From positions 1 through 64,000 of the forward strand of contig CALVEH010000004.1 of the NCBI GenBank assembly GCA_944326545.1: 64,000 nucleotides of DNA, in the 5' to 3' direction. The notes under the pieces are model-generated. The model worked only from the letters and a program-made list of their open reading frames with translations. It made no database searches and was not told the DNA's origin. Positions 1-64,000 of this stretch are shown piece by piece; the stretch's first letter is position 1; every line of letters begins with the position of its first letter. The stretch comes from Candidatus Gastranaerophilales bacterium (GTDB lineage Bacteria; Cyanobacteriota; Vampirovibrionia; Gastranaerophilales; Gastranaerophilaceae). The position numbers and the translations under genes were made by a program.

Positions 1-2214
1 TTAAGTGTTGGGATATTCATTGTACCTGCTTGGTTGTTTATCATTGACATTGAACCAGAGTTCAAGGTTAATGATTGTGATTGATTAAATACATCATCTC
101 TACCTAAATACAAGTTTGTATTATCAAGTGAGATATTTGCGTTGATTACATCGTTGTTAAGGATTACTTTACCTGTAGAATCGCCAGCGATTTTGAGGTC
201 GTAACTGCCTTTGATATCAGATGATATTATTTGTTCGTCTTTTAGGTCTATATATCCTGCTTGAATAAACATTGCTATAATTTGCTCATCAGGAACTTGT
301 TGCATATCAGGATCCATTTCTCTCATCTTGGCAATGAGATCTGATACTGTTGCATTTTCGTCAAGACCAATATCTGGCAATTGGGGTTTTAATTCATCTG
401 ATATTGCCATTGTACCTGATTTTGTCACAGTCCCGAATGCACTGTCAGTTCCTTGAATTTGATCATCAAATTGGATAGTTCCGTTTGTATTTGCGTTTAA
501 AGTTAAGGCTAAAAGAGTTGGGCTATTTCCTGTAGTTTCTGTTGTAATAGTTACTTTATCGCCTTCCAATGAATCAATTGTCGTATTTGTTTTTAAACCA
601 GACACATTGGGATCCAAATATATTGCATTTGGTGTTTTTACCCCGTTTGACTCAGTAAAGTTGCCTGAAAATACTGATTGACCTCCATTATTTGCAACAA
701 TGTTTAAATTTTGGTTTGTAAAAATAGCTCCGCCTTGTGCTATAGCTTTTTCTGACTTTGCGTAGTTATTTATAAATGAAGAATTGGTAATGTCACCAAT
801 AGTACCGTTATAATTGTAAATAGCACCACCCATAGCATCATTGGTTTCTGACTTAACATAGTTGTTAATAAACGAAGAATTAATTAAATTTTCTATCAAT
901 GCGTTAGAGTTATAAATAGCTCCACCTTGAACTTCATTAGATACTGATAGAGCATAGTTGCTTATAAAATCACCAGTAATATTACCTATTTTTGCACTTT
1001 TATACCAACCGCCATCATTATAAATAGCACCACCTTTGGTATAATCAAAAATGCTGGTATCAGAGGATTGAGCATAGTTGCCTATAAAATTACCGGTAAT
1101 ATTATCTATAGTTGCATCTGTACCCATATTGGAAATGGCCCCGCCGTAAGCACCGTCAGTATCCGAAAAAGCGTAGTTGTGAACAAAATCACCTTCAACA
1201 CTACCAATTTTGCCTTCTTCATTATTTATAGCACCACCATTTATGGCATAATGACTTTTAGCATAATTGCCTATAAAATTACCTGTAATTCTACCAATTT
1301 GACCTTTTTCATTATTTATAGCACCACCAGAAGAATCATCTGACCCAGTTGACCGACCAAGTACATAATTGCCTATAAAATCACCTGTAATATTTTCAAT
1401 TTTTCCTGCATTATAAATAGCACCACCAAAAGCGAAATTCGCTTGACCATAGTTACCTATAAAATCGCCTATAATGTTTTCAATTGACGAATTAAAACTG
1501 TTAAAAATTGCACCACCATAAAAACTAGAAGACCCACCAGTTACTATTAGATAGTTACCAACAAAATCGGCATTGATATTACCAAGTTTTGCATTACTAC
1601 CACTATTATATATTGCACCACCATATTGATCCTCTGGAGTACTGCCTGTTGTTTGGCATACAAACACACCTGTCGTCGTTTTAGAAGAATTGTCTGTTGA
1701 ATTTGTAAGTCTTGTTTGTGCGTCTGATAAATTATACTTATACGTTATAGTTTGACCTACAGGTTTTGTCGGGTCTTGTTTAAATTCAAGGTTTCCATCA
1801 GCGTTCTTTTCCCAGCCAAAGGTTAGCGTTGTATCCCCGTTTGGGTTGCCGTATTCTGTTTTATTCAAATCGACACGGTAATATACAGGAATAAGTTTAT
1901 TTTCTGTATCTGACCATTCGTATTTTGTGATTGTGTTTTCGCCAGCTTGGTCAACTTTTGTAAGTGTATAGGCGTGATTATCCTGAGGAACAGGGGCATT
2001 GTTTGCTAACACAGGTGCGATAACCAAAAACGACAAAGCTAAACTTATTACTGCAGTTTTGGCATAATGAATTAACTTGTGAGATTCTTCGGGTTTCACC
2101 CTCAGAATAACGTTAGAGAGTTGTTTTTTTAGGCTTTCAACGCCCCCCCCCGATTTTAAAATCGTTGTGGGACAAGGTTTTTAACCATTTCGTATTTCTT
2201 GTCTTCTTTGGCAT
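1..2214 (-). CDS. Pmp-like beta-helix surface adhesin, 5' part, frame broken at a G9 tract
   Basis: Partial: the 3' end lies outside the window. The open frame runs without a stop from a GTG at 2099 to base 1. It encodes a hydrophobic signal segment (HYAKTAVISLALSFLVIAPVLA) cleaved near ANN, then about ten degenerate repeats of 30-40 residues containing GGAIYN and F(I/V)xNYA (about 1625-735), then a passenger-like region rich in Asn, Thr and Gly. GGA(I/L/V) plus FxxN is the signature of chlamydial polymorphic membrane proteins, so a right-handed beta-helix exported to the surface is likely. The GTG has no ribosome site. An ATG at 2214 with GAGG upstream reads into the same frame only if one G is removed from (or two added to) the G run at 2143-2151. 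That would give an extended basic N-terminus typical of autotransporters. As read, the gene is out of frame from its best start. Confidence 0.75.
2143..2151 (-). repeat. G9 homopolymer tract, candidate phase-variation switch
   Basis: Nine consecutive C on the plus strand (G9 in the sense of the adhesin), about 63 bases after the ATG at 2214. With G9 the ATG frame stops a few codons later (GGG CGT TGA). With G8 or G11 it continues through VESLKK into the signal peptide and repeats. Distance check: 2214 minus 2099 is 115, one more than a multiple of three. Slipped-strand variation is the natural reading; a sequencing or assembly length error is the main alternative. Confidence 0.65.
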
Positions 2215-2329
2215 ATCTTTTGGTCCTCGTACTTTCGCACCTATATTTTTAATTCCCTTTTTTTACATTTTTAAACAAAATTTTGTAAAATTTTATCATT
2301 TCTTTACATGATTTCTGCAAAAAATAATT

Positions 2330-3880
2330 TTACACATTATTTTCTACAAAATTTCTATACTGCAAAGCTTGGGCGATATGAGCACTTTCTATATTTTCAG
2401 AGCCGTCTATATCAGCAATTGTTCTTGCAAGTTTTAATATTCTGTCATAAGAGCGACCTGAAAGATTAAATTTAGCAATTGCTGTTTTTAACAGGGTTTC
2501 ACACTTTTCATCAAGTTTACAAAAGATTTTTATAAGCTCGGCATTTAATTGAGAGTTAGTTAAAATAGGATAATTCTTGTAACGCTCGTACTGGATTTTT
2601 CGAGCTTTTACAACTCTTTTTCTTATATCTTCTGAAGTTTCTGATTTAATTTTTGTATTCAAAAGTTCCTCTGTTGTTAATCTTGGAACTTCTATCTGTA
2701 TATCAATTCTATCAAGCAAAGGCCCTGACAATCTTGAACGATATCTTTGTACCTGAAAATCTGTACAAGTACACTGTTTTTGAGTATCTCCCAAATACCC
2801 GCAAGGACAAGGGTTCATCGCACCCAAAAGAATAAAATCAGCAGGATACTTTATACTTGTTTGTGCACGAGAAATAACAACTTCACCATCTTCTAAAGGC
2901 TGTCTTAGAACCTCTAAAACCTGACGAGGAAACTCAACAATCTCATCTAAAAATAACACACCACGGTGTGCAAGCGTAATCTCACCGGGTTTTGGTCTTG
3001 AGCCACCGCCGATTATCCCAACAGCTGATGCTGTATGATGAACAGTTCTAAAAGGTCGTTTATTAATCAAAGGGCTGTCACTGTGTAAAAGCCCTGAAAC
3101 GCTATATATTTTTGTAAGCTCAATTGCTTCTTCCAACTCAAGCGGTGGCAAAATAGATGCAAAACTCTTAGATAAAAGCGTTTTACCTGACCCAGGAGGC
3201 CCCATCATCAAGATATTATGCCCGCCTGCTGCAGCAATTTCTAACGCTTTTTTAGCCTTAATTTGACCTTTAATATCTTTAAAATCAAACTCATAATGAG
3301 TTGTTGTATATTCGTTTAAGTAATCTTCTATATCAACTTCGCAAGTTTCTAACTCTTTTCTCTCCTCAGGTTTTGCAGAAAAATGTCTAACAACATCGCC
3401 TAACGTATCAGCACACAAAACTTTAACATCAGGTATTAATGCAGCTTCTTTGGCATTTTCTCTAGGAACAACAACCTGTTCAATTTTTAAATCTTTTAGC
3501 CCTGAAACAATAGGCAAAATACCGCTTACAGCCCTCAACGAACCGTCTAAAGATAATTCCCCTAAAAAAGCAGTATTCTTAATTAAATTTTCATCAACAA
3601 CACCGTCACGTGCCAAAATACCTATTGCGATTGGCAAATCATAATTTGTGCCCTCTTTTTTTATATCAGCAGGGGCAAGATTCACAACAACTTTTTGATT
3701 TGGAAAAGAAAAACCCGAATTTTTAATAGCTGAACGAACTCTTTCTTTTGCCTCAGAAACAGCGACATCAGGCAAGCCTACTATCACAACCGCAGGAATA
3801 GATTGAACTAAATCAACCTCAACCAAAATTTTATAAGCATCGATGCCAATAACTGTAGAAGTAATTACCTGAGAAACCAT
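2330..3880 (-). CDS. comM: ComM/YifB family AAA+ ATPase (Mg-chelatase-like)
   Basis: 516 residues, full length for the YifB/ComM family. The N-terminal Lon-protease-like fold (about 1-170) starts MVSQVITSTVIGIDAYKI. The Mg-chelatase AAA+ core has Walker A GPPGSGKT near residue 226 and Walker B LFLDEI. It also has the CPCGYLGD cysteine cluster and the C-terminal domain with the family motif SGRSYDRILKLARTIADI. ComM is a hexameric helicase that promotes branch migration during natural transformation in the species studied. It lies about 50 bp downstream of ruvA on the same strand, so a recombination-related operon with ruvA is plausible. No competence genes are visible here. Confidence 0.93.
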   Translation of the reverse strand: MVSQVITSTVIGIDAYKILVEVDLVQSIPAVVIVGLPDVAVSEAKERVRSAIKNSGFSFPNQKVVVNLAPADIKKEGTNYDLPIAIGILARDGVVDENLIKNTAFLGELSLDGSLRAVSGILPIVSGLKDLKIEQVVVPRENAKEAALIPDVKVLCADTLGDVVRHFSAKPEERKELETCEVDIEDYLNEYTTTHYEFDFKDIKGQIKAKKALEIAAAGGHNILMMGPPGSGKTLLSKSFASILPPLELEEAIELTKIYSVSGLLHSDSPLINKRPFRTVHHTASAVGIIGGGSRPKPGEITLAHRGVLFLDEIVEFPRQVLEVLRQPLEDGEVVISRAQTSIKYPADFILLGAMNPCPCGYLGDTQKQCTCTDFQVQRYRSRLSGPLLDRIDIQIEVPRLTTEELLNTKIKSETSEDIRKRVVKARKIQYERYKNYPILTNSQLNAELIKIFCKLDEKCETLLKTAIAKFNLSGRSYDRILKLARTIADIDGSENIESAHIAQALQYRNFVENNV

Positions 3881-3933
3881 AACAAGGTCATATTAGCACA
3901 AAACTGACCGTTTTACATCAATGTAAAAGCAAA

Positions 3934-4578
3934 TTAATCCTGTGAAAGATAGCTCAAGGCTTCTTTCAAAATATCTTCAGAAGAATCTTTTTTATCAGCA
4001 GTTTTACAAGCCTGTTTAATAGCCGCTTTGGCTTCCTGAATAGAATATCCTAACGACAAAAGCACCGCCTGTACTTCGTTTAACGATTCTGAAGAAACAT
4101 CTTTTACATCAGCATCAGAATCAGATACATCTGACAAATCAAGAGGTGAATTCTTTTGCCAGTTAATTAATTTGTCCTTGAGCTCAAGTATAATTTTTTG
4201 TGCAAGTTTTGGCCCAACACCTTTTGCTCTTGAAAGTTCCTTGTAATCGCCTTTTATTACAACAGAGATTAAATCACAACCTGAAAACTCATCAAGCAAA
4301 ACAAGTGCTACCTTCATACCAACGCCTGAAACACTTAGCAAAATATTAAAAATATCTCTGTCTTCTTTATTCAAAAATCCGCAAAGAATCATTGCATCTT
4401 CTCTATGAATAAGAGTTGTGTAAACTTTTGCTTCTGAGTCTTCATCCCCTGCACAAGCAAGTGTCCTCGCTGTTGTATTGATTAAATAACCCATGTTGTT
4501 ATTATCAATAACCATAGACGCACCGCTTGTCACGTTATTTTGTTTTGAAACTATTTTACCTTTTATGTAATCAAACAT
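3934..4578 (-). CDS. ruvA: Holliday junction branch migration protein RuvA
   Basis: 214 residues, usual RuvA length. The N-terminal OB-fold domain begins MFDYIKGKIVSK. The two helix-hairpin-helix motifs are visible as LLSVSGVGMKVAL and LSRAKGVGPKLAQKIILELKDKL. The C-terminal UBA-like domain III (about 165-214), which contacts RuvB, includes EVQAVLLSLGYSIQEA. RuvA binds four-way DNA junctions as a tetramer and loads the RuvB motor. Its start overlaps the bioB stop by one base (TAATG), implying translational coupling. An acidic linker (SDSDADVKDVSSES) separates domains II and III. Confidence 0.95.
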   Translation of the reverse strand: MFDYIKGKIVSKQNNVTSGASMVIDNNNMGYLINTTARTLACAGDEDSEAKVYTTLIHREDAMILCGFLNKEDRDIFNILLSVSGVGMKVALVLLDEFSGCDLISVVIKGDYKELSRAKGVGPKLAQKIILELKDKLINWQKNSPLDLSDVSDSDADVKDVSSESLNEVQAVLLSLGYSIQEAKAAIKQACKTADKKDSSEDILKEALSYLSQD

Positions 4579-5486
4579 TATTTAATCTTCTTTCCCAAAT
4601 TTTTAACCATTACAATGTCTTCATCAGGTTTGGCACCTACCGTAGTAAGATAATTACCAACCATAAGCCCATCAACACAGGTTGTTAAGGCCTTTTCCTG
4701 ATTTTCTTTGCTCAATCTCATTCTACCTCCGCAAAATCTTAAAATAGATTTTGGGTTAGCAATCTTTATCACAGCAAGCGTTCTCAATATATTTTCTTCA
4801 TCAATTTTATCAATATAACTTTCAAAAGGAGTGTGAGGAATCGGCATAAGTATATTGATAGGTATAGATTCAGGTTCAATTTCAGCAAGAATCATAGCCA
4901 TTTCTATACGTTGTTCAACAGTTTCTCCCATACCCAAAATCACACCGCAACAAAGTTCCATACCGTACTTTTTAACGAGTTTGCAAGTATTAATTCTTTC
5001 TTCAAAAGAATGTGTTGTACAGACCTCAGGGTAATAAGTTCTGGAAGTATTAATATTATGATGAAATCTTTTTAATCCGGCTTTAGCAAGTCTTTTAGCT
5101 TGTTCTTCATTTAAAATCCCTATCGAAGCACAGCTTTTAAGTCCATCGATTTTATTGATTTCTTCAATCATTTCAAGCATTTTGTCAAAATCGCTTTCGT
5201 CAGGTGTTTTCCCTGACGTAACAATAGCAAACCTTGAAGCTTTATTTTTAAGTGCGTCTTGTGCAGATTTTTTCACCTCATCAATTTCAACAAGAGGGAA
5301 TGAATCTATCTCTGTATTGTAATGTGAGCTTTGCGCACAATATTTACAGTTTTGAGAACATTTTCCATTCCTTGCATTAATCAAAGAACAAAACTCCACC
5401 TCATCTTTAACATACATTTTTGAGATGTTTAAAAGTTCTTCTAAATCCAGATTGTATAATCTTAAAAGTTCTTCTTTATCAAGCAT
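4578..5486 (-). CDS. bioB: Biotin synthase
   Basis: Radical SAM enzyme converting dethiobiotin to biotin. The SAM cluster motif CSQNCKYCAQS is present. Also present are the conserved stretches GxxxExxxxR (GMGETVEQRIEMA), IPINILMPIPHTPFE and the C-terminal RFCGGRMRL, where BioB contacts its auxiliary 2Fe-2S cluster. The start chosen is ATG 5486 (MLDKEELL). An in-frame ATG at 5522 would add a hydrophobic, poorly coding-like stretch and lies inside the arm of a 14-bp inverted repeat. The chosen start has no strong Shine-Dalgarno sequence. Cotranscribed with ruvA. A birA gene lies at 49405, but no bioF, bioA or bioD is in the window. Confidence 0.93.
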   Translation of the reverse strand: MLDKEELLRLYNLDLEELLNISKMYVKDEVEFCSLINARNGKCSQNCKYCAQSSHYNTEIDSFPLVEIDEVKKSAQDALKNKASRFAIVTSGKTPDESDFDKMLEMIEEINKIDGLKSCASIGILNEEQAKRLAKAGLKRFHHNINTSRTYYPEVCTTHSFEERINTCKLVKKYGMELCCGVILGMGETVEQRIEMAMILAEIEPESIPINILMPIPHTPFESYIDKIDEENILRTLAVIKIANPKSILRFCGGRMRLSKENQEKALTTCVDGLMVGNYLTTVGAKPDEDIVMVKNLGKKIK

Positions 5487-5510
5487 AAAAACATAATATA
5501 ACAAACAGCA

Positions 5511-5547
5511 AAATAGTGACATTCACTACCTTTGAATGTCACTATTT
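5511..5547 (-). terminator. Perfect 14-bp inverted repeat, probable terminator
   Basis: AAATAGTGACATTC, then a 9-base loop, then GAATGTCACTATTT, located just after the stop of the helical protein gene at 5568. The T-run on the minus strand is weak (ATTTTGCTGTTT), so it is either a modest intrinsic terminator or an mRNA-stabilising hairpin. Confidence 0.5.
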
Positions 5548-5567
5548 AGGTTAACAATATAAAATTA

Positions 5568-6134
5568 TTACTCTGCTTTTGCTGCTGTATCAACAGCTTC
5601 TTTTTTTACACCTTTAAAAAATTCTTTTACGTGTTCAAACAAGTTAACAGCTTTTTCTTTAACCCAGTTGAATGCTTGTTTTGCATAACCCCAAGCTTTA
5701 GCAGCACCATCTTTAATAAACTCTTTTGCATTTTTAAAAAAGCTTGTTGTTTCATTTTTAATTGTTTGTGCTGTTTCTGAATTATTAATAGCTTCAGTTG
5801 CTTCTTCTTTAAGTTTAGCTGCTTGATCCTTTAAGGCATCAACACCTTCGCCTACTTTTTCTTTAACAGCTTCTGCACCTGCTCTTGCTTTATCCCTTAC
5901 AGTAGAGCCTAAATCAGCTGTTGTATGAGCCATTTTAGTTTTTAAAGGAGTAAACATTTCTTTTAATGACCCTAAAAGATTAGCTAAATTTTTTCTATAA
6001 ATAACAGCACCTGTAATTGCAGCTGCTGTACCTACGCCTGCGGCAACATATGCAGCTGTGCGTTTTGCATTGCTTTTTTTAACAGGTTGTTGACCAAATG
6101 CTACGTTATTTGTATTGACTGAACCTACAGGCAT
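5568..6134 (-). CDS. Lys/Ala-rich amphipathic helical protein with N-terminal AFG motif
   Basis: 188 residues from the ATG at 6134, chosen because AGGAGA lies seven bases upstream. A longer frame to 6185 has no such site. It begins MPVGSVNTNNVAFGQQ, then has a hydrophobic stretch (AAYVAAGVGTAAAITGAVIY, about residues 27-46) that may be a membrane anchor. The remainder is repetitive amphipathic helix (KDKARAGAEAVKEKVGEGV, KDQAAKLKEEATEA and similar) resembling LEA or apolipoprotein-like 11-residue periodicity. No enzyme motif is visible. The short AFG motif near the start resembles the SFG motif in five other proteins of this window. Function unknown; a membrane-associated structural or stress protein is one guess. 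Confidence 0.8.
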   Translation of the reverse strand: MPVGSVNTNNVAFGQQPVKKSNAKRTAAYVAAGVGTAAAITGAVIYRKNLANLLGSLKEMFTPLKTKMAHTTADLGSTVRDKARAGAEAVKEKVGEGVDALKDQAAKLKEEATEAINNSETAQTIKNETTSFFKNAKEFIKDGAAKAWGYAKQAFNWVKEKAVNLFEHVKEFFKGVKKEAVDTAAKAE

Positions 6135-6232
6135 AATAAAATCTCCTATTTCTACACTTCTGTCCATGTAAAAGCTGAAGAACATGAGTTTTTGACAAAA
6201 ATAGGAGATTTATTAAAATTTTGTAACAAACT

Positions 6233-7261
6233 TTATTTTGTAACAGGTTCGCTGATTTGTTTGCCCACAATCGGCGCTATTTTTTCCAAATCAGATTTTA
6301 AATCTGCAAATTGCTCAGGATATAGCGATTGAGCGCCATCACAAAGTGCAGTTTCTGGAGCATAATGCACCTCGATAATCAAACCGTCACAACCTGCTGC
6401 AACTGCAGCTCTAGACATTGGAGCAACTTTGTCACGTAAACCTGTTCCATGGCTTGGGTCAATGATTATCGGCAAGTGGCTCAATTTTTTAACAACAGGA
6501 ATAGCCGACAAATCAAGAGTGTTTCTTGTAATTCTTTCAAAAGTTCTTATACCTCTTTCACAAAGAATAACCTCTCTGTTACCGCCTGACATAACATATT
6601 CTGCAGCCATTAAAAGCTCTTCTATTGTGTTTGCCATACCTCTTTTAACCATAACAGGCTTGTTAATATAACCAAGTTCTCTTAACAAGTTAAAGTTTTG
6701 CATATTTCTCGCACCAACTTGCAAAATATCAACATATTTTAAACACATAGGAATTTGAGAAATTTCCATAACTTCAGAAGTAACAGCCATACCGTATTTG
6801 TCTGCAACATCTCTTATTATTTTTAAACCTTCTTCACCCATACCTTGGAAAGCATAAGGAGAAGTTCTAGGTTTAAAAGCACCGCCTCTTAATATTTTTA
6901 CACCCATAGCGCTGAGTTTTTTAGCGGTCTCGTCCATTTGTTCATAACTTTCTACAGTACAAGGCCCTGCGATAAGACCTATGTTGTTTCCACCGAATTT
7001 TACACCATTAACTTCAATAATTGTGTCTTCTGGCTTAAACATACGACCAGCTAATTTATAGCTTGAAGAAATTCTTATAACTTCTTTTACACCGTCTAAA
7101 AGTTCAATATCGCGTGGGTCAATAATTTTTCCACCCACTGCACCTATAACAGTTTGTACTTCACCTTTGGAAACGTGAGCATCAAAGTTTTTTCTTTTAA
7201 TAAAACTTACGACCTCTTGTATTTGTTCATCCGTTGCACTCGGGTTCATAATAATAAGCAT
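6233..7261 (-). CDS. aroF: 3-deoxy-7-phosphoheptulonate (DAHP) synthase, type I beta with N-terminal FL domain
   Basis: 342 residues. Catalyses the first shikimate-pathway step, condensing phosphoenolpyruvate and erythrose 4-phosphate. The N-terminal ferredoxin-like regulatory domain (about 1-70, MLIIMNPSATDEQIQEV) is followed by the KDPG-type barrel with GPCTVES near residue 99, RGGAFKPRTSPYAFQG, GARNMQNF, KRG, and PIIIDPSHGTG with the metal ligands. This is the Thermotoga/Bacillus-like subclass, usually feedback-controlled through the N-terminal domain. AAAGGATAA lies upstream of the start. pheA at 15945 uses the same pathway. Confidence 0.93.
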   Translation of the reverse strand: MLIIMNPSATDEQIQEVVSFIKRKNFDAHVSKGEVQTVIGAVGGKIIDPRDIELLDGVKEVIRISSSYKLAGRMFKPEDTIIEVNGVKFGGNNIGLIAGPCTVESYEQMDETAKKLSAMGVKILRGGAFKPRTSPYAFQGMGEEGLKIIRDVADKYGMAVTSEVMEISQIPMCLKYVDILQVGARNMQNFNLLRELGYINKPVMVKRGMANTIEELLMAAEYVMSGGNREVILCERGIRTFERITRNTLDLSAIPVVKKLSHLPIIIDPSHGTGLRDKVAPMSRAAVAAGCDGLIIEVHYAPETALCDGAQSLYPEQFADLKSDLEKIAPIVGKQISEPVTK

Positions 7262-7441
7262 AGATTTTTATCCTTTTTCTTTTTGTTACTAATGTTTACA
7301 TAAAAAATAAGCAATTTTATTTATGCGCGTACTTTATTAAACTAACATTACGTAAAGTAATATACATGATGGTACAACAAAAATTATTTTTGTAGTATTC
7401 TGTTAAATGCGTATTCAAATTTAATGGAGACTGTATGCTAA

Positions 7442-8893
7442 ATGTTAAAGGCAAAGACAAAAACACGTAAGTTCCGTAAACTTTCTGACGATTTAAGAAG
7501 CGACGTAAAAGCACCTCTTGTAGAAGCACTTGAAAATTTTTATAAAAACCCGATGATGCAGTTTCACATTCCGGGTCATACAGGTGGTCGTGCTTCGTAT
7601 CAACCGTTTAAAAAACTCGTCGGAAACCGTGCTTTGCTTTTAGATACCACTGATGAATTTGACAACTTAGGTACACTCCACCCCGCAACAGGCCCTATTA
7701 AAGAAGCTCAAGAACTTGCTGCTAAAGCTTTTGATGCTCAAAGAACCTTTTTCCTTGTAGGCGGTTCAACTATAGGCAACCTGACTCTTGCTATGTGCCA
7801 ATCTAAAAAAGGCAAAAAAGTTATTGTTAACAGAAACTGTCACCGTTCTATTTTGACAGGTATGATTATTTCCGGTGCGGAACCTGTTTGGATTTTACCT
7901 GAAAAACTCGACGATTGGTCACTTTGGGGAGAAATAGAACCCAGAGAAATAGAAAAAGCTTTAAAAGAAAATGACGACGTTGCAATGGTTTGGGTTACAA
8001 ATCCAACTTATGAAGGTGTTGTTTCTGACATAAAAGCTATTGCTGACGTGTGTAAAAAATATGACGTTCCACTAATCGTTGACGAAGCTCACGGTTGCTT
8101 ATGGAACTTTAACAAGAACTTACCCACATCATCTATCCATCTTGGAGCTGATGCAGTTATCCACTCATTACACAAAACAGGTGGAAGTATGTCTCAAAGC
8201 TCTATGTTACATATCACAAAAGGTTCAAAATTTGACCCTGATGAGATTGAAAGAACTTTACAACTTTTACACACAACAAGCCCATCAATGTTGTTAATGG
8301 CAAGCTTGGATGCTGCACGTGCAAACCTTGAATCCAAAAAAGGTAAAAGACAACTCAGCCGTGCTATTCAATATGCAAAATTCGTACGCAAAAAACTTCA
8401 CAAAATAGAAGGCGTAAATGTTCTTGAAGCAACAGAAAACTTCAACCAAGACATCACTAAAATTTTCATTAGCGTTGACGGGTTATCCGGCAAACGTCTT
8501 GAAAGTATTTTAGAAATCGATTTTGATATCGAAGTAGAATCTGCAAGTGATGTAGGTGTATTGCTTTTAATCAACATAGGCAACACAAAACAAGAAATCC
8601 AATATCTTGTAAATTCTATAGAAAAAATCGCTAAATCAAATTATTCAGATATTTATTACATCGAAAAAAGAAAACACATGCCAATGCTGACTCCTCAAAT
8701 CGTTATGAACCCGAGAGAAGCATATTACAGCGAAAAAGAAACAATACCTAAAGAAAAAGCAGTAGGCAGAATCTCAGCAGAAGTTATCGCTGAATGTCCT
8801 CCAGGAATTTCAATCCTTCTACCAGGAGAACTAATAACAGAAGCTCACATGCCTTATTTAAACGCATATAATTGCATAGAAGTTATTAAATAA
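7442..8893 (+). CDS. Orn/Lys/Arg decarboxylase family PLP enzyme
   Basis: 483 residues, the short form of the family (no N-terminal wing domain), resembling Bacillus SpeA/YaaO-type enzymes. Motifs: FHIPGHTGG near the start, the PLP-binding Lys in SLHKTGGSMSQ at about residue 244, DEAHG before it, and the C-terminal domain with CPPGISILLPGE. It probably makes a diamine or agmatine; the substrate cannot be read from sequence. The nearest strong ribosome site (GGAG at 7426) is best placed for an ATG at 7435 that opens only an 11-codon frame overlapping this start, while ATG 7442 is 12 bases from it. The two may be coupled. Confidence 0.88.
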   Translation: MLKAKTKTRKFRKLSDDLRSDVKAPLVEALENFYKNPMMQFHIPGHTGGRASYQPFKKLVGNRALLLDTTDEFDNLGTLHPATGPIKEAQELAAKAFDAQRTFFLVGGSTIGNLTLAMCQSKKGKKVIVNRNCHRSILTGMIISGAEPVWILPEKLDDWSLWGEIEPREIEKALKENDDVAMVWVTNPTYEGVVSDIKAIADVCKKYDVPLIVDEAHGCLWNFNKNLPTSSIHLGADAVIHSLHKTGGSMSQSSMLHITKGSKFDPDEIERTLQLLHTTSPSMLLMASLDAARANLESKKGKRQLSRAIQYAKFVRKKLHKIEGVNVLEATENFNQDITKIFISVDGLSGKRLESILEIDFDIEVESASDVGVLLLINIGNTKQEIQYLVNSIEKIAKSNYSDIYYIEKRKHMPMLTPQIVMNPREAYYSEKETIPKEKAVGRISAEVIAECPPGISILLPGELITEAHMPYLNAYNCIEVIK

Positions 8894-9742
8894 TATTTAT
8901 TATGTAAAATTCGTAGAATACATAGTTAAATGCTTGTCTTGCAACAATAAATAAACTGCGCAAGCAATAATACGGCTTTGCCGTTGTAAGTTTGGCTAAA
9001 CGCTGTCAGATTTTAGAGTGAATTTTGACAGACCGTAACAAGGTGAAGTGAATGCAAAATTTGCTCTAAAATCCTACAGTGTTTTTTTATAAAGCGAGTT
9101 TTTCTTTTTTGGTTCGTTTTTTCTTTTTGCGTCGCAACAAAAAGAAAAAATGAACATATAAAAACAAATAATCTGTTTTTTAGATACTTTTCTTTCTTTT
9201 TTGCGACGAAAAGAAAGAAAAGTATCACAAAAGAAAGAAACACGCTATGTTAAAACAGACTCTATTGTATTTATCTTCAAAATTTTCTAACCGCTACGCT
9301 TAACGAAAATTTTGTACATAAAGACAAAGAGTCTGTAATCAAAACTACAACGGCAAAGCCGTCTTGCACAACGTGCGCAGCTTCGCTGCATTATTTAATT
9401 CTAACCTCCGACCATTGTGCAATGAATTACAGAAAGTTATTTAAACAACTGCAAACGAGGTATTGTTTGAGGCACGGGGAATTATTTGTATCATATCTGG
9501 TTTTTGTACTTTAGCAATTTTTACGTGCCGAGTTGCCGAGTCGGGTTTAAATTACTTTCTGTATGAATGGAACATCAGGGCGGGAGCTTTTGGTACTTTT
9601 GTCGGTACAAAAGTACGTAAAATAAAAAATAAAAATAAAAATAAAATAATGGTACAAGCCGTACTACTGCTCACGCAGTTTTATTATGCAGCACAAAGAT
9701 TTGTTTACTATATATTTTATAAACTTACATAATAAATATTAT
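8890..9742. mobile_element. Putative non-autonomous repeat element with 18-bp terminal inverted repeats
   Basis: The 955-bp gap between the decarboxylase and the DUF2085 gene has no convincing gene. It is bounded by the perfect inverted pair ATAATATTTATTATGTAA (8890-8907) and its complement (9725-9742). Inside are a 17-bp inverted pair (8972-8988 and 9346-9362), an inverted GATTTTAGAG pair near 9009/9064, and three hairpins at 9116-9150, 9183-9226 and 9593-9616; the first two have GCGTCGCAA/TTGCGACG-type loops. Open frames here (for example 9463-9732) have low-complexity, non-family translations. No transposase is visible and no clear target duplication was found. The left end overlaps the decarboxylase stop codon. 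Confidence 0.5.
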
Positions 9743-9848
9743 CAATATTCACCAATTTACTTACACGAAAAATTTAATCACATAAGTATAAAAACCGATT
9801 TTTACATGTATAATTAGTTCTATAATTATACTGTCGGAGTTTAGAAAA

Positions 9849-10313
9849 ATGAGTAATATTTTAAAGTGGAGTTTTAAAAATGCAATCATAGGAATGTTTG
9901 CAATCTTTGCTGTTTTTGTAGTTATTGCAGCATTTGCAGCTCCTGCATTAGCATCAATGAAGGTTTTTGTAGTTTCTGATTTTTTATACAACTTTTTACA
10001 CAAACTTTGTAAAATCCACGGATCATCACTGTTTTTAATACTCGGACATCCAATAGCCATCTGTGCAAGATGTATGGGCGGATATATCTCAGGTGCTATT
10101 ACGATGTATTCTTATTTGCATAAATTTAAAATGAATAAGATTGTTTACATAATTATAGGAACATTAGCAATTGGAGAAATTGCAGCTGAGTATTTTAATT
10201 TGTTTGTAACAAATGATTTTATAAGATTAATTGATGGTCTGTTTTTAGGCGCATTTGTCGGTATGACAATCATAAAAATATTAGATTGGCTTGAAGGCAA
10301 AAAAGGCTGGTAG
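9849..10313 (+). CDS. DUF2085 family membrane protein
   Basis: 154 residues, with about four hydrophobic segments. An N-terminal hydrophobic helix with an AFAAPALA segment is followed by the DUF2085 signature: a Cys in LHKLCKIHGSS, HPIAICARCMGGYISG (CxRC) and RLIDGLFLGAFVG in the last helices. The function of DUF2085 is unknown; the conserved Cys pair suggests metal or redox chemistry at the membrane. GGAG lies upstream of the ATG. Monocistronic, between the repeat element and the HEAT-repeat gene. Confidence 0.82.
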   Translation: MSNILKWSFKNAIIGMFAIFAVFVVIAAFAAPALASMKVFVVSDFLYNFLHKLCKIHGSSLFLILGHPIAICARCMGGYISGAITMYSYLHKFKMNKIVYIIIGTLAIGEIAAEYFNLFVTNDFIRLIDGLFLGAFVGMTIIKILDWLEGKKGW

Positions 10314-10662
10314 CACATGTTTATAAGACTTTAAAATTGCTTTGCACAAAAATATTTGTTTTCAATTTTATTAACAATTTGTTACAAATTTAACTAAATA
10401 TTAATATGTTAATTTTACATTAAGAACTCTATCATTAAAAAAACAAATTACATTTTTTGGATTAATTAGACACAAATCGTATTCCATGGGCTAAAAAAAA
10501 TGTTATAATGAAAAAACAGAGAAGAATAAGTGTTCTCTTTACCCTTTATAAAGATATGTAAAGAAATTGTTAACAAAGTATGTTAAATAGTCAATAAATT
10601 CGAAAAAAATTTTTTTTAATATACGTGTAGGAATTTTATGTAGGTAATGTCGGAGGAAAGAC
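10314..10662 (+). promoter_or_regulatory. Upstream region of the HEAT-repeat gene with extended -10 promoter
   Basis: 349 bp with no gene. TGTTATAAT at 10501-10509 is an extended -10 element; no good -35 is seen at 17 bases. It would give a 5' untranslated region of about 145 bases ending in the strong ribosome site GGAGGA (10653). Nothing else is recognised. Confidence 0.45.
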
Positions 10663-11517
10663 ATGACAATTAGTGTGAACTCAAGAAAAAAACAAGCAAA
10701 AAAATCTTTTGATGAATTACTCAATGATTTGAGAACAAGCAATTCAGAAAAAGTTAGATATAACGCTGCTCGTATTCTTGGAGAAATTGGCGATTCTCAA
10801 GCTGTTGAACCGCTGATTGATGTTCTAAAAAATGACAAAAACGGTTCTGTTCGTTTGTATGCGGCTAGAGCATTGGGCGAACTCGGTGACATCAACGCAA
10901 CTATCCCTCTTATCGAATCTTTAAGAGAAGACCGCAACGTTGACGTTCGTGTACGTGCTGCACGTGCATTGGGTCGTTTAGGCGGTAAAGAAGTTGTTGA
11001 ACCGTTAGTTGAAGCATTAAATGATGAAAATCCACAAGTTTGTATCACTGCTACAGATGCATTAATCGAAATCGGTGATGTTGCTACAGACGCATTAATC
11101 GAATCTTTGGATCACGAAAAAGTTAACGTTAGATGCGATGCAACAAGAGCATTGGGCGAAATTGGTAACCCAAAAGCAGTTGATAAAATTATCACTATGC
11201 TGAAAGATGAATGGGTAAATGTCAGAATTTATGCTGTAACTTCTTTAGGCAAATTAAGCGACAAAAAAGCTGTTCCAGCTTTGATTGAAGTTATGCAAAA
11301 TAAAAAAGAAAATGATTTAGTAAGAGCCGGTGCAGCTGCTGCATTGGGTGTTTTAAGAGACCAAAGAGCATTGATGCCATTGAGAGAACTTATTATGGCT
11401 GCTGATGAACTTGGTGAACTTGAAGACACAGCTTTAAAATCATTCAAGAAAATCATGGCTGCTAACTGGCAAGCTATTCCGGGTGCAGCACCTCAAAAGA
11501 AAACTGCAGGTGTTTAG
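10663..11517 (+). CDS. HEAT-repeat (PBS-lyase-like) protein
   Basis: 284 residues made almost entirely of about seven HEAT-like repeats of 31 residues, each with the pattern VR..AA.ALGELGD..A..PLI..L. These belong to the EZ_HEAT/PBS lyase HEAT-like group that is abundant in cyanobacteria. There is no bilin-lyase context here, so a scaffold or protein-binding role is more likely. It has a strong ribosome site (CGGAGGAAAGAC before ATG) and a dedicated terminator, suggesting high monocistronic expression. The N-terminus is basic (NSRKKQAKKSFDELL) and the C-terminus is a short Ala/Pro/Lys tail. Confidence 0.85.
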   Translation: MTISVNSRKKQAKKSFDELLNDLRTSNSEKVRYNAARILGEIGDSQAVEPLIDVLKNDKNGSVRLYAARALGELGDINATIPLIESLREDRNVDVRVRAARALGRLGGKEVVEPLVEALNDENPQVCITATDALIEIGDVATDALIESLDHEKVNVRCDATRALGEIGNPKAVDKIITMLKDEWVNVRIYAVTSLGKLSDKKAVPALIEVMQNKKENDLVRAGAAAALGVLRDQRALMPLRELIMAADELGELEDTALKSFKKIMAANWQAIPGAAPQKKTAGV

Positions 11518-11554
11518 TCATCTGATGTCAACTGACATAAAACCAAGATTAATA

Positions 11555-11588
11555 AAAGCTCCTTGATTCAAGGGGCTTTTTATTTTTA
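11555..11588 (+). terminator. Rho-independent terminator after the HEAT-repeat gene
   Basis: Stem AAAGCTCCTTG / CAAGGGGCTTT with a 3-base loop (one G-T pair), followed by TTTATTTTT. Confidence 0.85.
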
Positions 11589-11605
11589 ATAAATAAATCT
11601 TTTAT

Positions 11606-12208
11606 TTATCCTTTAAACTTCATGCACTGCAAAGTTATAAAATTCATCTCTTCTTTAGAAATTGTTGTAAACGTCAATGCTGTCATAAATTTAAAAGCGT
11701 TATCAACCCTTATTGGAGTAGAATAAACAAGTTCTGCCTTTGTATGAATAACTTTTCCTGCAAGCTGCAAATCAACATCTAAAGTACTATACGCACCCAT
11801 TTGTTTGTCAGCAACAAATGCCAAACCTTTGGCACAAATATTTTTTGTTGTTGCTATTAATTTATCGAGCTCTTCCCCTTCAAAATTAATTGTTAAAGTA
11901 AAATCCGTTTCGATATTAGCTCTTAAATATTCTCTTCTTTGAGAATGCTTTATATTAGAAGGAAAAGACAACATATAAAAAGTAGTTTCATTCAAATAAT
12001 TGCTTGATAAAATACGACTTGTAGCGTTATAAATTCCATCTTCTGCGTATATATTAATCTCAATTTCTTTTTCGGGTAACTCGGTTTGATGTTCAAAGAA
12101 CACAGTTATTTTTTCATTCTCTACATAATAAATTGTACAAATATAACTTTTACCATCTACAATGATTTCTAACTTATTAGAAGGTTTTAAAAAACTGTAA
12201 TTTTCCAA
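11606..12208 (-). CDS. PilZ-domain protein, YcgR-like
   Basis: 200 residues. The N-terminal half (about 1-105) is a beta-rich YcgR-N-like domain. The C-terminal PilZ domain begins with SQRREYLRANIE, the RxxxR cyclic-di-GMP binding motif, followed by TTKNICAKGLAF in the position of the second D/NxSxxG motif (here N-I-C-A-K-G, partly degenerate). Proteins of this layout bind cyclic di-GMP and slow flagellar motors or control surface functions. The flagellin gene at 55920 is consistent with motility. No neighbour shares its strand nearby. Cyclic-di-GMP binding is inferred from the RxxxR only. Confidence 0.75.
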   Translation of the reverse strand: MENYSFLKPSNKLEIIVDGKSYICTIYYVENEKITVFFEHQTELPEKEIEINIYAEDGIYNATSRILSSNYLNETTFYMLSFPSNIKHSQRREYLRANIETDFTLTINFEGEELDKLIATTKNICAKGLAFVADKQMGAYSTLDVDLQLAGKVIHTKAELVYSTPIRVDNAFKFMTALTFTTISKEEMNFITLQCMKFKG

Positions 12209-12310
12209 ATCAAACTCCGTAACTTTTTATAAACTCATTATATCATCATGATTCCCAAAAACAGGTATTGTTAAACAAAAATAATTAAAATGTTAAATGA
12301 TATTTTAAAA

Positions 12311-12339
12311 TTGTTACAACAATGGATTTATTTTATAAT
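12311..12339 (+). promoter_or_regulatory. Sigma-70 type promoter of leuA
   Basis: TTGTTA (12311-12316), 17-base spacer, TATAAT (12334-12339), ending about 30 bases before the leuA ATG. Confidence 0.65.
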
Positions 12340-12369
12340 TAACAAAACAAGATTCAATAGGACAAAACT

Positions 12370-13893
12370 ATGACAAGACAGCCATTTTTTTACGATATAA
12401 CTTTGCGAGACGGGAACCAATCCTTAAAAAAACCTTGGAATTTAAGTGAAAAAGAATTCATCTTTAACAAGCTTGTTAATTTTGGAGTGCAAGCAATTGA
12501 GGCAGGATTTCCCGCTGCATCAGAAATGGATTTTGAAGCCTGCAAACGACTTGCTCAAATTGCGCCTAAAAATCTTGTTATAAGCGGACTCGCTAGAGCA
12601 GTAGAAAATGATATTAAAAAAGCTATTGAAGCAATTAGTATTTGCGAAAAACCTCGTATCCATACTTTTATCGCAATGAGCCCGTTTAATATGAAATATG
12701 TACTAAATAAGGACCCTCTTGAAGTCAAAAAAACAGCCATTGAAGCAGTAAAATTTGCAAAAGAAGAACTATTAAAAGTAAATAAAAACGGAGAAGTACA
12801 ATTTTCTGTAGAACATTTTGGCGACTGTATGGAAAACTTACCGTTTGTGATAGACACCCTTAAAGAAGTTGTACAAGCCGGAGCAACAATTATCAACCTT
12901 CCAAACACAGTTGAAAGAACAAGGATAAAAACTTTTGTTGATATGGTTTCTCAAGTTTATGAAGCTTTGCCAAAAGACATAATGATAGCGGTTCACTGCC
13001 ATAACGATCTTGGTATGGCCACAGCAGCAACAGTAGAAAGCTATTTTGCCGGGGCAACACAGCTTGAATGCTGTCTGAACGGACTGGGTGAAAGAGCAGG
13101 CAACACAAACATGTACGAAGTTGCAATCACATTACATAATAGCGGCGTAGATGTACCTTTAAATCTTGGTGAAATCTATGAACTTGCGTTAACAATAGCT
13201 GATATGTCAAAAACAGCTATTGCAGAAAAAGCCCCGCTAATAGGCCCTGAAGCTCTTGCTCACAGAAGCGGAATCCACCAAGACGGCGCAGTAAAAACCA
13301 AAGATATGGAAAAAGGCGCATACAGACCTATTCACCCAACACTTATCGGAAGAAAAGATGACGAAAAAATCGGCTTCACTAGTCAATCAGGCAAAACTGC
13401 TATTTTTGAAATTATTTCTGACGCAGGATATCCTATCACAATGCAAGAAGCCGTTAGAATTACTCCAATAGTTAAAGAAGCAGCAGAAAAAGTCGGAGAA
13501 CTCCCAACAAGAAATATCATAGACATATACTTCAACGAAGTATTTAATGTCAAAGGAGATTTCAAACTCGTTGCATTTGAAAAACTTGCAGAAAAATTGT
13601 TTAACCTTAAATTCTTCCATAAAACAGAATTTTTTGATATGAATGCAGAAGGCAACGGCCCTGTTGACGCTTGTTTGTCAGCTTTAAAACAAGCAGGCTT
13701 CCCTCAAAAGCTTGTAGATTACAAACAATATGCTCTTGATGGAGAAATATTCGGCTCAGGAGCAACGGCTATGACTGTTATACATTTTGAAGATTTTGAA
13801 GGCAAAACAATTGTCGCCCGCGGCAAAGATGAAAGCACCTCAAGAGCAAACGTTAAAGCTATATTCAACGGTTTGAATTTAATGAACCATTGA
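12370..13893 (+). CDS. leuA: 2-isopropylmalate synthase
   Basis: 507 residues, normal length. First committed step of leucine synthesis, acetyl-CoA plus 2-ketoisovalerate. The DRE-TIM barrel carries DITLRDGNQS (catalytic R-D), HCHNDLGMA with the metal-binding histidines, the loop LNGLGERAGNTN and HRSGIHQDG in the linker. The C-terminal LeuA dimer/regulatory domain (about 390-507) with GNGPVDACLSAL is present, so feedback control is likely. AGGA precedes the ATG and a good promoter lies at 12311. Its end overlaps the convergent membrane-protein gene by 15 bases. No other leu genes are in the window. Confidence 0.93.
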   Translation: MTRQPFFYDITLRDGNQSLKKPWNLSEKEFIFNKLVNFGVQAIEAGFPAASEMDFEACKRLAQIAPKNLVISGLARAVENDIKKAIEAISICEKPRIHTFIAMSPFNMKYVLNKDPLEVKKTAIEAVKFAKEELLKVNKNGEVQFSVEHFGDCMENLPFVIDTLKEVVQAGATIINLPNTVERTRIKTFVDMVSQVYEALPKDIMIAVHCHNDLGMATAATVESYFAGATQLECCLNGLGERAGNTNMYEVAITLHNSGVDVPLNLGEIYELALTIADMSKTAIAEKAPLIGPEALAHRSGIHQDGAVKTKDMEKGAYRPIHPTLIGRKDDEKIGFTSQSGKTAIFEIISDAGYPITMQEAVRITPIVKEAAEKVGELPTRNIIDIYFNEVFNVKGDFKLVAFEKLAEKLFNLKFFHKTEFFDMNAEGNGPVDACLSALKQAGFPQKLVDYKQYALDGEIFGSGATAMTVIHFEDFEGKTIVARGKDESTSRANVKAIFNGLNLMNH

Positions 13894-14463
13894 CGGCATG
13901 GTAAAACACAATGCAATAGCAATCACCCAGAACACCGTCACCCAGAAATAAGCAAATGCAATACGGAATTTTTTCCGCCAAGGCTCAATTATATTGTTTT
14001 TGAACATGTTTTCAAGAGCTTTATTTTTATACTCAATATCAATTTTGTCTTTTAAACAAGCAATAATATCAACTGCGCTGTCAAAAATTTCTATCTCGAC
14101 TTTAATCACATCATCTTTTGTTTTTATAGTTATAATTGTTTGCACAGATCTGCCGATAAAGCCGTCAACAATAAATTGTGTAATATCTTGAAACGGTACA
14201 ATTTTTTCTTTCTTGTCCCAGTAAACTATCTTTAATGAATCATCACCCGCACCAATAAATCTGGGTAAAGTTTTATTTATCGAGCGCACAGTAGAAACTA
14301 CTATTAGGCTGACTAGAAAAATTAAAATGCCAAAGCCCCAAATAGCCTCTTTTATATATATTGCCAAAGTACCGCTTATTATAAAAATGGCGCTGAACAT
14401 TAAAAAAAATGTAGCTATTGAATGCCTATAATCTATTAAAGAACATGGTTTTAAATTATTCAT
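13879..14463 (-). CDS. Membrane protein with cytoplasmic PH-like region
   Basis: 194 residues with hydrophobic helices at about 15-35 and 42-60 (FFLMFSAIFIISGTLAIYI; IWGFGILIFLVSLIVVSTV) and a C-terminal one at about 170-190. Between them is a soluble region rich in beta strands (LKIVYWDKKEKIVPFQDITQFIV) resembling a bacterial PH-like domain. No family is recognised with certainty. Its start overlaps the upstream phosphohexomutase stop by one base (TAATG), so the two are translationally coupled. Its 3' end overlaps leuA by 15 bases, tail to tail. Confidence 0.75.
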   Translation of the reverse strand: MNNLKPCSLIDYRHSIATFFLMFSAIFIISGTLAIYIKEAIWGFGILIFLVSLIVVSTVRSINKTLPRFIGAGDDSLKIVYWDKKEKIVPFQDITQFIVDGFIGRSVQTIITIKTKDDVIKVEIEIFDSAVDIIACLKDKIDIEYKNKALENMFKNNIIEPWRKKFRIAFAYFWVTVFWVIAIALCFTMPSMVH

Positions 14464-15878
14464 TACTTAAAAAATTCCTTTAATTTTTCTATTTTTTCTT
14501 TAGAGTCGGACTCAAAATAAATCCTTAACAACGGTTCTGTACCGCTTGGACGAATCAATACCCAAGTTCTGTCATCATCAAGATAATATTTTTTGCCGTC
14601 TTTTTCATCAGTATCTTTAATTCCAAAACCTGCAATTTTTTCCAATTCGGAATATTTATTCATTAAAATTTCCAATTGAGTTTTATCAAGCAGTTTTACA
14701 TCCAAACGTTCGTTGATAAAAGTACAACCAACAATTTGTTTTAAATCTTCTTGTAATTCCCACAAAGATTTATCTTCATAAGCCAACATTTCCAATACTA
14801 ATAAATCAGCTAATATACCGTCTTTCTCTGGAATATGCCCTTTAATACTCAACCCGCCTGATTCTTCACCGCCGATTATTGTATCATACTCACGCATTGC
14901 CGCACCAACCCATTTAAAGCCGACAGGAGTTTCAACAACTTCTACGTTATAATAATCAGCAACTATATCAAGCATTTGGCTTGCACCAACTGTTTTAACT
15001 AGTCTGCCGCAATAGTTTTTGTTTTTTATTAAATGTCCTAATAACAAGGCAATGATTTCATTAGGTGTGACAAATTCGGCTTTTTCGTTTATAACCCCAA
15101 ATCTGTCACCATCACCGTCATTACTCAAACCTATTGCACTTGTTCTGCGAGCAATCAAATCAATTAACTCGCTCAAATATTTTGCTTTGGGTTCAGGCAT
15201 ACCACCACCAAAATTAACATCATGATGCATATGCAAAGTTTCGCAACTTATGCCGTTTCTTTTTAAAAGCTCATCAAAATAACCTATACTTGCGCTGTAT
15301 AACCCATCATAGATTATTTCACCGTCGTCATCTTCTCTTGTAAAATATTCTTTAATTTTTCCAAAATTTATAATAGATTCTATATGTTTAAAATAAGGTT
15401 CTTTAAATGATTCGTACTTAATTTCAGGTTTTTGTAATGACTTAAACTCAATAGAATCAACATTTTTAATATTTTCCATAATAGCGTTTGTAATTTTTGT
15501 CGTTGCAGGACCTGCATAATCAGGAATAAATTTTATCCCCAAATACTCAGGAGGATTGTGCGATGCAGTAAACATCAGTGCTGCGGCATTTCTGTATTTT
15601 GCATTAAACGCTAAAACAGGAGTAGGAACAACTTCTGACGATACAGTGACTTTAAAACCTGCATTAGCAAGTATTTTTGCAGAAAATTCCGCAAACTCTT
15701 TTGCCATGTTTCTTGGATCATAACCTATAATTACAGGTTTATTTATTCCGTCTTCATCCAAAATATAATGAGCAATAGCTTTTGTAACAATTTCTACATT
15801 CTCGTGATTAAACTCTTTGCCTACTACAGCTCTCCACCCGTCTGTACCGAATTTAATATTTGCTCCTAAATTTGTCAT
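14463..15878 (-). CDS. Phosphoglucomutase/phosphomannomutase family protein
   Basis: 471 residues with the alpha-D-phosphohexomutase fold. Features: KFGTDGWRA at the N-terminus, the phosphoserine loop TASHNPPEYLGIK near residue 106, the metal loop DGDGDRFG near 256, the sugar loop GGEESGGLS, and the phosphate loop RPSGTEPLLRIY at the C-terminus. The N-terminus and GGEESGG loop fit the cyanobacterial/archaeal phosphoglucomutase-phosphomannomutase group better than GlmM. Exact substrate unknown. A second, more divergent hexomutase is at 43546. AAGGTG lies upstream of the ATG. Confidence 0.88.
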   Translation of the reverse strand: MTNLGANIKFGTDGWRAVVGKEFNHENVEIVTKAIAHYILDEDGINKPVIIGYDPRNMAKEFAEFSAKILANAGFKVTVSSEVVPTPVLAFNAKYRNAAALMFTASHNPPEYLGIKFIPDYAGPATTKITNAIMENIKNVDSIEFKSLQKPEIKYESFKEPYFKHIESIINFGKIKEYFTREDDDGEIIYDGLYSASIGYFDELLKRNGISCETLHMHHDVNFGGGMPEPKAKYLSELIDLIARRTSAIGLSNDGDGDRFGVINEKAEFVTPNEIIALLLGHLIKNKNYCGRLVKTVGASQMLDIVADYYNVEVVETPVGFKWVGAAMREYDTIIGGEESGGLSIKGHIPEKDGILADLLVLEMLAYEDKSLWELQEDLKQIVGCTFINERLDVKLLDKTQLEILMNKYSELEKIAGFGIKDTDEKDGKKYYLDDDRTWVLIRPSGTEPLLRIYFESDSKEKIEKLKEFFK

Positions 15879-15944
15879 TTAAAACACCTTTTTGTACAAT
15901 AATCTAATAAATGTTATTTTACCAGAGAAACGGCGTACAGCAAA

Positions 15945-16802
15945 ATGATTGAAATAAATGAAGAAATAAAAGAACTTTTATTTTTAGGCCCTGTTGGCAC
16001 ATATAGTGAAATAGCCAAAAATCAATTTTTAACTCTGCTTGGACAAAATAATATTTTACAAACACCATTTGCCACTGTAAAAAAAATTATCGAATACATT
16101 GATAATAATCCAAATACAGCAGGTATTATCCCTATAGAAAACTCTATTGAAGGAATTGTCAGAGAGACAATGGACAACTTGCTGAACATAAAAGACTCAA
16201 ACATAAACATTTGTGCAGAAACCGTTATACCTATAAATCATTGTCTTGTTTCTAAAGCAAAAGATATTAAAAAGATAAAAAAAATTATTTCGCACCCGCA
16301 AGCACTCGCTCAGTGCCAAAATTTTATAAGCAAACATTTTGAACCAAACATTGAACAAATAGAAAAAGCATCCACAAGCAAAGCCGCTCAAGAACTTATC
16401 GACCTTGATGATACTTACGCAGCAATTGCAAATAAAAGAACGGCAGAATTATACAAGTTAAATGTACTTGCTAAAAATATTAATGATGAAACTGACAATA
16501 AAACACGTTTTGTAATGCTTTCTCGCTGCACAACAACAGCAACTGATAACGACAAAACAAGCATTGCTTTCACTACAAAAAACCAACCGGGAGCACTTGT
16601 TAAAGTGTTGAACGTATTCGATGCGTTAAACATAAACCTTTTGTACATCGACTCAAGACCATCTAAAAAAAATCTTGGAGAATACGTTTTCTTTTTAGAT
16701 TTTGAAGGGCATATAACAGACGAACCATCTAAAAAAGTTTTGGATTTAATTCAACTCAACACAAACTATATTAAAATCCTTGGATCTTACAGAAAATTTT
16801 AG
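15945..16802 (+). CDS. pheA: Prephenate dehydratase
   Basis: 285 residues, the monofunctional form with no chorismate mutase domain. Converts prephenate to phenylpyruvate. FLGPVGTYSEIA opens the PDT domain; GIIPIENSIEGIV and TRFVMLSR are the substrate and catalytic motifs. The C-terminal ACT domain (about 205-285, TSIAFTTKNQPGALVKVLNVF and LLYIDSRPSK with the conserved ESRP-like motif) predicts phenylalanine feedback inhibition. No clear ribosome site before the ATG. It is followed closely by the GNAT-like pair. Confidence 0.92.
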   Translation: MIEINEEIKELLFLGPVGTYSEIAKNQFLTLLGQNNILQTPFATVKKIIEYIDNNPNTAGIIPIENSIEGIVRETMDNLLNIKDSNINICAETVIPINHCLVSKAKDIKKIKKIISHPQALAQCQNFISKHFEPNIEQIEKASTSKAAQELIDLDDTYAAIANKRTAELYKLNVLAKNINDETDNKTRFVMLSRCTTTATDNDKTSIAFTTKNQPGALVKVLNVFDALNINLLYIDSRPSKKNLGEYVFFLDFEGHITDEPSKKVLDLIQLNTNYIKILGSYRKF

Positions 16803-16837
16803 TAGCAAATTATTTTTTTAGCGGGTTTCATGCGACT

Positions 16838-17605
16838 ATGAAAATCCCATTTTTAACCCCAAATAAAATTACACCCAAAACTCTTGCCCATATTCAATGG
16901 AAAAATGTTGCATACAATGACGAACGTAAAATCTTTGAACCCTTCAGCGTGAACAAAGATGTAATAGGGGATGTTTTTGTCGATATATCAAAACACTATC
17001 ACGGGGAAGAAAACCTCATGATACAAATAAAAAATCGATTGGGTAAAATACTCGGTCATGAGCTTATGTCTATGGACAAAGACAAAAGCAAAAAAATATT
17101 TGGCTTTAATATACAGGTAGAAGAAGACTACCGAAGAAAAAAATCTTTTCGTATCGGAGAACTTTTAAGACTCGCAAGTATTATGGAAATGATGGAAAAT
17201 AAAAGTCCTCACATAAAAATCTACTCAAAAGATACAGCTGTATATTTTCATACAAAATATAAATTTGAGCCCGACATAACAGCATTTACCGAGCGTGATT
17301 TGGCTTTGCAAACAATAATCAAGGAAAAAAGCCCTCAATTTACAGATTTAAAAGAAAAAGCTGAAGAACTTTTTGACGAAGCTATTGCAACAATAGGTGA
17401 CGGACCAAAACAGAGAGAATTGTGTGAAAAAACAAACGCCGTTTTAAAAGAGTATTTACAACGTGCCGTTTTGGAAGAAAAACCAGACAAAAATCACTCT
17501 TTTATTAACGGTTTTTACATGATTTTAAAAAAAGAAACAATAATCAAACACAAAGAATTTTTCAACAAACTTTTTGAACAGCAGGGAATAGATTATAAAA
17601 TATGA
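16838..17605 (+). CDS. Divergent GNAT-like protein, first of a tandem pair
   Basis: 255 residues. The central part has a GNAT-type layout: strands ending in GFNIQVEEDYRRKKSFRIGELLRLASIMEM (acetyl-CoA loop Q/RxxGxG/A-like, here R-K-K-S-F-R-I-G), then IKIYSKDTAVYFHTKYKFEPD, matching the A..FYEK.GF end of motif B. The remaining 110 residues are helical and unique. Similarity to the next gene in the same region and in the final FFNKLFEQQGIDYKI shows they are paralogues. Acetyltransferase activity is inferred from shape only. The two genes overlap by four bases (ATGA). Confidence 0.7.
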   Translation: MKIPFLTPNKITPKTLAHIQWKNVAYNDERKIFEPFSVNKDVIGDVFVDISKHYHGEENLMIQIKNRLGKILGHELMSMDKDKSKKIFGFNIQVEEDYRRKKSFRIGELLRLASIMEMMENKSPHIKIYSKDTAVYFHTKYKFEPDITAFTERDLALQTIIKEKSPQFTDLKEKAEELFDEAIATIGDGPKQRELCEKTNAVLKEYLQRAVLEEKPDKNHSFINGFYMILKKETIIKHKEFFNKLFEQQGIDYKI

Positions 17606-18357
17606 TAAACTCCATAATCTCTTTCAAAAATATACCTATAAAAAAATTAAAAGGAATAAATGTTCCGGCAAATTATAAAATTAAAGAAAAAGACTCTGAA
17701 GAAGATATATTTATAAATACGCACCCGAAAGAAAAAAAAGGAAAATTTTATACTTCTATAAATAAGGGGATATTAAACAATCTTTCACAAAACGAGTTTT
17801 CGATTGATTTAAAAAATAAAACTCTTGAAGACGAAACAATGAGAGTCTTTGATATTAATGATAGAAAAAAGGGGTACGGTGCGATTATGCACCTTAACAA
17901 TATTATTGAAGTATTAGAAAATGATCTGGAAAAAATAGAACTATTCTCTTTACAAGAAGCCATTTTGTTCCACGCAAAATATAAGTTTCAACCAAAAGTT
18001 AAAAATTACGAAGATATAAGAGACATAATGTTTTGTATCTCACAAAAAAATTGTGACAACTTCCCTGAACTCAAAAAAATTACACAAAAAGCAGCCAATT
18101 TCTTTGATGATATGTTTTATACTTCAATTTTTAATAATAAAAATAAAGACATAATTAAAGATGCAAATGACATTATGCAAGAATATTTTGACACAGTAAA
18201 TTCAAAAAAATTAAGCATAAGCGAACAAGAATATTACGCTCTGAACACAAGTATTGATATGTTTCTAACTAAAGACAGAATTTTAAAAAACAAAGATTTT
18301 TTTAACAAACTTTTCGAAAAATATAATATAGATTACAAAATAAAAGACCCTCAATAA
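17602..18357 (+). CDS. Divergent GNAT-like protein, second of a tandem pair
   Basis: 251 residues and a paralogue of the preceding gene. It shares MRVFDINDRKKGYGAIMHLNN (acetyl-CoA loop R-K-K-G-Y-G-A), ALFHAKYKFQP-like text (AILFHAKYKFQPKV) and the C-terminus FFNKLFEKYNIDYKI. Here the R/QxxGxG/A loop is better preserved than in the first copy. It begins by four-base overlap with the upstream stop, so they are coupled. The N-terminus has ISFKNIPI, loosely like the SFG motif of other proteins here. The terminator begins inside its last codons. Confidence 0.7.
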   Translation: MINSIISFKNIPIKKLKGINVPANYKIKEKDSEEDIFINTHPKEKKGKFYTSINKGILNNLSQNEFSIDLKNKTLEDETMRVFDINDRKKGYGAIMHLNNIIEVLENDLEKIELFSLQEAILFHAKYKFQPKVKNYEDIRDIMFCISQKNCDNFPELKKITQKAANFFDDMFYTSIFNNKNKDIIKDANDIMQEYFDTVNSKKLSISEQEYYALNTSIDMFLTKDRILKNKDFFNKLFEKYNIDYKIKDPQ

Positions 18358-18370
18358 CGAGGGTCTTTTA
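18342..18370. terminator. Bidirectional terminator between the GNAT-like pair and ahcY
   Basis: AAAAGACCCTC / GAGGGTCTTTT with the stop codon of the upstream gene in the loop. It serves the convergent genes on both sides. Confidence 0.85.
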
Positions 18371-18390
18371 AAAACTAATTGTTTTAAAAA

Positions 18391-19683
<1,293 letters not shown>

Positions 19684-19798
19684 TTAAAACCTTTTTATCT
19701 CTAAAATTGTAGCACGAATATGATATTATTAAATTTTTTACAAAAAATTCTTAATAAACTATAATAAATATATTGTCAGTTTTGAAGGAATTAATTTT

Positions 19799-20803
19799 AT
19801 GAAATTAACGGTTTTAGGTGCAGGTTGCTGGGGGTTAACTCTTACATGGCTATTAACAGATAATTTTGATGAAGTTTGCGTCTGGGGCAGACATGTGGAT
19901 ATCTCTGAAGAATTACGTACAAAAAAACACGTTTCAAAACCGTTAGAAATTCAACTAAAAGATAAAGTACAAGTTACTTCAGATTTAGAAGAAGCCGTTA
20001 AAGATGCTGACATTATTTTGATGGTAGTTGCAACTTCAGGTATAAGAGAAGTTTGTAAAAATTTGGCTTTAATCAATAACGGACAAGGATTAAAAGAAAA
20101 TCAAATTCTTGTAAATACATCAAAAGGGCTTGAACTCCCGTCTTTGATGAGAATGAGTGAAGTTATGAAAGAAGAACTTCCAAATGCCAATATAGCAATT
20201 CTTTCAGGCCCAACATTAGCAAAAGAAGTCTTAATGGGTTGCCCTACTGCAGCATCTGTTGCTTGTGAAAACAAACCAGAAATATCAAAATTTTTACAAG
20301 AAAAACTCACTGTTCCTTCAAAATTCAGACTTTATACAAATGATGACGTAATTGGTCTTGAACTAGGCGGAAGCTTAAAAAACGTTATCGCAATAGCATC
20401 AGGTTTTGCCGATGCAATGAAACTTGGCGACAACTGCCGCGGAGCTCTTCTTACTCGCGGTATGGCAGAAATAACAAGAGTAAGCGTTGCTCTTGGCGCA
20501 AAACCGGCAACATTATACGGGCTGTCAGGCATGGGTGATTTGATAGCAACTTGTTCAAGCCCTATGTCACGTAACTTTACGGTTGGTTCAATGCTTGGTC
20601 ATGGCAAAAAAATCGACGATATCCTCAAAGAACTCGGTTCTGTTGCAGAAGGCGTTAAAACTTCCAAAGCTGTTTGTGAATTGGCAAAAAAATTAAACAT
20701 AGAAGTACCGATTTCTTCAGCAATTTATGAAGCAGTCTATACTGACATCACACCTAAAGAACTTTTGGACAAATTAATGAACAGAAAATTAAAAGGCGAG
20801 TAG
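19799..20803 (+). CDS. gpsA: Glycerol-3-phosphate dehydrogenase [NAD(P)+]
   Basis: 334 residues, full length. Makes sn-glycerol 3-phosphate for phospholipids. The NAD-binding motif VLGAGCWGLTL has Cys in place of the usual small residue of GxGxxG. SGPTLAKEV, the catalytic Lys in GGSLKNVIAIASG, and LSGMGDLIATCSSPMSRN are the family motifs. AAGGA precedes the ATG. It converges with the 95-residue protein gene; their stops are directly adjacent. Confidence 0.95.
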   Translation: MKLTVLGAGCWGLTLTWLLTDNFDEVCVWGRHVDISEELRTKKHVSKPLEIQLKDKVQVTSDLEEAVKDADIILMVVATSGIREVCKNLALINNGQGLKENQILVNTSKGLELPSLMRMSEVMKEELPNANIAILSGPTLAKEVLMGCPTAASVACENKPEISKFLQEKLTVPSKFRLYTNDDVIGLELGGSLKNVIAIASGFADAMKLGDNCRGALLTRGMAEITRVSVALGAKPATLYGLSGMGDLIATCSSPMSRNFTVGSMLGHGKKIDDILKELGSVAEGVKTSKAVCELAKKLNIEVPISSAIYEAVYTDITPKELLDKLMNRKLKGE

Positions 20804-21091
20804 TTACTCTTCTCTTTTTTCTTCTTTCATACTTGTCTGAATATCGGCTTGATCGTTGAATGCGTTGATAAAATGAGAATATCTTTCCATTCTCAATTTT
20901 AACCAAGACAACATTGTCTCAGATCCATACACTTCAATGGTACGTGTTCTTGTAAACTGCTTGTAAGACCTGTTGTAAGATTCATCAATATAAGTCTTAC
21001 ACTTACAGTTGAGTTCTTCTACCAAATCGTAGAGTGTCTTGAGCCATGCCGGCTGAACTTGTGCTTCGTTTACAGAGTATTCGAGAATCAT
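20804..21091 (-). CDS. Small acidic/basic protein of unknown function
   Basis: 95 residues. Not recognised. MILEYSVNEAQVQPAWLKTL is followed by a predicted helix with two Cys (NCKCKTY), a basic Tyr-rich centre (SYNRSYKQFTRTRTIEVYG) and a charged tail (MKEEKREE). AGGAAG precedes the ATG, so translation is likely. No membrane segment or signal peptide. Confidence 0.65.
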   Translation of the reverse strand: MILEYSVNEAQVQPAWLKTLYDLVEELNCKCKTYIDESYNRSYKQFTRTRTIEVYGSETMLSWLKLRMERYSHFINAFNDQADIQTSMKEEKREE

Positions 21092-21375
21092 GTTCTTCCT
21101 GGACTTTCTTCTTAACTAATACACTTTATAAAATGCAGATTACGCAGATTATAAACATCCTAGGTAACGGGAGGACTGTAGATTACAACACTAATCTTTT
21201 TTCATCGAAATCAGACTACGCATTTCCACATGGTTTGTATCGGCTAATACCCGAAAAACTTTATAACTTCACAAAAACTTTGTAACAATAATTAACATTT
21301 TAGATACATAATTTTTTCAATAAAAAAACACCCCCGAAAAATTCGAGAGTGTTTTTTAGTATGTTTTTATTAAAA
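21092..21375. other. Intergenic region, 284 bp
   Basis: Lies upstream of the 95-residue protein gene and downstream of rplL. Apart from the rplL terminator nothing is recognised; a frame on the plus strand (21046-21285) has no ribosome site and no family features. Confidence 0.5.
21322..21357 (-). terminator. Terminator of rplJ-rplL
   Basis: A/T-flanked stem (ACACTCTCGA paired imperfectly with TCGGGGGTGT) with a long T-run on the minus strand, 19 bases after the rplL stop. Confidence 0.8.
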
Positions 21376-21750
21376 CTACTTGATTTCAACTGTAGCGCCA
21401 GCTGCTTCCAATTGTTTTTTAATAGCTTCAGCGTCTTCTTTTTTAACGCCTTCTTTGATAGCTTTAGGAGCAGCATCAACTAAGTCTTTAGCTTCTTTCA
21501 AGCCTAAGCCAGTGATAGCTCTAACTTCTTTTAATACAGCGATTTTGTTAGCACCAGCTGAAGCTAAGATAACGTTAACTTCAGAAGCTTCATCAGCGCC
21601 ACCTTCAGCAGCAGCTGCAGGAGCAGCAGCAGCTACAGCTACAGGAGCAGCTGCAGAAACGCCAAATTTTTCTTCCATAGCTTTTACTAATTCAGCAGCT
21701 TCTAACAAAGTTAATTTTTCAATTGATTCTAAAATAGATTCTACACTCAT
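21376..21750 (-). CDS. rplL: 50S ribosomal protein L7/L12
   Basis: 124 residues. N-terminal dimerisation domain ([31 protein letters not shown]), an Ala-rich hinge ([19 protein letters not shown]) and the C-terminal factor-binding domain ([35 protein letters not shown]). AAGGAG before the ATG. Forms the ribosomal stalk with L10, encoded just upstream. The proteins usually co-encoded upstream (L11, L1) are not adjacent here. Confidence 0.97.
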
Positions 21751-21818
21751 GATTTTCTCCTTTTTATTAATTTTGAGTATTTTGTACTAATTTGTGTTGA
21801 GCCTAAGCTCTATTCAGA

Positions 21819-22340
21819 CTAAGCTGATTTTTGTTTTGCAACAGCGTCAATTGCTCTAACAAGGCTGCTCATTACAGCATTGATAGAACCAACGATACCA
21901 GTTGCAGGTGAATTTACGCAGCCAAGCATTTTTGCGTAAAGTTCTTCTTTAGAAGGTGTTTTAGCCAATGCTTCAACTTGTTTAGCATCAAGCAATTGAC
22001 CATCTAAAGCACCGCAAATAACTTCTGCTTTTTTCTTTTCTTTGATGAATTTTGCAACAACTTTTGCTGCTGAAACTTCGTCATCAAAACCGAATGCAAT
22101 AGCTGTTGATTCTTTCATAGAATCAGCAAGAACTTCAAAATCAGTTCCTTTCATAGCTATTTTAGCTAATGTATTTTTTGTAACTGTGTAGTCAGCGCCT
22201 GCTTTTTGAAGTTCTCTTCTTAACAAAGTGATTTCTTCAACAGACAAACCTTTGTAGTTAGTTACAATTGCTACTTTAGCCTTTTGCGCATAATCTTTAA
22301 TATGTGCAATTTTTTGTTCTTTAAAGGCTTTTGTTGCCAT
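21819..22340 (-). CDS. rplJ: 50S ribosomal protein L10
   Basis: 173 residues. The N-terminal RNA-binding domain contains VAIVTNYKGLSVEEITLLRRELQKAGADYTVTKNTLAKIA, and the C-terminal helix binds L7/L12 dimers. AAAGGAG before the ATG. It is preceded by an L10-type leader and a terminator-like hairpin, so autogenous attenuation by the L10-L12 complex is expected. First gene of a two-gene operon with rplL. Confidence 0.96.
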   Translation of the reverse strand: MATKAFKEQKIAHIKDYAQKAKVAIVTNYKGLSVEEITLLRRELQKAGADYTVTKNTLAKIAMKGTDFEVLADSMKESTAIAFGFDDEVSAAKVVAKFIKEKKKAEVICGALDGQLLDAKQVEALAKTPSKEELYAKMLGCVNSPATGIVGSINAVMSSLVRAIDAVAKQKSA

Positions 22341-22383
22341 GATTTGCTCCTTTTATATTTATTTTGTATCGACCTGACGTATG

Positions 22384-22442
22384 TAATCTAGTGTCGCTTG
22401 TGTCATCTCGAGCTTTCGAGCTGCCACCGCTCACCTTTTCAA
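22384..22442 (-). promoter_or_regulatory. Leader motif shared with the UPF0210 gene
   Basis: Minus strand: TTGAAAAGGTGAG (22442-22430), a hairpin CTCGA/TCGAG, then CGACACTAGATTA (22396-22384), 44 bases before rplJ. The same two 13-mers in the same order flank a similar hairpin at 50523-50624. Confidence 0.6.
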
Positions 22443-22471
22443 GGCTCATTTTTCTTCGAAAAATTCGTACT

Positions 22472-22503
22472 AAAAAATGATTTCACGCAAACCGCAAAAT
22501 CAT
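22472..22503 (-). terminator. Attenuator-like hairpin between the L10 leader and rplJ
   Basis: ATGATTT and AAATCAT flank a GC-containing loop and are followed on the minus strand by six T. It is placed downstream of the L10 leader and upstream of the gene, as expected for transcription attenuation. Confidence 0.6.
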
Positions 22504-22544
22504 TACATCAATCACAAATTAACCTGTTGGTAAATTTTATTTGA

Positions 22545-22632
22545 ATTATGACCTCGATAGGCTATTTTTAAGGGATTTTGTTGACTTGCAACAAACGGCT
22601 TGCGCCAACCCACCTATTGTCTGCGGTTTGTA
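22545..22632 (-). ncRNA. Ribosomal protein L10 leader
   Basis: On the minus strand the sequence carries CCGCAGACAATAGGTG, a hairpin (GGCGCAAGCC), then CCTTAAAAATAGCCTATCGAGGTC. The AGAC...AGGTG and CTTAA...CCTA.CGAGGT blocks match the conserved core of the bacterial L10 leader as I know it. It sits about 205 bases upstream of rplJ. Confidence 0.8.
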
Positions 22633-22733
22633 TAAAGTATATTATTTGAAACAAAACCAAAAATCAACCATGGAAACAAAAAACAGGCAACATTGTTAAA
22701 AAATGTTACCTGTTAAAATGCTTTTGTATAAAA

Positions 22734-23132
22734 TTATTTTACTCCGTTAAGCTTATTCTCAATCTGAGTTACTCTTTTATCTGTGACATTAGCCTTATGA
22801 TGGTTAATAGCTTTATTCACTAATGCACCAACACCAAGACCAAGCGCACCCCAAAAAGCAACACCCATGGTCACGCCAATAGGTATTGAAACATTTTTTA
22901 TCAATTTCATAGCTCTTTCTTTAGGTAAAGTTTGTTTTAAAGATGCATAAGCTGGAGCTAATATTCTTTTAATCCTCATTAAATTTTGAGGTTTCATCGC
23001 TTGTTGTACATTATAAGCACCAAAACCTAAACCAGCTATAGTCCCTGTTATAGTACCTACATGTGATTTTTTGTACTCATTGCCTTTTGGCGTTGTAGCA
23101 ATTTTCCCAAATGATACCGGTTGAATTGTCAT
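22734..23132 (-). CDS. Small membrane protein with N-terminal SFG motif
   Basis: 132 residues. Begins MTIQPVSFGK, then has two hydrophobic, Gly-rich segments (about 28-45, TITGTIAGLGFGAY; about 85-108, IPIGVTMGVAFWGALGLGVGALV) separated by a basic helix and followed by a charged tail (KVTDKRVTQIENKLNG-like). This helical-hairpin layout resembles the proteins at 33060 and 51999. No known family recognised. The ATG follows a weak AAGAAG site. Monocistronic, between rplJ and an MFS gene. Confidence 0.75.
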   Translation of the reverse strand: MTIQPVSFGKIATTPKGNEYKKSHVGTITGTIAGLGFGAYNVQQAMKPQNLMRIKRILAPAYASLKQTLPKERAMKLIKNVSIPIGVTMGVAFWGALGLGVGALVNKAINHHKANVTDKRVTQIENKLNGVK

Positions 23133-23220
23133 AATTACTTCTTTTTCTTCTTACAATTACTCAATAATTGTAAAGTTGTTTTTTTGCTAGTCTGCATCTA
23201 AATTTTTACAATATTTATTA

Positions 23221-24426
23221 CTATTCTTGAGGTTGTTTGTCGGGCAGGTATTTTACAAAATAAGAAAGAACAAACGGAATAAAAGAAATTATGACTAACA
23301 CTTTTATAATACCTATATTTTGAGCAACAAAGCCTATCAAAGGTAAAAACACACCAACTACTCCCCAGCTAAAACCTCCAATAAAACCTGAAATCATACT
23401 TTTATACTGAGGCATAGTTCTTTGAGCCATAACCATGTTTATAGAAACAGACAGCATAGTAACAAAGCCTGTTAAAATAAATAAAATAAATGATAAAATC
23501 GGTGAAAGTTTTAAAAGGCTTACAAAAACAACTGTTAATATAAACGGAACTATTAAAGAAGTATAAAATACATTTTTATAACCAATGACTTTTTCATATT
23601 TGCTGCTGATATAAGTACCAAAAGCACCTACAGTTAAAAACAAAAATACAGCAATACCAATCTGAAATGCGCTATAACCAAGACTTTTCCAATAAAACGG
23701 TAACAACACGCTAAAGCTTGAAGTAACAAGAGATTTTAACGCAGAAACCATTATCAGTATTCTTACTGTTTTGTTTTTAAAAATATCACATACAGCTGTT
23801 TTAAAAGATGTTGTATCTTTTTTTACTGGCTGATCACTAATTTTTGGAACAAAAACAAAACATAACAATGCGAATACTATCCCCCAACTTGCAGCTAAAG
23901 GCAATCTTGTAATACCCAAAAACTGTGTAATTGTTGAAGAAATAATAGGCCCAACAGAATAACCTATAGTACCTGCTGCAATAAAAATACTCATATTTTG
24001 AGCAAGATTTTTGCCACTGTATCTAACAACAAAACCGGTTGCCTGAGGATGATAAAAGCCAACCCCAACACCGCCTAAAATAAGGCACAATGCCAGTTGC
24101 CATATATTATGCACCAACCCAGTCAAAGACAAAAAGACTGATGCCATAATGATTCCCCAAAAGATAAAAAATCTTTTGCGCCACTTATCAGCAATAAAGC
24201 CAAATACAGGCTGCATCATAGAAGAAAATAATTGCGAAGCACTCATTGCACATGTTGCCATCGCAAGACTTGCACCAATGTTAGAAACAATAAAAGGCAA
24301 AATAGGATTAATAAACCCTGAATAACTATCAGCCATACCGTGTCCTAAAGTGAGCCAAGCAACAGCTTTTTTGTTTTCGGGTATATTGTTTTCTTGTTCT
24401 TGTAAATCTATATTTTTTTCATCCAT
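23221..24426 (-). CDS. MFS transporter, fosmidomycin-resistance (Fsr)-like
   Basis: 401 residues with about 12 hydrophobic helices. HGMADSYSGFINPILPFI in helix 1 and the motif A-like loop GFIADKWRKRFF between helices 2 and 3 match the Fsr-type branch of major facilitator proteins. GVGFYHPQATGFVVRYSG with its His-Pro is characteristic of that branch. The substrate cannot be assigned from sequence; an efflux role is likely. AAGGA precedes the ATG. No regulator adjacent. Confidence 0.85.
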   Translation of the reverse strand: MDEKNIDLQEQENNIPENKKAVAWLTLGHGMADSYSGFINPILPFIVSNIGASLAMATCAMSASQLFSSMMQPVFGFIADKWRKRFFIFWGIIMASVFLSLTGLVHNIWQLALCLILGGVGVGFYHPQATGFVVRYSGKNLAQNMSIFIAAGTIGYSVGPIISSTITQFLGITRLPLAASWGIVFALLCFVFVPKISDQPVKKDTTSFKTAVCDIFKNKTVRILIMVSALKSLVTSSFSVLLPFYWKSLGYSAFQIGIAVFLFLTVGAFGTYISSKYEKVIGYKNVFYTSLIVPFILTVVFVSLLKLSPILSFILFILTGFVTMLSVSINMVMAQRTMPQYKSMISGFIGGFSWGVVGVFLPLIGFVAQNIGIIKVLVIISFIPFVLSYFVKYLPDKQPQE

Positions 24427-24503
24427 TACTCATTCCTTTATATGTGTATAAATGTTCGGCTTACCTTACATTTAACACACATATATAATTTCTTCAACAG
24501 CCA

Positions 24504-25448
24504 TTAGTGTTTAAAGTGTCTGATGCCTGTTGTAATCATTGCTAATTCATATTTGTCAGCGCAGGCAATAACTTCTTTTTCTTTATTTCCGCCGCCTGTT
24601 TGAATAATACCGCTAATTCTGCATTGAACAGCTGCTTGGATGCTATCAATAGCAGGAATAAAACCATCGCAAGCAATAACTGCTTTTTTAGCTCCGTCAC
24701 AAGCACGATTTAATGCTGTCTCTACAGCATCAATTCTATTTGTTTGCCCGCCAACAATAGACAATGTTTTAAAATCTTTTGCAATAACTACGGCATTGGT
24801 TTTTACGTGTTTGGCAATCTTCCAAGCAAAAACCATATCTTCTATCATTTCTGCATCAGGTTTGGTTTTTGTCACAACTTTAAAAGTGTCTTTATCCAAT
24901 TCTTTATTATCAGTTTCTTGAACAAGAGTACCAAAAGGAGTAATGTGGATTTCCTGCTCTTGCATAGTTCTGATTTCTTTTAAAGAAGTATTGAGTTTTA
25001 TAATTCTTAAATCTTTATTTTTTTGCAATATTTCAACAGCTTCTTTATCAAAATCAGGAGCAATAACTGCATCTAAACATACAGAAGATGCGTGTTTTGC
25101 AATTTCTTTATCAACAGTTTTTGAAAAAGCTATTGTTGCACCAAATGTACTTACTGGGTCTGTATCAAAAGCCTTTAAGTATGCTTCGTTCAACGATTTA
25201 CCAAGAGCAACCCCGCTTGGAGTATTGTGTTTTACAACAACTGCTGCATTAACATCATAAAATTCTGCTGCAACTTTTACTGCACAATTGATATCAAGCA
25301 TATTGTTGTAAGATATTTCAACATCGCTTAAATTTTCCATCTCAGCACTGTTTTGTGTTTTATAAAAGAAAGCTTTTTGATGTGGATTTTCGCCATATTT
25401 TAGAGCTATAGGTTCTGCATCAAAAAATTTTTCGTAATTATCGTTCAT
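24504..25448 (-). CDS. purH: AICAR transformylase domain protein (PurH lacking the cyclohydrolase half)
   Basis: 314 residues. Corresponds to the AICARFT part of PurH: LKYGENPHQKAFFY, SYNNMLDINCAV, VVVKHNTPSGVALG (catalytic K-H), STFGATIAFS, GGQTNRIDAV, and the C-terminal GIRHFKH. Normal PurH is about 510 residues with an N-terminal MGS-like IMP cyclohydrolase domain; that domain is absent and the frame begins cleanly at an ATG with AGGGA upstream. It performs formyl transfer to AICAR. The final IMP cyclisation must be encoded elsewhere. Confidence 0.9.
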   Translation of the reverse strand: MNDNYEKFFDAEPIALKYGENPHQKAFFYKTQNSAEMENLSDVEISYNNMLDINCAVKVAAEFYDVNAAVVVKHNTPSGVALGKSLNEAYLKAFDTDPVSTFGATIAFSKTVDKEIAKHASSVCLDAVIAPDFDKEAVEILQKNKDLRIIKLNTSLKEIRTMQEQEIHITPFGTLVQETDNKELDKDTFKVVTKTKPDAEMIEDMVFAWKIAKHVKTNAVVIAKDFKTLSIVGGQTNRIDAVETALNRACDGAKKAVIACDGFIPAIDSIQAAVQCRISGIIQTGGGNKEKEVIACADKYELAMITTGIRHFKH

Positions 25449-25545
25449 ATAAATATCCCTTTTTGTTAAACCTTTTCATAATTTATCACAAAAGCAACTA
25501 TCAGTCAGACAATAAGATACGAATTTGCAAGAAGTTTACGCAAAC

Positions 25546-25573
25546 TTGATAAAAAATATTTATATTATATAAT
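25546..25573 (+). promoter_or_regulatory. Promoter of the tRNA-Arg array
   Basis: TTGATA (25546-25551), 16-base spacer, TATAAT (25568-25573); a start near the GGGG at 25577 would transcribe the 91-bp repeats and the tRNA together. Confidence 0.65.
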
Positions 25574-25637
25574 TTAGGGGTAGCTGTGTCTTGTCCTTGG
25601 AGAAAGCACAAGGCAGAGCGGTGACAATTGAACAAAC

Positions 25638-26001
25638 GCGTTAAGAGCCCAGTTGGCTAAGCAAGCGATAAGCTTGCAACTTCCAATAAAGTTTGGCTAC
25701 CAAACGCAGAAATGACAATTTAATAAATGCGCCCGTAGCCCAGTTGGCTAAGCAAGCGATGAGCTTGCGACTTCCAATAAAGTTTGGCTACCAAACGCGA
25801 AAATGACAATTTAATAAATGCGCCCGTAGCCCAGTTGGCTAAGCAAGCGATGAGCTTGCGACTTCCAATAAAGTTTGGCTACCAAACGCGAAAATGACAA
25901 TTTAATAAATGCGCCCGTAGCCCAGTTGGCTAAGCAAGCGATGAGCTTGCGACTTCCAATAAAGTTTGGCTACCAAACGCAGAAATGACAATTTAATAAA
26001 T
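25638..26001 (+). repeat. Four tandem 91-bp repeats, each opening with the 5' end of tRNA-Arg
   Basis: Units start at 25638, 25729, 25820 and 25911; the next position in phase, 26002, is the intact tRNA. Units 2-4 begin GCGCCCGTAGCCCAGTTGG, identical to the first 19 bases of the tRNA; unit 1 is diverged (GCGTTAAGAGCCCAGTTGG). The remainder of each unit has hairpins GCAAGC/GCTTGC and GTTTGG-CTA-CCAAAC and ends in CGC, so 70 bases could fold as a tRNA-like three-hairpin RNA with a weak GCG/CGC acceptor. Then comes an AT-rich spacer (AAATGACAATTTAATAAAT). Confidence 0.9.
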
Positions 26002-26070
<69 letters not shown>

Positions 26071-26075
<5 letters not shown>

Positions 26076-26550
26076 TTTTCTTATTAATTTTTTAATTGTC
26101 TTTTTGCCGGAGGATTCGAAGAATTTATTTACAGCACGCAGAAACTCCGTTTCTGACTTTGCTTGCCTCTATTAAAAACGATACTTAATCGTTTTTAACA
26201 GAGTTCTTGGGCGCGTTTTCTTATTAATTTTTTATTTGTCTTTTTGCCGGAGGATTCGAAGAATTTTTATACAGCACGCAGAAACTTTGTTTCTGACTTT
26301 GCTTGCCTCTATTAAAAACGATACTTAATCGTTTTTAACAGAGTTCTTGGGCGCGTTTTCTTATTAATTTTTTATTTGTCTTTTTGCCGGAGGATTCGAA
26401 GAATTTTTATACAGCACGCAGAAACTTTGTTTCTGACTTTGCTTGCCTCTATTAAAAACGATGCTTAATCGTTTTTAACAGAGTTCTTAAGCGCATTTTC
26501 TTCTTAATTTTTTAATTGTCTTTTGGCCGGAGGATTCGAAGAATTTTTGT
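26071..26550 (+). repeat. Three and a partial tandem 140-bp repeats beginning at the 3' end of the tRNA
   Basis: Units begin with (G)GCGCGTTTTCTTATTAATTT at 26071 (the last bases of the tRNA), 26211, 26351 and, diverged, 26491. Each unit contains GCCGGAGGATTCGAAGAAT, a T-arm-like string with TTCGAA, a CAGAAAC/GTTTCTG hairpin, and TTAAAAACGAT/ATCGTTTTTAA, a terminator-like hairpin. The last copy breaks off near 26550. No coding frame of interest. Confidence 0.88.
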
Positions 26551-26610
26551 TCTTAACATCACATAATTTTATCTGTCAAAAAAATTTTTTATGTGATTTA
26601 TGTAAATATA

Positions 26611-27498
26611 ATGAAAATCACGGCTGAATATAATAATTTTTCATATTCTTGTCCTAAGCGTAAACCTTATATGCCAAGTTTTGGCATAAGTTTTAAAGCG
26701 CCCAAATTATTGTCTGATATTTTTATAAGGCAAAACACACAACCGGCACAAAAAGTGTTTAAATTAAAAAAATTGTTTGCCGGAGAATTTGGAACAGAAT
26801 GTAAAAATTCTTCACCGTTAAAAAACTTCGATGATAGTGTTGACTTTGACAAGCTGAAAGAACTATACAAAAATGGTTTTTCTACAAACACTGATGGTTG
26901 GGCTGATTGCTTTTTAAAATCTAAAGCAAACAACCCGCTTTCTACATCATCGGTTTATGACTGCTCTGTTATGTACTTATTTAATAAAGATACAAACACT
27001 CATTTTTTGTACCATTCATCTTTTCGATCTGTTCAAAAAGATTTCGACTTTTTAATAAAAACCTTTATGCCGGAAGGCTTTACAAAGGCAGAAATTTTAC
27101 CTGGGGCCAAAAGATGGCTTGAGCGTCACTCACTGACTTTGCCCGAAATGGTAAAGGCTATTCAGGCAAATAACAAACAAGCTGAAATAAACATTAGACA
27201 TTACAACTCAAAAATGCCTGAAGTGGTAGGTTATATGGGTGAATTATACGAAATACCAAATCAAAGAATAGAAATGGGATTTTACGACAAAGGACAAGCA
27301 AGTTTTAGAATGTGTGATTTAAAAGCTAAATCATTAATTAATGAATTAGATTTCAATTCTTCTTCAATTGAGAAACTTGAAACTACAAGACAATACTATA
27401 AACAAGGAATTCCTGATATTGAAATTATGAAAATTATAAATCGAGAATTAGACAAAAACTTGCAAAAGCTTTTAGAGAAAGACATATCACAAAAGTAA
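26611..27498 (+). CDS. Unknown protein with N-terminal SFG motif
   Basis: 295 residues from ATG 26611 (MKITAEYNNF); an upstream GTG adds six residues without support. The first 30 residues are basic and disordered with PSFGISFKAP at 22-31. After that comes a soluble mixed alpha/beta protein with several Cys and aromatic residues (ADCFLKSKANNP, THFLYHSSFRSVQKDFDFLIKTFMPEGF) and a C-terminal helix. No signal peptide or membrane segment. Not recognised as a known family. No clear ribosome site. Confidence 0.75.
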   Translation: MKITAEYNNFSYSCPKRKPYMPSFGISFKAPKLLSDIFIRQNTQPAQKVFKLKKLFAGEFGTECKNSSPLKNFDDSVDFDKLKELYKNGFSTNTDGWADCFLKSKANNPLSTSSVYDCSVMYLFNKDTNTHFLYHSSFRSVQKDFDFLIKTFMPEGFTKAEILPGAKRWLERHSLTLPEMVKAIQANNKQAEINIRHYNSKMPEVVGYMGELYEIPNQRIEMGFYDKGQASFRMCDLKAKSLINELDFNSSSIEKLETTRQYYKQGIPDIEIMKIINRELDKNLQKLLEKDISQK

Positions 27499-27508
27499 TC
27501 TTTTGTTG

Positions 27509-28480
27509 TTATAAAACAAAATTATAAAAATATCCGACAATAGTAAATGTGATAAACATAAAAATCACATATCTGATTATCAACTCTTTTTTCATAACCC
27601 TTGATAAAATAATCATTTCAGGAAGTGATAAACCGACCACTGCCATCATAAAAACTAAAACCGTCCCAACAGCAGCACCTTTTTGAATCAAAACCTGTGC
27701 AATAGGGATAATAGTTGTTGCATCAGCATAAAGCGGAATTCCTGCCATAACTGCCAAAAGAACTGCAAAGAAATTATTATTCGACATATATTTCATAAAA
27801 AATTCTTGCGGAACATATCCGTGTAAAAATGCACCAACTCCAACGCCTAATAAAACAAATAACCAAATCTTTTGCATCAAATCTTTTGCATAAATAAACG
27901 CATCTATGACTCTTGATTTTATTGTTAAAATTTCTTTTGTAGAAGAACAAGAACAACTGCAACATCCTGTATTTGTACCTAATTTTTTTAAATAATCCTG
28001 TAAATATTTTTCAAATCCTAATTTTTCCATCACATAACCGCCAACAACACCAACAGCAATACCAGTAGCCACATAAATTAAGGTAATTTTTATACCTAAA
28101 ACACCAGCCAGGACAAGCATTGCAATTTCATTAATCATAGGTGAAGTAATCAAAAAGCTCATAGCAACCCCAAAGGGAATTTTTACCTCTATAAACCCTA
28201 TAAATAATGGAATAGAAGAACAAGAACAAAAAGGAGTTATAGCACCAAATAATGCAGCTAAAAAATGAGCCAAAAACTTTGGTTGTTTTTCAACGTATGA
28301 TTTAAATTTATTGCTATCAAGATAGCTTCTTAAAAATGCGATTACAGAAATTATTACAAACAACAAAAATAATATTTTAAGCACATCATATACAAAAAAG
28401 TGTATTGCTGAACCCAAACTTGTTTTTGCCGAAAAACCTAATATTTGATATACAAACCAATCTGCAAATTTTAAAAACAT
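27509..28480 (-). CDS. Permease of the ArsP/DUF318 family
   Basis: 323 residues with about eight hydrophobic helices. Contains ITPFCSCSSIPLFIGF, the Cys motif typical of this permease family, and repeat-related motifs around PMINEIAMLV and GIPLYADATTIIPIAQVL. A cytosolic Cys cluster (CCSCSCSS) sits in the central loop. Proteins of this family export organoarsenicals or other toxic metals and metalloids. It is divergent from an ArsR-type regulator across an operator at 28525-28563. GAGG precedes the ATG. Substrate not determinable from sequence. Confidence 0.87.
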   Translation of the reverse strand: MFLKFADWFVYQILGFSAKTSLGSAIHFFVYDVLKILFLLFVIISVIAFLRSYLDSNKFKSYVEKQPKFLAHFLAALFGAITPFCSCSSIPLFIGFIEVKIPFGVAMSFLITSPMINEIAMLVLAGVLGIKITLIYVATGIAVGVVGGYVMEKLGFEKYLQDYLKKLGTNTGCCSCSCSSTKEILTIKSRVIDAFIYAKDLMQKIWLFVLLGVGVGAFLHGYVPQEFFMKYMSNNNFFAVLLAVMAGIPLYADATTIIPIAQVLIQKGAAVGTVLVFMMAVVGLSLPEMIILSRVMKKELIIRYVIFMFITFTIVGYFYNFVL

Positions 28481-28524
28481 ATTTACCTCACAAAATTGAC
28501 AGAAACAAAACTATATGCCATTAT

Positions 28525-28563
28525 TGGAATATAATATAACACCATATTCCATTTTTGGAATAT
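28525..28563. promoter_or_regulatory. Operator with three TGGAATAT half-sites
   Basis: TGGAATAT at 28525, its complement at 28544 and a third at 28556; the last two form the perfect palindrome ATATTCCATTTTTGGAATAT. It lies between divergent permease and ArsR-family genes, 22 bases before the regulator ATG, so it is the likely repressor binding site for both. Confidence 0.75.
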
Positions 28564-28584
28564 AGTCAACTCCAAGGACAAACT

Positions 28585-28860
28585 ATGAATAATTTATATG
28601 AAAAAAAAGCACAAATATTTAAAGCACTGTCTAACCCTGTACGGCTTGAAATCATAGACTTTTTAACAGATGGTGAAAAATGTGTTTGTGAGATTGTTGA
28701 AAAATTAAATTATGAGCAACCTCATATTTCAAAAAGCTTGATTAAACTAAAAGAAGCAGGATTAATTGAAGACAGAAAAGACGGCCTAAATGTCTATTAT
28801 TCCCTAAAATTTTGTTGTATGAAAGAATTTTTTAATTGCTTGAACAAGATGATTAAGTAG
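28585..28860 (+). CDS. ArsR/SmtB family metal-responsive repressor
   Basis: 91 residues from ATG 28585, chosen for the AAGGA site just upstream; a 10-residue longer frame would begin inside the operator. Winged helix with KALSNPVRLEIIDFL, the metal-box-like EKCVCEIVEKL (CxC in alpha3, as in ELCVCDL sensors), recognition helix QPHISKSLIKLKEAGLI and wing DRKDGLNVYYSL, plus a CC pair near the end. Probably releases DNA on binding a thiophilic metal or metalloid. Divergent from the permease it should control. Confidence 0.87.
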   Translation: MNNLYEKKAQIFKALSNPVRLEIIDFLTDGEKCVCEIVEKLNYEQPHISKSLIKLKEAGLIEDRKDGLNVYYSLKFCCMKEFFNCLNKMIK

Positions 28861-28867
28861 TTCACAA

Positions 28868-31837
28868 CTATAGTTCATACCCTTCAATACGATTTTTAAC
28901 GTTTTTATCTCTTAGAGAGTTATCTTCTTCAGGGTTGAGGATGAACATTATTTCTTCTTCAATATTTTGAGTATCTTCTGTCTCTGGAGTGTTATTTATT
29001 TCAAGCAACTCATTTAAATAATCTTTATACAAAGCTAATATTTTATATAAAGCAGGTTTTTTATTTACGGTCAATTCCAATGGCTTGTCACTACCTGTTA
29101 TATCAAAAGACAGTTTTGAGGGAAACTTTTTAACGAGCAAAACTGATTCCATAATGTCTGCTAATTCTTCAAAATATAATGAATACAAACGTTCATTTTG
29201 GGTAGATTCAAACAATACATCAGAAAGTGCTTCTTCCATTGCCAAAGATTGCAATTTTAAAGATACAGGCATGTTTTGTTTTGGCAATATAACTATGTTT
29301 GCAATATCATCATATTTTTTTCTTTTAGTACATACTTGTTTTTCAAATTCATCGGGCTGTAAGTTTTCATATCTCAAATGTTTATTCACTTCTGCAAAAT
29401 ATTCTTTTGCAAAAACTTGAGGAACAAAACTATATTTTTGCAAGAATTTGTATTCTAAATTTTTATATTCTTTTTCTTTTTCAAAAGCATTTGGTTTATC
29501 AAGACAACAATTCATGTTTACATTCGGATGATCGCTTTCCCAAAAGATTTTAAATTTATTATAAAAAGCTTTTTTTACTTCTGGCGGATAATTGTTTTTG
29601 TCATCAAACAAAATCAATGCGCTTTTACCGAAGGTTTGTAAAAATTCTTCTAACTGTTTTGGAGTTGCTATATTTTCAAACATTGGTTTTTCTGAATGTT
29701 TAGCAAATAAATCATTTTTGACAAAAAGATTTGAACCGACACGTTCATTAACATCAGGTTGGTAAAAATAATTTTTAATAATTTTATCTATTTCAAAATC
29801 AGAAAGTGGCTGTTTGTATTCAGAATATAATTTAGACATTTTATTAACATCAATCTTCTTTTTAGTCACATTCAAATCAATATATTTCTTGGCATAGTTT
29901 GAATAAATACTAAAATCTTGACCTTTTGAATACATCAATAAAGCATTTTTAATCTCTGATGGAACTAGTTGAAATACATTCGGATTTTTGGTTAAAGAAT
30001 ACAACTCATCAGCCGCTGCTGCACACATAGGATTATTTATCCGTTGAGTTTTATCGCTACCCATGTGTGTTATTTTTTGCAATTTCAATCTTTCTTCTTC
30101 AGAAACATCATATTCAGACAATATAGCTTTTGTCCAAAGTTTCACATATTCTTTAGGAATTTCAGATAATGTTGTCTTAAAATAATCATCCAAATATTCT
30201 TGAGGCAGTTGTTTAACAATAGCAAAATGTTTGTTGTTATATGCAAACATAAACTCTTGCATATATTCCGGCATATCATTAGTTTTAGGTTCTTCTGTTA
30301 TCGATTTTAATGATTGAAGATTTTTTTCACTATCAATATCTTTTATACGCTGATATCTATCTCGATTTATTTCTTTTTTTAGTTCTTCAAATGTTCCTCG
30401 AGAAATTGCCAAATTAACTTTTTCCCAAGCAAGAATTATTTTTTTGCCAAACTCTTTTGCCTCATCTTCATGCAATGACCAAAACTCTGTCATAATTTCA
30501 GACTGATATTGGCTAAATTCTTCTGAAGAAAATAACAAATCAGCAGGTTTTGTAATCTGTTTTTGCTGCATAAAAGCAGAAAGCTCACGAATTAAATCTT
30601 TGCTATGATTCCAAGCATCAATCATGGCAAATCTCAAAGGTTCAGAACCTGATTTCATTTTTGATATGTAATCAGTTCTTTCTTCCGCTGTCATATTTGC
30701 CCAACGGGAAGATAAAATATGCATGCGTTTTAAATGCAAAGTATCTTTTTGAGCTTCCGACAGGTTTGCTTCAAACAATTTAAGATTGTTTGTTGCCCAT
30801 TTAACAAAAAGTTCATCTTGGCTTAATTTAGAAGAACCTGTTTTGATTCTTTGAGTCGGTTTTTGAGCAGAGTTAGTCTCAATTTGTTCATTATTTTTTG
30901 AAGAAGTCAACAAATCTTTCTTTTCTTGCTGTTTTTGCTCTTTCTTAAAATCTTTCAGCATATCAAGAGCAGTCATTTGGGCAGCTATCATATCCAATTT
31001 TTCATTTTGTGTATGAGAATTCCACCAAATTTCAAACTTTTCTACAGATTTTTTGGCTTTTGCAGTTCTTTCACTATCGCTTAATGATGCCCAAAAAGCT
31101 TTTTGCACTTCCGAGATATATTCTCCCACCTTGTCAGAATAGCCTTCTCTTGTATATCTTAAAGAGTTTAGGTAATTTTGATTAGGAAGCTTTATACCCA
31201 AGCCCTTGAGTGTACCGTCTTGAATATAAGCAGAATTAGGATGTTTAAATCTAAAATCAGCTTTAAAGTCCTCATCTAAATCTTTTTCTAAATCCTTATT
31301 TATTTCGTCATAGGTTTTTGCTTCAAGAAAGATTTTTTTAACAAGATAAACAGTTAAATTTTCTTTGCTTTTTAAAACACCTTGATTTGAAAGAGCAAGA
31401 AGCTCATCATTTTCTCTAACAGAAGCAAGCAAACCAATAGAAGCCTTTGTTTGCATCGGGTCTATCAGATTTTTGAATAACTCTTCGTCAGGAAAAAAAT
31501 TCTTAATATCTTGAATTGTTTTTGCATCTTTTAATAAAGAATATGCTCTTTTTTGAGCCTCAATAGGTGTTAATTTTGTTTTGTCATCCAGCGATTCAAC
31601 ATACCTTCTTACCGTAGAAGGCATTTTATTTTTGTTAAATTCGTAAAACCTATCAAGCCCCTTATCTACTCTAGAACCACCGAAAGAAACAAGATAGCCT
31701 CTCATATTAGAACCCATCACAGGCATTTTGGGTTCAGGTTTAAAAGTATTTGTAACTACAGATTTATTTGTTTTTGCTTTTTGCTCTCTGTTTTGTTTTT
31801 GAAAAGATAAAAAATTATTGATACTTCTTACATTCAT
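28868..31837 (-). CDS. Large soluble helical protein of unknown function with N-terminal SFG motif
   Basis: 989 residues, not recognised. A 60-residue basic, disordered N-terminus carries YLVSFGGSR at 49-55. The rest is charged and helical. Two or three related segments contain a Trp/acidic pattern (FWASLSDSERTAKAKKSVEKFEIWW; SSRWANMTAEERTDYISKMKS; TEFWSLHEDEAKEFGKKI). A Gln/Lys/Ser-rich linker (about 295-335) separates the first from the second. No signal peptide, membrane helix or catalytic motif. It starts 15 bases after the stop of the 345-residue gene on the same strand, so the two form an operon. Possibly an effector or scaffold; no evidence beyond architecture. Confidence 0.75.
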   Translation of the reverse strand: MNVRSINNFLSFQKQNREQKAKTNKSVVTNTFKPEPKMPVMGSNMRGYLVSFGGSRVDKGLDRFYEFNKNKMPSTVRRYVESLDDKTKLTPIEAQKRAYSLLKDAKTIQDIKNFFPDEELFKNLIDPMQTKASIGLLASVRENDELLALSNQGVLKSKENLTVYLVKKIFLEAKTYDEINKDLEKDLDEDFKADFRFKHPNSAYIQDGTLKGLGIKLPNQNYLNSLRYTREGYSDKVGEYISEVQKAFWASLSDSERTAKAKKSVEKFEIWWNSHTQNEKLDMIAAQMTALDMLKDFKKEQKQQEKKDLLTSSKNNEQIETNSAQKPTQRIKTGSSKLSQDELFVKWATNNLKLFEANLSEAQKDTLHLKRMHILSSRWANMTAEERTDYISKMKSGSEPLRFAMIDAWNHSKDLIRELSAFMQQKQITKPADLLFSSEEFSQYQSEIMTEFWSLHEDEAKEFGKKIILAWEKVNLAISRGTFEELKKEINRDRYQRIKDIDSEKNLQSLKSITEEPKTNDMPEYMQEFMFAYNNKHFAIVKQLPQEYLDDYFKTTLSEIPKEYVKLWTKAILSEYDVSEEERLKLQKITHMGSDKTQRINNPMCAAAADELYSLTKNPNVFQLVPSEIKNALLMYSKGQDFSIYSNYAKKYIDLNVTKKKIDVNKMSKLYSEYKQPLSDFEIDKIIKNYFYQPDVNERVGSNLFVKNDLFAKHSEKPMFENIATPKQLEEFLQTFGKSALILFDDKNNYPPEVKKAFYNKFKIFWESDHPNVNMNCCLDKPNAFEKEKEYKNLEYKFLQKYSFVPQVFAKEYFAEVNKHLRYENLQPDEFEKQVCTKRKKYDDIANIVILPKQNMPVSLKLQSLAMEEALSDVLFESTQNERLYSLYFEELADIMESVLLVKKFPSKLSFDITGSDKPLELTVNKKPALYKILALYKDYLNELLEINNTPETEDTQNIEEEIMFILNPEEDNSLRDKNVKNRIEGYEL

Positions 31838-31852
31838 TTTTTCAAATCCGAT

Positions 31853-32890
31853 TTAATTTTTGTTATTTAAGTACTCAACAATGGCATTTCTAAAGTTTTC
31901 GTTTTCAACATTTGCCATTTTTTGTTTTACAAGGTGATTTATAAGATTTTTACATTCTTGTTCGGGAATGTTTTTATCTATTGTAACAGTAATACAATCC
32001 CAATCACTTTTTGGGGTAGGAATCAATATAGCTGTCATATCTTTTTCTTGGTTGTTTTGTATAAACTTGTCGTGAATTACGGTAAATTTTTTGTCGTTTT
32101 TTAAATAATATCTTAAGTAATCTTTTATTTCACGAGTATTATTTTTATCTGTTTTTTGATCAATATTTACTATGTTTATATCAGACGGGCTAAGTTTTGA
32201 ATCTGTCTTGTCATTATTAACCGTTTGCGTTTTATTTGTGGCATTTGCTTGCTCTGCTTCTTTTTGTTGCAAAAATTGTGCAATGAGAGGTTTTATTTTT
32301 GGATGAGTCATAAAATCTTTTGGATCCAATGAGTTTACATAGTATCTTATATCTGCAATCGGATTTTCATTCAAAATACCAACTTTTGCCATATAGACAA
32401 CCAGCTCATCAAGAACAGGTTTTTCAATATGTCCGCTCAAGACCATCGCCATATGATCGCCACCTCTAAGCCCCGGAGTTGAAGGATTTAATGGAAATAC
32501 AATAGCTGTTGTTTCACCATTTATTTTTTCGTCGGCATTCTTGTTACGAACAATATGAGGTTTTTTAAAATTTTTATACCAGTCCAAACCATAAGCATAT
32601 TGCATTGAACAGCGATAGTCATATATCTTTCTTGTGTTGCCTTCTACTTGAGAATGACCAACACAAGTTACTTCAAAGTTAATATCTTTTTCCGTAATAT
32701 GAGGGATTTTCTTTTGCTTATTAAGCCTTTGTGCAGCCAATGCCGCAGCTTGTTCAGGAGTCAGCCCCTGAGAACTGTCAGAGTTTGAAGCACCAAAAGA
32801 AGGTTTTGACTGTGCAGATAATTTATTTATATTTTGTGATGTAATTTTTGCAACTGTGTGATAAGCAAAATTTCCATTAATTAAATTCAT
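31853..32890 (-). CDS. Unknown protein with N-terminal SFG motif, operon partner of the 989-residue protein
   Basis: 345 residues. Disordered N-terminus with KPSFGASNSDSSQG at 29-42, followed by an Ala/Gln-rich helix. Two similar alpha/beta modules follow: about 65-185, with ITEKDINFEVTCVGHSQ and AIVFPLNPSTPGLRGGDHMAMVLSGHIEKPVLDELVVYMAK; and about 240-340, with DINIVNIDQK and TAILIPTPKSDWDCITVTIDKNIPEQECKNLINHLVKQK. The repeat suggests internal duplication. AAGGA precedes the ATG. Not recognised as a known family. Confidence 0.72.
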   Translation of the reverse strand: MNLINGNFAYHTVAKITSQNINKLSAQSKPSFGASNSDSSQGLTPEQAAALAAQRLNKQKKIPHITEKDINFEVTCVGHSQVEGNTRKIYDYRCSMQYAYGLDWYKNFKKPHIVRNKNADEKINGETTAIVFPLNPSTPGLRGGDHMAMVLSGHIEKPVLDELVVYMAKVGILNENPIADIRYYVNSLDPKDFMTHPKIKPLIAQFLQQKEAEQANATNKTQTVNNDKTDSKLSPSDINIVNIDQKTDKNNTREIKDYLRYYLKNDKKFTVIHDKFIQNNQEKDMTAILIPTPKSDWDCITVTIDKNIPEQECKNLINHLVKQKMANVENENFRNAIVEYLNNKN

Positions 32891-33059
32891 CGTATAAATT
32901 TTCCTTTTTACAGATACATAAATCTGCTGAAAAAATTATATTGCCTATCTACAAGCTACAAAAATAAACATCTTTACATGATTTAATATTATTGTTGAAC
33001 GTAGCAAATTTTTAGATTTACAATATTTAAGTTACTGTCAATATTTCAGGAATCTTGTA

Positions 33060-33665
33060 ATGGAAGTTAAAAATAATAACAATCATTCATCATTTATACC
33101 AACTGCTACTGCAATTGGTGGAATAGGTGGTGCTGTATATGGTTTTAGACACCCAAGCGAAGCCTCTTGTCTAAAAATATCTAAATTATCACCAACTATT
33201 GTTGAAACAATGACAGATTACAGAGATTCTTTTAACTTAAGCACAGCAAAACAAGCAGTTGCACAAAATAAACTTAATTTGCAAGAATATTCTATGGTAA
33301 ATGATATTGTCAAAAATTTTACTAACGCATTAGAAAAAGAACAGATTGTTCAAGATATTTTAAACACCCCTATTCAAGAAAGAACACAAACTCTTAGCAA
33401 GGCAACTAAAGAAGCAAACCTTACAAGACCTAAACTTTATAAATCACTATTTAAACTAACAAACGGTTTTAAAGAAAAATTAGTTGAATTAAATATCTTT
33501 GATGCAGAAAAATTTGTACAAACGACTAAAGCCACAAAAGAAAGAACTATTGCTATGTACAAAGAACTTTCTAAAGGCGCAGCAAAAGGCTTGGCTGTAG
33601 GTATCGCAGCAGGCGTAGCCATAGGATATTTAATAAAATCAGTTTTAAAAAATAAACAAAATTAA
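33060..33665 (+). CDS. Membrane-anchored helical protein of unknown function
   Basis: 201 residues. N-terminal Gly-rich hydrophobic segment (TAIGGIGGAVYGFRHPSE, about 15-32), a long helical centre, and a C-terminal Gly/Ala membrane segment (GAAKGLAVGIAAGVAIGYLIKSVL) with basic tail. The layout matches the protein at 51999 and partly that at 22734, suggesting a family of glycine-zipper double-anchor proteins. AGGA precedes the ATG. It converges with and overlaps the helicase gene by four bases. Confidence 0.72.
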   Translation: MEVKNNNNHSSFIPTATAIGGIGGAVYGFRHPSEASCLKISKLSPTIVETMTDYRDSFNLSTAKQAVAQNKLNLQEYSMVNDIVKNFTNALEKEQIVQDILNTPIQERTQTLSKATKEANLTRPKLYKSLFKLTNGFKEKLVELNIFDAEKFVQTTKATKERTIAMYKELSKGAAKGLAVGIAAGVAIGYLIKSVLKNKQN

Positions 33666-35971
33666 TCAATATCTATAGGTGAGCGATTTATTGCATCTAT
33701 TGCTGCACGTGCATTTTGAGCAAGTTCTTCTGAAACATTTGGTATAATTGTGAGTTGCCTCAAAACGTCGATTGTACGTTTAAAACATCTTACAACATCG
33801 CCTTCACCTGAAGGAACTTGTTCAATAAGTTCTTCCCATTCACCGCCGTTTACCCAGTACTCTATTAATGGTGAATAGTAAGAATTTATATACATTTCAG
33901 TTTCTATGTCACAATCACGTTGGATTATAGTTACACGTCTTCTGATATCTTTAATTCTGTTAAGAGCTTTTCTTGTACCTTTGCTTATAGGTATTTCAGG
34001 GTATACATCAGCTCTCAAATCTTCTGTAGTAATAGCGCAAATAACAGAAGCCAGCTCATCAACTTTTAAGGTGTCTAAAACGCCGCTAAATATAATCTCT
34101 GCAAGGAACAGCTCATTTTCTGCCCTAATTGCACCAATTGTAAGTCCTTTTTCGTTAGGATAATTGTTTTCTAAATAACCCATTTTTTCAAGCGCATAAG
34201 TATGGTTTAAAAACTTTCTCCAATAGATATCTTTTTCATACTCTATTGTTTTTTCAAGTTTCATTGCACGTTTTTGAAAACGATCCAAAAGCTCTGTTTC
34301 TTTCATATGTTTGCGATAAAGTTTGCAAGTATCGCATTGATATGTTTGTACTTTATGCAAAAGTTCTTTTGTTTTTGCTTCAAAATCCTGACAATATTGA
34401 ACATTTTCAGGGTTCTTTTTATTCATCTGTTTGCGTAAAACTTTAGCGGTTTTTCTTTGTTCCACGTAAATATTGCGTAATTTGTTGTACTCGAACATAT
34501 CTTTTGAAGTACGTTTAAACGGACATTTAAAAGATTTAAAGCCTTCAATTACATTGTTTAATTCTTCCTGTTGTTTCATCAAAGGTGTAAGTCTTGTTGT
34601 AGAAGAATAGTAGCCAAAACTTTTTAAAATAAGTTCTTTAGCTTCGTCAAGCGTAAACCTTTGCAAAAGATTAACAACCATTGAATATGTCGGAGAAAAA
34701 CGACTTTCCAAAGGATTTGCATCACTTGTCACAAGTTCCGCTACTTCCTCAGGAGACTGAAAAGCTGTACCAATGATTGTTACATAACCGATTTCATCCA
34801 TACCTCGACGGCCTGCACGGCCTGACATTTGTAAAAACTCGCTTGGTGTAAGCATTCTATGACCAGAATCCGTACGTTTTGAAACTGCACTAATGACGGT
34901 AGAACGAGCAGGCATGTTTATACCTGCAGCAAGTGTTTCTGTCGCAAAAACTACTTTTATCAAACCTTTTTGGAATAATTTTTCAACAAGAACTTTCCAA
35001 GCTGGTAAAAGCCCTGCATGGTGTGAAGCTACGCCACATAGGATATATTCAAGATGCTTGTTGTTATATAAATATGGGTTTTCTGCAATATATTCATCAA
35101 CAATTTTTTTAATTTCTTTTTGTTCTTCAGGTGTTGTTAAACATAATCCTGCACATTTTTCCATTTGTTCATCACATTTTTTTCTGGAAAAAGTGAAATA
35201 AATTGCAGGCAACATATTTTTCTTGTGTAAAATTGAAACAACATCTTTAGCAACTTGACGTTGCGGCATTTTGCCGCCTCGTTTACCAAAATATTTTACT
35301 TTAGATTCAGGTTTAATTTTTTTATTAAGTCTGCCTTCCGGCGTCAACAAAGGCAAAATATCATTAGGTTTTGAAGAATCATAATAATAATATCTTAACG
35401 GTACAGGCCTAAAATCTGTATAAACAAGTTCTGTTCTTGAATGAACCGTATTAATCCAATCTGTAAGCTGTTGAGAATTTGCAACAGTAGCAGAAAGTGC
35501 AATAATTTGAACGTTTGTTGGACAATATATTATACTTTCTTCCCAAACTGTTCCTCTTTGTTCATCATTCATATAATGAACTTCGTCAAGCACTACAAAT
35601 CTAACATCTTTCAAGTTGTCTGAAACAGAACCAAAGTTTGTACCGTAAAGCATATTTCTAAAAACTTCAGTAGTCATAACGACAATCTGAGCTTCACGAT
35701 TTATAGAAGTATCGCCTGTTAACAACCCAACCTTATCTGCACCGTATTTTTCCGAAAAATCGTTGTATTTTTGGTTAGAAAGAGCTTTCAAAGGAGTTGT
35801 ATAAAAAATTCGATGATTTTCATTCAAAGCCTCGTGTATAGCCATTTGTGCAATACAGGTTTTACCTGCTCCGGTAGGCGCACATACCACTACACTTTTA
35901 CCATTGTTGATATGGAATAGTGCTTCTTCTTGAAAATCATCGAGTTTAAAATCAAATTTGTATTCAGGCAT
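33662..35971 (-). CDS. Ski2-like DEVH-box RNA helicase
   Basis: 769 residues. Motifs in order: Q-like FQEEALFHI, motif I APTGAGKT (about 31-38), Ia TTPLKALSNQK, Ib LLTGDTSINREAQIVVMTTE, motif II DEVHYMND (about 128), motif III ALSATVANS, motif V ATETLAAGINMPAR and VI QMSGRAGRRGMD. The C-terminal part contains a CPFKRTS and QCDTCKLYRKH insert and a helical DSHCT-like end. This Ski2/Mtr4 relative is typical of cyanobacteria and plant plastids (ISE2 type), where it acts in RNA processing. Supports a cyanobacterial affiliation. Exact RNA targets unknown. Confidence 0.9.
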   Translation of the reverse strand: MPEYKFDFKLDDFQEEALFHINNGKSVVVCAPTGAGKTCIAQMAIHEALNENHRIFYTTPLKALSNQKYNDFSEKYGADKVGLLTGDTSINREAQIVVMTTEVFRNMLYGTNFGSVSDNLKDVRFVVLDEVHYMNDEQRGTVWEESIIYCPTNVQIIALSATVANSQQLTDWINTVHSRTELVYTDFRPVPLRYYYYDSSKPNDILPLLTPEGRLNKKIKPESKVKYFGKRGGKMPQRQVAKDVVSILHKKNMLPAIYFTFSRKKCDEQMEKCAGLCLTTPEEQKEIKKIVDEYIAENPYLYNNKHLEYILCGVASHHAGLLPAWKVLVEKLFQKGLIKVVFATETLAAGINMPARSTVISAVSKRTDSGHRMLTPSEFLQMSGRAGRRGMDEIGYVTIIGTAFQSPEEVAELVTSDANPLESRFSPTYSMVVNLLQRFTLDEAKELILKSFGYYSSTTRLTPLMKQQEELNNVIEGFKSFKCPFKRTSKDMFEYNKLRNIYVEQRKTAKVLRKQMNKKNPENVQYCQDFEAKTKELLHKVQTYQCDTCKLYRKHMKETELLDRFQKRAMKLEKTIEYEKDIYWRKFLNHTYALEKMGYLENNYPNEKGLTIGAIRAENELFLAEIIFSGVLDTLKVDELASVICAITTEDLRADVYPEIPISKGTRKALNRIKDIRRRVTIIQRDCDIETEMYINSYYSPLIEYWVNGGEWEELIEQVPSGEGDVVRCFKRTIDVLRQLTIIPNVSEELAQNARAAIDAINRSPIDID

Positions 35972-36030
35972 TTATTTTCCAACTATTATCTGTCTATATA
36001 TATAATGCCACAAAACGTAATGTTTCAAAC

Positions 36031-36513
36031 CTACTTTTGTAATTTATTTTCTTTAGAAAGCTTATTTATAGCTTCGATTGTTTTATTAAATTCGTCGTAT
36101 TCAGCTTTACAAGATGAAGCCAATGACTTATCAATATCTTTTTGTAAGGAAACTAAGCTATCAACTGTCGAAGCCATAACAGCAGGATTACCAAGATTTT
36201 CTGCATTAGTATAAATTAATTCTACTGTTTCTCTTAAATTAGAAATAGCTTTACATTTATCAACAGAAGTATCTTGTCCTTTTACAACTGCAAGACAACT
36301 ATCTTTAACTGCAAAAATCTTAGCCATTTCTGGGCCATTCATATCATAAGAAACTTCATCAAGAATTTCATAAACAGGCATATACTTAGAATTTTCAAGA
36401 CTAATACATTCTTTTGGATTTTGTTCATGATTCCAATACAAACCTAATCCAATGACTACTATTAAAGCGATTAAAACAATTGCAATAACTGCAACACCTA
36501 TATTTTTTTTCAT
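36031..36513 (-). CDS. Membrane-anchored protein with periplasmic helical domain, unknown
   Basis: 160 residues from ATG 36513, chosen because AAGGAG is seven bases upstream. A single N-terminal hydrophobic helix (IGVAVIAIVLIALIVVIGLGLYW) after MKKN anchors it with the rest outside the cytoplasm. The domain has three to four Cys (ECISLEN, DSCLAVVKG, DKCKAISN, SSCKAEYD), probably in disulfides, and is otherwise helical. No family recognised. It is divergent from secA. Confidence 0.72.
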   Translation of the reverse strand: MKKNIGVAVIAIVLIALIVVIGLGLYWNHEQNPKECISLENSKYMPVYEILDEVSYDMNGPEMAKIFAVKDSCLAVVKGQDTSVDKCKAISNLRETVELIYTNAENLGNPAVMASTVDSLVSLQKDIDKSLASSCKAEYDEFNKTIEAINKLSKENKLQK

Positions 36514-36683
36514 ACAAAGCTCCTTCTTTCTAATAATATGCAAAATTATAAGTATTTTAATATTTGTTGTCAATTTAAAATAATCTGGTTGTATTAATCC
36601 TAAAAATTAAGTTAATTATGTTCAAAATTCCTTGTGCGTGGTAAAATTGGGTAAATATTTGAGACTTGAGGAATTTTTATATA

Positions 36684-39488
36684 ATGATAGATTTACTTTT
36701 AAAACTTTTAGGAGATCCTAACCAAAAAAAAGTTAAAAAAATGATGCCAATTGTTGAGCATATCAACAAACTTGAACCTGAAATGGAAAAACTCTCTGAT
36801 GAAGAACTAAGAGCAAAAACAGAGGAATTTAAAGAACATTTAAGAAACAGAGAATATTCATCTGATTTCAAAAAAGACAGAGAACTTGAGAAAAAAGCAC
36901 TCGATGAAATTCTTCCTGAAGCTTTTGCAGTTGTAAGAGAAGCCGGCAAACGTGTTTTAAATATGCGCCACTTTGATGTACAGCTAATTGGCGGTATCTT
37001 CTTGCACAACGGCCATATCGCAGAAATGAGAACAGGTGAAGGTAAAACTCTTGTAGCAACATTACCTGCATACCTCAATGCACTTACTGGCAAAGGGGTT
37101 CACGTTATTACCGTTAACGACTACCTTGCAAAACGTGACAGCGAGTGGATGGGAAAAATATATAAATTCCTCGGCTTAACAGTAGGTGTTATTCTTTCTA
37201 ACCAAGGTAGAGATCCTAACGAATTTGAAAGAAAAAAAGCAGCATACGCTTGCGATATCACATACGGAACAAACAACGAATTTGGTTTTGACTACCTTAG
37301 AGACAATATGGCAGGCAGTATGGATATGCTTGTTCAACGTCCATACAACTACGCTATCATCGATGAAGTTGACTCTATTTTAATTGACGAAGCAAGAACT
37401 CCACTTATTATTTCAGGAAGATTAGAACAATCTGCTCAACTTTATCAAACAATGTCAAAAATAGCACCTCAGCTTAAAAAAGATGTTGATTATGAAGTTG
37501 ACGAAAAGAATAAAAACGTTATTCTCTCCGAGGAAGGTATTGATAAAGCGGAAGAACTACTCGGAATAGAAGATTTATTTGATGTTCATACACAATATGC
37601 TCATCACCTTTTGCAAGCGTTAAAAGCTAAAGAGCTTTACCAAAAAGATACAGACTATGTAATCAAAAATGGTGAAGTTGTTATTGTAGACGAATTTACA
37701 GGTCGTTTGATGGAAGGCAGACGTTGGTCTGACGGACTTCACCAAGCTGTAGAAGCTAAAGAAGGCGTACAAATTCAAGACGAAACTCAAACTCTTGCAA
37801 GCATTACCTTCCAAAACTTATTCAGATTGTACCCAAAACTTTCAGGTATGACAGGTACTGCAATGACAGAAGAAGCAGAATTCGGAAAGATTTACAACCT
37901 TGAAGTAACAACTATTCCGACAAACAAACCTGATATCAGAATCAACTTACCTGACGTAGTTTATAAATCTCAAAAACAAAAATACATAGCCGTTGTAGAA
38001 GAAATCATAAAAATGCATGAAGAAGGCAGACCTGTTTTGGTTGGTACGATCAGTATCGACAAATCAGAATATCTTTCTTCTTTGCTTAAAGCAAAAAAAA
38101 TTCCTCACAACGTATTAAACGCAAAACACCACGAAAAAGAAGCTTATATCATTGCCCAAGCAGGCCGTTACGGCGCCGTAACAATAGCAACAAACATGGC
38201 CGGTCGTGGTACTGATATTCTGCTAGGTGGTAACCCTGAATATCTTGCAAAAGAAGAACTCGACAAAAAAGGCATAACAATAGACCACCCTGACTACGAA
38301 ATTCTTAGAGACGAAGCTCTAAAAGCAGCAAAAGCAATCACTGAAGAAGAACACGACAAGGTAGTAAAAGCTGGCGGTTTGCACGTTATAGGTACAGAAA
38401 GACACGAATCCAGACGTATCGATAACCAACTAAGAGGTCGTGCAGCAAGACAAGGTGACCCTGGTTCTACAAGATTCTTCTTATCTTTAGAAGATGACTT
38501 GATGAGAATATTTGGCGGTCAGCACATAATCAACCTTATGAACACTCTTAACGTTGAAGAAGATATGGCTATTGAATCAGGTCTTATTACAAGACAGATA
38601 GAAGCTTCTCAACGCAAAGTTGAAGTTTATCACTTTGACATAAGAAAAAGCGTCCTTGAATACGACGATGTTATGAATATTCAAAGAGAAAAATTCTATC
38701 AACAAAGACGTCGTGTATTAAAAGGCGAAGACCTTACACCGGATATTTATTACATGATTGAATGTGAAATGGATAGAATCATTAAAAGCTACATTTCACC
38801 GGGGCAAAACCCTCAAGAATATATTTACGAAGATATGCTTGGAATGGTAAAAGAAGTTCACTCTCTCGTTCCTCAACTCGATTATCTTGAAGTAAAAGAT
38901 TTCCAAGGTTTAAGCTACGAATCAATCTTTGAAAAATTGAAAAAACTTGCTGTTGATGCATATAGAGAACACGAAGAAGAAACTATAAGATTCTACAACG
39001 ATATACAAGCTCAATATGAAGCAGTTTTTGCTCCTGAAGAGCCATTTGCACATAACAATGTTATGCGTCACATAGAAAAAGACATTCTTTTACGTGTTGT
39101 TGACAACAAATGGATTGATCACTTACACAACATCGATATGCTCCGTGACGGTATAGGTTTAAGAGCTTACGGACAAAAAGATCCTCTTATTGAATACAAA
39201 AGAGAAGCCTATGACTTGTTCAACAATATGATGTACGAAATCCAGTCTGAAACAGTAAAATACTTGTTCAGAACAAGATTTGGCGTTCAAATTGTTCAAA
39301 GAAGAGATGATGAAGTTATCCAAACACAACTTGCACAAGCAGCACAAAGTTTCCAAGCACCGTCAGAAGAAGATGAACAATCTATGATGAATTCGCCGAT
39401 ACATAACGGACAAAAAGTAGGAAGAAATGATCCTTGTCCTTGCGGCAGCGGAAAAAAATATAAAAATTGCTGCGGCAAAGAAGAATAA
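36684..39488 (+). CDS. secA: Preprotein translocase ATPase SecA
   Basis: 934 residues from ATG 36684 with GAGGA upstream; a TTG six codons earlier is less likely. Walker [11 protein letters not shown] near residue 115, [13 protein letters not shown] near 227, the preprotein crosslinking domain, [26 protein letters not shown] and the C-terminal zinc finger [16 protein letters not shown]. Drives Sec-dependent export through SecYEG. Transcribed alone with a terminator at 39508. Confidence 0.98.
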
Positions 39489-39507
39489 AAGAAACTAACA
39501 TAATTTT

Positions 39508-39545
39508 AAAAAAGACAAGTACAAAAATACTTGTCTTTTTTTGTT
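39508..39545. terminator. Bidirectional terminator between secA and dnaE
   Basis: AAAAAGACAAGTA / TACTTGTCTTTTT with a 6-base loop and T-runs in both directions. Confidence 0.9.
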
Positions 39546-39548
39546 AAA

Positions 39549-42500
39549 TTATTCATCCAAAGATTTTACCGAAATACTTACTCTGTTTGCAAAATTGTTG
39601 TTAATAGCGTGTATAAGTTCGTTAGAAGATTCCACCCAAAAATGAGAATCGCTTAATATCCTTGCATTGCTGCCGTCAGGCTCTTTAAGACTCAAAACAA
39701 GAGGATCTCCTCCTTTAAAACGAGCAAGTACATCTTTAACCGCAACCAAATCTTCAAATTTCATCTCATCTAAAAGTGACAAAGTAACAATATTGCTATT
39801 TTCAATAGCTTTTACCGAATCAACAATTATATTGTATTGGTCTTCATCTTTCTTCTGAATTTTACCTGATAAAATAACTTTCTTTTCGTTTTCGATAAAC
39901 GAATTATAATCAATTAAAGTCTTATGAAAAGCAACAAACTCTACCTTACCTGTTAAATCTTCAATAACACCTGCTTTTAAAAACTTTGTAGGGTCTTTTT
40001 TGGTAGGAATTTGTCTTACCTGAGTCAATAAACCGCACACAGTAACAGGCTTATCGTTAGGCATATCCTTCAACTCAGCAATGTTGTGAGTTGTTAAAAA
40101 CGGCAGCTTATCAACAATGCTTGAAAGCGGGTGGCTTGTAACGTAAAAGCCTAAGTACTCTTTTTCAAAAGCTTGAATCTGTTTGTCATCAAACTCTTCT
40201 TCACTACCCGTCAATGTATATGTATCAAGCTCAACACCTGTACTTGTTGTCAAACCTGCAAATAAACTTGCTTGTCCGAGCATTTTGGCTTCACTTTGTC
40301 TTTTTGCAGAAGCCATCAACGGTTCTAGGTTTTCTATAAGCTGTTTTCTGCTTTTTTCAATATTTGCAAAAGCACCTGATTTAATTAAACTTTCCAATGT
40401 CCTTGTATTAAGTGCTTTGGTGTCAATTCTTGTACAAAAATCGTATAAAGATTTAAACTCGCCGTCTTGAGTTTCTCGTTCTTTTTCAATAAGTTCAATT
40501 ACACCTTCACCAACATTTTTAATAGACGCAAGTCCAAAACGAATGTTGTTTCCGTCAGGAGTAAACTTCGCATTAGACTTATTAATATCAGGCGCAAGAA
40601 CCTTAATACCCATTTTTTGACATTCTGCAATGTAAAGCTGTGTTTTTTCCTGATCACTTGAAACACTTGATAACAAAGCAGACATATACTCAACAGGATA
40701 ATGTGCTTTTAAATATGCTGTTTGATATGATACAAATGCGTAAGCTGCAGAGTGGCTTCGGTTGAAGCAGTATGAAGCGAATTTTTCAATCTGTTCAAAA
40801 AGCTCATTAGCACCTTTTTCTGTCATACCATGGGCAGCAGAACGTTCAACAAACAAACCTTTTTGCTCAGCCATTTTTTCAAGCTGTTTTTTACCCATCA
40901 TACGACGTACGTTATCCGCTTGACCAAGAGAATAATCTGCCAGAGTTTGGAATATCTGCATGATTTGCTCTTGATAAACAATGGTACCGTATGTGTCTTT
41001 TAAGATAGGCTCAAGTAACGGGTGAGCATATTCAATTTTTTGACGGCCGTGTTTACGTTCAACGAAATCCTGAACCATCCCTGAACCCAACGGCCCCGGA
41101 CGAAACAGTGCCACCAAAGCGCCTAAATCTTCAAATACAGATGGTTTTAAGTCTTTAACAAGCTTTTTCATACCTGAAGATTCAAGCTGGAATACACCGT
41201 CTGTATCACCTCTTTGTAAAAGGTCAAAAGTAAGCTCATCATCAAGAGGTATATTATTAATCTCAAGCCATTCGCCTGTCTTTTTTTCAATCATTTTTAA
41301 GGCGTTATGAATAATGGTAAGGTTTCGCAAACCCAAAAAGTCCATTTTCAAAAGACCGATGTGCTCGTCTTCAATCATCGTATATTCTGTTACGATAATT
41401 CCTTCTTTTGAAGGTTCAACAGGAACAACGTCTGACAATGGCATCTTAGAAATGATAACCCCTGCAGCGTGCATACCTGTATTGTTTTTTAGCCCTTCTA
41501 TAGCTTTTGCCATATCAACAAGCTTTTTAACAGTAGGATCAGAATCATAAAGCTTTTTAAGCTCCATACCATCTTTTAGGGCATCGTCAATTTTTATTTT
41601 AGGTTCGGCAGGAATCAACTGCGCCCATTGGTTGCTTTGTGCAAAAGGAATATCATAAACACGTGCAACCGATTTCATAGCGTTTCTTGCAGCAAGAGTA
41701 CCAAAAGTTACAATCTGACAAACCTTATCTGCCCCATACTTTTTGGTAACATAATCAATTACCTCACCACGGCGTTCTACACAAAAGTCAACGTCGACAT
41801 CAGGCATACTAACACGTTCTGGGTTTAAGAATCTTTCGAACAACAGATTATGCTTAATAGGGTCTAAGTCCGTAATTTCAAGAACATAAGAAACTAAACT
41901 ACCTGCTGCAGAACCACGACCAGGGCCTACTGGTATGTCATTTCTTTTTGCATATTGAATAAAGTCAGATACAATCAAGAAGTACTCGGCAAACCCCATT
42001 TTATTGATTACACCAAGCTCGTATTCCAAACGCTCTTTTAACTCTGGGGTTAAACCACCATATCTTTTTTTGATACCTTTCATACACATGTAATCAAGAT
42101 AAGATTCTGATGTGTAATTTGGAGGAATCTCAAAATACGGAATGTGATATTTTCCCATTTCGATTATCAAATGACACTTGTCAGCAATTTCCACCGTATT
42201 TTTGATACATTCATCAAACATATCAGCTTCCATCCAACGGAAGGAATCTCTTAATTGCTCAGGAGTTTTGACATAAAATTCGTCATTTGGAAAACGGAAT
42301 CTGTCATTGCTTTCTTTAAGTGCGTTTGTTTGAATACAAAGCAAAGTATCGTGCCAGTCTGCATCTTCTTTTCTTAAATAATGGCTATCATTTGTAATAA
42401 CCATTTTTATGTCTAATTCTTTTGCAAGTTCTATTAACCCCGGGTTAGACATTTTTTGTTTTTCAAGCCCGTGGTCTTGAAGCTCTATGTAATAATCCTC

Positions 42501-42995
42501 GCCAAACAGACCTTTATAGAACTTTGCTGCTTCGTAAGATTTTTCTTTTTCACCTTGAATAAAACCTTGAGCAACTTCACCCTGAACACAAGCAGAAAGA
42601 CAAATCAAACCTTCGTGATACTGCTCGATTAACTCATGGTTAATTCTTGGCTTATAATACATCCCCTGACATTTTGCTATAGAAACAAGTTTTACAAGGT
42701 TTTTATAACCTGTTTGGTCTTTAGCTATCAAAACAAGGTGGTAAGGATGAGTTTTTGCAGGATTTTTTTCTGTAATATCACCGTCATAAACATAAAACTC
42801 ACAGCCAATGAGTGGTTTTACGCCCATTTCTTTAGCTGTTTCGTACATTTGAATAGCACCGTACATATTGCCGTGGTCAGTAATTGCAACAGCAGGCATA
42901 TCATTTTCTTTGGCAAATTTGCACAACTCTTTAATTCTGATTGCGCCGTCTAAAAGGCTGTTTTCAGTGTGTAAGTGTAACGGTACGTATTGCAT
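39549..42995 (-). CDS. dnaE: DNA polymerase III alpha subunit
   Basis: 1148 residues from ATG 42995 (MQYVPLHLH); ATG 43001 is an alternative. The N-terminal PHP domain has HLHTENSLLDG and TDHGNMYGA. The polymerase core has GPGRGSAAGSLVSYVL and the catalytic MPDVDVDFC (about residue 400). Further motifs are GMHAAGVIIS, FRPGPLGSGM and the helix-hairpin-helix region. The C-terminal OB fold (KPVTVCGLLTQVRQ, LEDLTG-like VIEDLTGKVEFVAF) is complete. A contiguous, unsplit DnaE; many cyanobacteria split this protein by an intein. Main replicative polymerase. Confidence 0.97.
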   Translation of the reverse strand: MQYVPLHLHTENSLLDGAIRIKELCKFAKENDMPAVAITDHGNMYGAIQMYETAKEMGVKPLIGCEFYVYDGDITEKNPAKTHPYHLVLIAKDQTGYKNLVKLVSIAKCQGMYYKPRINHELIEQYHEGLICLSACVQGEVAQGFIQGEKEKSYEAAKFYKGLFGEDYYIELQDHGLEKQKMSNPGLIELAKELDIKMVITNDSHYLRKEDADWHDTLLCIQTNALKESNDRFRFPNDEFYVKTPEQLRDSFRWMEADMFDECIKNTVEIADKCHLIIEMGKYHIPYFEIPPNYTSESYLDYMCMKGIKKRYGGLTPELKERLEYELGVINKMGFAEYFLIVSDFIQYAKRNDIPVGPGRGSAAGSLVSYVLEITDLDPIKHNLLFERFLNPERVSMPDVDVDFCVERRGEVIDYVTKKYGADKVCQIVTFGTLAARNAMKSVARVYDIPFAQSNQWAQLIPAEPKIKIDDALKDGMELKKLYDSDPTVKKLVDMAKAIEGLKNNTGMHAAGVIISKMPLSDVVPVEPSKEGIIVTEYTMIEDEHIGLLKMDFLGLRNLTIIHNALKMIEKKTGEWLEINNIPLDDELTFDLLQRGDTDGVFQLESSGMKKLVKDLKPSVFEDLGALVALFRPGPLGSGMVQDFVERKHGRQKIEYAHPLLEPILKDTYGTIVYQEQIMQIFQTLADYSLGQADNVRRMMGKKQLEKMAEQKGLFVERSAAHGMTEKGANELFEQIEKFASYCFNRSHSAAYAFVSYQTAYLKAHYPVEYMSALLSSVSSDQEKTQLYIAECQKMGIKVLAPDINKSNAKFTPDGNNIRFGLASIKNVGEGVIELIEKERETQDGEFKSLYDFCTRIDTKALNTRTLESLIKSGAFANIEKSRKQLIENLEPLMASAKRQSEAKMLGQASLFAGLTTSTGVELDTYTLTGSEEEFDDKQIQAFEKEYLGFYVTSHPLSSIVDKLPFLTTHNIAELKDMPNDKPVTVCGLLTQVRQIPTKKDPTKFLKAGVIEDLTGKVEFVAFHKTLIDYNSFIENEKKVILSGKIQKKDEDQYNIIVDSVKAIENSNIVTLSLLDEMKFEDLVAVKDVLARFKGGDPLVLSLKEPDGSNARILSDSHFWVESSNELIHAINNNFANRVSISVKSLDE

Positions 42996-43078
42996 TTCCA
43001 TCCCCAATTCTTATGTATATTTAACCATACAAGACCGCTTTTTTCAGCACAATATATAGAAACGTAAACATTAAAAAA

Positions 43079-43528
43079 CTATCTGATTTTAATATTTCTT
43101 GCAATATCTCTATCCATAGCTTTTTTTGCAATAGCCTCTCTTTTGTCGTGAAGCTGTTTACCTTTTGCAAGAGCAATTTCTACTTTTGCCCAACCGTTTT
43201 CAAGGTAAATATTCAAAGGAACAATCGTATATTGTTCTTTTTTTACTTTACCTAGCATTTTTAAAATTTCGTTTTTATTTAAAAGAAGTTTTCTTTTTCT
43301 GTCAGGGTCAGTGTTAAATCTGTTACCTTGTGCGTAAGGATTTATATGGACATTATACAGCCAGACTTCATTATCTTCTATTTTAGCAAAACTGTCTTTT
43401 AAATTAACAGCACCTTGCCTGATTGATTTTATTTCAGTACCGGTTAAAACCATACCTGCATTGTACTTATCTAAAATCAAAAAGTCGTGAAATGCTTTTT
43501 TATTGTTTGCTACTATTTTTTTGCCCAT
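43079..43528 (-). CDS. smpB: SsrA-binding protein
   Basis: 149 residues, usual length. NKKAFHDFLILDKYNAGMVLTGTEIKSIR, NLKDSFAKI, HINPYAQGNRFNTDP and a basic tail with KGKQLHDKREAIAKK. Binds tmRNA and rescues stalled ribosomes. No ssrA gene was found in the window. It lies between dnaE and the second hexomutase on the same strand. Confidence 0.95.
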   Translation of the reverse strand: MGKKIVANNKKAFHDFLILDKYNAGMVLTGTEIKSIRQGAVNLKDSFAKIEDNEVWLYNVHINPYAQGNRFNTDPDRKRKLLLNKNEILKMLGKVKKEQYTIVPLNIYLENGWAKVEIALAKGKQLHDKREAIAKKAMDRDIARNIKIR

Positions 43529-43545
43529 AAAATCAATTTAACCGA

Positions 43546-45045
43546 TTAACAATATTTTTTAACTGTCTTATCTAACAAATCAACAAAAGTATCTTCATAG
43601 TGTTTGCAATTTTGTTGAGATTTTGCTTCAAATCTTAATGTGAAAACAGGTTCCGTATTACTTTGTCTTATCATTGCAAAACCGTCTTCCAGAACTATTC
43701 TCATACCATCTAAAGTTATGATGTCTTTTATTTTTGTGCCAAACAAATCAGAATTTTGTTCAACTTCTTTTTCCATATCAGCTAAAACAGATTTTTTAAA
43801 TTCGTTCGGACAACGGAATCTCACTTCTTTAGAAGTACAAACACCGTCAAAAGGTTTTAACATATCTTCTATTTTAAAATCAGGATTATGCATTCTTTGT
43901 TTTGCAATAATTTCAATAATTCTGCATCCAGCATAAACGGCATCATCAAAACCGTAATATCTGTCTTTAAAGAAAGTATGACCTGACATTTCACCTGCCA
44001 AAATAGCATTAGCTTCTTTCATTTTGGACTTAATATAACCGTGACCTGTTTTTGTCATTATGGCATTGCCGCCCATTTTATTTATTGTGTCATACAAAAC
44101 TTGAGAACATTTTACTTCCGAAACAACAGCAGGGCATTCTCCACGTTTTGCAAGCGGTTCAATAATATCTTGTGCATAAATCAACAGCAATTTGTCACCT
44201 GTTAAGGCATTGCCTTGAGAGTCTATAACCCCTATTCTGTCAGAATCACCGTCAAAAGCTATACCAATATCAGCTTTTTGTTCAACTACAGTTTTTTTAA
44301 TAGTTTCTAAAGTTTTTTCATCACTTGGGTTAGGGTGGTGGTTGGGGAAAGTTCCGTCAGGCTCTGTGAACAATTCAATGACTTCACAACCCAAATCTCT
44401 GTACAATTGAGGAGCAACAACACCTGCTGTTGCGTTTCCGCAATCTGTCACAACTTTTATACCTCTGCCGATAGAAGCGAATTTGTTAACAATATTTTCA
44501 GAATACTGTTCGATAATATCGTATTTTCTTATAATGCCGTGTCTGTTAGAAGTATCACGCGCGTCAACTTCTTCCATAGAATATTTTTTAACTTCTTTAA
44601 TTTGTTCTTCTGTTAAAGAAGCTTTATCAAAAGTCATTTTTAAACCGTTATATTCACTTGGGTTATGACTTGCAGTTACAATCAAAGCACCGTTAACTTT
44701 GCCCACACTAATAACACTTTCAGGAATTTGAGCAAATTCTGAATAATACCCCAAAGGAGTAGGCACCATACCAATATTTAAAACACAAGCACCGGTAGAT
44801 GTTACACCTTTGATAAGAGAATTTGTTAAAGATTCAGAGTGAGTTCTTGCATCACGAGCAACACTAACCCAAATGTCTTTTGCTGTTATTTTTTTTTCTT
44901 CAGGCAAATTTTTATTAATATTTTCCACAACAAATTTGATATAGCCTCGACCTGCGTAATAAAACAGTTCTTCGGTTACATCTTCACCGTAGATACCTCT
45001 AATATCGTTTTTTCCAAATGCTCTAAAATCCAGTGTTTCAGTCAT
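43546..45045 (-). CDS. manB: Phosphomannomutase/phosphoglucomutase
   Basis: 499 residues. Hexomutase fold with FGKNDIRGIYGEDVTEE at the N-terminus, phosphoserine loop TASHNPSEYNGLK near 125, metal loop DGDSDRIGVI near 267, sugar loop GEMSGHTFF, and phosphate loop RQSNTEPVFTLRFEA. GEMSGH and the N-terminus place it in the PMM/PGM group distinct from the protein at 14463. Supplies sugar phosphates for surface glycans. GGAGAGG precedes the ATG. Followed by smpB 17 bases later. Confidence 0.88.
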   Translation of the reverse strand: MTETLDFRAFGKNDIRGIYGEDVTEELFYYAGRGYIKFVVENINKNLPEEKKITAKDIWVSVARDARTHSESLTNSLIKGVTSTGACVLNIGMVPTPLGYYSEFAQIPESVISVGKVNGALIVTASHNPSEYNGLKMTFDKASLTEEQIKEVKKYSMEEVDARDTSNRHGIIRKYDIIEQYSENIVNKFASIGRGIKVVTDCGNATAGVVAPQLYRDLGCEVIELFTEPDGTFPNHHPNPSDEKTLETIKKTVVEQKADIGIAFDGDSDRIGVIDSQGNALTGDKLLLIYAQDIIEPLAKRGECPAVVSEVKCSQVLYDTINKMGGNAIMTKTGHGYIKSKMKEANAILAGEMSGHTFFKDRYYGFDDAVYAGCRIIEIIAKQRMHNPDFKIEDMLKPFDGVCTSKEVRFRCPNEFKKSVLADMEKEVEQNSDLFGTKIKDIITLDGMRIVLEDGFAMIRQSNTEPVFTLRFEAKSQQNCKHYEDTFVDLLDKTVKKYC

Positions 45046-45116
45046 AACAGCCTCTCCAAAAATAAATGCTTACCAATTATCGCATAAAAAGCATTAAAGG
45101 TAAAACAACAACATGT

Positions 45117-45129
45117 TATAATCATTTTG
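45117..45129 (+). promoter_or_regulatory. Extended -10 promoter placing transcription start at the permease GTG
   Basis: TGTTATAAT (45114-45122) is followed by six bases and then GTG at 45129, with no ribosome site, so the mRNA may be leaderless. No good -35 is visible. Confidence 0.45.
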
Positions 45130-46004
45130 TGAAAAAATTGGTAAAAAAATTTTTTAATGAGAATAACTTAACAGATTTTTTTGTACTGCCAGCACTTGTC
45201 GGTACAATGATTTTTATTGTAATCCCTGTTTTTTTCTCTTTTTATTTAAGCTTTTGTCACTGGGATTTGTTAACAAAAATAAAATTTGTAGGATTTGAAA
45301 ACTACATAACACTACTTACTAGCCCAAGTTTTGGGTTGATTATAAAAAACACTTTTGTATTTGCTCTATCAACAGCAATAATAGCAATAATTATTCCGTT
45401 GATTCTTGCAGCTGTGTTAAACAATAAAATAAGAGGAACAGAATTTTTTAAAACAGCTTATTTTTTACCGTTTATAACACCTATGATAGTTGTTGCTATT
45501 GCGTGGGAGTGGATTTTTGACCCTAATAACGGGCTATTAAACTATATTTTAAAAGCAAACATAAACTGGCTTTATGATACAAAAACAGCTATGCTTGCTT
45601 TGATAATAGTTTCGTCTTGGAAGCTCATCGGATACAATATGGTTATTTTATTATCAGGTTTTTCAGGCATAAATCAAAACCTTTACGAAGCCTCAAAAAT
45701 AGACGGAGCAAACCAAATACAAACATTTTTCAGAATAACATTGCCGCTTTTAAGCCCTACGATATTTTTTGTAATGGTAATAACAACAATATCTTCTTTT
45801 CAGGTGTTTGATTTAATTTACCTTATGACACAAGGCGGACCAATGGACTCAACAAATGTTCTTGTATATTGGATATATAAAAATGCGTTTGAATTCTTTA
45901 ATATAGGAGAAGCTTCAGCAGGAGCATATATCCTGTTTTTAATAATTCTTCTTTTAACAATTGTTCAATGGAAAACAAGAAAACAATGGGTTTTTAACGA
46001 ATAA
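45129..46004 (+). CDS. Sugar-type ABC transporter permease (MalF/UgpA-like), solitary
   Basis: 291 residues from GTG 45129 (a longer in-frame ATG at 45066 adds a non-hydrophobic, unlikely extension). Six hydrophobic helices. The EAA loop is YEASKIDGANQIQTFFRITLPLLSPT, the coupling motif of carbohydrate permeases. The N-terminus FVLPALVGTMIFIVIPVFFSFYLSF fits the MalF/UgpA/LacF class. No partner permease, binding protein or ATPase adjoins it. Its 3' end overlaps the convergent gmk. Confidence 0.88.
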   Translation: MKKLVKKFFNENNLTDFFVLPALVGTMIFIVIPVFFSFYLSFCHWDLLTKIKFVGFENYITLLTSPSFGLIIKNTFVFALSTAIIAIIIPLILAAVLNNKIRGTEFFKTAYFLPFITPMIVVAIAWEWIFDPNNGLLNYILKANINWLYDTKTAMLALIIVSSWKLIGYNMVILLSGFSGINQNLYEASKIDGANQIQTFFRITLPLLSPTIFFVMVITTISSFQVFDLIYLMTQGGPMDSTNVLVYWIYKNAFEFFNIGEASAGAYILFLIILLLTIVQWKTRKQWVFNE

Positions 46005-46560
46005 CAGATTTTACAAGTTTTTCGAGCTCAGCAAGAGCTTTTTCCAAATCATCGTTAATTATTCTATAATCATAATTTTTTGAACATTCAATTTCTCGTT
46101 TAACTTCGTGCAAACGACCTTGAATTGTTGCTTCATCTTCAGTATTTCGGCCTCTTAAACGATGTTCAAGTTCTTCTAAAGACGGAGGCAAAATAAATAT
46201 CAAAACAGCATCAGGCATTTTTTCTTTAATTTGTAATGCACCCTTTGTCTCTATCTCAAGAATAAGGTTTCTTCCTTTGTTGAGATTTCTTTCTACCCAA
46301 GCTTGTTTTGTTCCGTAATAATTTCCGTTAAACTCGGCCCACTCAAGAAAATCTCCATTTTCAACTTCTTTTAAAAAGTCTTCTTTAGAAGTAAAAAAGT
46401 AATTTACGCCATCAACTTCACCTGGGCGAGGATTTCTTGTTGTTGCAGAAATTGAAACCTCGAGTTCGGGATTTTTTTGCACAAGCTGCTTTAACAGTGT
46501 GCCTTTTCCCACACCTGACGAACCTGATATTACAAATAATTTACCCTTTTTTATATCCAT
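45994..46560 (-). CDS. gmk: Guanylate kinase
   Basis: 188 residues from ATG 46560, selected for the GGAGAAG site; a longer frame to 46659 is not supported. P-loop SGSSGVGKGTLL, GMP-binding SATTRNPRPGEVDGVNYFFTS, EWAEFNGNYYGT, and the lid RGRNTEDEATIQGRL. Converts GMP to GDP. Convergent with the solitary permease, overlapping by 11 bases. Confidence 0.96.
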   Translation of the reverse strand: MDIKKGKLFVISGSSGVGKGTLLKQLVQKNPELEVSISATTRNPRPGEVDGVNYFFTSKEDFLKEVENGDFLEWAEFNGNYYGTKQAWVERNLNKGRNLILEIETKGALQIKEKMPDAVLIFILPPSLEELEHRLRGRNTEDEATIQGRLHEVKREIECSKNYDYRIINDDLEKALAELEKLVKSVIR

Positions 46561-46641
46561 TTTCTTCTCCGTATTGTTACAGATTATACATAAAGAATTT
46601 TTGTATAGCAAAAAAAAAATTTTTTTTGATTTAAAACACTC

Positions 46642-48039
46642 GTGATTACCCCCATACAAAACATAAATTTACATAAAAATAAAAAGATTCAGCCTCAAAC
46701 AAAAATTCAAAACACAAAAACTTTTGAAGCCAAAACTCTGAATCTGAACAGTATGCCTTCTTATAAATATCAAGTATCTTTTGGAATGAATGACGAAAAC
46801 TCTATCAAAAAATATTTGGAAGAAAGAGCAGCAAAATTAGAAAGACAAGGCCTTGAGTATCACAAATTAACTAAAAAAGATTTAGATAACATTGAAGGAA
46901 TACAAAAAGGCATAAAAATTTTTGAAAATCTTTCAATGAAACAAATTAATCTTATTGCAGAAACCTTAAAAGAAATACCCATACAAAGGGGCTGTTACAA
47001 TATGTGCGTGCACTGTTACGCACAAGCAATGCCTCCGTCTTATCAAAAAACAGAAAACAAAATAAACAAAATATCTTTTGAAGATTTTGAAAATTTATAT
47101 AAAGGTTTTAAAGAACTTAATAACAGATTAGGTTTCAATATTTTTCAAAGCCAAGATGACGGTTATTGTACATTATTTCACGACTCTGATTCTTCGATAA
47201 TTTATTTAGAAGATAAAAACGGCAAAACATACGATTACATTGATTTATCAAAAATGGTAAATGAAGTAACAGGATTGCCTGTTTTATTCGACACAGCAGG
47301 CTGGAATATACAAGATAAAAAAACACAAAAAAGAATGGAAAAATTAGTAGAAAAAGCCATAAATTCAAACGATTATAACTTTTTAAAATTTAACATTTCT
47401 GCAAACCCCTTTCATTCTTTATACAGCCGTTCATTAAAACACTACAATGAAAACAATGTTGAAAAAGAAGAAAAATTCAGAAATATTTATACAACAAGAA
47501 TGGCAAATGTTTTGTTTACGTTGTCGCCTTTACTTGAAAAACATGACGTAAACTTTATAGCCAGAGCCTTACCTAACGATATGGATGATGTTGACGGGTA
47601 CAGGGAAAACGACCTCATTGATTTGTACAATGAAATTTTTGCTAAACTGGCAAAAATGTACAAAGATGATTTTGAAAGCGGTAATAAAAAAGTAATAAAA
47701 AACAAAGAACAAATAGGGAAATATCTATTAGATTACCAATCTAAATTAAAAGAAATTACTACATTTTTAGGTGTTAGTGGCAGACTCACAAACATAGTTA
47801 AAGACAAAAAAAATGAAGTTTATCAAAACAGCAAAATTCGTGAATTCAACAACAGTCGCTACGCAGCAAAACACTTTGAAAACGGCATTATAGACATTAA
47901 CGGAAAATACTATCTAACTAACTGGCACGAATCTTACAAAACAGATATTCAATTGAACTATGAAAACAAAGATAAACAAACAGCAGATATAAACCCTAAT
48001 TTGAGAAGAAAAAAAATCAACAAAAACATGTTAAATTAA
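46642..48039 (+). CDS. Radical SAM-like protein with N-terminal SFG motif
   Basis: 465 residues starting at GTG 46642 (no ATG or ribosome site nearby; the start is uncertain). A 50-residue Asn/Lys/Gln-rich N-terminus carries YQVSFGMND at 43-51. The CxxxCxxC cluster motif CYNMCVHC is at about 117-124, as in radical SAM enzymes. It is followed by a barrel-like region with DDGYCTLFHDSD, GLPVLFDTAGWN and FLKFNISANP. The C-terminal part is charged and unrecognised. A SAM-dependent radical reaction is likely; the substrate is unknown. Neighbours (gmk, rpmI) give no hint. Confidence 0.7.
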   Translation: MITPIQNINLHKNKKIQPQTKIQNTKTFEAKTLNLNSMPSYKYQVSFGMNDENSIKKYLEERAAKLERQGLEYHKLTKKDLDNIEGIQKGIKIFENLSMKQINLIAETLKEIPIQRGCYNMCVHCYAQAMPPSYQKTENKINKISFEDFENLYKGFKELNNRLGFNIFQSQDDGYCTLFHDSDSSIIYLEDKNGKTYDYIDLSKMVNEVTGLPVLFDTAGWNIQDKKTQKRMEKLVEKAINSNDYNFLKFNISANPFHSLYSRSLKHYNENNVEKEEKFRNIYTTRMANVLFTLSPLLEKHDVNFIARALPNDMDDVDGYRENDLIDLYNEIFAKLAKMYKDDFESGNKKVIKNKEQIGKYLLDYQSKLKEITTFLGVSGRLTNIVKDKKNEVYQNSKIREFNNSRYAAKHFENGIIDINGKYYLTNWHESYKTDIQLNYENKDKQTADINPNLRRKKINKNMLN

Positions 48040-48066
48040 ATTAACACTTACAAGGTCAAAAGGCTT

Positions 48067-48092
48067 TCCATGCTTGCATGGATTTCTTTTTT
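48067..48092 (+). terminator. Terminator or attenuator upstream of rpmI
   Basis: TCCATG-CTTG-CATGGA followed by TTTCTTTTTT, 28 bases after the radical SAM stop. Confidence 0.75.
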
Positions 48093-48099
48093 GCATACA

Positions 48100-48214
48100 A
48101 TTAATGTACAAAGGGTTATTGTGGACGGCATGTCACAATAGCTCGGGAAATAAAAACAGAGCTGCGGTTCAAAGTGGTTCACCACCCGTAAGTTCAGACT
48201 TTGAAAGGAGAAAA
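48100..48214 (+). promoter_or_regulatory. Structured leader of rpmI-rplT, probable L20-type autoregulatory region
   Basis: TTCAAAGT pairs with ACTTTGAA just before the AAAGGAG ribosome site of rpmI, enclosing a GTGG-TTCA-CCAC hairpin. Position and pairing fit an autogenous L20 control element; I could not match a known consensus exactly. Confidence 0.55.
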
Positions 48215-48218
48215 AACT

Positions 48219-48428
48219 ATGCCAAAAATGAAAACACACCGCGCGGCTGCAAAACGTTACAAAGTAACAGCAAGCGGCAAAATCATGAGACTTTCTGCAG
48301 GTAAAAAACACTTACTTCAACACAAGTCTGCTGACAGAAAAAGAAGAATGACAGGCTTATGCGAAGTATCTGAAACACATTTGGATTTAATTTCCAAAGA
48401 ATTACCGTACAAAAAATATTCAAGATAA
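48219..48428 (+). CDS. rpmI: 50S ribosomal protein L35
   Basis: 69 residues from ATG 48219 (AAAGGAG eight bases upstream). MPKMKTHRAAAKRYKVTASGKI and the KRRMTG segment are diagnostic. Basic. Followed 13 bases later by rplT. infC, which often precedes this pair, is not adjacent. Confidence 0.96.
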   Translation: MPKMKTHRAAAKRYKVTASGKIMRLSAGKKHLLQHKSADRKRRMTGLCEVSETHLDLISKELPYKKYSR

Positions 48429-48441
48429 GGAAGGTTAAAAA

Positions 48442-48792
48442 ATGAGAGTAAAACGCGGAAACGTCTTAAGAAAAAGACATAAAAAAATATTAAAATTAGC
48501 TAAAGGCTTTATCGGCGCAAGAAGCAGAATCTTCAAAGTTGCTAATACTGCTGTAATGAAAAAACTTAAATATCAATACAGAGACAGACGCAACAGAAAA
48601 AGAAATATGCGTCGTTTGTGGATTGTTAGAATCAACGCTGCTGTTAGACAACACGGCTTGAGCTATTCTAAATTTATGAACGCATTGAAAAAAGCTGATA
48701 TCCAAGTAAACAGAAAAATGTTAGCTGAGATGGCTGTTAAAGAACCTGAAGCTTTCTCTGTTATCGTTGAATCAGCTAAAGCTAAAGCATAA
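48442..48792 (+). CDS. rplT: 50S ribosomal protein L20
   Basis: 116 residues, full length. [44 protein letters not shown] and the C-terminal globular domain [26 protein letters not shown]. Binds 23S rRNA early in assembly and represses its own operon in bacteria studied. Cotranscribed with rpmI, terminator at 48817. Confidence 0.97.
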
Positions 48793-48816
48793 TAAAAACT
48801 AATTTTAAAAGTTCAC

Positions 48817-48856
48817 AAAAATACTCCGTTTGTTCCTGACAAATGGAGTATTTTTA
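48817..48856 (+). terminator. Terminator of rpmI-rplT
   Basis: AAAATACTCCGTTTGT paired with ACAAATGGAGTATTTT, followed by TATTAT. Its tail merges with the -10 of the next gene. Confidence 0.88.
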
Positions 48857-48871
48857 TTATAATATTTAATT

Positions 48872-49408
48872 ATGAAAAAATTAGTTTTAACAATTTTGTC
48901 TTTTCTCATAATGTTGCCTGCCTCTGCATTGGTGCTTGAAGGTAATGCTCAAATTAATGCAGAACTGGCTAGAGAAGAAACTTTTAGCAACATTAATTAC
49001 GCTCTTGGTCCTAACGAATTTAGAGACTATTGGACTGATCCAAATTATATGTCTAACTATAATTCTATGAAAAATGGAGTTCATAAAGTTGGTAACAGAT
49101 ATTTGGCAATGTTTTCTGATGGAACTTATGGCGTAAGATATGAAAATGACCCTTATCACAATTATTACTACAGTGAAACAGGATCTTTATTTAAAGTAGA
49201 TGTATTAAACAAACCTTTTAATGTATATCCACACCGCTCAGTTGCTTATAACAAATACGGGGCTTTTAAAAATGCAACTTATGTAGTTTCTCAAAAAGAA
49301 CAATTTATGTATGACTCAAAACAAAACCTAATCGGTCATTGGATTGATAACGCTTGTTACGATGAACAAGGCTCTGTTTTGATGTTGCGTAAAAGAGTTG
49401 AGAAATGA
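48872..49408 (+). CDS. Secreted protein of unknown function
   Basis: 178 residues. Clear signal peptide (MKKLVLTILSFLIMLPASA, cleavage near residue 19-20). The mature part is rich in Tyr and Asn with antiparallel-type segments (NRYLAMFSDGTYGVRYENDP, YYYSETGSLFKVDVLNKPF, YNKYGAFKNATYVVSQKEQFMYDSKQNLIGHWI) resembling toxin-immunity or MORN-like beta repeats. No family assigned. TATAAT (48858-48863) lies eight bases before the ATG with no ribosome site, so the mRNA may be leaderless. Overlaps birA by four bases (ATGA). Confidence 0.78.
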   Translation: MKKLVLTILSFLIMLPASALVLEGNAQINAELAREETFSNINYALGPNEFRDYWTDPNYMSNYNSMKNGVHKVGNRYLAMFSDGTYGVRYENDPYHNYYYSETGSLFKVDVLNKPFNVYPHRSVAYNKYGAFKNATYVVSQKEQFMYDSKQNLIGHWIDNACYDEQGSVLMLRKRVEK

Positions 49409-50127
49409 AAATTTTAAAATTTGATTGCATAGACTCTACAAATACTTACGGCAAATCTAATTTTGACAATTTAGATGACAAAACTGTTATTATCTCTGAT
49501 GAACAAACTCAAGGCAGAGGTAGATTTAACAGAACTTGGATTTCTCAAGACTGCGATAATATCTATCTGTCTTTAATTTTAAAACCAGAAAAAAAAGACT
49601 ATTTAGCCAATCTTACTCAATACATGAGCGTTATTGCAGCCAAAACAATAGAAACTTATAATGTAACACCGCAAATAAAATGGCCAAATGATGTAATGAT
49701 AAATAACAAAAAAATTTGCGGTATTTTATGTGAAGGGGTTATAAAAAATAATAAATTGTCAGGTGTTGTATTAGGAATAGGTATAAATTTAAACGCTAAC
49801 GAAAAAATATTAGAAATAATAAATAAACCTGCAACATCTTTAAACATAGAAACAAAACAAAAAATAGAAAAAGATTTGTTTTTAAAAAATTTTCTTGATA
49901 ATTTTTTTGAAAATTATGAACAAACTACGCAAAAAGGTTTTGAAAGTTTTGAACAGGATTATATAAAATACACAAACTTTCTTGGAAAAACCGTGTTTAT
50001 CCAACAACGAGACAACGACACAAGAAAAGAATACACAGCAAAAGCCATCGATAAAAATGGAAACCTTATTGTTTTAAATCAAAATAACGAACAAGAAATT
50101 ATATATAGCGGTGACTTAATTTATTGA
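49405..50127 (+). CDS. birA: Biotin-acetyl-CoA-carboxylase ligase
   Basis: 240 residues, the single-function form with no N-terminal DNA-binding domain. FDCIDSTNTYGKSN, the biotin-binding loop TQGRGRFNRTWIS, IKWPNDVMINNKKICGIL and GIGINLN are diagnostic. The C-terminal SH3-like domain (about 190-240) is present. Attaches biotin to the carboxyl carrier protein; without a helix-turn-helix it cannot repress bioB at 4578. Coupled by ATGA overlap to the secreted protein, an unusual pairing. Confidence 0.92.
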   Translation: MKILKFDCIDSTNTYGKSNFDNLDDKTVIISDEQTQGRGRFNRTWISQDCDNIYLSLILKPEKKDYLANLTQYMSVIAAKTIETYNVTPQIKWPNDVMINNKKICGILCEGVIKNNKLSGVVLGIGINLNANEKILEIINKPATSLNIETKQKIEKDLFLKNFLDNFFENYEQTTQKGFESFEQDYIKYTNFLGKTVFIQQRDNDTRKEYTAKAIDKNGNLIVLNQNNEQEIIYSGDLIY

Positions 50128-50170
50128 ATATTGTAATATTATTTTATACAACTTGAAAAAAGGAAGAATT

Positions 50171-50461
50171 ATGCAAGAAAACAGATCTGAAAACAAAATT
50201 ATAATAACCGTTTCAGGTGTTGACAGAATAGGTATTGTAGCAAAAGTTGCAAATGTACTTGCAGAATACAAAGTAAACATCGAAGATATAAAACAATCTA
50301 TCATGCAAGATTATTTTGTAATGTTTTTGCTTGGAAATATTTCTCAATCAGAAAAATCTTTTAAAGAAATAAAAGAAGCTTTACAAAAAGCAGGTGAAGA
50401 ACTACAAATGGAAATTTGGGTTCAAAAAAAACAAATTTTTGACAAAATGCACAATATTTAA
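50171..50461 (+). CDS. ACT domain protein, UPF0237 family
   Basis: 96 residues from ATG 50171 (AGGAAG upstream). One ACT domain: IITVSGVDRIGIVAKVANVLAEYKVNIEDI and FVMFLLGNIS. Small stand-alone ACT proteins of this family typically sit next to UPF0210 genes, as here. Probably an amino-acid or small-ligand sensor. Separated from the UPF0210 gene by a structured leader. Confidence 0.88.
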   Translation: MQENRSENKIIITVSGVDRIGIVAKVANVLAEYKVNIEDIKQSIMQDYFVMFLLGNISQSEKSFKEIKEALQKAGEELQMEIWVQKKQIFDKMHNI

Positions 50462-50634
50462 TAATAGGATGTTCGAGAAAAATTTGCGATAAGGAACGTG
50501 AGCAAATTTTTTGAGTGACACATTGAAAAGGTGAGTCTTTGAGCTTCGAAGGCTCGAAGCAAGGACTCCGTTAAGGGTTGACTAAACGTCAAGCCTTAAT
50601 GGATGGAAAGACGACACTAGATTAGGAAGAAAAA
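50462..50634 (+). promoter_or_regulatory. Structured leader upstream of the UPF0210 gene, with motif shared with rplJ
   Basis: In order: hairpin AAAAATTTGC/GCAAATTTTTT, TTGAAAAGGTGAG (50523-50535), hairpin GCTTCGA-AGGC-TCGAAGC, long hairpin CCGTTAAGG.TTGAC/GTCAA.CCTTAATGG, and CGACACTAGATTA (50612-50624) ten bases before the ATG. Both 13-mers recur in the rplJ leader at 22384-22442. Confidence 0.65.
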
Positions 50635-52002
50635 ATGAGTTATATAAACGCTGATTCAATACTTGAAACTATAGACATGATTCGTGTTCATCATCTTGAT
50701 ATAAGAACAGTAACACTTGCTTTAAGCTTACGTGATTGTTGCGACCCTGACGTAAAAGTTGTTGGTGAAAAAATTTACAACAAAATCACTCATTATGCAA
50801 AAAATCTTGTGTCTATGGCAAATGAAATTGAAGAAGAATACTCTATTCCTATTATTAACAAAAGAATTTCTGTTACACCAATTTCTCTTGTTGGAGAATC
50901 TTGTAAAGAATACGATTATGTTCATCTTGCAAAAGTTCTTGATAAAGCAGCGCAAGAAGTTGGAGTTAATTTTGTAGGAGGCTTTGGAGCACTCGTTGAA
51001 AAAGGCTGCACAAAAGGCGATATTGCTCTTATTGAAAGTATTCCGGAAGCTCTTAAACAAACAGAAAGAATATGTTCATCTGTTAACGTTGCAAGTTCAA
51101 AAGCCGGAATAAACATGGATGCTGTTTTAAAAATGGGTAAAACCATTAAAAAAGCAGCAGAATTAACCTCTGATAGAGATGGTATCGGAGCTGCAAAGCT
51201 TGTTTGTTTCTGTAACGTACCAGGAGACAATCCTTTTATGGCAGGAGCTTTTCATGGATATGGCGAACCTGAATGTGCTTTAAACATCGGTGTTTCAGGC
51301 CCAGGGGTTGTCAGAGCAGCCATAGAATCTTTGCCAGAAGGTACAAACTTTAGCGAAATGGCAAACAAAATAAAACAAATTGCTTTTAAAATTACATCAA
51401 CCGGTGAACTCGTTGGTAGAGAAATGGCTCAAAGAATGAATCTTCCTTTTGGTATTATAGATCTTTCTTTAGCTCCAACACCTGAAATTGGAGACAGCGT
51501 TGCAGGAATATTCCAAGCAATGGGTCTTGAACACGCAGGGGCTCACGGAACAACTGCCGCTCTTGCTATGTTAAACGATGCTGTTAAAAAAGGCGGTATT
51601 ATGGCAAGTTCTCACGTTGGCGGTTTATCAGGTGCTTTTATTCCTGTTTCTGAAGATGCAGGAATGATAGATGCAGCAACAAGAGGTTGTTTAACTTTTG
51701 ACAAACTTGAAGCTATGACATCTGTTTGTTCTGTTGGTCTTGATATGATAGCTATCCCAGGTGATACTTCAGCAGACACAATTTCTGGAATAATTGCAGA
51801 TGAAATGGCAATCGGTATGATTAATAAAAAAACAACAGCAGTGAGAGTTATCCCTGCACCTAACAAAAAAGTTGGTGACAAAGTTGTATTTGGCGGATTG
51901 CTTGGAGAAGCTCCAATAATGCCGATTAATACATTGTCATCAAGCAAATTTGTACAAAGAGGCGGAAGAATCCCGGCTCCTATACACAGTTTGAACAATT
52001 AA
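50635..52002 (+). CDS. UPF0210 (DUF711/PFL) family protein
   Basis: 455 residues, full length. [31 protein letters not shown] at the N-terminus, [43 protein letters not shown], and the C-terminal [12 protein letters not shown] are conserved in this family of glycyl-radical-fold-like proteins. Biochemical function not established. Pairs with the ACT protein at 50171. Ends with a four-base overlap with a convergent gene. Confidence 0.92.
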
Positions 52003-52520
52003 TCTTCTTTTATTGTTCCTACAACGTTATAAGCATAAGCAACCAAAGCGCCCAAAGCTACACCGGGTAGAATAAAATGAGAATAAGGTCTTTGTTGTCT
52101 TACTGCATTTTTGATGTTTGCTATAGTAATATTTTTCGAAGCTTGCATTCTTGCAGCCAAGTCATTAACAAGATTTTTTACATTTTCTTGAACTTCTTGA
52201 GGTGCTTTTTTAATAGCATTTTTTGCAGTTTTAATTTGCTGTGTTGTTTCTGCTTTAGCTCTTTTTATAAATAATTTTAACGCTTCATTTTCTTTGTCTG
52301 ATTTAAAAGTTTCTTGAGCTTTTTCGATTATAGCTTTTTTCACAGCCTTCATATTGTCTTCTTTAATAACATCAGATTTATTAAACAAAACATAATCCAT
52401 TTCAGGCTTATAAACAGGTAAAGCATATCTCACGGCAAGACCGGCTGCACCCCCAACCGCCATAGCTGCGGGTATGCTTACGTTTTTAGGTTCTGTTGTA
52501 TTAATTACAGAAACTTGCAT
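51999..52520 (-). CDS. Double-anchor membrane protein of unknown function
   Basis: 173 residues. N-terminal Gly/Ala segment ([21 protein letters not shown], about 15-35), helical Lys-rich centre (about 60-140) and C-terminal segment ([19 protein letters not shown]). Same plan as the protein at 33060. No motif or family recognised. Transcribed alone, convergent with the UPF0210 gene. Confidence 0.75.
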
Positions 52521-52653
52521 TAGTCTTACCTATAAATTCTCTTCTTAAAAAATTGGATAAACCTTGTGTACAAAGGATTTAAGTCCTTTTTACAAGCGTT
52601 AATTTAAATTTTTTATATTGTATCACCGCATAATGAGTGTGTCAACACTATAT

Positions 52654-54156
52654 TTAGTTAGTTCCATCAGAATTAACAGAATTTAATAAATACTGTTCAA
52701 GCCCTGATTTTATTGATTCTGCGGCCTTTTGTCTAAAATCTTTATCTAACAATAATTTATATTCTTCAGGATGAATCATGTATGCAACTTCAATTAAAAC
52801 AGATAAAGGCATGGTCGGACGAGTCATTACAAAACTGCATTTGCTCACTCCGTCATCTTTTGTACCAAGTTTTTGAGTTATTACATCTCTCATTGTTTTT
52901 GCAAGTTGCGCTGATTCTTTGTTATAAAAAAATACAGAAGTTCCATGTTTTTTAAAAGGATCAGCTCCGTCAGCAAGAGCATTTGAATGAATACTTATAC
53001 AAATTAAAGAATCTGCTTGTTTAGCTATTTTTACCCTATCATACAAGGGAACATTTATATCTTCTGTTCTTGTTAAAACAACTTTTGCTCCGGCATCTTC
53101 AAGAACTTTTTGAAGTCTTTTTACAACATCCAAATTAATTTCTTTTTCTTTCGTGCCTGTAGGTCCTATTGCACCTGCGTCATCACCACCATGACCTGCA
53201 TCCAAACAGATTATTATATCTTTTAAAGGATTTTCTTTATCTATTTGAGGTGATTTCCTAATTTTTAAAACAAGTTTGTTATCTTCTTGAAAAACTTCAT
53301 AACCCCACAATTTGTTTTTCAACTCTATATAATATGTAGACGTTTTATCTACAGAAACAGAATTAACAGTTAAATTTTTTAAATCACCACTTGTTGGAAA
53401 AGTCATTGTATCAGCAGCATTTTTATCTACGTTATATAACTCCATTTTCAAACCGTTATCTGTTTCTACAATTTTATATGGAATTTGAAAAGATAAATCC
53501 GTTGTTATGTAGTTATACAATTTATCATCTGTTAAAGAAACTTGTGAAACTGTTGCATACATTTTTTCATTAATCGTTGAATAATTAACAACAAAATCAC
53601 TTCTTATCCAAGCGTTTTCTGTTGGTGTTAAAGATACTCTGTAATAATCACCTTTTTTCCCGTTAACCATAAGAACAGTATTTTTATTAAGATGAGTTAT
53701 TCTTTTTGCATTTTCATCAGGCTCAGATCTTAAAGGTGTATTGTTTTTTAAAACTGAAGCATAAATATATTGATTTTCAGGAAATTCTTCTAATGCTGCT
53801 TGCATTGATTTAGAAACTTTTGGAGCAACACGATTAATTATATAAGTAAGAGTATCGTGTTCTTTTTCGTTTTGAGAATCAATTTTAATTTGATTAACTC
53901 CCTCATTTAAGGGTACAACCTGAACAAAAGATCCGTTTTCATAAACTTTTACATCAATATCATTAATTTTTAATTTTGAATCAGGCGTTGTACTGCCAAT
54001 AATAAAAGTAGACTGTGCACTAATTTCGGTATTAAGTGTTTTTGGATAAACAACCTGCAAAGCTTCTGTTTGTAAAGAACAACTCATCAAAATTACAGGC
54101 AATAAAAAACAACTTCTTTTTATAAAATTCTCAAATCTTTGTTTCGTAGTTTTCAT
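52654..54156 (-). CDS. N-acetylmuramoyl-L-alanine amidase with SH3 domain
   Basis: 500 residues. The export signal contains PVILMSCSLQ, possibly a lipobox Cys. N-terminal AMIN-like and beta domains follow, then a bacterial SH3 domain (about 130-190, VLKNNTPLRSEPDENAKRITHLN). The C-terminal amidase_3 catalytic domain has CLDAGHGGDDAGAIG (zinc His), EKEINLDVVKRLQ (zinc Glu), ISIHSNAL, and VLIEVAYMIHPEE in place of the usual GFLSN motif. Cleaves the amide linking stem peptides to peptidoglycan, in the periplasm. Located after lysS but separated by a terminator. Confidence 0.9.
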   Translation of the reverse strand: MKTTKQRFENFIKRSCFLLPVILMSCSLQTEALQVVYPKTLNTEISAQSTFIIGSTTPDSKLKINDIDVKVYENGSFVQVVPLNEGVNQIKIDSQNEKEHDTLTYIINRVAPKVSKSMQAALEEFPENQYIYASVLKNNTPLRSEPDENAKRITHLNKNTVLMVNGKKGDYYRVSLTPTENAWIRSDFVVNYSTINEKMYATVSQVSLTDDKLYNYITTDLSFQIPYKIVETDNGLKMELYNVDKNAADTMTFPTSGDLKNLTVNSVSVDKTSTYYIELKNKLWGYEVFQEDNKLVLKIRKSPQIDKENPLKDIIICLDAGHGGDDAGAIGPTGTKEKEINLDVVKRLQKVLEDAGAKVVLTRTEDINVPLYDRVKIAKQADSLICISIHSNALADGADPFKKHGTSVFFYNKESAQLAKTMRDVITQKLGTKDDGVSKCSFVMTRPTMPLSVLIEVAYMIHPEEYKLLLDKDFRQKAAESIKSGLEQYLLNSVNSDGTN

Positions 54157-54212
54157 ACAAAAATTATTTCAAAAAAAGTTCACTTGTGCAAAAAAGTAAA
54201 AAAAATAAATAA

Positions 54213-54250
54213 AAAAAATCAGGCTTAAATTTTCATTAAGCCTGATTTTA
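54213..54250 (-). terminator. Terminator of lysS
   Basis: AATCAGGCTTAA / TTAAGCCTGATT with eight T on the minus strand, 14 bases after the lysS stop. Confidence 0.9.
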
Positions 54251-54263
54251 TTTGTTTATAAAA

Positions 54264-55766
54264 TTACTTGTTATCTATTGGTCTCATTGTTGGGAATGCT
54301 ATTACGTCTCTAATTGTTTGAGAATCTGTTAATAACATAACCAATCTATCGATACCCATACCCATACCACCTGTTGGAGGCATACCGTATTCAAGTGAAG
54401 TGATAAAGTCTTCATCAAGTTCCATAGCTTCTTCATCACCGTTTGCTTTTGCAAGTGCTTGAGCTTCAAATCTGCTTCTTTGATCGATAGGATCTGTCAA
54501 TTCAGAGAAAGCATTTGCAAGTTCCCAACCGTTGATACGAGTTTCAAAACGTTCTGTTAATCTTGGGTTGTCTCTATGAACTTTTGCAAGAGGTGATATT
54601 TCTCTAGGATAATCAATTATGTGACAAGGTTGAATCAATGAAGGTTCAATTTTATCTTCAAATACAGCTTCAACAACTTGTCCCCAATTCATATCATCAT
54701 CAACAGAAACATGAAGTTTTTTAGCTTCTTCGATAGCTTGTTTTGCGTCATAGATTTCCATAAAGTCAACGCCTGTTGCTTCTTTAATAGCACCTAGCAT
54801 TGTTTTTCTATCCCACGGTGGAGTCAAATCAATTTCGTTTTCGCCATATTTAATTTTCATTGTGCCGAGAACTTCTTGAGCAACATAAGCAACCATGTTT
54901 TCTGTCAAAGTCATCATATCATTGTAATCAGCATAAGCTTGATACAATTCAATCATTGTAAATTCAGGATTGTGACGAGTGTCAATACCTTCGTTTCTGA
55001 AGCATCTGCCTATTTCATAAACTCTTTCAGAAACACCACCTACAATAAGTCTTTTTAAGTAAAGCTCTAAAGCAATTCTTAAAGTAAGACCCATATCTAA
55101 AGCGTTGTGATGAGTTGTAAACGGTCTTGCGTTAGCACCTGAAGCTGTTGTTTGTAAAATAGGAGTTTCAACTTCCAAAAATCCGTTTTTAGCAAGATAT
55201 TCTCTAATTTTTTGAATAATCAAACTTCTTTTTCTGAAAGTATCTCTTACATCTTCATTCATAATCAAATCAACATAACGTTGTCTGTATCTTGTTTCAA
55301 CGTCTGTTAATCCGTGGAATTTTTCAGGTAAAGGAAGCAATGATTTTGAAAGAAGTTTAAAATCAGTAGCTTTGATACTTAACTCGCCTCTTGGTGTTCT
55401 TCTTATTGTTCCTTGGAAGCCTACAATGTCACCAATATCAACAAGTTTAAGAGTTTTAATTTTTTCAGGATCCATATTTTCTTTATGAGAAAATATTTGA
55501 ATTTTTCCTGAAGCATCCATCAAGTCAATAAACATACCGGTGTTTCTGATTGCCATTACTCTACCTGCAACCAAATATTCATCATTTGTTTCTTCACCTG
55601 CTGGTAAATCTTTGTATTTTTCTTGCAAATTTTTTGCAGAAGCATTTTTATCATAAGAATAAGGATAAGGATTAATACCTTTATCAGCTAATTCTGTTAA
55701 TTTTTGAATTCTTGTATTCCTAATAGCATTAAGTGTAGGTGCATTAAGCGTGTTGTTTTCTGACAT
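54264..55766 (-). CDS. lysS: Lysyl-tRNA synthetase (class II)
   Basis: 500 residues from ATG 55766 with AAAGGAA upstream. N-terminal OB-fold anticodon-binding domain (YLVAGRVMAIRNTGMFIDLMDASGKIQIF); class II motifs 1 (FRKRSLIIQKIREYLAKNGFLEVETPIL), 2 (RCFRNEGIDTRHNPEFTMIELY) and 3 (GMGMGIDRLVMLL). Acts on tRNA-Lys. Monocistronic, ending at a strong terminator. Confidence 0.97.
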   Translation of the reverse strand: MSENNTLNAPTLNAIRNTRIQKLTELADKGINPYPYSYDKNASAKNLQEKYKDLPAGEETNDEYLVAGRVMAIRNTGMFIDLMDASGKIQIFSHKENMDPEKIKTLKLVDIGDIVGFQGTIRRTPRGELSIKATDFKLLSKSLLPLPEKFHGLTDVETRYRQRYVDLIMNEDVRDTFRKRSLIIQKIREYLAKNGFLEVETPILQTTASGANARPFTTHHNALDMGLTLRIALELYLKRLIVGGVSERVYEIGRCFRNEGIDTRHNPEFTMIELYQAYADYNDMMTLTENMVAYVAQEVLGTMKIKYGENEIDLTPPWDRKTMLGAIKEATGVDFMEIYDAKQAIEEAKKLHVSVDDDMNWGQVVEAVFEDKIEPSLIQPCHIIDYPREISPLAKVHRDNPRLTERFETRINGWELANAFSELTDPIDQRSRFEAQALAKANGDEEAMELDEDFITSLEYGMPPTGGMGMGIDRLVMLLTDSQTIRDVIAFPTMRPIDNK

Positions 55767-55847
55767 TCTCAATTCCTTTTATTTTATCCATTAATTATAA
55801 TTCTATCATCAAAAAAATTTTATATAAAATGTTCAAAAATTTATGAT

Positions 55848-55874
55848 AAAAAAAAGCCCGCTTTCGCAGGCTCA
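55848..55874 (-). terminator. Terminator of the flagellin gene
   Basis: AGCCTGC-GAAA-GCGGGCT (one mismatch) followed on the minus strand by a T-run of eight or more. Confidence 0.88.
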
Positions 55875-55919
55875 GAAAGAAATACTGTATATATTGTAAC
55901 TGTAAGATTATTTTTCTTA

Positions 55920-56831
55920 CTAACCTCCATTGACAAGGCTGATTGCAATTTGTGGCAATTGGTTTGCTTGTAAAAGGAGTGAAGAGGTTGTTTGTTGCAG
56001 TATTTGATATTTTGTATAATTTGCTGTTTCTTCTGCAATATCAGCATCCATAATAGAAGATTTAGATTCTGTCATATTTTCAATTGTCGTTGTCAAAGAA
56101 GCTTCAGCAGCATCAAGTCTGTTTTGAGTTGCACCGATTGCAGCTTTTTTGTCGTTTATTGATGTGATCGCAGAATCAAGTAAATTAATATACTGTGCTG
56201 CAGCACTGGCATTTGCAAATGCCGCATCTACGTTACCGCTTAAACCATTTCCCGGAGTTAAAGCAGGAGTATTTCCACCTGCGTAATCAGCACCCAATGT
56301 TGTTGAGTTTACTGCTTGGAAGAAATCTTCACTTAATTTAACACAGTTTGCTGCTTCATCAGAGTTTGCACCTACTTGCATTCTTAAACCTACATCTGCC
56401 AATTGACTCTGACCATCCAAAAGGGTTAACCCATTAAAGTTAGAGTTCAAAGAAATACGGTCAATTTCAGCTAATCTTTGTTCTATTTCATCTTTTAGTG
56501 CATTCATAGAATTTTCACTATAAATACTGTTTGAAGCTTGTACGGTCAAATCTCTTATACGCTGAAGGTTGTCTAACATTACGTCAAGGTCACCTTCAAT
56601 TACGGCTAACATGTTTGTACCTGTTGAAATATTATTTTTAGCTACTTTAGAACCTCTTATTTGAGTATCAAGGTTTGTAGCAATATACATATTTGCTGCA
56701 TCATCAGCTGCTCTGTTGATTTTAAGACCAGTAGACAATCTTTCTAAAGCTTTATTCATCGAACTTGTTGCGTTATTTAAGTTCTTCTGCGCTTTTAACG
56801 CAGACATGTTGGTGTTTACTATAATAGGCAT
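55920..56831 (-). CDS. fliC: Flagellin
   Basis: 303 residues, a short flagellin. D0/D1 N-terminal domain: IIVNTNMSALKAQKNLNNATSSMNKALERLSTGLKINRAADDAANM. The short variable region (about 165-215) is Gly/Asn/Ala-rich. C-terminal D1/D0: LDAAEASLTTTIENMTESKSSIMDADIAEETANYTKYQILQQTTSSLLLQANQLPQIAISLV. AAAGGA precedes the ATG. No other flagellar structural gene is adjacent, so it is a scattered flagellar gene. The upstream region is described separately. Confidence 0.96.
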   Translation of the reverse strand: MPIIVNTNMSALKAQKNLNNATSSMNKALERLSTGLKINRAADDAANMYIATNLDTQIRGSKVAKNNISTGTNMLAVIEGDLDVMLDNLQRIRDLTVQASNSIYSENSMNALKDEIEQRLAEIDRISLNSNFNGLTLLDGQSQLADVGLRMQVGANSDEAANCVKLSEDFFQAVNSTTLGADYAGGNTPALTPGNGLSGNVDAAFANASAAAQYINLLDSAITSINDKKAAIGATQNRLDAAEASLTTTIENMTESKSSIMDADIAEETANYTKYQILQQTTSSLLLQANQLPQIAISLVNGG

Positions 56832-57183
56832 AATACAGTTTTCCTTTCTTAATTTCCTCTCTGGCTGAGTGCATTAATTTGCATCAGCGATTACAGTTAC
56901 AGTACTTCTATTTTTTTATGTGGTGATTTATTGGCCAAAAAATCGTAGCAGGCTAAAAGCCTTACTATAGGTGATTTTTCGAAGGTCTTATTTCCTTCAC
57001 ACTTATTAATTCGGCTATTTAAAAGGTTTCTAGATTCTTAAAAAGTTAGAAATTTAACAAACTAAAGTATGAGTTTTTAATAAAAACATGTTATTTTTTT
57101 TAAACATGCTAACAATTCGTAATAAATTACACGAATACAAGTTTTGATATAAAATAGTAAAAGAACACAATTGGAGAAGGTTT
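56832..57183. promoter_or_regulatory. Divergent control region between flagellin and the receiver-like gene, 352 bp
   Basis: No gene. Contains a GGCT-AAA-AGCC hairpin (56951-56961). A GCCAATAA (minus, 56935-56928) is loosely like a sigma-28 -10, but no TAAA at the right spacing was found, so flagellar sigma control is not shown. The AAAGGA ribosome site precedes flagellin and GGAG (57172) the other gene. Confidence 0.4.
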
Positions 57184-58407
57184 TTGCAAAATAATATTGT
57201 TCTTATTACAGATAATGAAAGAGTGGCACAAAAAATTAATAAAAAAGTGCTGCTGCTTCGTAATGAAGACAAATTGCAAACAATAAAACATGCTGATTGT
57301 TTTGATGTTGTAAAAAAAATAAAACCTGTTCTTGTTCTGTACCATCTCAAATTAAACAGAGAAGATGATTTTTTAAATTTTTTGCAAAAGGTAAAACAAA
57401 ATAAAGAACTAAAAACATGTTCAGTTATTCTTATTTATGATGAACTTGATGAAAATTTGCTATGCACTGCTTTTGAAAAAGGTGTAACAGATTTTATAAA
57501 AACAACATCATCAGAAACAGAATTCACAATAAGAACTTTGTGGTGCCTCCAAAAAAGAGAAGCAGTCAAAGACAACAAAAGCAAAAAAGATTTATTATCA
57601 CAATTAAAAATATTGGATAGAAAGAACCAAGTTTTTACAGAAAACTATACATACACCGTTTTGAAAGAAGAAAGCAAAAAAGATTGGGGATGTTTTGTCG
57701 TTGTTGCTCCTGATATTAACAGCCGAAACAAAATTTCTCCAGACTCATTGATGAGTATTATAAAAAATAATGTAAGAACATGTGATATTTTAGGTTTTGC
57801 TTCTGATTTTAAAATTTATTTATGGTTTAGAAATACAAATTGCGAAGACACAAAAAAAATTCTGTATAAAATAAAAAAAGCTTTAACTGATAATTTTACA
57901 ATCAGTGCAGGATACATTGATACAAAAGAAACACCTTTTGACAAAGCAGAAGTTCTTGCGAACAATGCATTATCAAAAGCACTGTTAAAAGGTAATTCAT
58001 TTATTTGTGCAAAAGAAAATGAAAAAAAAGAAAAAGTAAAAACAACAGTAAATATAAATAACTTTAAACAACATAAAGAAAATTTTGTAAAAAAATTAGA
58101 AAATATTTTGTCACCACTTTTTTATCAAATGCAAAAAAGAAATGAAGACAAACTTTTTGAAACTAAAATTACTCAAAATGTTACTGAACAAAAAAGTTAT
58201 TTTAATTTAAAAACAGAAGATGCAGAAAGTTCTTTTATTGTCACTTATCCTGGGTTCACAACAATAAATATTGAAATTTTGCACAAAATACAAGAAAACG
58301 AAAAAAGAGAAAAATTCTATATTGATACAAATGAATTAAGCGAAGAAAAAATAGAAGAAATGCTCGAAGATTTTATAAGTGATTATCAAACACAATCAAA
58401 TATTTAA
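57184..58407 (+). CDS. Degenerate response-regulator / GGDEF-like protein
   Basis: 407 residues from TTG 57184, supported by GGAGAAGG eight bases upstream. Residues 1-120 have receiver-domain shape (NIVLITDNERVAQK, KPVLVLYHLKLNRED, VILIYDELDENLL, GVTDFIKTTSS). The phospho-acceptor strand reads VLYHLKL, with no Asp. Residues about 140-275 follow GGDEF topology (CFVVVAPDINSR, RTCDILGFASDFKIYLWF where GGDEF would be, ISAGYIDTKET), with the active site lost. A C-terminal region of about 120 residues is unrecognised. Likely a non-enzymatic regulator. It is divergent from flagellin, which hints at motility control. Confidence 0.7.
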   Translation: MQNNIVLITDNERVAQKINKKVLLLRNEDKLQTIKHADCFDVVKKIKPVLVLYHLKLNREDDFLNFLQKVKQNKELKTCSVILIYDELDENLLCTAFEKGVTDFIKTTSSETEFTIRTLWCLQKREAVKDNKSKKDLLSQLKILDRKNQVFTENYTYTVLKEESKKDWGCFVVVAPDINSRNKISPDSLMSIIKNNVRTCDILGFASDFKIYLWFRNTNCEDTKKILYKIKKALTDNFTISAGYIDTKETPFDKAEVLANNALSKALLKGNSFICAKENEKKEKVKTTVNINNFKQHKENFVKKLENILSPLFYQMQKRNEDKLFETKITQNVTEQKSYFNLKTEDAESSFIVTYPGFTTINIEILHKIQENEKREKFYIDTNELSEEKIEEMLEDFISDYQTQSNI

Positions 58408-58421
58408 AGGAAAGGTATTAT

Positions 58422-58964
58422 ATGACAATTGATATTACAGCACAAAACTCAGCTTTTTTATTTATAGATGTACAAGAAAAATTAGTTGGTATGCTAAGAA
58501 AAGATAAAGCTGCAAAAAAATCAGAAATACTAGCAAAAACTGCAAAAATTTTAAACATCAAAACAATATTAACAGAACAATATCCTCAAGGTTTGGGAGC
58601 AACAATTCCGACTGTAAAATACAACTTGCCTGATAGTGCAAAGTTTTTTGAAAAAACAAGTTTTAATGCTCTTTTAACAGACGGAGTAAAAGAAGCAATC
58701 GGTGATATAAAAAATGTTTTTATTTTTGGTATAGAAACTCACATTTGTGTTTATCAAACAGCTCTTGCTTTATTAGAAAACGGATATAATGTTTTTGTTG
58801 TAAAAGATGCTTGTGCGTCAAGAGAAACTGATGAATTTAAAGCAGGAATTAATTTGATGGAAAAAGAAGGTGCAAAAATTTTAACAACAGAAATGGTAAT
58901 TTTTGAACTTTTAAAATCATCAAAACATCCAAATTTTAAAGAAGTACAATTTTTAATAAAGTAA
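58422..58964 (+). CDS. Isochorismatase-family cysteine hydrolase
   Basis: 180 residues. Catalytic triad positions: Asp in FLFIDVQEKLVG, Lys in the FEKTSFNAL region, Cys about residue 109 in FGIETHICVYQTALALLENGYNVFVVKDACASR. Matches the YcaC-like/nicotinamidase-like branch. Substrate unknown. GGAAAGG before the ATG; 14 bases after the receiver-like gene and one base before the next, so an operon of three genes. Confidence 0.88.
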   Translation: MTIDITAQNSAFLFIDVQEKLVGMLRKDKAAKKSEILAKTAKILNIKTILTEQYPQGLGATIPTVKYNLPDSAKFFEKTSFNALLTDGVKEAIGDIKNVFIFGIETHICVYQTALALLENGYNVFVVKDACASRETDEFKAGINLMEKEGAKILTTEMVIFELLKSSKHPNFKEVQFLIK

Positions 58965-58965
58965 A

Positions 58966-59274
58966 ATGATATTAAAAGAATTTTCAGATTTTTTAAAAGA
59001 AAACGAAGACAAGCCATCTGTATCGTTGTTGTACGTGTGGCTTAAATTAAAAATAGAAACTCCTGCAAAAAATAATGTTGATAGAATTTTGCAAAAAGAA
59101 ATTTATATTGCAAAAAATAAAGCAGGAAATTTTTTGTTCATCGGTAAATCTCCATCAGGTAGAAATTTGATTCAAAGCTTGTATAATTTTGCACTGAGTT
59201 TTGAACAGCAAAAAATGGCGAGATGGGTTCACAAACAAAAAGCAAATAATTTCAAAAATATTAAGCAAAGTTAA
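58966..59274 (+). CDS. Small conserved-looking protein, unknown
   Basis: 102 residues, not recognised. MILKEFSDFLKENEDKPSVSLLYVWLKLKIETP is followed by basic segments and GNFLFIGKSPSGRNLIQSLYNFALSFEQQKMARWVHKQK. Soluble, basic, no signal. It begins one base after the hydrolase stop with no separate ribosome site except inside the upstream gene, so translation is probably coupled. Ends at a terminator. Confidence 0.65.
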   Translation: MILKEFSDFLKENEDKPSVSLLYVWLKLKIETPAKNNVDRILQKEIYIAKNKAGNFLFIGKSPSGRNLIQSLYNFALSFEQQKMARWVHKQKANNFKNIKQS

Positions 59275-59280
59275 AAATAA

Positions 59281-59320
59281 GGCATGGTAAAGGTTTTCAT
59301 GATTACCATGCCGATTTTTT
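59281..59320 (+). terminator. Terminator before the candidate origin
   Basis: GGCATGGTAA / TTACCATGCC followed by GATTTTTTG. Confidence 0.88.
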
Positions 59321-59329
59321 GTAATATCA

Positions 59330-59724
59330 TGATGTAATTTTTTGTATTTCAAACCTGTAGAAAACTTGTTCAAAACTATATTTTGAATGTTCAAACTTTT
59401 ACAAAAACTTTTTAGTTTTCTACAAATAAAAATTAAAAAATAATTTTTTAAAAAGTTTTGAAAAATTATTGAAAATTTTTCTACAAAAAATTAACAAAGT
59501 TTTGAACAGGTTTGTTGCTTTATATTGTTTAGTTTATAATAGTTTTATACAGAAATTTATTTCTTTATTACTTATTATTATTTATTATATTATTTATATT
59601 AATTAATTTATAAATAAAGAAATTAAAAACAAAAAACATTCAAAGAAATATTTTAAAAAATTTTTTCAATAAAATGATTTTGAAAATAAAAAAAATTTAA
59701 AAACAAAAAATGTCAGGAGAAAAA
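59330..59724. other. Candidate replication origin (AT-rich, repeat-bearing) upstream of dnaN
   Basis: About 395 bp with no gene. TTTTCTACA, a possible variant of the DnaA box TTATCCACA (two mismatches), occurs at 59416 and 59477 and inverted at 59356. TGTTCAAA occurs at 59368 and 59388 and inverted at 59501. CAAACCTG at 59350 is inverted at 59507. An almost pure A/T stretch at about 59540-59700 would serve as an unwinding element. In Synechococcus-type cyanobacteria the origin lies beside dnaN. No dnaA adjoins it here. Confidence 0.5.
59512..59540 (+). promoter_or_regulatory. Probable dnaN promoter
   Basis: TTGTTG (59512-59517), 17-base spacer, TATAAT (59535-59540), leaving an AT-rich leader of about 180 bases before dnaN. 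Confidence 0.55.
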
Positions 59725-60855
59725 ATGTCAAACATGGAATTTACTATAGAAAAAGAATCCTTGCTTACTAACTTAAAAATTGTTGAAAAAACAACAGTTG
59801 CCAGAGGTATCCAACCGGTACTTTCAAATATTTTAATTGTTGCATCTTCTGACAATTACATTACATTTGCTGCAACAGATTTAGATATAAATATTGTTTC
59901 AAAAACAATTGCTTCTGTTCAAACTCCTGGTAAAATTACTTTGCCTGCAAAAAAACTTTCTGAAATTGTTTCAAAATTAAGCAACAAACCTGTAGTTTTT
60001 TCTTTGAATGCAGAAACAAATGTTGTTAATATAATTTGCGGAAATTCTAAATTCGAACTTATCGGTATAAGTGCAGATGAATTTCCTCAAACAATTTGCG
60101 AAGAAGAATTAAAAGATAAAGAATGTGTTGAAATTGATTTGAATCCGTTTATTAAATCAATAAAATATACAGCTTTTTCTGCAGCAAATTATGAAAACAG
60201 AAATATTATCAGTGGTGTTTATTGCTCAATATCAAAAGAAAATATTGAAATGGCTGCTACTGACGGAAATCGTTTAACTAGAATTATTGAAAAAATTACA
60301 AACGAAAAAGATACAAATATAAGTTGTGTAATTCCTTCTAAAACTTTGCAAGAATTTTTGAGAATTGCTTCTTTTGTTAATGATGAAAAATTATGTTTGA
60401 TAATTGAAAAAACAAGAATTATTTTCAAAACTTCTTCAATGATTATGTCATCAAGAATTTTAGAAGGAGAATATCCTCCATATAAACAACTTATTCCTCA
60501 AAGTTGTGAAAAAAATGCAATTGTTGTGAGAGAAGAAATGATTTCTGCTCTTGAAAGAGTTGCCGTAATGGTTAATGAAAGAACAAATATTGTTAAATTT
60601 ATTTTTGGAGAAAATACTTTATTCTTAAAAGCAGATACTCCTGATGCAGGTTTGGGTGAAGATTCTATTTCTGCAGAATATACAGATGAAGAATTAACAA
60701 TTGCATTCAATTACAGATATGTTTTAGATTCTTTAAAAATTATGGAATCAGAAAAAGTAAAAATAGGTTTGGGTGGCAGTTTGTCAGCAACATTGTTTAG
60801 ACCTGACAGCGAAGATGATTATCTTTGTTTGATAATGCCAATTCAAATCAGATAG
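59725..60855 (+). CDS. dnaN: DNA polymerase III beta subunit (sliding clamp)
   Basis: 376 residues from ATG 59725 (AGGAG five bases upstream). Three repeated clamp domains: MEFTIEKESLLTNLKIVEKTTVARGIQPVLSNILI, the middle one with FSAANYENRNIISGVYCSI, and the C-terminal one ending YLCLIMPIQIR. Forms a ring that tethers DnaE (39549). It is followed 31 bases later by thrB on the same strand. Confidence 0.96.
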   Translation: MSNMEFTIEKESLLTNLKIVEKTTVARGIQPVLSNILIVASSDNYITFAATDLDINIVSKTIASVQTPGKITLPAKKLSEIVSKLSNKPVVFSLNAETNVVNIICGNSKFELIGISADEFPQTICEEELKDKECVEIDLNPFIKSIKYTAFSAANYENRNIISGVYCSISKENIEMAATDGNRLTRIIEKITNEKDTNISCVIPSKTLQEFLRIASFVNDEKLCLIIEKTRIIFKTSSMIMSSRILEGEYPPYKQLIPQSCEKNAIVVREEMISALERVAVMVNERTNIVKFIFGENTLFLKADTPDAGLGEDSISAEYTDEELTIAFNYRYVLDSLKIMESEKVKIGLGGSLSATLFRPDSEDDYLCLIMPIQIR

Positions 60856-60886
60856 TTTTGCTATACAGATAAATAGAAGGTTAAGT

Positions 60887-61816
60887 ATGAAAGTTAGTGT
60901 TAAAGTACCTGCTACTACAGCAAATTTAGGACCCGGTTTTGATTGTTTGGGATTGGCATTGCCTGTATATAATATTGTTACGGTTGAAGAAACCATTATG
61001 CCGGGAACAGGTATCGAAATTAACATAATTGACGAAACTCACGAACAAGATATTATTTCTATTCCAACAGATGAAAATAATATTGTTTATAAAGCTATTG
61101 AACTTTTGTACAACTCTATCGGACAAACTCCAAGTGAATTAAAAATTACGATAAAAACTCATATACCTATAGCAAGAGGTTTAGGTAGTTCTGCAGCAGT
61201 AATTATAGGTGGACTTATGGCGGCAAACGAACTTTTGGGTCGTCCTGCTGATGAAGCAGCTTTATTATCTATTGCTACAGAGATTGAAAATCATCCTGAC
61301 AATATTACTCCTGCTGTGGTTGGAGGTTTTGTAGTTTCTTCTTTAGAAGAAGATGGAAGTGTTATTTATAGCAAAATGAATTGGCCAAAAGATTGGAACA
61401 TTACTGTATGTATTCCTGATTATGAGTTGGCTACTGATATTGCTCGTTCAGTTCTCCCACCGGAAGTTCCAATGAGAGATGCAATTTTTAATTTAAAACA
61501 TACAGCAATGCTTGTTCAAGCTGTAAATACTCACGATGAAAAATTGATGAAAGCTGCTTTAAACGACAGACTTCACCAACAATATAGAGAAAAATTGATT
61601 CCGGGACTTAAAGAAATTAAAGAAGCTCTAAAACATGAAGAAAATGTTATGGGTGTTGTAATCAGTGGTGCTGGTCCTTCTGTTCTTGTTATTTCTCATG
61701 GAAATAATCTCGACAAAATTAGAGAGACTGTTTCTAAGGTTTGGTTAGATTTGAATGTAAAATCTAAAATTTTAACTTTACAAGTAGAAGAAAACGGTGC
61801 CTGTATAATAGATTAG
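60887..61816 (+). CDS. thrB: Homoserine kinase
   Basis: 309 residues. GHMP kinase: VKVPATTANLGPGFDCLGLAL at the N-terminus, ATP loop IPIARGLGSSAAVIIGGL, and the C-terminal VVISGAGPSVLVI. Phosphorylates homoserine in threonine synthesis. GAAGG before the ATG. thrC and thrA are not adjacent. Confidence 0.95.
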   Translation: MKVSVKVPATTANLGPGFDCLGLALPVYNIVTVEETIMPGTGIEINIIDETHEQDIISIPTDENNIVYKAIELLYNSIGQTPSELKITIKTHIPIARGLGSSAAVIIGGLMAANELLGRPADEAALLSIATEIENHPDNITPAVVGGFVVSSLEEDGSVIYSKMNWPKDWNITVCIPDYELATDIARSVLPPEVPMRDAIFNLKHTAMLVQAVNTHDEKLMKAALNDRLHQQYREKLIPGLKEIKEALKHEENVMGVVISGAGPSVLVISHGNNLDKIRETVSKVWLDLNVKSKILTLQVEENGACIID

Positions 61817-61900
61817 TTCTTTATTTCATCCTTATGAATCATTGAAAAAATTTATTTTTGTATAATGATGATTACAAATGTATAATAAATTATATATTAA

Positions 61901-63328
<1,428 letters not shown>

Positions 63329-63333
63329 AATCT

Positions 63334-63738
63334 ATGTCAAAAAAAATAAACTTAAAAATTATAACTCATGAAGAAGAACTATTTAACGAAGAGGTTGATG
63401 GAATTTATTCCAAAAGCGTTGAAGGTGAATTTGGTATATTACCTGATCACCAACCTTTCATGAGTGCATTGGATATTGGTGTAACCAGAGCTGAAAAAGA
63501 CGGTAAAATGGAATATTTTACAACAATGGGCGGTATTTTTCAGTTTAAAAATAACGAGGCTCTTATCTTAACTGATTTGGCAGAAAGAGGTAGTGATATT
63601 GATGTTACTCGCGCAAAATCTGCTAAAGAAAGAGCTGAGGCAAGACTTGGTTCACACGAAGCAGAAATAGATAATGCACGTGCACAAATTGCACTTGCAA
63701 AAGCTATGGCAAGACTAAAAGCTGCTTTACAAAAGTAG
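63334..63738 (+). CDS. atpC: ATP synthase F1 epsilon subunit
   Basis: 134 residues. N-terminal beta sandwich LKIITHEEELFNEEVDGIYSKSVEGEFGILPDHQPFMSAL and C-terminal two-helix hairpin AKERAEARLGSHEAEIDNARAQIALAKAMARLKAAL. Starts five bases after atpD. Inhibits and couples F1 rotation. Confidence 0.95.
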   Translation: MSKKINLKIITHEEELFNEEVDGIYSKSVEGEFGILPDHQPFMSALDIGVTRAEKDGKMEYFTTMGGIFQFKNNEALILTDLAERGSDIDVTRAKSAKERAEARLGSHEAEIDNARAQIALAKAMARLKAALQK

Positions 63739-63760
63739 TTTTTGGTTAAAATAAAACTTT

Positions 63761-63796
63761 AAAAGGCAGAGTTTTTGGCTCTGCCTTTTATTTTTA
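63761..63796 (+). terminator. Terminator of atpD-atpC
   Basis: AAAAGGCAGAG / CTCTGCCTTTT with loop TTTTTGG and ATTTTTATTT after it. Confidence 0.9.
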
Positions 63797-63841
63797 TTTA
63801 GAATATAATATTAAAAGGGATTTAAAAAAAGGTAGTTAATT

Positions 63842-64000
63842 TTGGAACTTTCATCAGATCAAAACATAAAAAATATTGTTGAATCAACAAATCTTAAACA
63901 TATTGCAATTATTATGGATGGAAACAGACGTTGGGCAAAAGAAAAATTTTTGCCGTCTGCTATGGGTCATCAAAAAGGCGTTGATTCTTTGAGAAGTACA
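63842..64000 (+). CDS. uppS: Undecaprenyl diphosphate synthase, 5' part
   Basis: Partial: first 53 codons from TTG 63842, AAGG upstream. [21 protein letters not shown] is the conserved substrate-binding N-terminal motif (catalytic Asp in MDGN), followed by [11 protein letters not shown]. Makes the C55 lipid carrier for cell-wall synthesis. The gene runs out of the window. Confidence 0.9.

Follow-up and report, generated by a model that had tools for sequence, protein, structure and literature searches.

The question raised by this locus is why a surface adhesin gene should lie out of frame with the start codon upstream of it, separated from it by a run of nine Gs. The gene occurs at the beginning of the window, by which we mean the whole 64,000-nucleotide stretch of DNA that was analyzed, on contig C4 of a Candidatus Gastranaerophilales genome (G000; 2.19 Mb, with a GC content of 33% in the window). 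Its coding strand is the minus strand, and the C9 run at positions 2143–2151 of the plus strand is a G9 run on the coding strand. The preliminary description had proposed that this tract, an ATG at 2214, and a GAGG upstream of it constitute a slipped-strand on/off switch of a Pmp-like adhesin, and all three elements are present in the sequence. The features of the region are given below.

2252–2276, minus strand: promoter match, GTTTAA-N13-GGGAAT, sigmaB-like, identified by pattern search; ends 38 nt 5′ of the ATG
2225–2228, minus strand: GAGG, Shine-Dalgarno-like, identified from the sequence and kept across cassettes
2212–2214, minus strand: putative ATG start, 10 nt from the GAGG
2137–2214, minus strand: leader ORF as assembled (G9, OFF), from the ATG to ... 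MPKKTRNTKWLKTLSHNDFKIGGGR and a stop, from translation at each tract length
2143–2151, minus strand: G9 homopolymer, the proposed slipped-strand switch, identified from the sequence; 9–13 among paralogues and orthologues
2064–2142, minus strand: spacer of 26 codons from the tract to the signal peptide, stop-free in the adhesin frame and in neither of the others
2079–2112, minus strand: REP-like repeat CGTTATTCTGAG...GAAGAATCTCAC, read in frame, from the sequence and paralogue comparison; 1–4 units each
2004–2063, minus strand: signal peptide AKTAVISLALSFLVIAPVLA, from translation
3–2003, minus strand: Pmp-like passenger containing 10 GGAI and 10 FxxN repeats, from translation; the contig end cuts the gene

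The region was translated at each tract length. The tract begins 63 nt into the frame of the ATG, that is, after the ATG and 60 nt of leader. With G9, this frame reads MPKKTRNTKWLKTLSHNDFKIGGGR and stops after 25 residues, and with G8 or G11 it continues via the signal peptide into the adhesin. The translations thus confirm the claim that G9 terminates just past the tract; the restoring lengths had been listed as G8 and G11, which is correct but incomplete, because the ATG is joined to the 713-codon adhesin frame at all lengths of 2 mod 3 (G8, G11, G14) and at no others. Read back from the tract in the 5′ direction, the adhesin frame is closed by a stop after about 30 nt, and no start codon lies between. 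The tract is therefore frame-shifting, as is expected of a simple-sequence-repeat contingency locus. RNA structure around the tract was not stronger than that of shuffled sequences (z = −0.13). The basic N-terminal stretch predicted to precede the hydrophobic core is about 50 residues long rather than 40. Interpreting it as an extended autotransporter signal is correct only in part, because the spacer is mostly a REP-like repeat that happens to read in frame. Such repeats, GTCATTCTGAGCGAA..CGAAGAATCTC, are read in frame within leaders at 1–4 units per gene (window 2079–2112; paralogue spacers L002 and L003), and the leaders of other species have different repeat families at this position.

By its repeats, the window protein is Pmp-like: GGA(I/L/V) and FxxN each occur 10 times in the passenger as far as the window extends, and the corresponding numbers in full-length paralogues are 18 and 19, and 15 and 16. 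No Pfam or NCBIfam model matched the window protein, and only short repeat models from these databases matched in one paralogue, that on C1, which scored above the cut-off of POMP_repeat (TIGR01376). The full-length paralogues appear to end in an autotransporter-type domain. PF03797 matched three of six homologous C-termini (best E-value, 2e-11), the C-terminus of the window gene itself lying beyond the contig end, and the structure model of the C-terminal domain was poor (pLDDT 36). Membership of the chlamydial Pmp family proper was considered and rejected, as no overall relation beyond the short repeats was found.

Runs of G or C were counted by pattern searches. The window contains 63 runs of length 4, five of length 5, none of lengths 6–8, and one of length 9. 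In the whole genome, two runs of exactly 7, one of exactly 8, and seven loci with runs of ≥ 9 were detected, compared with an expectation for runs of ≥ 9 of 0.27 under a first-order Markov model or 0.01 when extrapolated from the run lengths in the window. The G9 tract is therefore longer than chance would produce, and the scarcity of runs of exactly 7 and 8 indicates that the long runs form a separate class. Five of the seven lie in the same leader of five adhesin paralogues, and the remaining two are in methyltransferase-like genes. Adjacent DNA-methyltransferase-like ORFs in an apparent prophage region have two G11 tracts close to their 3′ ends (G000:C7:28899–28909 and 29476–29486; L159) and are candidates for phase-variable methylation.

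The genome encodes about 10 adhesin paralogues, and a block consisting of promoter, ATG, leader, and tract is common to five of them. The tract is G9 in the window copy (C4:2143) and on C10 (C10:71610), G10 on C13 (C13:30185) and C18 (C18:2121), and G13 on C1 (C1:335302), so all five are out of frame. The leaders on C4, C13, and C18 share all 63 nt but have tracts of 9, 10, and 10. The other family members in the genome have no tract and an ordinary ATG before the signal peptide; in one of these (C1:359659), the promoter is shared and the ATG stands in frame at approximately the matching place. The promoter-like pattern occurs at 14 genomic sites, compared with one for the reversed control, and half of the 14 precede members of the adhesin family, which suggests a shared regulon. 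The distance from the promoter end to the ATG was 38–39 nt in 10 of 10 cassettes measured, a constancy that favors the ATG 5′ of the tract being the natural start. Phase variation through promoter spacing is ruled out, because the tract lies about 100 nt 3′ of the promoter and 63 nt inside the reading frame. Several SigB/F/G-like sigma factors are encoded in the genome, none scoring above its family cut-off. A second promoter-like site, GTTTAA-N14-GGGAAT, was found at window positions 12251–12276 (minus strand). The exact cassette was not found in viral contigs.

We also analyzed relatives, the named matches being Candidatus Gastranaerophilales metagenome assemblies. A sister species (G017) has seven cassettes, with tracts of G10, G10, G12, G10, G10, G11, and G12. 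At four orthologous loci, whose far upstream flanks are 96.4–98.9% identical, the tracts in the window genome and in G017 are 10/10, 9/10, 10/12, and 13/10, so the length differs in three of the four pairs. Tract length thus varies between close relatives, as it does between the identical leaders with G9 and G10, which is a further property of a contingency locus. A fixed G8 in the relatives, which would have pointed to an assembly error, was looked for and is absent, the lengths being 9, 9, 10, 10, and 13 here and 10–12 in the sister species. The leaders are often less similar between orthologous loci than among different loci of one genome (the C1 leader differs from its orthologue on C3 at 12 of 63 sites), a pattern that suggests gene conversion among the copies and a faster change of tract length than of flanking sequence. 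The window adhesin follows comM (window 2330–3880; L313, L319), and in another species a cassette with a short G5 tract is found there. The adhesin is not syntenic, as comM is not followed by one in the sister species; the orthologous pairs compared above are accordingly those of copies other than the one in the window.

Across the genus, the same adhesin family has a poly-G or poly-C run 54–77 nt past the start. The leader of the poly-G form reads ...KPLSxxxF...GGG and that of the poly-C form ...LYxNILPPP.... A cassette was considered scorable when its downstream frame reached the signal peptide within the fetched DNA. Among the 28 scorable cassettes, five were ON (L115, L144, L151, L269, and L270) and 23 were OFF, the latter comprising 12 from other species, five from the window genome, and six from G017. 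Random lengths, with one-third ON, predict 9.3 ON cassettes (P(≤ 5) = 0.057), and the observed share is not far from this expectation. All 11 scorable cassettes of the window genome and G017 were OFF, for which the probability would be 0.012 if they were independent; the copies are related, and this value is uncorrected for the choice of clade. At L230 (= L202), which has a poly-C leader, the run is replaced by the non-repetitive TTGTCCACTCCCAAG, and the same ATG is in frame through the signal peptide. An allele that naturally lacks the tract and still reads through is an argument for genuine coding across this position. Many members of the adhesin family have no tract, and one leader-bearing locus has a G5 run and a downstream ATG, so the switch is not general in the family.

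Taken together, these comparisons make it very likely that the G9 tract serves as the hypermutable part of a switch that phase-varies translation through slipped-strand mispairing. The proposal of the preliminary description is thereby supported, given the variable tracts in paralogues and orthologues and the lack of a conserved downstream start. Transcription would start from the shared GTTTAA/GGGAA promoter, translation would begin with the ATG at 2214, and the number of Gs would change when the strands slip and mispair during replication. At lengths of 2 mod 3 (G8, G11, G14), translation would cross the spacer and signal peptide, and the autotransporter adhesin would be made and exported (ON); at other lengths, including the assembled state, it would end a few codons past the tract (OFF). 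With at least five paralogues switching independently, many display combinations could arise within one clone. Three parts of this model are inferred from the sequences: a change of tract length within populations, initiation at 2214, and display of the adhesin by ON cells. Against this interpretation stand the uniformly OFF state of the 11 scorable copies in the species pair and the distance of 10 nt from the GAGG to the ATG, which is slightly long.

Three other explanations were weighed. If the gene were translated from a start 3′ of the tract, the tract would lie within an untranslated leader. This is very improbable, although the window spacer does contain an in-frame GTG at 2099, and the related locus with the G5 tract has an ATG directly after the run. 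The GTG, which is the sole in-frame start of that spacer, abuts a GAGG without spacing and is not conserved among the cassettes compared. Between tract and signal peptide, G000:C1 (with a frame of 1617 codons) and G017:C49 have no in-frame ATG, GTG, or TTG, which excludes a post-tract start for these two copies; a conserved start with its own ribosome site was thus absent where it was looked for. Moreover, the spacer is held stop-free in the adhesin frame as far as the tract: this frame has no stops in 10 of 10 cassettes, whereas each other frame has 2–10 (0 versus 4 and 2 in the window copy). For two 98-codon spacers consisting mainly of REP-like repeats, only 0.1–0.2% of shuffled sequences were stop-free (P = 0.001–0.002).

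Programmed slippage of RNA polymerase or the ribosome at the G run would give constant partial expression, acting as a dial and not as a heritable switch. A fixed recoding site could explain the conserved position of the tract, and it is odd that every scorable copy in the species pair is out of frame if ON is ever needed. However, a recoding site should hold its length and frame, and the observed lengths of 9–13 fall in both off-frames; ON alleles are also present in the genus, and the occurrence of both poly-G and poly-C forms is a better fit to replication slippage. We therefore regard programmed slippage as very unlikely. Least probable of all is that the tract is an artefact of assembly or sequencing, such as false poly-G, or that the gene is a decaying pseudogene. 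Homopolymers are error-prone and the window copy is cut by the contig end, but the tract has unique flanks on both sides at five loci in this genome, it recurs at orthologous loci of a separate metagenome assembly, poly-C forms exist, and the downstream frames are intact over up to 1617 codons.

The proposed slipped-strand switch of the adhesin apparently belongs to a family-wide phasome. Of 146 genomes sampled from the family, 103 have a run of ≥ 11 Gs, and these represent 34 of 41 genera. In a phylum-wide sample tallied by hand, such a run was present in 83 of 107 family members and 52 of 137 others (odds ratio 5.7); the others mostly have larger genomes, and genomes with hundreds of matches may include poly-G sequencing artefacts. 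The run contexts examined, named by eye from translations, included signal-peptide proteins built on the leader-GGG plan as well as flagellins, type IV prepilin-like proteins, glycosyltransferases, and acyltransferases. Within the genus, Pfam identified AlgX-like genes and, in addition, flagellin, CheW, FdtA, pyruvyl transferase, and methyltransferase genes, the latter five being of kinds typical of phasomes. Type IV prepilin-like genes of other family genera (L294, L295, and L308) have a G10–G12 run a few codons past the start. In flagellin genes of relatives, runs of C11 to G12 are mostly out of frame (L150, position 1544; L292 and L293, position 1501), and phase variation of these genes is possible. 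A conserved AlgX-like membrane protein has a C10–C13 or G run at about codons 91–116 in several species (L114, L122, L126, L271, L291, and L309), conserved in position and mostly in frame. We somewhat favor the broader view that a large homopolymer phasome operates throughout the Gastranaerophilaceae, a family of non-photosynthetic gut cyanobacteria, and that the promoter–start–leader–tract block of this genus is an interchangeable cassette copied onto many autotransporter genes by gene conversion.

The homopolymer in the Pmp genes of Chlamydia pneumoniae is poly-G. A passage of PMC4514472, citing Grimwood 2001 and Pedersen 2001, describes the homopolymeric tracts of these genes (Pmp10 and others) as proposed expression switches. 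Both systems thus consist of paralogous GGA(I)/FxxN-repeat autotransporters with homopolymer tracts, but the present one is in a different phylum, its similarity is restricted to the short repeats, and its tract is placed ahead of the signal peptide, in a separate leader whose sequence is near-identical among paralogues and of which a poly-C form also exists. In Neisseria meningitidis, NalP and MspA have poly-C in the coding sequence with lengths of 6–15 and ON lengths confirmed by immunoblot (PMC3723659). The coding-sequence homopolymer and the ON state at one length in three are shared with our case, whereas those are single genes of a pathogen and here a leader cassette is shared across a paralogous family. 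Campylobacter jejuni likewise has many G/C runs in a small AT-rich genome, mostly in surface-structure genes (PMC6321876; PMC4965091; PMC8437040); in this genus, by contrast, surface autotransporters dominate, and the breadth is that seen in assemblies. The literature searched, which covered few subscription journals and included two core papers, yielded no link of Gastranaerophilales to phase variation or an autotransporter. Relative to that literature, the novelty apparently lies in the lineage and in the shared switch leader; the mechanism is the classical one of the C. pneumoniae Pmp and meningococcal NalP/MspA systems.

These results bear on how such genomes are read, because seemingly broken adhesin, flagellin, and glycan genes in them may be switched off and not dead. 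The switch also predicts measurable mixtures of tract lengths in existing gut metagenomes. Apart from a few commensals, the organisms in which multi-locus phase variation has so far been described are almost all pathogens, and a 2025 review notes that this apparent confinement may reflect database bias (PMC11868660). A family of little-studied gut cyanobacteria would offer an independent lineage for studying why such systems evolve.
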